This document shows, piece after piece, positions 1-33,962 of a DNA stretch of 33,962 bases (within the stretch, counting starts at the first letter, position 1; each line of letters starts with the position of its first letter). This DNA comes from Xanthomonas translucens pv. translucens DSM 18974. GTDB taxonomy: Bacteria > Pseudomonadota > Gammaproteobacteria > Xanthomonadales > Xanthomonadaceae. Below the pieces are notes generated by a model, which was not told where the DNA came from, made no database searches, and was given only the letters and a program-made list of their open reading frames with translations. Location: NCBI RefSeq assembly GCF_000331775.1, contig NZ_CAPJ01000337.1:1-33962 (forward strand). The letters are read 5' to 3'. A program made the position numbers and the translations under genes.

Positions 1-809
1 GGCGTCGCCACCGCGGCGCCGGCAGTGCTGGAGGCGGCGATGCCGGCGCTGCCGCTGCCGCCGCCGAGCAGCCGATCGGCGAACAGCAACGGGATCCCGG
101 TGACCACGACGACCAGCAGACCGAGCAGCACGCCGGGCACCCCGGCGCTGGCGATCACGTGCAGATCCAGCGTATTGCCCAGCGCGAAGGCGAAGAACGG
201 GATCAGCGCAGGCACTGCCGCGGCGAACAGCGCGCGCAGCTGCGGATCCAGGTTGCCGAGCGCGAAGCCCACCAGCAGCGGCAGCACCGCGCCGAGAAAT
301 AGGCGTGGCTCGAACACGGCGACGCCGGCGCTGCCGAGGATGAGCATCGTCATCAACGGCCCCGATTCCACCGACATCAGCACCACCGCACCGGCTTCGC
401 CGGGCTTGCCGTACTGCTGCATGAGCGAGGCGAACAGTCCGCCGTTGGTCATGTCCATCGCCGCGACCAGGGCCAGCACCGAGATGCCTTTCCAGCAGCC
501 TTCCGCGATCCCGGCAGGCGGCAGCATCCGCGCCGCGAGCACCGCCACCAGCCAGGCCACGCCGAGCTTGGTCAGCAGCAGCACGCCCGACTGGCGCAGG
601 ATCCGGCCGCTGGCGCGCAGCTGGATCGAGGCGCCCATGCACAGGAACCACACCGCCAGGATCGGCACTACGCCGCCGATCAGGCCCTGGCTGAACGAGC
701 CGAGGAAGGCGCCGGCCTGCGGCCATGCGCTATGGCAGGCGGCGCCGAGGAACAAGGGCACCAGCATCATGCCGCCTGGAACGCGTTCGAGCGTTTGCTT
801 GATCTGCAT
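1..809 (-). CDS. kdgT: 2-keto-3-deoxygluconate permease (C-terminus cut by window edge)
   Basis: Inner-membrane proton symporter of the KdgT family, which imports 2-keto-3-deoxygluconate, a product of pectin breakdown, for the Entner-Doudoroff route. The visible 269 codons begin [20 protein letters not shown] and continue with hallmark stretches seen by translation: [60 protein letters not shown] and [12 protein letters not shown]. These line up closely with the E. coli protein as I remember it. Many hydrophobic segments fit a multi-pass carrier. The ATG at 809 is preceded by AAGAGGA about 14 bases upstream. The frame stays open to base 3 and runs off the left edge, so roughly the last 45-55 residues are missing. 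The upstream minus-strand neighbour is the DUF72 gene, 203 bp away, so the gene probably has its own promoter. No regulator site could be recognised. Confidence 0.92.
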
Positions 810-1012
810 CGGGGTTGGACGTCCTCTTGAAAAAAGTCGCATCCGACGCCGACATGCGCCGGTGTCATTCTGCGTTAGTGCTTTTACTGCAACTGCATGG
901 CGCGCTGGGTGTCGCGGCGCAGCGCCGTCTGTGCTGGGTTCAGTCGCATGTCGCAGCGGCACTGTGCCGTCGGTCGCTTTTGCCCGCAGTCGCTGGCGCC
1001 GCCGCCGTGCGC

Positions 1013-1843
1013 TCAGCGCGTGCCGAGTTCGGCCAGCAGCGCCATTGCCGCGGCCGGATTGCGTTCCTTGGCGGCGCTGATGAAATAGACGAACACCTCG
1101 CGCGGCCTGGCCGCCGTAGTCGCCGCGCCGACATGCGGCAGCGCGTGCGGATCCTCGCCGCGGCGCCAGGCCTGCGCCTGCGCCGACCAGGCGCGCAATT
1201 CCTTGGGCGCATAGCCGTGCGCCAGTTCGGCGCGGCTGCGCATCAGCCGCGCGTAGACGAAGTCGCTGCTGAGATCGGCGAAGCAAGGGAAGTCGGGCGA
1301 ATCGGTGAACACCGTGGCCACGCCGTGGCGGCGCACCAGCTCCAGCAGGCCTGGCCCGACGCAGGCCGGGTCGCGCACCTCCAGCACATGCCGCAAGCGG
1401 CGGCCGGCGGCCTGCTGCGGCAGCAGCTCCAGAAACGCGGTGAGCTCGTCGAGCTCGAGCGTGCGGCCGTGCTCGAATTGCCAGAGCAGCGGGCCGAGTT
1501 TGTCGCCGAGCGTGGCGATGCCGCCGACGAAGTCCTCGATCTGCGCGCCGGCCGCGGCCAGCTTGCGCATGCCGGTGATGCGCTTGGGCGCCTTGGCCGA
1601 GAACAGGAAATCGTCCGGCGCCGCGTCGCGCCAGCGCGCATAGGTGTCCGGTTTCTGCGTCCCGTAGTAGGTGCCGTTGATCTCGATGCTGCCGACGTGG
1701 CGGCTGGCGTATTCCAGCTCGCGGCGCTGCGCCAGTCCCGGCGGGTAGAATATGCCGCCGCGCCATGGCGCATAGGTCCAGCCGCCGATGCCGACGCGGA
1801 TGCCGTCGGGTGCGGCCGGGGTGGAGTCGAAGAGATCGTTCAT
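1013..1843 (-). CDS. DUF72 (YecE-like) family protein
   Basis: A 276-residue TIM-barrel protein of the DUF72 family, whose biochemical function is not established. Seen in the translation: an early [20 protein letters not shown] block, then [49 protein letters not shown] and FVYARLMRS, in the order usual for the family. The reading frame is open further upstream to 1993, but that extension is alanine-rich and low-complexity, and family members start just before the VGIGGW strand. I therefore chose the ATG at 1843 (MNDLFDS). It is divergent from rraA with 136 bp between the starts. The C-terminal segment [20 protein letters not shown] is also typical of the family. Confidence 0.88.
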
Positions 1844-1979
1844 GGCATGCACGCCGGCGTGGACAGGAGAGGCGCAGTGTGCCGCAGTCCGCGCCGTTGC
1901 CGCATGCATGGCCGCTGCGGCTGCCGCCACCGCATGCGTCGCGCTACCATCCATGCAACGCCGACTGCCCCGACCGACC

Positions 1980-2462
1980 ATGACCTGGACCACGCCCGAT
2001 CTGTGCGACGCCCATCCCGAGGTGCAGGTCGCCGAACCGCTGTTCCGCAGTTACGGCGGCCACGCCGCGTTCTGCGGCGCGATCGTCACCGTCAGCTGCT
2101 TCGAGGACAACGCGCGGGTGCGCGAACTTGCGGCCACCCCCGGTGCCGGCCGCGTCATCGTCGTCGACGGGCAGGGCTCGCTGCGCCGCTCGCTGCTCGG
2201 CGATCAGATCGCCGAGAACGCGGTGCGCAACGGTTGGGCCGGGCTGTTGCTGCATGGCTGCGTGCGCGACGTGGAGGCCTTGGCGGCGTTGCCGCTGGGC
2301 GTGCAGGCGCTGGCCGCGTGCCCGCGCAAGACCGAAAGACGCGGCCTCGGCGAGGTCGATGTGCCGCTGCGGTTCGCCGGGGTGGCGTTCCTGCCTGGGC
2401 ACTGCCTGTACGCCGATCGCAACGGGGTGCTGGTCGCCGCGCAGGCGTTGCTCCCGGCGTGA
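1980..2462 (+). CDS. rraA: RraA, regulator of RNase E activity
   Basis: A 160-residue RraA-family protein. In E. coli RraA forms a trimeric ring, binds RNase E and inhibits mRNA decay; some relatives are aldolases. The sequence carries the family core: [55 protein letters not shown] and [16 protein letters not shown]. Length matches the compact RNase E inhibitor type. The ATG at 1980 ([10 protein letters not shown]) fits xanthomonad homologues; no strong Shine-Dalgarno is visible before it, and the longer in-frame upstream stretch looks like non-coding sequence. The stop overlaps a GTG in frame with the downstream serine hydrolase, so the two genes may be read from one transcript. Confidence 0.9.
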
Positions 2463-2503
2463 GCGTGCCGGCGCCTGTTCCTTTCCCTGCTGGAGATACC
2501 GAT

Positions 2504-4102
2504 TTGAAGACCCTGTCGATGGGCTGCCTGTTGTTGGCGATGACCGCCACCGCGCAGGCGCCCGCTCCGGTGGACGCCGCAGTGCCGCCTGCGCTGCAGG
2601 ATCTGGATGCGCGGGTGGAGCGGGTGCGCAAGCAGTTCGACGTGCCCGGCATCGCCATCGCCATCGTCAAGGACGGGCAGGTGGTGCTGGAGCGCGGCTA
2701 CGGCGTGCGCGAACTGGGCAAGCCCGCGCCGGTGGACGCGCAGACCCTGTTCGCGATCGCCTCCAACACCAAGGCGTTCACCGCCGCGGCGCTGTCGATC
2801 CTGGCCGACGAAGGCAAGCTCAAGCTCGACGACCGGGTGATCGAACACCTGCCGTGGTTCCAGATGGCCGATCCCTACGTGACCCGCGAGATGCGCGTGC
2901 GCGACCTGCTCAGCCACCGCAGCGGACTGAGCCTGGGCGCCGGCGACCTGCTGTTCTGGCCGGCCACCAGCTACAGCAACGAGGAGGTGGTGCGGCGCCT
3001 GGCGCAGGTGCCGCTGAAGGGCGGTTTCCGCGACCGCTATGCCTACGACAACATCCTCTACGCGGTGGCGCAGAAGCTGATCGAGCAGGTCTCTGGGCAG
3101 TCCTACGCCGAGTTCGTACGCCAGCGCATCTTCGTGCCGGTGGGCATGAGCGGCGCGCGTATCAATAGCGATTACCTGCAGCCCGGCGACCGCGCGGCGG
3201 TCGGCCATGCCAAGTTCGATTTCCGCGAGCTGCGCCCGGTGCCGCCGCTGACCTGGTCGAATAATTCCGGCGCCGGCGGCATCTACGCCAGCGTGCACGA
3301 CATGGCCAAGTGGATGCAGGTGCAGCTCGACGGCGGCCGCCTGCCATCGGCCGATGGCCAGGAGCGGCGTCTGTTCAGCGCGCAGCGCCAGCAGGAGATG
3401 TGGCAGATGATCACCCCGATCGCCATCGCCGAGCCGAGCGTGCCGCAACTGCTGCCGGCCAGGCCGAACTTCGCCGGCTATGGCGAGGGCTGGAGCCTGA
3501 GCGACTACCGCGGGCACAAGCTGGTCTGGCACACCGGCGGCTGGCCGGGCATGGTGTCGCGGCTGACCCTGCTGCCGGAACAGCAACTGGGCGTGATCGT
3601 GCTGACCAACCAGGAAGTGGGCGCGGCGTTCAACGCGCTGACCCTGCAGGTGCTCGACGCCTACCTGGGCGCGCCGCCGACCGACTGGACCGCCGCCTAT
3701 GCCGCTGCCGTGGCCAAGGCCGACGCGAAGGCCGACGAGGACTGGAGCAAGCACCAGGCCGCGCGCGATGCCAGCTCCAAACCGTCGCTGCCGCTGGCCG
3801 CTTACGCAGGCACGTATCGCGATCCGTGGTACGGCGAGGTGGCGATCGTGCAGCGCGGCAAGCAACTGGAACTGCGCTTCAGCAAGACCGCGCAGCTGGT
3901 CGGCACGTTGCAGCACTGGCAGCACGACACCTTCATCGTGCGCTGGCGCGACCGTTCGCTCAATGCCGATGCCTTCGTCAACTTCGCGCTGACCCCGGAC
4001 GGCAAGGTGCGCGAGGTGCGCATGGAAGCGATCTCGCCGCTGACCGATTTCAGCTTCGATTTCCAGGACCTGCTGCTGACACCGACGACTGCCGCATCGT
4101 GA
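2504..4102 (+). CDS. Secreted serine hydrolase, beta-lactamase class C family, with C-terminal DUF3471-like domain
   Basis: A 532-residue serine hydrolase of the class C beta-lactamase / penicillin-binding fold. Numbered from the chosen start, the catalytic elements are S87-N-T-K90 (SxxK), Y181-D-N183 (YxN) and H343-T-G-G346 (HTGG). DLLSHRSGL at about 134-142 is also typical of the family. After residue about 425 a smaller domain (LAAYAGTYRDPWYGEVAI) resembles DUF3471, common at the C terminus of such esterases and peptidases. The N terminus KTLSMGCLLLAMTATAQA looks like a signal peptide, so the enzyme is probably periplasmic. I chose the TTG at 2504 because GGAG lies 8 bases upstream and it yields the signal peptide; an ATG at 2519 and a GTG at 2459 are alternatives. 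The frame is open far upstream (to 815) by chance. Substrate unknown: it could be an esterase, D-aminopeptidase or peptidoglycan-related enzyme rather than a beta-lactamase. Confidence 0.88.
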   Translation: MKTLSMGCLLLAMTATAQAPAPVDAAVPPALQDLDARVERVRKQFDVPGIAIAIVKDGQVVLERGYGVRELGKPAPVDAQTLFAIASNTKAFTAAALSILADEGKLKLDDRVIEHLPWFQMADPYVTREMRVRDLLSHRSGLSLGAGDLLFWPATSYSNEEVVRRLAQVPLKGGFRDRYAYDNILYAVAQKLIEQVSGQSYAEFVRQRIFVPVGMSGARINSDYLQPGDRAAVGHAKFDFRELRPVPPLTWSNNSGAGGIYASVHDMAKWMQVQLDGGRLPSADGQERRLFSAQRQQEMWQMITPIAIAEPSVPQLLPARPNFAGYGEGWSLSDYRGHKLVWHTGGWPGMVSRLTLLPEQQLGVIVLTNQEVGAAFNALTLQVLDAYLGAPPTDWTAAYAAAVAKADAKADEDWSKHQAARDASSKPSLPLAAYAGTYRDPWYGEVAIVQRGKQLELRFSKTAQLVGTLQHWQHDTFIVRWRDRSLNADAFVNFALTPDGKVREVRMEAISPLTDFSFDFQDLLLTPTTAAS

Positions 4103-4110
4103 GCGCGGCC

Positions 4111-4508
4111 ATGCCGATGCTCTCGCACGTGCATCTCGGGGTGAACGACTTCCCGGCCGCATTCGCGTTCTACGCGCCGTTGCTGCAGGCGCTGGGGCTG
4201 CACTGAAGTTCCGCGACGACGTGCGCGGCTGGGCCGGCTGGACCGCGCCGCACGCGCCGCGGCCGCTGCTGCTGATCGGCCGTGCCTTCGACGGCCAGCC
4301 GGCGGCGCCGGGCAACGGCCAGATGCTCGCATTGCAGGCGTCGAACCGGGCGCTGGTGGATCGCTGCCACGCGCTGGCGCTGGCCCAGGGAGGGCACTGC
4401 GAAGGCCCGCCCGCGCTGCGCGCGCACTACCATCCGGACTATTACGGCGCGTATTTCCGCGACCTGGACGGCAATAAGCTAGGCGTGTGCTGCCACCGCG
4501 CGGAATGA
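4111..4508 (+). pseudogene. VOC (glyoxalase-fold) family gene with a one-base frameshift
   Basis: The first frame (4111-4206) encodes MPMLSHVHLGVNDFPAAFAF and on to QALGLH, then stops. The family sequence resumes in another frame from about 4203: LKFRDDVRGWAGWTAPHAPR, LIGRAFDGQPAAPGNGQM, then DYYGAYFRDLDGNKLGVCCH up to the stop at 4506-4508. Joined, the pieces form one complete 130-residue vicinal-oxygen-chelate protein, a small metalloenzyme family of lyases and dioxygenases. At the junction (near 4197-4206) the bases between two leucine codons are CA, one short of a codon, so a single-base deletion explains the break. The start lies next to the stop of the serine hydrolase (a GTG at 4099 overlaps that stop), suggesting an operon. 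It may be a real pseudogene or an assembly error. Confidence 0.75.
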
Positions 4509-4596
4509 GCGCGATGGTTGTTGCGATGCTGTCGGCCGCTGTCCTGGTTTAGGTGCATCGCATCGGAAACAAGCACCGATCGCCAGGCCAGTTGGT

Positions 4597-4677
4597 TGTA
4601 GGAGCGGCTTCAGCCGCGACATCGAAGCCGCGTGGTATCCGGCTTCGGCAGCAGTCGGGACTGAAGTCCCTTCCACA
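4597..4677. repeat. REP pair in inverted orientation (BIME-like)
   Basis: A forward 24-base unit (4597-4620) contains GTAG followed by the palindrome GCGGCTTCAGCCGC. A reverse-oriented unit (4654-4677, GACTGAAGTC core ending CCACA) closes the element. Between them is a second inverted repeat, CGAAGCCG...CGGCTTCG. The GTAG tetranucleotide plus palindrome is the signature of REP elements moved by REP-associated tyrosine transposases; no such transposase gene is in this window. Confidence 0.75.
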
Positions 4678-4724
4678 AGAAGCCGGGTCGGCTATGCGGA
4701 TGGTCTTGGACATGTGCAGCTTGT

Positions 4725-4748
4725 TGTAGGAGCGGCTTCAGCCGCGAC
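4725..4748 (+). repeat. REP element, single unit
   Basis: Identical in its 24 bases to the unit at 4597-4620 (GTAG followed by GCGGCTTCAGCCGC), and followed by the same CATCGAAGCCG extension. It sits directly at the truncated 5' end of the AraC-type remnant, whose recognisable coding sequence begins within about 30 bases. Confidence 0.75.
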
Positions 4749-4763
4749 ATCGAAGCCGGAAGG

Positions 4764-5133
4764 CCTTCGCCTTCAGCTTCGTCGCCAGCCCGGTCGCCAC
4801 GCAACGCCGCCATCCGTTCGACGGCGTGTTCGACTGGGCGCGGCAGCAGTTGCACACCGGCATCGGCGCTGCGGACCTGGTGCGGGCCGCGGCGATGAGC
4901 GAACGCAATTGCTACCGCCGTTTCAAGGCGGCGATCGGCACCACCCCGGCACACTGGCTGCAGCAGGGGGCGTGCGTGCGGCGAAAGCCTTGCTCGAGGA
5001 AGGGCGGCTGGATCTGCAACCGGTCGCCGCGGCCTGCGGCTTCGCGACGCTGGAGGCGTTCCGGGCCGCGTTCCGCCGCCATGTGGGCGTGGCGCCATCG
5101 GTGTACCGCAGCGGCTCCGGGCCGTTCGCCTGA
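4764..5133 (+). pseudogene. Remnant of an AraC/GlxA-type transcription regulator (DNA-binding end only)
   Basis: Only the C-terminal helix-turn-helix half of an AraC-family activator is present. One frame gives FDWARQQLHTGIGAADLVRA, AAMSERNCYRRFKAAIGTTP and AHWLQQ. The frame then shifts near a run of five G at about 4966-4970 and continues as VRAAKALLEEGRLDLQPVAA, ACGFATLEAFRAAFRRHVGV and APSVYRS. Both HTH motifs of the AraC domain are therefore recognisable, but the gene is frameshifted and the whole N-terminal ligand or amidase-like domain is missing. Coding similarity ends against the REP element at 4725-4748, suggesting a deletion there. Left boundary approximate. A short intact ORF starting at 4826 covers only the first HTH and is unlikely to be functional. 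Confidence 0.7.
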
Positions 5134-5232
5134 GACGAAACGCGTGCGTGCGCCGCGGCACCCGGCGCGAACGCACATGGCGAGGACACCGGCATCGGCT
5201 ACGCTGCGCGTCTTGCAGAAGGATGGCCCGCA

Positions 5233-7059
5233 ATGTTCCGCTGGTTCGAGTCGCTGATTCCCGTGTTCCCCGCCATCGATCCGCGTACGCCGCCGCGCGG
5301 GGTGTGGCGCTTCTATGCGTTCTACCTGCGCCCGGTGTGGCCGGTGTTCGCCGCCACGCTGGTGGCCGGATTGCTGCTGGCGCTGGTCGAGGTGGCGATG
5401 TTCGATTTCCTGGCCCGCATCGTCGATCTGGTCGCCGAGGCGCCGGGGCCGGATTTCTTCGCGCGCCACCGCGACGAACTGCTGTGGATGGCAGCCATCA
5501 CCCTGATCGCGCGGCCGCTGCTGACCGGGCTGCACAATCTGCTGGTCAACCAGGCGATCATGCCCGGGCTGAGCAATCGCACGCGCTGGCTGATGCACAA
5601 CTACGTGGTGCGGCAAAGCCTGGGCTTTTTCCAGAACGACTTAGCCGGGCGCATCGCCAACCGGGTCATGCAGACCGGCACTTCGCTGCGCGAATCGGCG
5701 GTGCAGATGGTCGATGCGCTGTGGTACATCCTGGTCTATACCGGCACCGCGCTGTACCTGTTCGCGCAGGCCGACGTGCGCCTGATGGCGCCGTTGCTGC
5801 TCTGGCTGGTCGTCTACGCGGCGCTGATGGCGTACTTCGTGCCGCGCATGCAGCAGCGCGCGTGGATCGCCGCGGAGGCGCGCTCCAAGGCGATGGGCCG
5901 GATCGTCGACGGCTACACCAATATCGCCACGCTGAAGCTGTTCGCGCATGCCAAGCGCGAGGAGGCCTATGTGCGCGAGTCGATCCAGGAGCTAGTGGTC
6001 AAGCACCGCGGGCAGACCCGGATGACCACCGCCATGGACCTGTCGATCGCGGTGTTGAACGGTTTGCTGATCGTCGGCACCTGCGCGTTGGCGCTGTGGC
6101 TGTGGAGCCAGGGCCGGATCAGCGTCGGCGCGATCACCCTGGCCACCGGGTTGGTGATCCGCATCCACAACATGTCCGGCTGGATCATGTGGGTGGTCAA
6201 CGGTATCTTCGAAGACATCGGTGCGGTGCAGGATGGCATGGAGAGCGTGGCCCAGCCGATCCAGGTGCAGGACTGCACCGATGCGCAGGCGCTGCAGGTC
6301 AGCCGCGGCGAGGTGCGTTTCGAGCACGTCCACTTCCACTACGGCAAGCGCGGCGGGGTGATCGCCGGGCTCGACCTGCAGGTGCGCGCGGGCGAGAAGA
6401 TCGGCCTGGTCGGGCCGTCCGGCGCCGGCAAATCGACCCTGGTCAATGTGCTGCTGCGACTGTACGACCTGGAGCGCGGACGCATCCTGATCGATGGCCA
6501 GGACATCGCCACGGTGACCCAGGCAAGCCTGCGCGGGCAGATCGGCCTGGTCACCCAGGACACCTCGCTGCTGCACCGCTCGATCCGCGACAACCTGCTG
6601 TACGGCCGTCCCGACGCCGGCGAGGCGCAGCTGCACGCGGCGGTGCGCAAGGCGCGCGCCGACGGCTTCATCGACGCCTTGCGCGATGGCGAAGGCCGCA
6701 GCGGCTACGACGCGCATGTCGGCGAACGCGGGGTCAAGCTGTCCGGCGGCCAGCGCCAGCGCATCGCCATCTCCCGGGTACTGCTGAAGGACGCGCCGAT
6801 CCTGGTGCTGGACGAGGCCACCTCGGCGCTGGATTCGGAAGTGGAGGCGGCGATCCAGGACAGCCTGGACGAATTGATGGCGGGCAAGACGGTGATCGCG
6901 ATCGCGCACCGGCTCTCGACCATCGCGCGCATGGACCGCTTGGTGGTGATGGACCAGGGTGCGGTCGTCGAAAGCGGCACCCATGCCGAACTGATCGCGC
7001 ACGGCGGCCTGTACGCACGGCTGTGGGCGCGGCAGACCGGCGGATTCGTCGCGGGATAG
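5233..7059 (+). CDS. ABC exporter, fused membrane and ATPase domains
   Basis: A 608-residue half-transporter of the MsbA/multidrug exporter type: an N-terminal six-helix membrane domain (about residues 30-340) fused to an ATPase domain. Seen motifs: Walker A GPSGAGKST at 394-402, signature LSGGQRQR from 503, Walker B ILVLDEA with D527-E528, and H-loop H559 in AHRLST. The protein should form a homodimer in the inner membrane. The substrate cannot be told from sequence; related proteins export lipids, peptides or drugs. The ATG at 5233 has AGAAGGA nine bases upstream. No accessory or partner exporter gene lies beside it; upstream is the AraC remnant and downstream a REP element and a terminator. 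Confidence 0.93.
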   Translation: MFRWFESLIPVFPAIDPRTPPRGVWRFYAFYLRPVWPVFAATLVAGLLLALVEVAMFDFLARIVDLVAEAPGPDFFARHRDELLWMAAITLIARPLLTGLHNLLVNQAIMPGLSNRTRWLMHNYVVRQSLGFFQNDLAGRIANRVMQTGTSLRESAVQMVDALWYILVYTGTALYLFAQADVRLMAPLLLWLVVYAALMAYFVPRMQQRAWIAAEARSKAMGRIVDGYTNIATLKLFAHAKREEAYVRESIQELVVKHRGQTRMTTAMDLSIAVLNGLLIVGTCALALWLWSQGRISVGAITLATGLVIRIHNMSGWIMWVVNGIFEDIGAVQDGMESVAQPIQVQDCTDAQALQVSRGEVRFEHVHFHYGKRGGVIAGLDLQVRAGEKIGLVGPSGAGKSTLVNVLLRLYDLERGRILIDGQDIATVTQASLRGQIGLVTQDTSLLHRSIRDNLLYGRPDAGEAQLHAAVRKARADGFIDALRDGEGRSGYDAHVGERGVKLSGGQRQRIAISRVLLKDAPILVLDEATSALDSEVEAAIQDSLDELMAGKTVIAIAHRLSTIARMDRLVVMDQGAVVESGTHAELIAHGGLYARLWARQTGGFVAG

Positions 7060-7075
7060 GGTCGACACTGCCCCT

Positions 7076-7099
7076 TGTAGGAGCGACTTCAGTCGCGAC
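7076..7099 (+). repeat. REP element, single unit (variant)
   Basis: Same 24-base layout as the other REP units (TGTAGGAGC...GCGAC), but the palindrome is GCGACTTCAGTCGC. The paired change on both arms keeps it self-complementary. It lies 16 bp after the stop of the ABC exporter. Confidence 0.7.
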
Positions 7100-7148
7100 G
7101 GGCGTTACCGGCAACGCTGCGGCGCCATCGCATGCGCGCTGTCGCCCC

Positions 7149-7242
7149 CACAGTTTGCTGCGCAAACCGTGGGCCCCAGCTCACCATCTCCCACATCCCC
7201 CGCGCCTATCGGCGCGCCCCCCTTGACTCAAGGGGGGCTTTT
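7149..7242 (+). terminator. Rho-independent terminator within a dispersed two-hairpin 3' element
   Basis: The terminator is a perfect 9-bp stem, GCCCCCCTT (7216-7224) with AAGGGGGGC (7230-7238), a 5-base loop and TTTT. About 60 bases upstream a second hairpin is present: CACAGTTTGC (7149-7158), loop TGC, GCAAACCGTG (one mismatch). The spacer and flanks (TATCGGCGCG before, CTCCAGTTGGATCG after) recur, reverse-complemented, downstream of bamA at 29041-29152. This copy lies after the ABC exporter and is oriented to end its transcript. Confidence 0.75.
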
Positions 7243-7290
7243 CTCCAGTTGGATCGTGTGAAGCCATCAGGTGCGAGATACCGCTTCTAC

Positions 7291-7318
7291 GAATCCCCAC
7301 TCCCGAATCCCAAATCCC
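7291..7318. repeat. Degenerate heptanucleotide array
   Basis: Four consecutive 7-base units: GAATCCC, CACTCCC, GAATCCC, AAATCCC. They are a variant of the GAGTCCC/GGGACTC heptamers found at several junctions further right. The array lies directly after the 3' end of the DUF885 gene (stop at 7325-7327 on the minus strand). Confidence 0.6.
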
Positions 7319-7324
7319 GGCCCT

Positions 7325-9142
7325 TCACTGAATCGGTTCGTCCAGCATCAACTCGCGCACGAAGCGTACCGGCGGCGCGCCGTAGGACAGCACCTGGTCG
7401 TGGTAGGCCTTCAGATCGAAGGTGTCGCCGAGCTTGGCCTGCATCGCCTTGCGCAGGTCCAGGTGTTCCTGCACGCCGACGAAGTAGGTCGGCAACTGCG
7501 CCGAGCTCAGCTGCACGCGCACCCACTTGCCTTCGGCTTCGCTCTGCTGCTGGAAGGTGTCGTGCACCATCAGCCGCAGTGCCTGTTCCTTGCTCCAGTG
7601 GTCCACGTGCACGCCCTGGTCCAGCAGCGCGTTGGCCAGGGTGCGCAGGTAGAACTTCAGTTGCACCAGATGGAACAGCGGATCGTTGTCCAGGTAGCCC
7701 TGCTCCTGCATCATCCGCTCGGTGTACACCGCCCAGCCTTCGGCGAACGTGCCCGAACGCAGCACGCCGCGCAGGGTCGAGGGGAACTTGGCCGAGTGCC
7801 AGCCTTCCACGTAGTGGCCGGGCACGCCTTCGTGGATGCTCAACAGGTGGATCATGCGGCCGTTGTATTCGCGCAGGAACGATTCGGCCTGCTGCGCGCT
7901 CCAGTCGTCGGGAATCGGCGACACCGCGTAGAAGGTCTTCAAATTCTTGTCCAGCGGGCCGGGCGAGTCGCAGTACGCCACCGACACGCCGCGCTGGAAC
8001 TCGGGCATCAGGATGATGTCCACCGGCGCGTCGGGCAGGGTCAGCAGGTCCTTGGCGCGGACGAATTCGGTGGAGGCCGCCAGCGACGCCTTGGCGTCCT
8101 CGACCACCTTGTCGCGCGCCGGATGCTGCGCATACGCCAGTTCCAGCGCCGCCTCGATCGCGGCCTGCTGCTGCGCGTCGCTCGGCGCATCGACCAGCGC
8201 CGGTGCGTTCGGGCGGTCCTTGAGCACGGTGCGGGCGATGCCGTACATCTCCTCGCGCACGCGCTTGAGCTCGGCTTCGGCGCGCTGCTTGATCTCGGCG
8301 CGCGACAGCGAGGAGTTGATCGCGAATTTCAGTTTTTGGTCGTATTTCTCCGCACCGATGCGGAAATCGCCCTTGGCGTTGGGTACCAGGGTCTTGTCCA
8401 GCCAGGTCTGCTGTTCGGCCACCGCTTTCTTCAGCCCGTCGATCGCCGCCTGCAGGCGCCGCGCGTCGGCATCTGGCAGTTCCTTGACGTGCGGTGCGAT
8501 GAACGTATCGACGATGCTGAGGATGCCCTGGTTCTGCTTGGCCACGGTCTTGGCGTGGATCTCCGGTACCCGTGCCGGATCCAGGTTCGCGCGCGCCTGC
8601 GCGAACAGCGCCGGGATCTTTTCCATGCGCGCGGTGGCGGACTTCAGCCGCTCCGGCAGCGGCGCGAATTCGCGCGCCATCAGCCCGTAGATCGCGCCGC
8701 CGGCCAGGCCGGTGTACACCTGCGGATCCCAGGCCCAACTCTGCGAGACCTCACTGCTCCAGATGTCCGACTGCAATTGGTTGCGCAGGATCGCCGCATC
8801 CACCTGGTTCTCGCGCGAGAGCTTGGTCACCTGCAGCTTGTCCAAGTCGGCCAACACCTGCTTGCTCGCGTCCAGGCTCTTCCGCCGGCCGGCGGCGCTG
8901 AGGTCGTCCAGCTCGCTGTCGTAGCGGTGATCGCCGGTCTGGGTGGCACCGACCGGGGACAGCTGCATCCAGGTGTCCACGGCACGCTTGGACAACGCGG
9001 CGAAGGCGGCGTCGGCAGCCGGGTCGGCAGCATCGGCGGCCGCGCCGGGCATGGCGGCGGGCGCCACGGCCGGTGCGTCGGCGGGCTTCTGGCAGCCGGC
9101 CAGGGCGGCGAGCAGGGCAGCAGCGAGCATGTGCTTGCGCAT
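7325..9142 (-). CDS. DUF885 family lipoprotein, probable metallopeptidase-like enzyme
   Basis: A 605-residue protein of the DUF885 family, which is often annotated as a zinc-peptidase-like enzyme. The N terminus MRKHMLAAALLAALAGCQ is a lipoprotein signal with lipobox LAGC (Cys17). Glutamine follows the cysteine, so outer-membrane sorting is expected. Downstream are the family blocks: VYTGLAGGAIYGLMAREF, FYAVSPIPDDW, HLLSIHEGVPGHYVE with H437-E438 and H443 as a likely metal site, and GTFAEGWAVYTERMM. The ATG at 9142 has AGGAAA five bases upstream; the open frame continues to 9415 but that extension lacks any signal. Substrate unknown. It reads toward the ABC exporter gene, and the terminator there is on the other strand. 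Confidence 0.88.
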   Translation of the reverse strand: MRKHMLAAALLAALAGCQKPADAPAVAPAAMPGAAADAADPAADAAFAALSKRAVDTWMQLSPVGATQTGDHRYDSELDDLSAAGRRKSLDASKQVLADLDKLQVTKLSRENQVDAAILRNQLQSDIWSSEVSQSWAWDPQVYTGLAGGAIYGLMAREFAPLPERLKSATARMEKIPALFAQARANLDPARVPEIHAKTVAKQNQGILSIVDTFIAPHVKELPDADARRLQAAIDGLKKAVAEQQTWLDKTLVPNAKGDFRIGAEKYDQKLKFAINSSLSRAEIKQRAEAELKRVREEMYGIARTVLKDRPNAPALVDAPSDAQQQAAIEAALELAYAQHPARDKVVEDAKASLAASTEFVRAKDLLTLPDAPVDIILMPEFQRGVSVAYCDSPGPLDKNLKTFYAVSPIPDDWSAQQAESFLREYNGRMIHLLSIHEGVPGHYVEGWHSAKFPSTLRGVLRSGTFAEGWAVYTERMMQEQGYLDNDPLFHLVQLKFYLRTLANALLDQGVHVDHWSKEQALRLMVHDTFQQQSEAEGKWVRVQLSSAQLPTYFVGVQEHLDLRKAMQAKLGDTFDLKAYHDQVLSYGAPPVRFVRELMLDEPIQ

Positions 9143-9176
9143 CGGGTTTCCTGTGGTGGTCGATTCCCAAGCATAG

Positions 9177-9521
9177 GCGGCCGCCGCAGCGCGCGCACCT
9201 GCCGTTGGATTACCCTGGTGCTTCATCCACCTGTCGGCGAAGCTGGCCGAACGCGATACGCAATTGCTGGCCGCCAGCCAGGACGCGGCGCAGCAGCGTC
9301 GGCGCATCGAGACGCAGCGCTTGACCGTGCAGTTCGCCGCGCCCGCTGGCGAACGCAGCCGCAGCGAGATCGGTGAGGCGTTCGCCGAGACCGGGTCGCT
9401 CTTCGCCGCTGCCACCGCCTGGGCGATCCGTGCGCTCGCGGCGCTGGCGCCGTTCGTGGTGCTGGGTGGCGCGATCTGGTGGCGGCTCGCCTGGCTGCGC
9501 CGGCGCCGCGGGCGCGTTTAG
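9177..9521 (+). pseudogene. 3' remnant of a DUF4349 membrane protein gene
   Basis: The frame between an upstream stop (9174-9176) and the stop at 9519-9521 encodes FIHLSAKLAERDTQLLAASQ, then RIETQRLTVQFAAPAGERSR, SEIGEAFAETGSLFAAATAW, AIRALAALAPFVVLGGAIWW and RLAWLRRRR. This pattern (LTVQF...E, then a hydrophobic helix and a basic tail) is the C-terminal end of DUF4349 lipoproteins. The N-terminal signal and most of the domain are absent, and no start codon with a ribosome site is visible. It lies head to head with the DUF885 gene. It looks like a leftover of a deletion; I am moderately sure of the family. Confidence 0.5.
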
Positions 9522-9548
9522 CAAGCTGGCGCTTTCCAGGGCGTCACT

Positions 9549-9615
9549 TGTAGGGCGGCTTCAGCCGCGACAGCCTCTATCGGTAACGCCCGTCGCGGCT
9601 GAAGCCGCTCCTACA
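9549..9615. repeat. REP pair in inverted orientation (BIME-like)
   Basis: A forward unit (9549-9571, one base shorter at GTAGGGCGG) and a reverse unit (9592-9615, ending GCCGCTCCTACA) enclose a 20-base spacer. The arms are near-perfect reverse complements, so the transcript could fold into a hairpin of about 23 bp. It lies between the DUF4349 remnant and the end of the 97-residue gene and may act as terminator for both. Confidence 0.75.
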
Positions 9616-9643
9616 GGGCTTCGGTGCCGAGAGAGGGGGGGGG

Positions 9644-9937
9644 CTAGCCTTCGTCCTGCTCGAACTCCACGATCACTTCCAGGTCGAACGCCAATGCTTC
9701 CACCGCCTCGCGCACCTTCAGCGCGGTGGCGGCGTTGCCGGCTTCGATCTCCACTTCGTGGGTGCCCGGACCCTGGTCGTCGGGCAGTCCGGCGGAGCTG
9801 GAATCGTCGTCGTCCATCTGGTTCATCAGATCGTCGATTTCCTCGACATGCTCGATGCCTTCCAGGCTGCCGAGCAGGTTGATGATGGCGCGTGCGTCGT
9901 CTTCGCTGCCGGTGATGCGGATACGGAGCAGGGGCAT
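9644..9937 (-). CDS. Small acidic conserved-type hypothetical protein
   Basis: A 97-residue protein beginning MPLLRIRITGSEDDARAIIN, without recognisable catalytic motifs, signal peptide or membrane segment. It looks like a real gene because the ATG at 9937 has a strong ribosome site (GAGGAAGG, four bases away), the composition is coherent, and the first 40 and last 35 residues alternate as strand-helix-strand (LLRIRITG... and HEVEIEAGNAATALKVREAV). The middle is a very acidic stretch (DDLMNQMDDDDSSS). The layout suggests a small ferredoxin-like or ACT-like fold, but this is a guess from pattern only. It is convergent with the DUF4349 remnant and isolated from other genes. Function not recognised. 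Confidence 0.72.
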   Translation of the reverse strand: MPLLRIRITGSEDDARAIINLLGSLEGIEHVEEIDDLMNQMDDDDSSSAGLPDDQGPGTHEVEIEAGNAATALKVREAVEALAFDLEVIVEFEQDEG

Positions 9938-10192
9938 GTGCCTTCCTCTGGGGAATGAAAGGCAAGGCTAGGCAGACGCCGGCTAAGGCGAAGTGACGAC
10001 GGCTCGGCGCGCCTGCGGCGTCGCGCTGCCCAGTGCGGCGGCGTCGAAAACCGGCGCCGAGCCGCACCTGCGCGTGCCGGTCGGGCGCGGCCTGCGCCTG
10101 GCCCAGCAGCGGGAAACAGCCAGCGAACCGCTGCTCGCGTTGCGGCGACAGCAGCGCCTCGGAACAGTCCCGATTTTCGGGCGATGCCTTTT
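9938..10192. other. Stretch without a supported gene
   Basis: Open frames exist on both strands, including a minus frame ending at 9983, but none has a ribosome site, a recognisable family motif or a start. The base composition is like coding DNA, so it may hold an old gene remnant that I cannot identify. The right end runs into REP elements. Confidence 0.4.
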
Positions 10193-10274
10193 TGTAGGAG
10201 CGGCTTCAGCCGCGACAACGTCCGAAGCCGGAAGGCCCGGCGCTGCGCTCGTCGCGACTGAAGTCGCTCCCACA
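10193..10274. repeat. REP pair in inverted orientation (BIME-like)
   Basis: A forward unit (10193-10216) with GTAG and GCGGCTTCAGCCGC, and a reverse unit (10251-10274) ending GTCGCTCCCACA, are separated by a 34-base spacer containing CCGAAGCCGGAAGG, also seen next to the units at 4597-4748. Confidence 0.75.
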
Positions 10275-10310
10275 TGGGTTTCCGCAACGCAGGCGCGCTA
10301 CGAGGTCGTT

Positions 10311-10391
10311 TGTGGGAGGGACTTCAGTTCCGACTGCATGGCAGTTCGGGCAATGCACCACTTCGCTCGTCGCGGCTGAAGCCGCTCTACA
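10311..10391. repeat. Second adjacent REP pair
   Basis: A variant forward unit (10311-10334, TGTGGGAGGGACTTCAG...) and a reverse unit (10369-10391, GCGGCTGAAGCCGC then TCTACA) repeat the inverted layout of the element just before it. The reverse unit ends 22 bp from the stop of the LysR gene, so the hairpin may serve as its transcript end. Confidence 0.7.
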
Positions 10392-10413
10392 AAAGCGCGC
10401 AACTACGCAAAAC

Positions 10414-11355
10414 CTAGCTCGCCCGCAGCGGCAACCCCAGCAATTCAGCAGGCAGCGCCGGCATTGGCGTGGGTTCGTCCAGCGCCTCGCGCTTGAGCCA
10501 GTCGATGAACTGGCTGGCGGCCGGGCTGGGCAGGCGGTGGCTGGGGTGCACGATGTAGTAGGAATAACGCGCCTTCAGCGCCGGACCGGGCAGGCGCACC
10601 AGTTCGTAGCGTTGCAGGTACGGCTGGGCGATGTGCTTGCGCGCCAACACCGCGCCGACGCCATACACCGCCGCGCGCATCGCATCGGTGCTGTCGTTGA
10701 AGGTGTGCATCGGCGGCAGTTCCACGCCGCGCACCGCGGCCGCGCGGAACCAGTCGCGCCAGCCCTGCGGCGACATGTCGGTGAGCAGCGGCAGCTGCGC
10801 GATCTGCTCGGGGTGGTGCAACGTGGCCAGCTGCGGCAGCGCCGGCGAAGCCACCGGGAACAACGCGTCGTCCATCAGATGGTGCGAGGTCAGTCCGGGC
10901 CATTCGCCCTGGCCGTAGCGGATGCCCAGGTCCGGCCCGCCGTCCTCGAAGCGCGAGAACGCCGCGTCGGTCTGGATGTCCAGGCGCACGTGCGGATGCG
11001 CCTGGCAGAAGCGCGGCAGCCGCGGCAGCAGCCAGCAGTAGGACAGCGAGCGCAAGGTGGTGATGCGCAGCGGCGCGGTGTCGGCCTGCGGATGCAGGTT
11101 GCCGGCCACCGCGGCGATGTCGGCTAGCGCCGCGCTGGCCGCATCGGCCAGTTGCCGGCCCTCGGCGGTCAGCTTGACCCCGCGCGCATGGCGCTGGAAC
11201 AGCGTCGTGCCGAGCAGCGCTTCCAGCTTGCGCACATGGTGGCTGACCGCGCTGGCGGTGAGGTGCAGTTCCTCCGCCGCATGGGCGAAGTTCTGGTGGC
11301 GTGCGGCGACGGCGAACACGCCGAGCGCGGGCAGCAGGGCAGGACGCAGTCGCAT
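10414..11355 (-). CDS. LysR-family transcriptional regulator, GcvA-like
   Basis: A 313-residue LysR regulator. The winged helix-turn-helix is at about residues 11-60 (LGVFAVAARHQNFAHAAEEL, then HLTASAVSHHVRKLEALLGT). The effector-binding domain from about 90 on has the GcvA-type features PRLPRFCQAHPHVRLDIQT and DLGIRYGQGEWPGL. The ATG at 11355 (MRLRPALLPA) is the first that precedes the HTH at the usual distance; the open frame extends further but is implausible. It is divergent from the EamA transporter with 256 bp between the starts, the classical arrangement in which a LysR protein controls the divergent gene and itself. The effector cannot be told. Confidence 0.92.
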   Translation of the reverse strand: MRLRPALLPALGVFAVAARHQNFAHAAEELHLTASAVSHHVRKLEALLGTTLFQRHARGVKLTAEGRQLADAASAALADIAAVAGNLHPQADTAPLRITTLRSLSYCWLLPRLPRFCQAHPHVRLDIQTDAAFSRFEDGGPDLGIRYGQGEWPGLTSHHLMDDALFPVASPALPQLATLHHPEQIAQLPLLTDMSPQGWRDWFRAAAVRGVELPPMHTFNDSTDAMRAAVYGVGAVLARKHIAQPYLQRYELVRLPGPALKARYSYYIVHPSHRLPSPAASQFIDWLKREALDEPTPMPALPAELLGLPLRAS

Positions 11356-11611
11356 GGGCAGACACGCGGCAGATTTGTGGCTTGCGACGATACTACGCGC
11401 TTGTGGGCGTTGCGGCGGCGCGCGATCCTGGCAGCCATGCGCAAGATGCGGGGCCGGTCCGGCCCAGGTCGGCGCGCGGAGCCGCTTCTGCCGCTGGTCG
11501 CGAACTTTGCCTGTTGCCTGTCGCCTGTTCCAGGCGGCAGGTGGCGGCTGCGTCCGCGGCGGCAGCGCGATCGACGGCAGCGGACACGAGATGAACCCAG
11601 GAGACAACACG
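11356..11611. promoter_or_regulatory. Divergent intergenic region between LysR and EamA genes
   Basis: This 256-bp spacer separates two divergent starts and should hold both promoters and the LysR operator. I could not pick a convincing -35/-10 pair or a unique T-N11-A site by eye; several T-N11-A matches occur by chance. Confidence 0.4.
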
Positions 11612-12520
11612 GTGAATGCAGCCAACCCCACGTCCGGCGATCCAGCCGAGGTCCTTCCGGCGCCCGCGCTGCGCGACTGGCGCACGCCGCTGGAATTGCT
11701 GTTCCTGGGCATCGTCTGGGGCTGCTCGTTCCTGTTCATGCGCGTGGCGGCGCCACCGTTCGGCGCCTATGCGCTGGTGGAGCTGCGCCTGGCGCTGGGG
11801 GCGACGGTGCTGCTGCCGTTCCTGTGGATGGCGCGCGCACGCTTTCCGCTGCGCCGCTGGCCGACGCTGGCGGCGATCGGGTTGCTCAACTCCGCGCTGC
11901 CGTTCCTGCTGTTCGCCTGGGGCGCGCAGCATGCGCCGGCGGCGATCGGCGCGATCTGCAACGCGATGACGGTGCTGTTTACCGCGCTGATCGCATTCCT
12001 GTTCTTTGGCGAGAAGATCGGCGCGCGGCGTGCGGTGGCGCTGCTGATCGGCTTCGTCGGCATCGTGGTGCTGGCCACCGGCAAGTCGGCCGGGCTGAGC
12101 GTGGGGCCGGCGGCGTTCGCCGGTGCCACCGCCTCGCTGCTGTACGGGATCGGCTACAGCCTGGTGAAGCGCTATATGAGCGACCTGCCGCCGGCCGCGT
12201 CGGCTGCCTCCACCCTGGGCTGCAGCGCACTGCTGCTGGCGCCGCTGGCGTGGACGCATTGGCCGGCCGTACCGGTGCCGGCGCTGGCCTGGGCCTGCGC
12301 CGGCGCGCTGGGCGTGGTCTGCACCGGGCTGGCCTTGCTGATGTACTACCGGCTGATCCAGCGCATCGGCCCGGCGCGCGCGTCCACGGTGACCTATCTG
12401 GTGCCGGTGTTCGGCGCGCTGCTGTCCTGGTCGATCCTCGGCGAGCCGTTGACCTGGAGCATGCTGCTGGCCGGCGTGCTGATCCTGGGCAGCGTCGCCT
12501 TCAGCCAGCGCGCGCGTTGA
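11612..12520 (+). CDS. EamA/DMT-family inner-membrane transporter
   Basis: A 302-residue drug/metabolite transporter with two EamA repeats and about ten hydrophobic segments. The first repeat opens ELLFLGIVWGCSFLFMRVA; the second has ATASLLYGIGYSLVKRYM and ends ASTVTYLVPVFGALLSWSIL and GEPLTW. Family members export amino acids or other small metabolites. I prefer the GTG at 11612 (MNAANPTSG) because AGGAG lies eight bases upstream; an in-frame ATG at 11591 would add seven residues but has only a weak site. Divergent from a LysR gene that may regulate it, and followed after 11 bp by the DinB-like gene, so the two are probably cotranscribed. Confidence 0.92.
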   Translation: MNAANPTSGDPAEVLPAPALRDWRTPLELLFLGIVWGCSFLFMRVAAPPFGAYALVELRLALGATVLLPFLWMARARFPLRRWPTLAAIGLLNSALPFLLFAWGAQHAPAAIGAICNAMTVLFTALIAFLFFGEKIGARRAVALLIGFVGIVVLATGKSAGLSVGPAAFAGATASLLYGIGYSLVKRYMSDLPPAASAASTLGCSALLLAPLAWTHWPAVPVPALAWACAGALGVVCTGLALLMYYRLIQRIGPARASTVTYLVPVFGALLSWSILGEPLTWSMLLAGVLILGSVAFSQRAR

Positions 12521-12531
12521 AGGACCGACCG

Positions 12532-13044
12532 ATGACCGCTTCCCTGCTCGTATCGCAATTCGCCTACAAGGCCTGGGCCAACGCCGAGCTGTTGCAGGCG
12601 TTGGCGCAGATCGATGTGGACGCCTATCCGGCGCAACGTCAGCGCGCGATCCGGCTGTTGAATCACACCTACGTGGTGGACCGGATCTTCGCCGCGCATC
12701 TGGACGGCGGCACGCATGCGTTCACGGACAGCAACACGCCGCAGACGCCGGCGCTGGAGGCATTGCGTGCGGCCGTCGCCGAATCCGACCGGTGGTATGC
12801 CGGCTACGTCGCCCCGCTCGACACGGCCGCATTGCAGCAGTCGCTCGCATTCCGCTTTACCGATGGCGATGCCGGCCGCATGACCCGCGAGGAAATGCTG
12901 TGCCACGTACTGGCGCATGGCGCCTATCACCGCGGCAACATCGCCATGCTGCTGAGCGAGTGCGCGGTGGAGCCGCCGCGCGAGTTGTTCACCCGCTTCC
13001 TGCATGCGCGCGACCCCGAGCGCCGGGGCGCAGCGCCGGGCTGA
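12532..13044 (+). CDS. DinB/YfiT-family putative metal-dependent protein
   Basis: A 170-residue four-helix-bundle protein of the DinB superfamily. The three histidines that usually bind a metal are present: H45 in LLNHTYVVDRIF, and H129 and H133 in HVLAHGAYHRGNIAMLL. The family includes thiol transferases and hydrolase-like enzymes, and most members are uncharacterised. The start at 12532 lies 11 bp after the EamA stop with AGGA in the gap, which suggests translation from the same mRNA. Convergent with the cyclophilin gene, 37 bp away. Confidence 0.88.
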   Translation: MTASLLVSQFAYKAWANAELLQALAQIDVDAYPAQRQRAIRLLNHTYVVDRIFAAHLDGGTHAFTDSNTPQTPALEALRAAVAESDRWYAGYVAPLDTAALQQSLAFRFTDGDAGRMTREEMLCHVLAHGAYHRGNIAMLLSECAVEPPRELFTRFLHARDPERRGAAPG

Positions 13045-13081
13045 GCCCCGGCGGTGCAGCAGTGCCCCGCCGGCTGGCGCA

Positions 13082-13996
13082 TTACTGCGACGGCGTGCGT
13101 ACCGGCAGCGGCACGTTGCACAGGTCGATGTGTCCGGCCGGGCGTTTGTAGAAATCGTCCCTGCGGTTGCGCCGCGCTTCGGCCACGTCGCGGAAGGTCT
13201 GGGTGTCGGTGCGCAGCAGCTGCAGCGGAGTGCGCTCGGCCTCGGGCAGGTCGCTGGCGAGCTTGATCGCGCGGATCGGCGTGCGCTGTTCGGGCTTGGC
13301 ATAAAAGCCCATCGGGTCCGGTCCGCGCGGAATCACGCTGAGCAGTTCCATGCCCTTGACCACGCGCCCGACCACGGTGATGTTGCGGTCCAGCTGCCGC
13401 GGCGATTGCCCGGTGACCACGTATAGCTCGGCGCCGATGCTGCTGTCCTCGTCATTGTTGCGGCCGGCGCCGAGGGTGCCGTAGCAGTGCGCCAGCCACG
13501 CGGTGCCGTCCTTGGGATCGCGTGCAGCCGGAAAGCCGTCGACGAAGCCCACTTGCGGCGCCCAGCCGTCGCGGTCCGGCAGCGCCTGGAACGCCAGGCC
13601 CGCGGCCGGGCGCTGGAACTCGGCCGGCAGGTGGCGCTTGGCCGAACCCAGCGGCTTGGCCTTGTCCGCCTCCTCGCCGTCGGGATCGCCGAACTGCACC
13701 ACGAAGTTGTCCTGCGAACGGTAGATGCTCAGGCCGTCCCAGAAGTGCTCGTGGGCCAGGGTGCGGATATTGCCGACATGCTGCGGCGCGAACGCCGGCG
13801 CCAGTTCGATGACGACGCGACCGGCGTCCAGGTCCAGATACAGGGTGTTGGCCGGATCCAGCGTGCGCCAGTCGCCGGGCTTGGACGCGTCCAGGATCTG
13901 CTGCGGACTGCGGTATGGCGCGGCCGGCGCGGCCGCCAGTGCGCAGGCGGCGGACGACAGCAACGCGAGGGCGAGCAGGGTGGGGTGCAAGGGCAT
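13082..13996 (-). CDS. Periplasmic cyclophilin-type peptidyl-prolyl isomerase
   Basis: A 304-residue exported cyclophilin. [20 protein letters not shown] is a signal peptide likely cut after ALA; the isomerase domain spans about residues 50-250. Recognised blocks: [52 protein letters not shown] and [20 protein letters not shown], in the order of bacterial cyclophilins of the larger secreted type. The loop around 115-165 is long. Family role: cis-trans isomerisation of proline bonds in folding envelope proteins. The gene follows the XVIPCD gene on the same strand after 89 bp, but nothing else links them. Confidence 0.9.
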
Positions 13997-14085
13997 GGCG
14001 GCAGCCTGGAGGACGGTGGCCGATTCTTACCCAGCCACCGCCGTTGCGCCAATGCCGCCGTTGCGTCTCCTGCGTGCCGCCGGAC

Positions 14086-15831
14086 TCAGCGCGCCGGTGC
14101 GCGTTGCGCGGCGGCCGGCGTCTCCTGCGCGGCTGCTACCGCGGACTGTTGTGCCATCGCATTCAAGGCATTGAGCTGGCGCACGCTGTCCTGCAGTGGC
14201 GTGGCCGTGGCGACCTGTGCGTCCACGTAGGCGGTGCGTTTGTCCGCCGACATCGGGTCGCCCTGTACCGCGAACACGCGCCCGGCGTCGTTGCGCAGCA
14301 CATGATCGATCCGGGTCAGGCCTTCGCGCCTGGCCGCCAGCAGCAGGTGCGTGGCCAGTTGCGGATCGGCTGGCGTCAAGCGGGCGTCGATCATGCGCTG
14401 CATCGCATGGTCCGGATGCGTGGGGTCGCGCGGATCGGACGGCGCGTTCGTCGGTGCTGTCCGCGTTGCGGCCGCGGCCTTCGCCGCGGGGCTGTCGATG
14501 TCGGCGTCGATCCGGGTCGGCGCACCGCTGGGCGCGCCGTCGGCATCGGCGGCGACGTGGAGCAGGCGTTCGCTCAGGCCATGCGGGGAATTGCCGAGCG
14601 TGCGCGCCAGATCGAGCGCGAACGCCTGGTTGCTCATGCGGGCGTAGGCGCCGGCCTGCTCGCGATCGAACGGGCGCGCCTGCGCTGCCTGTGCGTACTG
14701 CTGGCGCAGCGCGCCCATCTGCGCCTCGGAGAAGTTCAGGGTCAGGCCCTGGCCGGCGGCGATGGCGTCGTCGTCGGCGTCCTTCCTGGCCAGCGCGGCA
14801 TTGAGCAGTTGCGCCTGATTGGCGTCGACCTTGCCGAAGCCGAGCTGATAGCGCCGCGCGGCGACGTGTTCGCTGCCGGCGGCGTCGAACTGGCGGGTCA
14901 AGGTGAGCGGCACGTTGTCGGCGTACTGCAGTTTGCTGGTGACGGTGCTGCTGCCATCGACCTGGGTGGCACGCACGTTCTCCCCGCTAGTGCGCTGCCC
15001 GGCCAGGTCCAGGCTCAGCGGTCCCAGGCCGAGTTTGGCGCGGGTCTGCGAGCTCATGCTCAGGGTGTCAATCCGCTGCGCGTCGCTGACCCCGGGCGCC
15101 TGCGCCGGCAACTGGCCGCTGCCGAGGAAATCGCGGTATGCGGCCTGCGCCTGCCGGTCGCGCAGGTCGAAGGTCGCGGTGTGCATGCTGGCCTGGCCCA
15201 ACGCGTCCTGGCGGCCGAGCATGGCCTGCGCGACTGGGGTCTTCAGCCCGAGCATGCCGATGCGTTCGATCGCCTCGGTCGGTCCGATTGCCACCCGCAC
15301 GTGGCACGGGTCCAGGCGCTGCGCGGTGTAGCTCACGCCTGCCGCATCGGTGTGTTCGCTGCTGCTGGCGAAGCTGCGGAACGCGGTCTCCAGCGAGGTC
15401 CGAACGAAGGCGTGGCCGTCGAGCCTGACGCTGCCGTTGACCGGGATGGTGAGCGGATCGAACGGATTGACTGCACGCGCGGCCTCGGCGCTGGCGTCGC
15501 CGGGCAGGGTGACGTTGTAGCGCGCGCGCTCGCCGAGCTGGCTGGTGCTGCTGAGGCTGGCGGCGTCGAGCTGCTGGCCCTGGCGGAATTCCATCTCCAG
15601 GCCGAACTCGGTTTTGTCGTCGGCGCTGCGCCGGCTGGCGCCCACGCTCTGGGTGCAAACGAGCTGGTGCGCGAGCGGCCCGCTGCGTGCCAGCGACTGC
15701 GACTGCGTGTGCTCCATACTGACGCTGCCGTCGGCCGGATTCCATTTCAACGGACCGGCGTTGCCGCTGCCGGTAGCGCTGGCGAAGGTGTGGTCGGTGG
15801 CCTGGGCGGCGGCGGGCGTCGTCGAACTCAT
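14086..15831 (-). CDS. XVIPCD-containing candidate effector of the Xanthomonas-type bacteria-killing T4SS
   Basis: A 581-residue protein with no signal peptide and a C-terminal XVIPCD, the domain recognised by the VirD4 coupling protein of the Xanthomonas-type T4SS that injects toxins into rival bacteria. Starting at residue 466 it reads [56 protein letters not shown], then an alanine/glutamine-rich tail, as in known XVIPCDs. Residues 1-450 match no toxin family I know: I see no GxSxG lipase, HKD, lysozyme or nuclease motif. The middle looks strand-rich ([17 protein letters not shown]). The ATG at 15831 has AGAGGA five bases upstream. Effectors are normally paired with a small immunity lipoprotein; none is adjacent. 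The domain call is strong; the toxic activity is inference. Confidence 0.85.
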
Positions 15832-15914
15832 GCATTCCTCTTGGATGGCGCCTGCCGGCGCGAGCGGCGTGGAGGATAGTCAGGCCGATGTTGCCGATGC
15901 GTCAGGCGTTCGTT

Positions 15915-16150
15915 ATGCCCGCTATGACTACCGGCGCATTCGCTATACCCAACGCAACACGGCGGCTGTCGCTGGTCACCGGCATTTTCTACTTCACCTG
16001 GGTGATCGCCGGGGTCTGCGTGTCGCTGGGCATGCTGGCGCTGCTCATCGGCGTGCCGTTGCTGATGCTGCGCTTCGGTGCGGCTGCTGTCGCTACTGGA
16101 AGGGCGCATCGTCGAGGTGCTGCGGTTCGCCACGCTGCACTTGGCGCGTG
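15915..16150 (+). pseudogene. Remnant of a membrane sensor-domain protein (PF13796-like), frameshifted
   Basis: From 15915 one frame gives RRLSLVTGIFYFTWVIAGVC then VSLGMLALLIGVPLLMLRF. The family sequence continues in another frame from 16081 as RLLSLLEGRIVEVL. Together these match the membrane-anchored start of putative sensor-domain proteins, two hydrophobic helices with GVPLL between them. The rest of the usual gene is missing, and the frame change and loss point to decay. Boundaries approximate. It is divergent from the XVIPCD gene and sits where an immunity gene might be expected, but its sequence has no lipobox. Confidence 0.5.
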
Positions 16151-16259
16151 CGGTCGGCAAGCATGCACGACATGCTGGCCAAGCACCTGTTGGTGCATAG
16201 CTCGGCGCAATGACATTGACGCTGCGGCCGGCGAGCGCCGGCCGCGAGCGGCACGCCGC

Positions 16260-17570
16260 TCAGCCGGCCTTGCGGCTGCCGCGGCGCTTGAGCGGGGTGA
16301 CGTTGCCGCTCGGCGCCTGCGCCGTGGTGGCGGCATTGGCGGCGATGAAGGCGCGTACCTGCGGATAGACGATGTCGCGCCAGCGGCGGCCGCTGAAGAT
16401 GCCGTAATGGCCGGCGCCCTCCACTTCCAGATGCTGGCGGCGCTGCGCGGCGATGCCGGTGCACAGGTCCTGCACGGCAGCGGTCTGGCCCAGGCCGGAG
16501 ATGTCGTCTAGTTCGCCTTCGATGCTGAGCAGCGCGGTGTCGCAGATCGCCGCCGGATCCACGCGTTCGCCGCCGATCACCCATTGCCCGCGCGGCAGCA
16601 GGAATTCCTGGAACACCACCCGGATCGTGTCCAGGTAGTAGCGCGCCGGCATGTCCAGCACCGCGTTGTATTCGTCGTAGAAACGGCGGTGCGCCTCGGC
16701 ATCCTGCAGGTCGCCCTTGACCAGGTCGGCGTAGAAATCCCAGTGCGACATGAAGTGCCGGCTGGGGTTCATCGCCAGGAACCCGGTGTGCTGCAGGAAG
16801 CCCGGATACACCGCGCGGCCATGCCCCGGATACGCCTGTGGCACGGTGTGGATGACGTTGTGCTCGAACCACGACAGCGGATTGCGCGTGGCCAGGTTGT
16901 TGACTTGGGTCGGGCTGCGGCGCGCGTCGATCGGCCCGCCCATCATCACCAGCGAGCGCGGCGTGGTCTCGCCGCGTCCGGCCATCAGCGACACCGCGGC
17001 CAGCACCGGCACGGTCGGCTGGCACACGCTGATCACGTGCAGCGTGTCGGCGCCGATGTGGCGGATGAAGTCCTGCACGTAGTTGACGTAGTCGTCCAGG
17101 CCGAAATCGCCGTCGCTTTGCGGCACCATGCGCGCGTCGATCCAGTCGGTGACGTAGACCTTGTGGTCGCGCAGCAGGGTGCGCACGGTATCGCGCAGCA
17201 GCGTGGCGTGGTGCCCGGACAGCGGCGCCACCACCAGCACCGCCGGCTGCTGCTTGAGTCCGGCCACGACCTTGGCGTCGTCGCTGAAACGCTTGAAGCG
17301 CAGCAGGCGGCAGAACGGCTTGCGCAGCACTTCCTGCTCGACGATCGGCAGCGGGTGGCCGTCGACCTCGACGTGGTCCAGCGCCCAGGCCGGCTTCTCG
17401 TAGTCCTTGCCGAGCCGGTGCAGCAGTTCGTTGCTGGCGGCAAGGCGTTCGGCGCCCGGGAGCGTGGCCCACAGGCTATTGGCGTCGGAGAAGATCTTGG
17501 CGTTGGCCGCTGCCTGGTGGACCCAGGGGGCGAGCAGGTTGCGGGTCAGTTCGTGCCACTGGTAGAGCAT
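16260..17570 (-). CDS. phaZ: Intracellular polyhydroxybutyrate depolymerase
   Basis: A 436-residue PhaZ of the intracellular PHB depolymerase family, which hydrolyses storage polyester granules in the cytoplasm. The catalytic triad known from the Cupriavidus necator enzyme (Cys183, Asp355, His388) falls at exactly the same positions here: C183 in VISVCQPTVPV, D355 in LDDISGLGQ, H388 in EGAGHYGIFSGRRW. Other family blocks: MLYQWHELTRNLLAP at the start, VLVVAPLSGHHATLLRDTVR, YVTDWIDARMVP, MMGGPIDARRSPT. The ATG at 17570 is the first codon of the family's conserved start. It is convergent with the sensor remnant. No polymer synthase, reductase or phasin gene is in the window, so the substrate supply is not shown. 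Confidence 0.93.
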   Translation of the reverse strand: MLYQWHELTRNLLAPWVHQAAANAKIFSDANSLWATLPGAERLAASNELLHRLGKDYEKPAWALDHVEVDGHPLPIVEQEVLRKPFCRLLRFKRFSDDAKVVAGLKQQPAVLVVAPLSGHHATLLRDTVRTLLRDHKVYVTDWIDARMVPQSDGDFGLDDYVNYVQDFIRHIGADTLHVISVCQPTVPVLAAVSLMAGRGETTPRSLVMMGGPIDARRSPTQVNNLATRNPLSWFEHNVIHTVPQAYPGHGRAVYPGFLQHTGFLAMNPSRHFMSHWDFYADLVKGDLQDAEAHRRFYDEYNAVLDMPARYYLDTIRVVFQEFLLPRGQWVIGGERVDPAAICDTALLSIEGELDDISGLGQTAAVQDLCTGIAAQRRQHLEVEGAGHYGIFSGRRWRDIVYPQVRAFIAANAATTAQAPSGNVTPLKRRGSRKAG

Positions 17571-17633
17571 GCCGGTGTTTCCATCCTGAGCGTATGCTGC
17601 CGTGCAGCATATCCTATCCGGTGTGGTTGCACC

Positions 17634-18239
17634 TTAATGGGGCACCAGACCAATCGTTTCCAGCGCCGCTGCATCCCCCGCCAGCGCTGGCGATAGCCAG
17701 CAATGACTGCCGACCGGGCGCAGCCCGAGTGCACCAAACTGGCGCCGGTACCAGCCCGCCGGACGCGGCTGGAAGCCGGCATGGTCGCCGTCGAAGGCGT
17801 CCTCGGCGGCGAAGGTCTCCAGAAACGCGACTCCGCCGCACAGGTCGGCCAGGCCCGGCAGGCCCTGGCGCAGTTCGCGGTTGGGCACGTAGTGCAGCAC
17901 GTCCGAACACACCAGCAGGTCCACCGGCGGGCACGGCCGCAGCCAGGCGAAATCGCCGAACCGCGCCGGGCGCAGGTCGCGATGGCGGCCGTAGCGCGCG
18001 ATCGCGTATGTGCTGCTGTCGAAGCCCAGGTAGCGCAGTTTCGGCCGCAGCTTCAGCAGCGGCGCGCGCCAGGCGCCTTCGCCGCAGCCGATGTCGAGCA
18101 CGCTGCGGATCGGCCGTTCCAGGTAGTACTCGGCCTGGGCGACGGCGAGCGCGACCTTGCGCGCCAGGCGCGCGTTGCCGCCGATATCGTCGCGGCGATA
18201 CCAGCGCTGGAAATAGTCGGCGTCGTACTGTTTGTCCAT
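17634..18239 (-). CDS. Class I SAM-dependent methyltransferase
   Basis: A 201-residue methyltransferase. The SAM-binding loop VLDIGCGEG is at residues 47-55; an acidic residue follows at the end of the next strand (YLGFDSS), and the later DLLVCSDVLHYVPN is the usual post-motif strand and helix. The N terminus YDADYFQRWYRRDDIGG is often seen in this subgroup. The ATG at 18239 (MDKQYDADYF) is preferred; the open frame extends far upstream over the antisense of hemJ and is not coding there. The substrate is unknown. Lies upstream of phaZ on the same strand, 63 bp apart, and divergent from hemJ. Confidence 0.88.
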   Translation of the reverse strand: MDKQYDADYFQRWYRRDDIGGNARLARKVALAVAQAEYYLERPIRSVLDIGCGEGAWRAPLLKLRPKLRYLGFDSSTYAIARYGRHRDLRPARFGDFAWLRPCPPVDLLVCSDVLHYVPNRELRQGLPGLADLCGGVAFLETFAAEDAFDGDHAGFQPRPAGWYRRQFGALGLRPVGSHCWLSPALAGDAAALETIGLVPH

Positions 18240-18320
18240 GCGGGATCGTGGTCCGTGCGGGGGCGATGCGAATCGGCGAAAATAGCGTGACATCCTACGC
18301 CAGCGACCCGGAGCCAGCGC

Positions 18321-18776
18321 ATGCACCTCTATCTGTGGATCAAGTCCTTGCACCTGTTGTTCGTGGTCGCATGGATGGCGGCGGTGTTCTACCTGCCGCG
18401 GATCCTGGTCAACATCGCCGAGAGCGCAGGGCAGCCAGAGGTACAGGCACGGCTGGTGTTGATGGGGCGGCGCCTGTACCGCTTCGGCCACATGATGTTC
18501 GGCCTGGCGCTGCTGCTGGGGCTGACGCTGTGGCTGGGCTACAAGGTGTTGCCCGATTTCCCGACCATGGTCGTACCCGGCCACAGCGGCTGGCTGCACG
18601 CCAAGCTGGGGCTGGTGGGGCTGATGCTGGCGTACTACATCTTCAGCGGGCGCTGGCTCAAGGGCGTGTGCCAGGCGCGCGCGCTGCCGTCCGCGCGCGC
18701 GCTGCGTCTGTTCAACGAACTGCCGGTGCTGGCGCTGCTGGTGGTGATCTGGTTGGTGTTGGCGAAGCCGTTCTAA
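18321..18776 (+). CDS. hemJ: HemJ-type protoporphyrinogen IX oxidase
   Basis: A 151-residue inner-membrane protein of the HemJ (UPF0093) family, which oxidises protoporphyrinogen IX to protoporphyrin IX in heme synthesis in bacteria lacking HemG and HemY. Family landmarks seen: LWIKSLHLLFVVAWMAAVFY with the conserved histidine, then YLPRILV, RRLYRFGHMMFGLALLLG, GWLHAKLGLVGLMLAYY and the terminal RLFNELPVLALLVVIWLVL ending AKPF. Four hydrophobic helices are evident. The ATG at 18321 has GGAG ten bases upstream. Divergent from the methyltransferase gene, with 81 bp between the starts. Annotation pipelines may call it a CopD family protein; the NE-P ... KPF ending favours HemJ. Confidence 0.85.
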   Translation: MHLYLWIKSLHLLFVVAWMAAVFYLPRILVNIAESAGQPEVQARLVLMGRRLYRFGHMMFGLALLLGLTLWLGYKVLPDFPTMVVPGHSGWLHAKLGLVGLMLAYYIFSGRWLKGVCQARALPSARALRLFNELPVLALLVVIWLVLAKPF

Positions 18777-18779
18777 GTG

Positions 18780-18812
18780 CTCGGGACCCGGGACTCGGTA
18801 CCCGGGACTCGG
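18780..18812. repeat. Heptanucleotide array (GGGACTC type), single orientation
   Basis: Alternating GGGACCC and GGGACTC heptamers with one irregular unit, starting four bases after the hemJ stop. Unlike the arrays between accA and lpxA, I see no inverted partner beside it. The rest of the spacer to 18960 holds nothing I recognise. Confidence 0.7.
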
Positions 18813-18960
18813 AATATGCGGGTGGCTGATCCGGTGACAGCGTGCCCGGGCCACTGGAGCGTTTTGGGCGACGGATGCTGTAGAGCTTCAGGGAATGCGC
18901 GTCGCCCCTGATGGCCGATGCGGCCCGAAGTCGCGCGCACCGCCGTTGGGGCGCAATGCG

Positions 18961-19719
18961 CTAGGTGCTGGCGCTGTCGAGTCGCTTGCGTTCGCTGCGG
19001 GCCAGGTCGATCCACTGGCGTTGGTCGCGCTGGTAGTAGCGCGGGGCCAGGCGGGAGCGCTTGAGCACTTCGTTGAACACGTCGCCGGCGCGCTGCGGCT
19101 GGCCCGCGCGCTGCAGCAGTTGCGCGTAGCGTACGCGCGCTTCTTCGCCGGGGTAGTCGTCGGCGAGCGCGGCGTATTCTTCCAGCGCCGCGTCGGTCTG
19201 GCCCAGCGCTTCGGTGGCGCGCGCGTAGAGCAGGTGGCCGTCGTGCGAGCGGAACTGCGGGTTGGCGGCGATCAGCCGGTCCAGCGTGGCTTTCACCGCG
19301 GCCGGCTGCTCCAGGCCGAACTGCGCCTTGGCCAGTCCCAGCAGCAGCCCAGGGTCGTCGCGGTGGATGCCGCGCAAGCCGCTCTTGAACACCTCGGCGG
19401 CCTGTGCGTATTCGCCGTTGCCCAGGTGCACCTCGGCCAATTGCCGGCGGTTGTCCACGGTGTCGGCCAGTTCCAGGCGATTGCCGGCGGTGCGCGTGTC
19501 GCGGTTCGGGTCGAGGGTGGCGCCGACCTTGCGCAGCTGGCGGCGCGCGCGCGGATCGTTGCGCCATTGCGGCAGCAGTTCGGCGATCACGTAGATCAGG
19601 ATCCCCAGATACGAAAAGATCAGCAGGATGAAGATCCAGTACAGCGGCCGGCCGCTGCGCACCACGTGCACGCAGCAGGCCAGCTGCAAGGCCAGCGACA
19701 ACAGGACGATGGGACTCAT
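18961..19719 (-). CDS. Membrane-anchored TPR protein with PLDc_N-like N-terminus
   Basis: A 252-residue protein. The first 55 residues have two hydrophobic helices (about 3-19 and 27-49) with GRPLYWIFILLIFSYLGILI between and after them, resembling the N-terminal membrane domain of phospholipase D-like proteins (PLDc_N). The remainder is helical TPR-like: RRQLAEVHLGNGEYAQAAEV, LLGLAKAQFGLEQPAAVKAT, LYARATEALGQTDAALEEYA, RYAQLLQRAGQPQRAGDVFN. The ATG at 19719 has AAGGAAG eight bases upstream; a TTG six bases earlier is too close to that site. It follows accA after 27 bp, so it is probably the last gene of the operon. No enzymatic motif is present; a scaffolding role at the inner membrane is a guess. 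Confidence 0.85.
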   Translation of the reverse strand: MSPIVLLSLALQLACCVHVVRSGRPLYWIFILLIFSYLGILIYVIAELLPQWRNDPRARRQLRKVGATLDPNRDTRTAGNRLELADTVDNRRQLAEVHLGNGEYAQAAEVFKSGLRGIHRDDPGLLLGLAKAQFGLEQPAAVKATLDRLIAANPQFRSHDGHLLYARATEALGQTDAALEEYAALADDYPGEEARVRYAQLLQRAGQPQRAGDVFNEVLKRSRLAPRYYQRDQRQWIDLARSERKRLDSAST

Positions 19720-19746
19720 GGACAACGCTTCCTTGTGTCGTTGCGA

Positions 19747-20706
19747 TCAGGCCGCTTCGTACGCCCCGTAGCCGCGCAGGCGCTCGTAGCGCTTCTGCAG
19801 CAACTGCTCGACCGGCAGCTTTTCCAGCGCGTCCAGTTCGTTGAGCAGCACCGCCTTCAGGCGCCTGGCCATTTGCGTGGGGTTGCGGTGCGCGCCGCCG
19901 ATCGGCTCGCGCACCACCTTGTCGACCAGGCCCAGCGCGGACAAGCGCTTGGCGGTCAGGCCCAGTTGCTCGGCGGCGTCCTTGGCCTTGGCGGCGTCCT
20001 TCCACAGGATCGAGGCGCAGCCTTCCGGCGAGATCACCGAATAGGTGCCGTATTCCAGCATCAGCGTGCGGTCGCCGACGCCGATCGCCAGCGCGCCGCC
20101 GGAGCCGCCTTCGCCGATCACGGTGCAGATCACCGGCACTTTCAGTTCGGCCATCTCCAGCAGATTGCGCGCGATCGCCTCGCTCTGGCCGCGCTCTTCG
20201 GCGCCGATGCCGGGGTAGGCGCCGGGGGTGTCGATGAAGGTCAGCAGCGGCAGTTTGAAGCGCTCGGCCAGCTTCATCAGCCGCAGCGCCTTGCGGTAGC
20301 CCTCCGGACGCGGCATGCCGAAATTGCGCGCCACCTTGCTCTTGGTGTCGCGGCCCTTCTGGTGGCCGATGATGACCACCGGGCGCCCGTCGATGCGGCC
20401 CAGGCCGCCGACGATGGCCTTGTCGTCGGCGAACGCGCGATCGCCGGCCAGCTCCTGGAATTCGTCGCAGAACACGTTGATGTAGTCCAGCGTGTACGGC
20501 CGCTGCGGATGCCGCGCCAGCTGCGAGATCTGCCACGACGACAGGTCGCGGAAGATCTGCGCGGTGCGCACCCGCAGCTTGTCCTGCAGCGCGCGCACCT
20601 CGGTGTCGACGTTGACCGCCGGGCCGGTGCTGGCGTTGCGCAGTTCCTGGATCTTGGCTTCCAGATCGGCGATGGGTTGCTCGAAGTCGAGGTAGTTCGG
20701 ATTCAT
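19747..20706 (-). CDS. accA: Acetyl-CoA carboxylase carboxyltransferase subunit alpha
   Basis: A 319-residue AccA, the same length as the E. coli protein. With AccD it transfers the carboxyl group from carboxybiotin to acetyl-CoA, the first committed step of fatty acid synthesis, in the cytoplasm. Family blocks seen: [19 protein letters not shown] at the start, [76 protein letters not shown] and [19 protein letters not shown]. Start at the ATG 20706; no clear Shine-Dalgarno precedes it. It is separated from dnaE by 166 bp holding an inverted pair of heptamer arrays, wider than the other spacings in this operon. Confidence 0.97.
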
Positions 20707-20783
20707 TGGAGGCCGTCGTGAACGTAAGGGGCGCAGTTTAGCCGAACCGATGCGGTTGGCCCGTACGGGGGGGTAGTGAGGGG

Positions 20784-20872
20784 CCGGGACCCACGACTCG
20801 GAACTCGGGACCCGGAAAGTCAAAGGCAACGGCCCTTGCTCTTACGGGTCCCGAGTCCCGGCTCCCGGCTCC
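20784..20872. repeat. Inverted pair of heptanucleotide arrays between dnaE and accA
   Basis: Left array 20784-20816 in the GGGACTC direction; right array 20845-20872 in the GAGTCCC direction. ACTCGGGACCCG (20803-20814) is the exact reverse complement of CGGGTCCCGAGT (20845-20856), with 30 bases between. In the dnaE-accA transcript this would fold as a GC-rich hairpin starting just before the dnaE stop codon region and ahead of accA. No T-run follows on the minus strand, so it is not a standard terminator. Confidence 0.8.
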
Positions 20873-23800
20873 TCACGCCCACGGCGGGCTGTACTTCACC
20901 TTCACCGCGCGCACGCCCGGATCGGCGCGCAGGGTGTCCAGTAGCTGCGGGTCCACGCGCACCGCGTGGCTGCCGTTGAGGTCGAGCATGCCGGCCACGG
21001 CGCCGTGTTCGGATTGCAGCAGCAGGTCCAGGCGCAGCGGCGTCTTGCCGGGGCGGTGGCGTGCCAGCAGCGCGTCGATGCGCTGCCAGGTGCTGCGCTG
21101 GCGCAGGTCCAGGCGCAGCGACAGGCGCTGCGCGTGGTGGGTGCAGATCTGTTCGTAGTCCCAGCACTGGCGGATGCGCATCGCATAGCCGCCGTTGAAT
21201 TCGTCCTCGCGCACGCCGCCCTTGACGATCAGGATGCGGTCGCGGGTGAGCAGGTGGCCGAACTCGGCGATGGCGTCGGTGAACGCGCTGCACTCGACCC
21301 GGCCGCGGCCGTCCTCGAGTTGCACGAACACCTGGCTGTCGCCCTTGCGCCGCACGCCGACCACCTGGCCGGCGAGGATCGCGCTGGTTTCCGGGCGCCA
21401 GGCGCGTTTTTCGCCGTCGCCGCCACCACCACCGCGTCCGCCGCCGGATTGCGCGCAGATCTTTTCCAGCGCGCTCAGGTCGCAGCCGACCAGCTCGCGC
21501 ACTTCCTCGCGGTAGGGATCGAACGGGTGGCCGCTGAGGTAGAAGCCCAGCGTCTCGCGCTCGCCGGTCAGCAACTGGCCCAGCGGCCATTCCTTGCTTT
21601 CCGACAGATCCAGGTGCAGCGCCGGGGCGCTGGTGTTGGCGCCGCCGAACAGCGAGTTCTGCCCGGAAGCGCGCTCGCGCGCCATCTGCTCGGTGGCCTT
21701 CATCACCTCCGGCAGCTGCAGCATCAGCGTGGCGCGGTTGCTGCCCAGCCCATCCATCGCGCCGGCGTTGATCAGCGCTTCCAGAGTACGCTTGTTGAGC
21801 TTGGCCGATTCCACGCGGGTGCAGAAATCCAGTAGCGAGGCGTATTCGCCGCCGCGCTCGCGCTCGGCCACGATTGCCTCGCAGGCGCCGCGGCCCACGC
21901 CCTTGATCGCGCCCAGGCCGTACTGAATGGTGTCCGGGGTGGCCGCTTCGAACATGTACGCCGAGGCGTTGAGCCGCGGCGGCAGCACGGTCAGGCCGAG
22001 GTTGCGCACCTCGTCGAGGAAGCCGACCACCTTGTCGGTGTTGTCCATGTCCGAGGACAGCGTCGCGGCCATGAACTCGGCCGGGTAGTGCCGCTTCAGC
22101 CACGCGGTCTGGTAGCTGACCAGCGCGTAGGCGGCGGCGTGTGACTTGTTGAAGCCGTAGCCGGCGAACTTCTCCATCAGGTCGAAGATTTCGTCGGCCT
22201 TGGCCTCGCCGACGCCGCCCTTGGCCGCGCCCTCGCGGAAGATCTCGCGGTGCTTGGCCATCTCCGCCGGCACCTTCTTGCCCATCGCGCGGCGCAACAG
22301 GTCGGCGCCGCCCAGCGAGTAGGCGCCGACGATCTGCGCCATCTGCATCACCTGCTCCTGGTACACCATGATGCCGTAGGTGTCTTTCAGGATCGCTTCG
22401 GTGCGCGGATCGGGATAGATGATCTCCTGCTGGCCGTGCTTGCGCGCGTTGAAGTCCGGGATCAGATCCATCGGCCCGGGGCGGTACAGCGACACCAGTG
22501 CGATCAGGTCTTCGAAGCGGTCGGGCTTGGCGTCCTTGAGCAGCCGGCGCATGCCCGAGGATTCGAACTGGAACACCGCGCCGGTGTTGCCCGAGGCGAA
22601 GATGCCCTTGTAGGTGGGCGCGTCGTCGAGCGGGATCGCGGTGATGTCCACCGGCGGGATGCCGGCGCGCGCATGGCGCACGTTGATTGCCTTCACCGCC
22701 CAGTCGATGATGGTCAGCGTGCGCAGGCCGAGGAAGTCGAACTTGACCAGGCCGACCTGCTCGACGTCGTCCTTGTCGAACTGGGTGACCGGGTTCTTGC
22801 CCAGGTTGTCGACGTCGTGTTCGGCGAACAGCGGGCAGAAATCGGACAGCGGCGTCGGCGCGATGACCACGCCGCCGGCGTGCTTGCCGGCGTTGCGGGT
22901 CAGGTCCTCCAGCTGCCGCGCCAGGTCCATCAGGTCGCGGACGTCGTCCTCGCTCTGGTAGCGCTGGATCAGCTCCGGCGAGGCCATCTCGCTGTCCTTG
23001 CCTTCGCCCATCGCGTCCTTCAGCGTGATGCCGAGGATGTTGGGGATCAGCTTGGCCACGCCGTCGACCAGGCCGTACGGGAAGCCGAGCACGCGGCCGC
23101 AGTCGCGCACCACCGCCTTGGCCGCCATGGTGCCGTAGGTGATGATCTGGCTGACCCGGTCGCGCCCGTATTTGCGCGCGACGTAGTCGATGACCTCGTC
23201 GCGGCGGTCCATGCAGAAGTCGATGTCGAAGTCGGGCATCGACACGCGTTCGGGATTGAGGAAGCGCTCGAACAGCAGGTTGTACGGCAGCGGATCCAGG
23301 TCGGTGATCTGCAGCGCCCACGCCACCAGCGAGCCGGCGCCGGAGCCGCGGCCCGGGCCGATCGGGATGCCCTGGTTCTTGCCCCACTGGATGAAGTCGG
23401 CCACGATCAGGAAGTAGCCGGGGAAGCCCATCTTGATGATCGTGTCCAGCTCGAATTCGAGCCGGTCGACGTAGTCCTGGCGGGTCTTGCCCGGCGCCAG
23501 CGGATTCTTCTCCAGGCGCGCGGCCAGGCCGTCGCGCGACTGGCTGCGGATCCAGCTGTCCAGGGTCTCGTTGTCGGGCACCGGATACGCGGGCAGGAAG
23601 TAGGTGCCCAACTGCATCTCGATGTTGCAGCGCTGCGCCAGCGCCAGCGTGTTGTCGAGCGCGTCGGGAATGTCGGCGAACAGCTCAGCCATTTCCTCCG
23701 ACGACTTCAGGTATTGCTGGTCGCTGTAGTCGCGCGGGCGCTTGGGGTCGTCGAGCACGCGGCCGGAGGAAATGCACACGCGCGCCTCGTGCGCGGCGAA

Positions 23801-24466
23801 ATCGCTGGCGTACAGGAAGCGCACGTCGTTGCTGGCCACCACCGGCAAGCCGCGGGTGCCGGCGGCATGCAGCGCGAACTGGTTGAACGCTTCCTCGCCG
23901 TCGCGGCCGGTGCGGGTCAGTTCCAGGTGCAGGCCGTCGCCGAAGATACGCTGCCAGTCGGCCAGTTGCTGCTCGGCCAGGTCGTGGCGGCCTTCGCTGG
24001 CCAGGCGTCCGGCCAGGCTGCTGCGCCCGGCCAGTGCGAACAGATTGTCGCTGCCGGTCTGCAGCCATTCCGGGCGGATCGCCACGCCGCCTTCGTTGCG
24101 GTGGCCTTCCAGCCAGGCGCGGGTCAGCAGCCGCGACAGGCTCAGATAGCCGTCGCGGTTGCGGCACAGCACGGTGAGCCGCCACGGCGTCTCGCCGGCG
24201 CTGTCTGCGATCAGCAGGTCGGCGCCGGCGATCGGCTTGATGCCGACGCCTTCGGCGGCCTTATAGAACTTGACCAGCGCGAACAGGTTGTTCAGGTCGG
24301 TGACTGCGAGCGCGGGCAACTCCAACTCGACCGCGCGGCTGAGCAGATTGGCCTGCTTGGCTTTCTTCGGGTCGGCCTGATCCGGTTTCTCGGGCACACG
24401 GATGGTCGAATCCGCCAGCGAGAACTCGGTGTGGACGTGCAGATGGGCGAAGCGGGAAGTGGACAT
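20873..24466 (-). CDS. dnaE: DNA polymerase III alpha subunit
   Basis: A 1197-residue replicative polymerase subunit (E. coli 1160). It starts with a PHP domain (HLHVHTEFSLADSTI), followed by the palm with catalytic aspartates D412 and D414 in PDFDIDF, and the GPGRGSGAGSLVAWAL nucleotide-binding region. Then come the fingers (YQEQVMQMAQIVGAYSLGGA; FAGYGFNKSHAAAYALVSYQ), helix-hairpin-helix and OB domains (GQVVGVRRKGDSQVFVQLED). A glycine-rich linker with a single arginine (S1007 to G1016, GGGRGGGGG) sits before the OB fold and accounts for part of the extra length. The ATG at 24466 matches the family start MSTSRFAHLH. Part of the lpxD-fabZ-lpxA-lpxB-rnhB-dnaE-accA block, as in E. coli. Confidence 0.98.
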   Translation of the reverse strand: MSTSRFAHLHVHTEFSLADSTIRVPEKPDQADPKKAKQANLLSRAVELELPALAVTDLNNLFALVKFYKAAEGVGIKPIAGADLLIADSAGETPWRLTVLCRNRDGYLSLSRLLTRAWLEGHRNEGGVAIRPEWLQTGSDNLFALAGRSSLAGRLASEGRHDLAEQQLADWQRIFGDGLHLELTRTGRDGEEAFNQFALHAAGTRGLPVVASNDVRFLYASDFAAHEARVCISSGRVLDDPKRPRDYSDQQYLKSSEEMAELFADIPDALDNTLALAQRCNIEMQLGTYFLPAYPVPDNETLDSWIRSQSRDGLAARLEKNPLAPGKTRQDYVDRLEFELDTIIKMGFPGYFLIVADFIQWGKNQGIPIGPGRGSGAGSLVAWALQITDLDPLPYNLLFERFLNPERVSMPDFDIDFCMDRRDEVIDYVARKYGRDRVSQIITYGTMAAKAVVRDCGRVLGFPYGLVDGVAKLIPNILGITLKDAMGEGKDSEMASPELIQRYQSEDDVRDLMDLARQLEDLTRNAGKHAGGVVIAPTPLSDFCPLFAEHDVDNLGKNPVTQFDKDDVEQVGLVKFDFLGLRTLTIIDWAVKAINVRHARAGIPPVDITAIPLDDAPTYKGIFASGNTGAVFQFESSGMRRLLKDAKPDRFEDLIALVSLYRPGPMDLIPDFNARKHGQQEIIYPDPRTEAILKDTYGIMVYQEQVMQMAQIVGAYSLGGADLLRRAMGKKVPAEMAKHREIFREGAAKGGVGEAKADEIFDLMEKFAGYGFNKSHAAAYALVSYQTAWLKRHYPAEFMAATLSSDMDNTDKVVGFLDEVRNLGLTVLPPRLNASAYMFEAATPDTIQYGLGAIKGVGRGACEAIVAERERGGEYASLLDFCTRVESAKLNKRTLEALINAGAMDGLGSNRATLMLQLPEVMKATEQMARERASGQNSLFGGANTSAPALHLDLSESKEWPLGQLLTGERETLGFYLSGHPFDPYREEVRELVGCDLSALEKICAQSGGGRGGGGGDGEKRAWRPETSAILAGQVVGVRRKGDSQVFVQLEDGRGRVECSAFTDAIAEFGHLLTRDRILIVKGGVREDEFNGGYAMRIRQCWDYEQICTHHAQRLSLRLDLRQRSTWQRIDALLARHRPGKTPLRLDLLLQSEHGAVAGMLDLNGSHAVRVDPQLLDTLRADPGVRAVKVKYSPPWA

Positions 24467-24530
24467 GCGAAACCAGAACGATGCCCGGGCAGGTTAGCGG
24501 CGGGGGCGGGGGCGGGCAAGGCTTGACAAG

Positions 24531-24660
24531 CTCGGGACTCGGGACCGGGGACTCGGGACCCGGTGGTCCGCCGCGTGCGGACCCTGTGCGCGCTGTTGCA
24601 GGCCGGAATCTATGCGCTCTGCGGCTGTTCCGGGTCCCGAGTCCCGAGTCCCGGGTCCCG
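24531..24660. repeat. Inverted pair of heptanucleotide arrays at the rnhB/dnaE junction
   Basis: Left array 24531-24562 (GGGACTC direction) lies between the genes; right array 24630-24660 (GAGTCCC direction) lies inside the 3' end of rnhB. ACTCGGGACCCGG (24551-24563) and CCGGGTCCCGAGT (24630-24642) are exact reverse complements, 66 bases apart. The right array encodes the RnhB C-terminal residues [12 protein letters not shown]. Confidence 0.8.
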
Positions 24661-25290
24661 CCCCAGCAACGCACGCCGCACCGGCGCGAAGCTACGCCGA
24701 TGCTGCGCGCACGGGCCGTGCGCGGCCAGCGCGGCCAGGTGCGCCGGGGTGGCGTAGCCCTTGTGCAGGTCGAAGCCGTAGTGCGGGTGCTGTGCGTGCA
24801 GGCGCTGCATGAGGCGGTCGCGGGTGACCTTGGCCACGATCGAGGCGGCCATGATCGCGCGGTCCAGGCCGTCGCCGCCGACCAGCGCCTCGGCGGCGCA
24901 GGGCAGGCCCTTGGGCACGCGGTTGCCGTCGATGCGCGCGAAACCGGCCACGTGCGCCACGCCCTCGACCGCGCGGCGCATGCCCAGCATGGTGGCCTGG
25001 TAGATGTTCAGCCGGTCGATCTCGTCGGCTTCGATCAGCACCACCTGCCAGGCCAGCGCACGCTCGACGATGCGCGCGTACAGCGTCTCGCGGCGCGCGG
25101 CGGTCAGCTGCTTGGAGTCGTCCAGGCCGTTGATGCGGGGGCGCGCCGGATCGAACACCACCGCGGCCACCGCGACGGGTCCGGCCAGCGGCCCGCGCCC
25201 GGCTTCGTCGACGCCGGCGTAGAGCCGGGACCGGGGACCGGGGACCGGGGACCCGGGAAAGAGCGTCAGTGCGAGATCTGTGGTTTTCAT
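24610..25290 (-). CDS. rnhB: Ribonuclease HII with repeat-encoded ends
   Basis: A 226-residue RNase HII, which removes ribonucleotides and RNA from RNA-DNA hybrids. The catalytic acidic pair D28-E29 is in [34 protein letters not shown] and [16 protein letters not shown] carry the other conserved acids; [20 protein letters not shown] is the family C-terminal motif. The start ATG at 25290 overlaps the lpxB stop as ATGA, which fixes it. Compared with E. coli (198 residues) there are about 12 extra residues at the N terminus ([13 protein letters not shown]) and 16 at the C terminus ([15 protein letters not shown]), both written by heptanucleotide arrays. Confidence 0.95.
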
Positions 25291-25334
25291 GGAATCCGCT
25301 GTTCCCGGTCCCCGGTCCCCGGTCCCTGGTCCCG
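25225..25334. repeat. Inverted pair of heptanucleotide arrays across the lpxB/rnhB overlap
   Basis: Left array 25225-25257 is in the variant unit GGGGACC and lies inside the rnhB 5' coding end. Right array 25304-25334 is in the opposite direction (GGTCCCC) and lies inside the lpxB 3' coding end. The two can pair over more than 20 bases. The lpxB stop and rnhB start (25287-25290, ATGA) lie in the loop between them. Confidence 0.82.
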
Positions 25335-26600
25335 CGGCACTCCGACCAACTCCGCCACCGCATCGGCCGCCCGCGCCGACGCATCCTGGCGCAGCAACTG
25401 ATGCAGCCGCGCGTAGTCGGGTTGCAGCGCGGCTACTGCCTGCGGATCGCGTAGCCAATGCAGCAGCGCGGCGGCGAGCGCGTCGGGAGTGCAGGCGTCC
25501 TGCATCAGTTCCGGCGCCAGGTCGCGGCCGGCGAGGATGTTGGGCAGTGCGTAGCGGTCGACCTTGAGCAGGCCCAGCGCCTTGACGAGGCGGTAGGTCA
25601 GCGGCGCTACCTTGTAGCCGACCACCATCGGCCGCTTCATCAGCATCGCCTCCAGTGTGGCGGTACCCGAGGCCAGCAGCACCACGTCGGCGGCGCGCAG
25701 GGCGGTGCGGGCCTGGCCGTCGAGCAGGTGCGAATACACCACCGGCAACGCCGAGCGCGATAGCTGCTCGGCCAGCAATGCCTTGCACGCGGGGTTGGCG
25801 GCCGGCACCACCACGTGCGCGCCCGGCAGCTCTTGCAGTACCTCCCAGGCGGCGGCGAAGAAGGTGTCGCCGAGCCGGCCGATCTCGCCCAGGCGGCTGC
25901 CCGGCAGCACCGCCAGCACGGTCGCGCCGGCCGGCAGGCCCAGTTCGGCGCGTGCCGCGCCTCGGTCCTCGTGCAGCGCGATCGCGTCGGCCATCGGGTG
26001 GCCGACGAAGCGCGCGTCCACGCCGTGCCTGGCGTAGATCGGCGGTTCCATCGGGAACAGGCACAGCACCAAGTCGGCGCTGGCACCGATCTTGGCCGCG
26101 CGCCGCTCGCGCCAGGCCCACACCGACGGACTCACGTAGTGCACGGTGCGGATGCCGCGCTGCTTGAGCCAGCGCTCCACGCCGAGGTTGAAGTCGGGCG
26201 CGTCGATGCCGACGAACACGTCCGGGCGCCAGTCCAGCAGGCGCTGGCGCAGCGTGCGGCGCAGTTGCAGCAGCCGCGGCAGATGCCGCAGCACCTCCAT
26301 CAGGCCCATCACCGCCAGTTCGCTGGCGTCGAACCAGGTCTGGCAGCCGGCGTTGCGCATCGCATCGCCGCCGATGCCGGCGAATTCGGCATCCGGGTAG
26401 CGCGCGCGCAACGCCTCGATCAGCCCGGCGCCAAGCTGGTCGCCGGAGGCTTCGCCAGCGACCAGGGCCACGCGCAGCTTCGCTGCGCCGGGACTCGGGG
26501 GGCGGGACTCGGGACTCGGAGCTCCGGCCAGGGAGCTGCGCGATGTCGTGCCGTTCCGGGTCCCGAGTCCCGAGTCCCGAGTCCCGGTTCCACTGTTCAT
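25287..26600 (-). CDS. lpxB: Lipid-A-disaccharide synthase with repeat-encoded N-terminal extension
   Basis: A 437-residue LpxB (E. coli 382), the peripheral membrane glycosyltransferase that joins UDP-2,3-diacylglucosamine and lipid X. The family start is reached only at residue 42 ([20 protein letters not shown]); other blocks are [17 protein letters not shown]-like [45 protein letters not shown] and [20 protein letters not shown]. The ATG at 26600 overlaps the lpxA stop as ATGA, so the extension is probably translated. The first 40 residues ([14 protein letters not shown], then [13 protein letters not shown]) and the last 15 ([15 protein letters not shown]) come from heptanucleotide arrays. 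They are Gly, Pro, Ser, Thr and Arg rich and probably disordered. Confidence 0.95.
26488..26587. repeat. Inverted pair of heptanucleotide arrays inside the lpxB 5' coding end
   Basis: Left array 26488-26519 (GGGACTC direction) and right array 26556-26587 (GAGTCCC direction, three perfect units). CGGGACTCGGGACTCGG and CCGAGTCCCGAGTCCCG are reverse complements across about 36 bases. Both arrays lie in frame within lpxB codons 4-38, after the ATGA overlap with lpxA. Confidence 0.85.
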
Positions 26601-27388
26601 CGCAACAACGGCCGCTCGCTGGCTTCGATGAATTCCAGCATCGCGCGCACGTCCTCGCTGTTTTCGGCCAGCACCGCCAGTTGCTGCTTGGCTTCGGCCA
26701 GCGGCAGGCCGGCCACGTACAGCGCGCGGTAGGCGCGCTTGATCGCGGCCAGGCGCTCGGTGTCGAACCCGCGGCGCTTCAGGCCTTCGCTGTTGATGCC
26801 GCGCGGGCGCCCCAGCGAGTTGCCGCCGACCATGGTGAACGGCGGCACGTCGCCGTTGATCAGCGCGCCCATGCCGAGGAAGGCGTGATCGCCGATGCGG
26901 CAGAACTGGTGCGCGCCGGCGAAGCCGCTGATGATCACGTGGTCGCCGACTTCGACATGCCCGGCCAAGGTGGTGTTGTTGGAGAACACGCAATGGTCGC
27001 CGACCACGCAATCGTGGGCGACGTGGGTGTAGGCCAGGAACCAGTTGTCGCTGCCGATGCGGGTGATGCCGCCGCCATTGCCGGTGCCGCGGCTGACGGT
27101 GACGAACTCGCGGATCACGTTGCGGTCGCCCATCACCAGTTCGGTGCGCTCGCCGGCGAACTTCTTGTCCTGCGGATCGCCGCCCAGCGCGACGTGGCCG
27201 ACCAGGTGGTTGTCGCGGCCGATCCGGGTCGGGCCGACGATGCTGCAATGCGAGCCGATCACGCTGCCTGCGCCGATGGCGACCTCGGCGCCGATCAGGC
27301 TGAAGGCGCCGACGCGCACATCCGCCGCCAGCGTCGCCGACGGATCGATCACCGCGGTGGGATGGATCAGAGGGACGTCGTCGCTCAT
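26597..27388 (-). CDS. lpxA: UDP-N-acetylglucosamine O-acyltransferase
   Basis: A 263-residue LpxA (E. coli 262), the cytoplasmic trimer that adds 3-hydroxyacyl chains to UDP-GlcNAc as the first step of lipid A synthesis. The left-handed beta-helix hexapeptides are clear throughout. Catalytic H125 (THVAHDC), H144 (LAGHVEV) and H160 (AGAHQFC) fall at the E. coli positions. At the acyl-chain ruler position 173, glycine in E. coli, this protein has methionine (FLGMGAL). That residue selects ten-carbon chains in Pseudomonas and in the E. coli G173M mutant, so a short 3-hydroxyacyl chain is predicted. The ATG at 27388 has AGGAGA six bases upstream; fabZ ends 19 bp before it. Confidence 0.97.
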
Positions 27389-27407
27389 CGCAGGTCTCCT
27401 GCCTGGC

Positions 27408-27863
27408 TCATTCGCGGGTGCCCGCGCACAGCACCTCGGCGCAGGCGACGACCTTGCCGTCGACCTTGGCTTCGCCGTAGTACACGGCCATGTTGCGGAT
27501 CACCCGCTTGATTTCCACGTGCAGCTCCAGCACATCGCCGGGCACGACCTGGCTGCTGAAGCGGGCCTTGTCGACCTTGACCATGTAGAACAGCTTGGAC
27601 TGCGCATCGCGGCCCATCGCGAGCTGGGTCAGCACGCCGCCGGCCTGCGCCAGCGCCTCGATGATCAGCACGCCGGGCATGATCGGCTTGCCGGGGAAAT
27701 GGCCCTGGAAGAACGGCTCGTTCACGCTGACGTTCTTGTGCGCGACGATCTTGCGGTTCTCGTAGTCGAGCGACACCACCTTGTCCACCAGCAGGAATGG
27801 ATAGCGGTGCGGGATCAACTTCTGGATCTGCTGGATGTCCGGCAGGGTCTGGTCGTGGCTCAT
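27408..27863 (-). CDS. fabZ: 3-hydroxyacyl-ACP dehydratase FabZ
   Basis: A 151-residue hot-dog-fold dehydratase that makes trans-2-enoyl-ACP in the fatty acid elongation cycle, competing with LpxA and LpxD for 3-hydroxyacyl-ACP. Catalytic H55 is in [15 protein letters not shown] and E69 in [10 protein letters not shown]; the N terminus has the usual [15 protein letters not shown] sequence ([14 protein letters not shown]). Same length as the E. coli enzyme. The start overlaps the lpxD stop as ATGA (27860-27863), so translation is coupled. The position between lpxD and lpxA is the same as in other Gammaproteobacteria. Confidence 0.97.
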
Positions 27864-28882
27864 TGCTTCTCCTTGCTGGCAGACAGGATGCGACGGGCCA
27901 GGGCATCAAGCTGTTTGAAGCGCGCGGCGTTCTTGCGCCACGTGCGGTTGTCGGTCAACGGGGTGCCGGACGAGTATTCGCCCGGCGCATGGATGGAGTT
28001 GCGGACCACCGACTTGCCGGTGATCACCACCTTGTCGCAGATTTCCAGGTGGCCGACCACGCCGACCGCGCCGCCGAGCATGCAGTAGCGGCCGATCCTG
28101 GCGCTGCCGGCGATGCCGGTGCAGCCGGCGATCGCGCTGTGCGCGCCGATGTGCACGTTGTGCGCGACCTGCACCAGGTTGTCCAGGCGCACGTCCTCTT
28201 CGAGCGTGGTGTCTTCAAGCGCGCCGCGATCGACACAGGCGTTGGCGCCGATTTCGCAATCGTCGCCGATCGTCACGCCGCCGAGCTGCGGCACCTTGAT
28301 CCAGTGGCCGGCGTCCATCGCCAGGCCGAAGCCGTCGGCGCCGAGCACCGCGCCGGGGTGGATGCGCACGCGCTTGCCCAGGCGCACGCGGGTGACCAGG
28401 GTGACGCGGGCAATCAGTTCGCAGCCGTCGCCTACCTGGCAGTCGTCGCCGATCACGCAGCCCGGACCGATCACGCAACCGTTGCCGACCACGCTGCGCG
28501 CGCCGATGCTGACGAAGGCGCCGATATGCGCGCTGGCGGCGATCTGCGCGCTGGGGTCGATGCTGGCGCTGGGATGGAGGCCGGGCGGTCGCGCCGGCGC
28601 CATGTCGAACAGCGCGGCGATCCTGGCGAAGGCGACGTACGGATCGCGCGCGATCAGCGCAGTGCCGGGCGCCGCGTCGGCATCGTCGGCGCGCAGCACC
28701 ACTACCGCCGCGGCACTGTCGGCCAGCTGCGCGCGATAGCGCGGATTGGCCAGGAAACTGAGCTGTCCGGGGCCGGCATGGGCCAGCGTGGCGACGCCGT
28801 GCACGGCGACCGCGCCGTCGCCATGCACCTGCAGACCGAAGCGCTCGGCGATCTCGTGTGCGGTATGGGAAGGAGTATTCAC
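27860..28882 (-). CDS. lpxD: UDP-3-O-acylglucosamine N-acyltransferase
   Basis: A 340-residue LpxD (E. coli 341), which adds the second 3-hydroxyacyl chain in lipid A synthesis. An N-terminal uridine-binding domain (residues 1-100; LSFLANPRYRAQL) is followed by beta-helix hexapeptides and a C-terminal helix (NRTWRKNAARFKQLDALARR). The catalytic histidine is H241 in VAHNVHIG. The start is a GTG at 28882; no Shine-Dalgarno is visible, and a -10-like TAGAAT lies 7-12 bases upstream, so the message may be leaderless. It begins the second core operon; unlike in E. coli, no skp gene lies between bamA and lpxD. Confidence 0.96.
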   Translation of the reverse strand: MNTPSHTAHEIAERFGLQVHGDGAVAVHGVATLAHAGPGQLSFLANPRYRAQLADSAAAVVVLRADDADAAPGTALIARDPYVAFARIAALFDMAPARPPGLHPSASIDPSAQIAASAHIGAFVSIGARSVVGNGCVIGPGCVIGDDCQVGDGCELIARVTLVTRVRLGKRVRIHPGAVLGADGFGLAMDAGHWIKVPQLGGVTIGDDCEIGANACVDRGALEDTTLEEDVRLDNLVQVAHNVHIGAHSAIAGCTGIAGSARIGRYCMLGGAVGVVGHLEICDKVVITGKSVVRNSIHAPGEYSSGTPLTDNRTWRKNAARFKQLDALARRILSASKEKQ

Positions 28883-28917
28883 TCGGGGATTCTACCGTGT
28901 GCCATCGGCACGGTCAT
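28882..28917 (-). promoter_or_regulatory. Possible promoter of the lpxD operon, giving a leaderless start
   Basis: On the minus strand ATGACC (28917-28912), 17 bases, then TAGAAT (28894-28889). The expected transcription start, six or seven bases after the -10, falls on or next to the GTG start at 28882. The -35 match is 4 of 6 (TGAC core). Prediction by eye only. Confidence 0.35.
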
Positions 28918-29203
28918 GCTGCGCCTGTGCAGCGGGCAGTGCGACCCGCGTCGACCGGGTAGGTGGCGATCAACCAACTGCAGGAAAGCCCCTGACTAGC
29001 CCATAACGCGACGACCCATCTGGACAGAACCCCGGATCAGATCGCGATCAACTGGCTGGAGCAAAGCCCCCTTTAATAAAGGGGGCGCGCCGACAGGCGC
29101 GAGGATTTGGGAAAACACGAGCCGGGACCTGCGATTCGCGCAACGAATCGTGGGGCGTCAGCGCGAACGCGATGACGCGCTCCCTGGCGGCGGGGGCAGT
29201 TCG
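28883..29203. other. Intergenic region between bamA and lpxD
   Basis: No gene is supported here. It holds, from right to left, the hairpin and terminator of the dispersed 3' element (29152-29041), a second partial copy of the element's tail (28966-28994: GGCGATCAACCAACTG then AAAGCCCCTG), and the probable lpxD promoter. The E. coli gene skp, which lies at this place in that genome, is absent. Confidence 0.7.
29041..29152 (-). terminator. Terminator-bearing dispersed element after bamA
   Basis: On the minus strand, reading away from bamA: a hairpin with 7-bp perfect stem (CGATTCG / CGAATCG at 29150-29132), a spacer, GCGCCTGTCGGCGCG, then a perfect 9-bp terminator stem GCCCCCTTT / AAAGGGGGC (29086-29066) with loop ATT and a short T-run, then CTCCAGCCAGTTGATCG. 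Same order and wording as the element at 7149-7260 after the ABC exporter, though the first stem differs in sequence and keeps its pairing. Confidence 0.7.
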
Positions 29204-31570
29204 TCAGAACTGCCCACCAAACGTGAACTGCAGCCGCTCGATCTCGTCATTGTCTTCCTTTTTCAATGGGAACGCGTAGCTGATCGAGATCGGGCCGACC
29301 GGTGCCCGCCATAGCAGCGCCACGCCGGTGGAGGCGCGCAGTTCGTTGGTCTTGTAGTTGTCCACGCCGTTGAACACGTTGCCGACGTCGACGAACGCCG
29401 AGACGCGTGCCGACGGGCTGTCGAACAGCTTCGGAAAGTACAGTTCCGCCGAGCCCACGGTTTTGAACGAGCCGCCCAGCGGCTGTCCTCGGCGGTAGGA
29501 CTGCGTGGCCTCCGAGCGCGGGCCGAGCGTGTTGTCCTCGAAACCGCGCACCGAGTTGGTGCCGCCGGCGTAGAAGTTCTCGTAGAACGGCAGGCCCGCG
29601 GCGGTGACCGTGCGGGTGGTGCCGTCGGGGTTGGTGATGGTGCGGCTGACGTCGCTGCCGTAGCTGTCGCCGTAGCCGAACTCGGCGCGGGTGTTGAGCA
29701 CGATCGACGGGATGATCGGCCAGTACTTGGATATCTGATAGTTCAGCTTCCAGTACTCGACGGTGGAGCCGGGCAGGGTGGCTTCCAGGCCGACGCGCTG
29801 GTACATGCCGCGGGTCGGCATGAAGTAGTCGTTGCGGGTATCGCGCGCCCAGCCCAGCTCGCTGCGCCAGGCGTGGAAGGTGCGCTGGCCGATCGCATCG
29901 ATGTAGTCGATGATCGCCCGCGGAGTGAAGTTGGCGTAGGTGGTGATCTGGTTGCTGTCGATGCCGAACATCAGCGAGACGGTGTCGTTCTCGGTGATCG
30001 GCACGCCGAAGATCACCTGCGCCGCGCCGTTCTTGCTGTTGTACTGGGCGGTGCCGAAGTCGGAGTAGTCGAGCTTGCGCCAGGACACGTTGTAGCCCAG
30101 CGACACGCCGTCGTCGGTGAAGAACGGGTTGGTGTAGGAGAACGCGTAGCGCTCCTGGTAGCTGCTGCGCGAGGCGTCCACCGAGACGCGGTTGCCGCCG
30201 CCCAGGAAGTTGTTCTGCGACAGCTGCACCGAGGTGGTCACGCCGTAGGTCTGCGAATAACCCAGGCCGAAGGTGAAGCTGCCCGAGGTGGTTTCCTTGA
30301 CGCTGTAGACCACGTCCACCTTGTCGTTGCTGCCCGGCACCGGCGGCGTTTCCACGTTCACCGATTCGAAGTAGCCCAGGCGCTGCAGGCGGACCTTGGA
30401 ACGGTCGATCGCCGCCTGCGAGTACCAGCTGTTCTCGAACTGGCGCATCTCGCGGCGCAACACTTCGTCGGAGGTGCGGGTATTGCCCTTGAACACGATG
30501 CGCCGTACCGACACACGCGGGCCCGGCACCACCTGCAGGTTGATCGCGACGGTGCGCTTCTCGCGGTCGGTGGTGGGGATCGGATTGACCTTGGCGAAGG
30601 CATAGCCAATGTTGCTGAGGGTGTTGGTGATCGCGTCGGAACTGAATTCCAGCAGCGCGCGCGAGAAGGTGTCGCCCGGCTTCGGGATCACCAGTTTCTC
30701 GATCTCTTCCTGCGGCAGCACGGTGTCGCCGGTGACCTTGATGTCGGAGATCTTGTACTGCTCGCCCTCGGTGATGCCGGCGGTCAAGTACATGTCGCGC
30801 TTGTCGGGGCTGATCGCCACCTGGGTGGAATCGACGCTGAAATCGACGTAGCCGCGGTCCAGGTACCAGGAGTTGAGCTTCTCCAGGTCGCCGGACAGTT
30901 TTTCCTTGGAGTACTGGTCGTCGCGGCGGTACCACGACAGCCAGTTGTGCTCGCGCGATTCCCAGCTGTCGAGGATGTCCTTGGTGGCGAATTTCTCGGT
31001 GCCGATCAGGTTGACGTGCTGGATCTTGGCGGCCTTGCCTTCCTTGATCGCGATCGCCACATCGACCCGGTTGCGGTCCAGCGGGCTCACCGTCGGGGTG
31101 ATCTCGACGTTGTACTTGCCGCGGTTGTTGTACTGGCGGGTCAGTTCCTGGGTCACCCGGTCCAGGCTCAGCCGGTCGAAGGTGCCGCCCTCGCTCAGGC
31201 CGATGTCGGACAGGCCCTTGAGCAGCTCTTCGCTCTTGATGTCCTTGTTGCCGGTGACGGTCAGCTTGTTGATCGCCGGGCGTTCCTTGACCGTGACCAC
31301 CAGGATGTTGCCCTGGCGATCGACCTGCACGTCCTCGAAGAAGCCGGTGCGGTACAGCGCGCGGATCGCCTCGCCGACCTTGGCATCGTTCACCGTGTCG
31401 CCGCGTTCCACCGGCAGATAGGTGAACACGGTGCCGGAGGAGATGCGTTGCAGCCCGTCGACGCGGATGTCGCTGGCGGTGAAGGGCTCCGTCGCCTGGG
31501 CCAGGACCGGCAAGCTGAAGCTGGCGGCGAGGGCGAGGGCTAGCAGGCGGCGAGTGGGAAATCGCGTCAT
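29204..31570 (-). CDS. bamA: Outer membrane protein assembly factor BamA
   Basis: A 788-residue BamA (E. coli 810), the essential Omp85 pore that inserts beta-barrel proteins into the outer membrane. Signal peptide MTRFPTRRLLALALAASFSL ending near AQA; five POTRA domains follow (for example FTASDIRVDGLQRISSGTVF and VDVAIAIKEGKAAKIQHVNL), then the 16-strand barrel. The conserved L6-loop VRGF is at 674-677 (GGTNSVRGFEDNTLGP), and the protein ends LQFTFGGQF with the terminal aromatic residue of barrel proteins. I chose the ATG at 31570 for the signal peptide. The frame is open to an ATG at 31660 that overlaps the rseP stop as ATGA. Follows dxr and rseP in one operon. Confidence 0.97.
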   Translation of the reverse strand: MTRFPTRRLLALALAASFSLPVLAQATEPFTASDIRVDGLQRISSGTVFTYLPVERGDTVNDAKVGEAIRALYRTGFFEDVQVDRQGNILVVTVKERPAINKLTVTGNKDIKSEELLKGLSDIGLSEGGTFDRLSLDRVTQELTRQYNNRGKYNVEITPTVSPLDRNRVDVAIAIKEGKAAKIQHVNLIGTEKFATKDILDSWESREHNWLSWYRRDDQYSKEKLSGDLEKLNSWYLDRGYVDFSVDSTQVAISPDKRDMYLTAGITEGEQYKISDIKVTGDTVLPQEEIEKLVIPKPGDTFSRALLEFSSDAITNTLSNIGYAFAKVNPIPTTDREKRTVAINLQVVPGPRVSVRRIVFKGNTRTSDEVLRREMRQFENSWYSQAAIDRSKVRLQRLGYFESVNVETPPVPGSNDKVDVVYSVKETTSGSFTFGLGYSQTYGVTTSVQLSQNNFLGGGNRVSVDASRSSYQERYAFSYTNPFFTDDGVSLGYNVSWRKLDYSDFGTAQYNSKNGAAQVIFGVPITENDTVSLMFGIDSNQITTYANFTPRAIIDYIDAIGQRTFHAWRSELGWARDTRNDYFMPTRGMYQRVGLEATLPGSTVEYWKLNYQISKYWPIIPSIVLNTRAEFGYGDSYGSDVSRTITNPDGTTRTVTAAGLPFYENFYAGGTNSVRGFEDNTLGPRSEATQSYRRGQPLGGSFKTVGSAELYFPKLFDSPSARVSAFVDVGNVFNGVDNYKTNELRASTGVALLWRAPVGPISISYAFPLKKEDNDEIERLQFTFGGQF

Positions 31571-31656
31571 GTCACGTCCGGTAGAGGTCGATATCGTTGT
31601 TGCATGGGCGCCGGCGTAAGACGACGACAGCGGGGTCGAGTGGATCAGCATCGGGT

Positions 31657-33021
31657 TCATCGCAAGACCTGGCCGAAGATGTCGTTATAGAACGCCAACC
31701 CCATCAGCCCGGCCAGCATCGTCAGACCGACGACCTGCCCCGCGGCCATGGCTCGCTCGCTCAGCGGGCTACCCTTGACCAACTCAATAAGGTAATACAG
31801 CAAGTGCCCGCCGTCCAAGATTGGAATCGGCAGCAGGTTCATGATCGCCAGGCTCAGCGACAGCAGCGCCAGGAAATACAGGAACACGTCCGGCCCCTGC
31901 TTGGCCGAGCCGTTGGCCACCTTGGCGATGCTGATCGGCCCGGACACGTTCTTCATCGAGGCATGGCCGGTCAGCATGCGCCGAATCAGCCCCAGCGTAT
32001 CCCCGGCCAGCTTGCCGGTCTCGCGGAACGCGACCGGGATCGCCGCCAGCGGGCCGTATTGCAGCCTGGCGTCGAACGCCGGCGGCGGGCGGTCCTGCTG
32101 GCCGAGGTCCACGCCCAGCGACAGGCCTTTCAGCCGCGGATCCTTGCTCTGGGTGAGGCGCACGTCCAGCGCCAGCCGCTCGCCGTTGCGCTCGACCTCG
32201 ACCAGGCCGCTGCCGCCGTTCCTGGCCAAGGCCCGCACCTGCGGGGCGACCTGGTCGGCGCTGACCACCGCGGCGCCATCCACCGCCAGGATGCGGTCGC
32301 CGGGGCGCAGCACGCCGTCGGCAGCCGAGCCCGGGCTCACCTTGGCCACGATCGCCGGTTGCAGGGCGAAGCGCCAGGTGAGGCCGGCCAGGCGCGGCAC
32401 CTGCTGCTCGTCGAAGTCGGCAGGCAGCTGCGACAGGCGCAGCGTGTGCACGCGGGTGGCGCCGTCGCGGCTGTCCTCGGTCTGGATGCGCACATCGGCG
32501 CGGTCCATCGCCGCCACGGTCAGCTGCATGCTGGCATCGCTCCAGCTGGACACCTCGCGCGTGCCGATGCGCACGATGCGCTCGCCCGGCTGCAGCCCGG
32601 CCTGCAGCGCCAGGCCGTCGGCGCGGCCGACGATCGCGGCGTAATCCTGCTTGCCGATCACGAACATGGCCCACAGCAGCGCCACGCACAGCACCAGGTT
32701 GGCGACCGGGCCGGCGGCGACGATGGCGATGCGCTGCCACACGTGCTTGTTGTTGAAGGCCTGGTCGCGCTCGGCCGGGGCCACCTCGCCCTCGCGCTCG
32801 TCGAGCATCTTCACGTAGCCGCCCAGCGGGATCGCGGCGATCGCGAACTCGGTGCCATGGCGGTCGTAGTACGACCACAGCGGCTTGCCGAAGCCCACCG
32901 AGAAGCGCAATACCTTGACCCCGCAGCGGCGCGCGACCCAGAAATGGCCGTACTCATGGAAGGTCACCAGCACGCCCAGGCTGACGATCATCCACCAGAC
33001 GGACCCGATGAAATCACCCAT
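31657..33021 (-). CDS. rseP: RIP-type zinc metalloprotease RseP
   Basis: A 454-residue site-2 intramembrane protease (E. coli 450), which cuts the RseA anti-sigma factor after DegS and so releases the envelope stress sigma factor. The zinc site HEYGH (H22, E23, H26) lies in the first membrane helix, and the second zinc ligand is D403 in PIPILDGGHLL. Two PDZ domains are visible between (around LQAGLQPGERIVRIGTREVS and SAADGVLRPGDRILAVDGAA). C-terminal membrane helices follow. The ATG at 33021 lies 26 bp after the dxr stop, so dxr and rseP are cotranscribed; the stop overlaps an ATG in frame with bamA. Confidence 0.97.
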   Translation of the reverse strand: MGDFIGSVWWMIVSLGVLVTFHEYGHFWVARRCGVKVLRFSVGFGKPLWSYYDRHGTEFAIAAIPLGGYVKMLDEREGEVAPAERDQAFNNKHVWQRIAIVAAGPVANLVLCVALLWAMFVIGKQDYAAIVGRADGLALQAGLQPGERIVRIGTREVSSWSDASMQLTVAAMDRADVRIQTEDSRDGATRVHTLRLSQLPADFDEQQVPRLAGLTWRFALQPAIVAKVSPGSAADGVLRPGDRILAVDGAAVVSADQVAPQVRALARNGGSGLVEVERNGERLALDVRLTQSKDPRLKGLSLGVDLGQQDRPPPAFDARLQYGPLAAIPVAFRETGKLAGDTLGLIRRMLTGHASMKNVSGPISIAKVANGSAKQGPDVFLYFLALLSLSLAIMNLLPIPILDGGHLLYYLIELVKGSPLSERAMAAGQVVGLTMLAGLMGLAFYNDIFGQVLR

Positions 33022-33047
33022 GCGCGTGGCTCATAGGGGCGTGCGTG

Positions 33048-33962
33048 TCAGACATGGGCAGGCTGGCGGGCAATGGCGAGTTCGGTGATCTTGCGCGATT
33101 GCGCGTCCGCCGCCAGCAGCGCGTCCAGGCAGTCGGCCGCGCCTGCAGGCAGCACGGTCAGGGCGTTCTCGACCAGCGCAGGAATCGATAGGAAACCGAT
33201 ACGGCCCTGAAGAAAGGCTGAAACAGCCACTTCGTTGGCCGCATTCAGGATCGCCGGGGCGCTGCCGCCGGCCTGCATCGCGCGCCAGGCCAGGCCCAGG
33301 CAGGGGAAGGCGTCCAGGTCCGCCGGCTCGAACTCCAGGCGACCATGCGCCAGCAGGTCCAGCCCGGCGACCCCGGATTCGATCCGCTGCGGCCAGCCCA
33401 GGCCCACCGCCAGGGTGGTGCGCATGTCCGGCAACCCCATCTGCGCCAAGGTGGAACCGTCGATGAACTCGACCAGCGAGTGGACCAGGCTCTGCGGGTG
33501 CACCAGCACCTCGATGCGCGCCGGCGGCAGCGCGAACAGGTGGTGCGCTTCGATCACTTCCAGGCCCTTGTTCATCAACGTCGCCGAATCGACCGAGATC
33601 TTGGGCCCCATCGACCACTTCGGGTGCGCCAACGCCTGCGCCGGGGTCACGCCCTGCAGCCGGTGGCGGTCCCAGCCGCGGAACGGGCCGCCGGAGGCGG
33701 TCAGCAGCACCCGTCGCACCTCGGCGCCGGCCTGGCGCGAGCGCAGGCACTGGAAGATCGCGTTGTGTTCGCTGTCGATCGGGATGATCTCGGCGCCGGC
33801 GGCGGCGGCCGCGGCAGTGACCAGCTCGCCGGCCAGCACCAGCGATTCCTTGTTGGCCAGCAGCAGGCGCTTGCCGGCGCGGGCCGCGGCCAGGGTCGAG
33901 GCCAGGCCGGCGGCGCCGACGATGGCGGCGACCACGCTGTCGCAGGCGTCGCTAGCCACCAG
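33048..33962 (-). CDS. dxr: 1-deoxy-D-xylulose 5-phosphate reductoisomerase (N-terminus cut by window edge)
   Basis: The C-terminal 304 residues of Dxr, the NADPH-dependent enzyme that turns 1-deoxyxylulose 5-phosphate into methylerythritol phosphate, the second step of the non-mevalonate isoprenoid pathway. Clear blocks: [66 protein letters not shown] with the metal and substrate residues, [27 protein letters not shown] and [20 protein letters not shown]. The NADPH-binding N-terminus (about 90 residues) lies beyond the right edge; the frame is open to the last base. First visible gene of the dxr-rseP-bamA unit. Confidence 0.97.

Follow-up and report, generated by a model that had tools for sequence, protein, structure and literature searches.

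The G-rich heptamer arrays that face each other along the lpxA-lpxB-rnhB-dnaE-accA run of Xanthomonas translucens pv. translucens DSM 18974 raise the question of whether they form a dedicated switch of one essential operon or are copies of a repeat that the operon mainly tolerates. Within the window (the whole stretch analysed, 33,962 nucleotides of contig NZ_CAPJ01000337.1), direct reading identifies six G-rich heptamer sites, namely four inverted pairs and two unpaired arrays, and the four pairs fall at four consecutive junctions of this run. The heptamer spellings present, here called dialects, are GGGACTC, GGGACCC and GGGACCG. A regular-expression scan finds eight arrays of at least three units, against a mean of 0.05 and a maximum of 1 in 100 dinucleotide shuffles, and a heptamer weight-matrix scan finds ten arms at thresholds of 9 to 12, against none in the reversed-sequence control. 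All four pairs are convergent with the G-rich arm first, and gaps of 30, 32, 33 and 63 bases separate their scored arms. These scans agree with the first-pass annotation of this DNA, which had described the arrays as paired, strictly polar and concentrated at operon junctions. No Rfam 15 family matches the window at gathering score.

The genes of the run all lie on the minus strand: a frame at 19747..20706, checked by tblastn in relatives, which we take to be accA, as the first-pass annotation did; dnaE at 20873..24466 (Pfam DNA_pol3_alpha and others); rnhB at 24610..25290, named in that annotation and frame-checked, where a Pfam query gave no match but had been taken from another frame; lpxB at 25287..26600 (Pfam LpxB and frame check); and lpxA at 26597..27388 (Pfam Acetyltransf_11 and Hexapep). 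Array pairs are present at all four junctions, as had been claimed, although the left arm of the accA/dnaE pair (20786..20813, G-rich on the plus strand, recovered by the weight matrix) is degenerate; its right arm (20846..20880, minus strand, both scans) spans, as scored, the dnaE stop at 20873. Not all of the pairs lie between genes. At dnaE/rnhB one arm is intergenic (24534..24561, plus strand, both scans), but the other (24625..24659, minus strand, both scans) is contained in the rnhB frame, at its 3′ end. The rnhB/lpxB pair occupies the ends of both frames, with a left arm in the GGGACCG dialect inside the N-terminal frame of rnhB (25227..25261, plus strand), a right arm inside the C-terminal frame of lpxB (25292..25333, minus strand), and between them the minus-strand ATGA at 25287..25290 in which the lpxB stop and the rnhB start overlap. 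At lpxB/lpxA both arms (26490..26524, plus strand; 26558..26592, minus strand) fall within the N-terminal frame of lpxB, the second shortly past its ATGA start. By scans and frame checks, then, both ends of rnhB and the N- and C-terminal extensions of lpxB are array-encoded. The two unpaired arrays found by the weight matrix, at 7291..7318 (minus strand, GGGATTC dialect) and 18783..18810 (plus strand, GGGACCC/GGGACTC), both sit between convergent genes according to a simple codon-usage gene caller, which supplied the gene models in place of a curated annotation.

The same element is dispersed through related genomes, and its build can be written approximately as an outer GCC or GTC followed by (GGGANYS)n, to which a minority of arms add the inner motif GNAANAGC; an arm often starts shortly past a stop codon, and a pair is two facing arms with the G-rich strand first. 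At threshold 10 there are 60 arms in 800 kb of the relative G001 and 39 in 400 kb of G004 (reversed control, 4 and 0), and overlapping dimer hits number 497-1029 in 18 of 20 genomes and 16 and 8 in the remaining two. Polarity is pronounced: of the pattern hits in the 20 genomes, overlapping ones included, 933 are G-first and 33 are C-first, several of the latter falling between tandem duplicates, and the reversed-pattern control gives 0 and 3. The first-pass annotation held that a functional reading would fail if the arrays were mostly single and randomly oriented genome-wide. The outcome of that check is mixed. Single arms make up 38/60 in G001 and 11/39 in G004, with a hidden downstream partner in 13/36 of those tested in the former and 0/10 in the latter; opposite neighbours within 400 bases are G-first in 11/11, 14/14 and 105/105 cases. 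Arms starting no more than nine bases past a stop triplet account for 32/60 in G001, 13/39 in G004 and 5/10 in the window, against a background of about 10%. As a separate observation, the operon carries eight arms within 6 kb, whereas no sampled 20-kb stretch holds more than five arms in the nearest relative genome compared (forty stretches) or four in a second genome (twenty stretches), a density that a neutral repeat does not account for.

Much of this layout is already in print, contrary to the first-pass view of the inverted pairs as new. Rehm et al. (2015, PMC4692102) reported 186 and 183 arrays of the unit GGGAATC in two Xanthomonas genomes, with convergent pairs in 70 and 75 cases, named dnaE among the repeat-associated genes (legend to Fig 1), and left the functional role of these heptamers to be elucidated in their discussion. 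As described in the sections of that paper covered here, those repeats resemble ours in being tandem, G-rich, mostly intergenic, near ORF ends and about four units long, and in forming convergent inverted pairs, having many dispersed copies and being associated with dnaE. Genome-wide dispersal in large numbers is likewise seen here, and convergent pairing near ORF ends extends to all four window pairs and to the opposite neighbours counted above in two genomes. The spelling differs: their repeats are at least 14 bases long with at least one GGGAATC unit, and that unit occurs in 0/10 window arms, 6/60 in G001 and 3/39 in G004. Because orthologous junctions elsewhere hold GGGAATC arms, the window arrays are variants of that repeat by position. 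The Nostoc heptamers GGGGA(C/T)T described in the same paper are also G-rich and intergenic, but only a few inverted pairs are reported for them in the parts covered; they are set beside the window by description.

Is the RNA hairpin itself what selection keeps? The four pairs have predicted RNA folds of -66.5, -90, -83 and -76 kcal/mol (z of -5.8 to -7.4), energies reached by 0/200 shuffles, and such stability invites the reading that selection favoured the hairpins in the mRNA, be it for processing, as barriers that govern stability or as gates that couple genes by holding the rnhB start in a loop, so that they set expression steps along the operon. The positions of the pairs also persist. 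Among the Xanthomonas set of 35 named loci plus the window (Xanthomonas sp. XNM01, which has no arms at lpxA/lpxB, was grouped with the remaining loci, outside this count), a pair is present at lpxA/lpxB in 33/36, at lpxB/rnhB in 32/35 and at dnaE/accA in 26/33 loci, that is, at three of the four junctions, but at rnhB/dnaE in only 9/33; junctions longer than 700 bases were shortened to 700 for these counts and omitted from the frame and loop comparisons. At lpxB/rnhB the stop and start overlap as ATGA, GTGA or TTGA in 35/35 Xanthomonas loci, preceded by AGGAG in 23/35, the window being among those that do without. Own arms fit each other better than swapped arms overall, when dialect is not controlled. 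When arms are swapped within a dialect, for dialects with more than two members, the six sets give P values of 0.004 (lpxA/lpxB), 0.28, 0.023 (rnhB/dnaE), 0.93, 0.076 and 0.98. With four of six sets non-significant, the overall advantage is largely a consequence of shared dialect, while the two better-fitting sets make a weak pairing constraint possible. G·U pairs show no excess over A·C mismatches (65 and 73), there is no transcribed-strand asymmetry, and many elements lie outside operons, the enriched class in G001 being convergent gene ends (17/40 intergenic elements, compared with 75/438 junctions). A T-run follows the pair in 0/22 and 0/28 cases, or 0/50 pair ends in all; this rejects intrinsic (Rho-independent) terminators, which likewise form stable hairpins rich in G+C where genes end but do not match elements sited inside an essential operon and its reading frames. 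The comparisons thus give little sign that the hairpin is maintained by selection, and the mRNA-processing or expression-step signal proposed in the first-pass annotation appears unlikely. Nor is freedom from stop codons the special trait it had seemed: 56 of the 64 possible GGGANNN arrays contain no stop in any of the six frames, and the frame stays open through the two translated hairpins in 36/36 and 35/35 Xanthomonas loci.

The tandem G-tracts raise a different possibility, that four GGG tracts per arm are selected as a G-quadruplex acting in DNA or RNA, a property to which Rehm et al. gave prominence. Formation in vitro has been reported for GGGAATC repeats (PMC4692102, in the parts covered), and arm positions 1-3 are G in 97, 94 and 89% of cases, although the scan matrix rewards these letters. 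However, four intact tracts occur in only 7/10 window arms and in 27/60 and 24/39 of the sampled arms, and the A at position 4, which a quadruplex does not need, varies no more than the Gs do (97%, likewise favoured by the matrix). Neither inverted pairing nor the agreement of dialect between arms is predicted by this reading, which we regard as decidedly improbable.

What distinguishes these elements is that they change while their addresses stay. Compared with X. bonasiae, the window has a different dialect at all four shared positions, within flanks that are 92-98% identical, and the loops are at about shuffled identity in two of three cases and slightly above it in the third. Switched cassettes also separate sister species, usually with both arms and the loop changed (one of 13 scored as changed is a partner arm below threshold, with no change of dialect); for three pairs of close species, the flanks around the switched sites have an identity of 95-99%, and over all replacements between dialects it is 92-99%. 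Between G001 and G015, 9/16 and 9/14 shared elements over 400 kb are switched, one of them in a single arm only; the class scored as lacking an arm is over-counted here, as two of three such cases turn out on alignment to have one, spelled in the other dialect. Dialect is retained in about half of shared elements. The arms of one pair agree in dialect in 15/16, 10/12 and 98/124 pairs, leaving 26/124 discordant.

Such turnover could be the work of a mobile element resembling REPs or MITEs that has a putative mobilising enzyme, a preference for targets just past stop codons, and dialects that represent successive active subfamilies. Of the first-pass suggestions, that of a mobile repeat favouring operon junctions in fact lies closest to the evidence, in that arms start near stops and each cassette is turned over as a whole, but the class over-used in G001 is convergent gene ends. 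The recurrent arm ends (outer GCC or GTC and the inner motif) would also suit a mobile element, and REP/BIME sequences associated with RAYT transposases are, in the portions of the literature covered, similarly dispersed, palindromic, extragenic and single or paired (Nunvar et al. 2010, PMC2817692; PMC3733652). The Xanthomonas REPs described there differ in sequence, carrying GTAG and beginning GTAGGAGCGC, a start that the heptamer arms lack. GTAG occurs in the nine bases before 6/60, 4/39 and 1/10 arms, above the 2-3% background but not as a general tag, and CGTC before 2, 1 and 0 of the same arms. An origin through RAYT is not supported, the core motif being present at 0/14 RAYT (PF01797) loci in eight genomes with 1.5 kb flanks (one of these loci is a match below cut-off and two have an internal stop). 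One PF01797 locus holds two heptamer-dimer-like words. Three aligned sites show no apparent target duplication, and new elements arrive at old addresses; on balance mobilisation of this kind also seems unlikely.

A somewhat better, though still doubtful, alternative is that a few old cassette alleles per junction circulate between species by homologous recombination. Same-junction loops across species are 0.66 identical within a dialect, against 0.46 between dialects and 0.42 for shuffles, which speaks for interspecies allele exchange at some junctions, and the close identity of the flanks around switched sites would fit it as well. C-dialect loops are less accommodating, being unrelated at lpxA/lpxB (0.31, n=4) but 0.52 identical at lpxB/rnhB (n=5). 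Exchange of alleles also leaves unexplained that loci at separations of 1-16 kb have a dialect in common, with no clear decay (P 0.065 at 16 kb alone), and that the genome-wide share of a dialect predicts the dialect at the junctions. As to donors, none was found among loops compared within genomes, where loops from different loci are hardly more alike than shuffles (small samples of 11 and 13 loops). Carriage by phages gained no support, a phage collection giving no match to the one cassette searched.

The genome-wide component is substantial. T/A/C dimers number 23/43/570 in one relative and 450/89/110 in another, and the dialect at a junction tracks the genome-wide share, with means of 0.63 against 0.33 shuffled (n=15), 0.58 against 0.31 (n=17) and 0.55 against 0.41 (n=7). 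Dialect tests used pairs whose arms both agree as A, T or C; the genome-share test omits two genomes with fewer than 100 dimers, and its permutations, like those for linked loci, ignore kinship. In an independent-pairs test linked loci changed mostly in the same direction (for example, 4.0 same and 0 opposite), with too few pairs for significance. The tree signal at lpxA/lpxB is weak (P 0.035 on the dnaE tree, 0.07 on a longer tree), and the majority dialect changed at least seven times among 18 genomes and the window, whose C label comes from its own arms, compared with 8.1 when shuffled. Dialect preference is largely genome-wide, hardly follows the species tree and switches repeatedly.

We consider it about an even call that the cassettes belong to a palindromic repeat scattered through Xanthomonas and certain relatives, namely a branch of the Rehm heptamers with variant dialects, which is tolerated and turned over by break-and-copy. 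Polarity, gene-end position, persistence at junctions, cassette replacement, genome-wide dialect and kept frames are all observed; from them we infer that the operon for the most part tolerates the cassette as a repeat and does not use it as a dedicated switch, and the cassette's mRNA hairpin would then follow from its palindromic build. Extruded palindromes are substrates of SbcCD-type cleavage. The most likely route of turnover, offered as a guess with weak support, is copying between elements: the palindrome would extrude during replication and be cut, both 3′ ends flanking the break would be G-rich heptamer strands, these could invade another element in the genome, and repair would leave the old address with another loop and with the dialect that prevails in the genome. 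Weighing against this account are the lack of a donor among the loops compared, the likeness of same-dialect loops across species, the shared elements that keep their dialect, the discordant pairs, the scarcity of pairs at rnhB/dnaE, the better fit of own arms in two sets, the weak tree signal at lpxA/lpxB and the operon's arm density. It is a long shot, but conceivable, that hundreds of fixed sites are instead periodically respelled by a trans-acting activity bearing a template or specificity, with a logic like that of telomere repeats; if so, a change in one factor would respell most sites without altering where they lie or how many there are.

The dispersed heptamer repeat and its inverted pairs were known; the sections of Rehm et al. 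(2015) covered here mention neither the inner motif nor the turnover of cassettes nor a switching of dialect across the genome. What looks new is that junctions stay fixed across related genomes while many of the repeats are respelled, largely with one prevailing dialect per genome. For these species, the annotation of LpxB and RnhB start codons and termini takes in repeat-encoded residues. More broadly, fixed addresses combined with an interchangeable, genome-shared spelling are not what a plain microsatellite, a hairpin signal or a transposon predicts, and they raise two questions: what determines which dialect a genome uses, and what process writes that dialect into essential operons with their reading frames unbroken.

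The window, which comes from a Xanthomonas near X. bonasiae (LpxA 96% identical, in agreement with the dnaE tree), carries the gene order fabZ, lpxA, lpxB, rnhB, dnaE, accA on its minus strand; FabA-like, LpxA, LpxB and DnaE domains are found by Pfam, and the names rnhB and accA follow the first-pass annotation. As that annotation described, convergent pairs of tandem heptamer arrays (arms) lie at the final four junctions of this run and two further arrays are unpaired. Arrays of at least three units number 8, far above chance (shuffled mean 0.05), and they fold strongly; this density, 8 arms in 6 kb, compares with a maximum of 5 in sixty 20-kb stretches sampled from two relatives. The inverted-pair layout, which had been thought unfamiliar, is not new, because Rehm et al. 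2015 (PMC4692102) already describe such pairs among the heptamer repeats of Xanthomonas; the window spellings (GGGACTC, GGGACCC, GGGACCG) fall outside their definition, GGGAATC. Among the literature matches listed, there is no later work on what these repeats are or do; the word GGGAATC also occurs in two strain-typing papers. The arm consensus matches four places in NZ_CP010410.1, a 508,653-base X. sacchari plasmid record, and also NZ_CP021000.1, a 5,709-base plasmid of X. citri pv. phaseoli var. fuscans, whereas Rehm et al. 2015 (PMC4692102) report two other plasmids without repeats.

The repeat has a strong polarity. Across 20 nearest-genus genomes, the pair pattern matches 933 times with the G-rich arm first and 33 times with the C-rich arm first (overlapping matches). 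Oppositely directed neighbours at most 400 bases apart in the sampled stretches (11, 14 and 105) are all G-first. Pairing is not universal: 22 of 60 arms are paired in comparison genome G001, 28 of 39 in G004 and 210 of 247 across 32 named loci. Single arms in G001 have a hidden partner downstream in 13/36 cases and upstream in 1/36; the figures for G004 are 0/10 and 1/10. Arms start just 3′ of a stop triplet in 32/60, 13/39 and 5/10 cases (background about 0.1), GCC or GTC often precedes them, and GNAANAGC follows in 19/56 and 7/37 cases against 53/8000 random windows. The arm end GGGANYSGNAANAGC occurs 37–74 times per strand (control 0–5) in eight of nine same-genus genomes tested, the exception being a 3.5-Mb genome; elsewhere in the family it is frequent in certain genera and at control level in most others. 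The 40 intergenic elements of G001 prefer convergent junctions and shun divergent ones (co-directional 21, convergent 17, divergent 2; all junctions 282, 75, 81), and the counts for G004, though low, point the same way (14, 6, 1 against 145, 39, 45). Two nearest-genus genomes of 3.5–3.7 Mb, G002 and G013, are almost repeat-free, with two pair matches apiece and 16 and 8 dimer matches, respectively, against 497–1029 in the remaining 18. Outside Xanthomonas, two loci of Lysobacteraceae bacterium NML93 have lpxA/lpxB pairs in a further spelling, GTGATTC. A perfect 25-base inverted repeat of GTAGGAGCGGCTTC type adjoins a RAYT gene at comparison locus L138:1921-1984 and is apparently that gene's own REP.

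Position 5 of the heptamer sorts the arms into three dialects, termed A (GGGAAT), T (GGGATT) and C (GGGAC). Dialects are mixed in most genomes, and T/A/C dimers number 23/43/570 in G001, 450/89/110 in G015 and 150/394/1 in G008. The dialect of a junction tracks the dialect shares of its genome: the dialect found at the junction has a mean genome-wide share of 0.63 at lpxA/lpxB (shuffled 0.33, n=15), 0.58 at lpxB/rnhB (0.31, n=17) and 0.55 at rnhB/dnaE (0.41, n=7). Loci 1 to 16 kb apart have a dialect in common: 20/26 agree at 10 kb (shuffled 12.1), and 16/22 at 16 kb, not significant (P 0.065); the permutations in both analyses ignore kinship. Dialect is largely genome-wide, yet it hardly tracks the species tree. 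On a 15.8-kb tree each junction needs 8–10 changes (shuffled 8.6–12.2; fractions 0.07 to 0.41), the dnaE tree gives a weak signal at lpxA/lpxB (0.035) and none at the other two junctions tested, and 18 genomes plus the window imply at least 7 switches of majority dialect (shuffled 8.1).

At one and the same junction, both arms can differ in dialect between species whose flanks are 1–7% apart. Three species pairs about 95% identical gave 25 comparisons, both directions counted: 13 changed, 11 same and 1 absent, the changed ones including one where the sole difference is a partner arm that scored too low for the threshold and two that concern a single element altered in the G arm only. The window and X. 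bonasiae have three pairs and one single array in common, each of the four being C on one side and T on the other, with flanks 92–98% identical and loops unrelated or almost so; the single array was scored from the X. bonasiae side only, its flanks overlapping on the window side, where it lacks a scored arm. The fourth pair, dnaE/rnhB, is confined to 9 of 33 Xanthomonas loci; X. bonasiae has a 1083-base gap there without a scored arm. Over 400 kb with 94.5% identical flanks, a counterpart stands at the corresponding site in G015 for 16 of the 20 G001 elements mapped, and nine of these 16 differ in dialect, one of them in a single arm; mapped from G015, 14 of 18 elements have such a counterpart and nine of the 14 differ. 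This mapping dropped 11/31 G001 elements (no mapped flanks) and 1/19 G015 elements (flanks apart), and two of three aligned apparent absences carry the other dialect.

Allelic exchange between species explains part of this switching, in that loops at the same junction are 0.66 identical within a dialect, 0.46 between dialects and 0.42 when shuffled, but it leaves the genome-wide preference unaccounted for. Mobile insertion with active subfamilies would account for the dialects, but not for the return to old addresses. We weakly favour a break within the palindrome followed by copying from another element of the same repeat. A nuclease would make the break; both 3′ ends at such a break would be G-rich strands, and break and copying together would explain the G-first polarity, the joint change of both arms and loop, and the drift toward a genome's prevailing dialect. 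A search for a donor loop, in samples of 11 and 13 loops, found none. The identity and behaviour of the repeat are held much more firmly than this mechanism.

There is little sign at the base-pair level of selection on the hairpin as RNA, although weak constraint is possible. Arms of one locus fit each other better than arms swapped between species, but both arms of a pair usually have one dialect in common; when swaps are kept within a dialect, own arms have a significant advantage for two sets out of six (P 0.004, 0.023) and none for the other four (0.076, 0.28, 0.93, 0.98). Mismatches on the transcribed strand are G·U 65 times and A·C 73 times, the rest mostly C·C or G·G, and none of 50 pair ends has a T-run after it.

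The pairs are not mere gap filling, and the frames of lpxB and rnhB run through the arrays. At each of 36 Xanthomonas loci (the window and 35 named ones), an ATGA overlapping the lpxA stop could serve as the lpxB start, with the lpxB frame open across the junction; the 11 different lengths of this junction agree modulo 3. In 35/35 loci, an rnhB start (ATGA, GTGA or TTGA) overlaps the lpxB stop within the lpxB/rnhB junction and both frames are open, the 10 lengths again equal modulo 3; this rule is absent from the three other junctions examined. The arrays contribute low-complexity residues to the open LpxB and RnhB frames of these species (26558-26600 and 25287-25333 in the window). Because the frames are open and the junction lengths equal modulo 3, the ends of LpxB and RnhB appear to be encoded by the repeat wherever a cassette is present.
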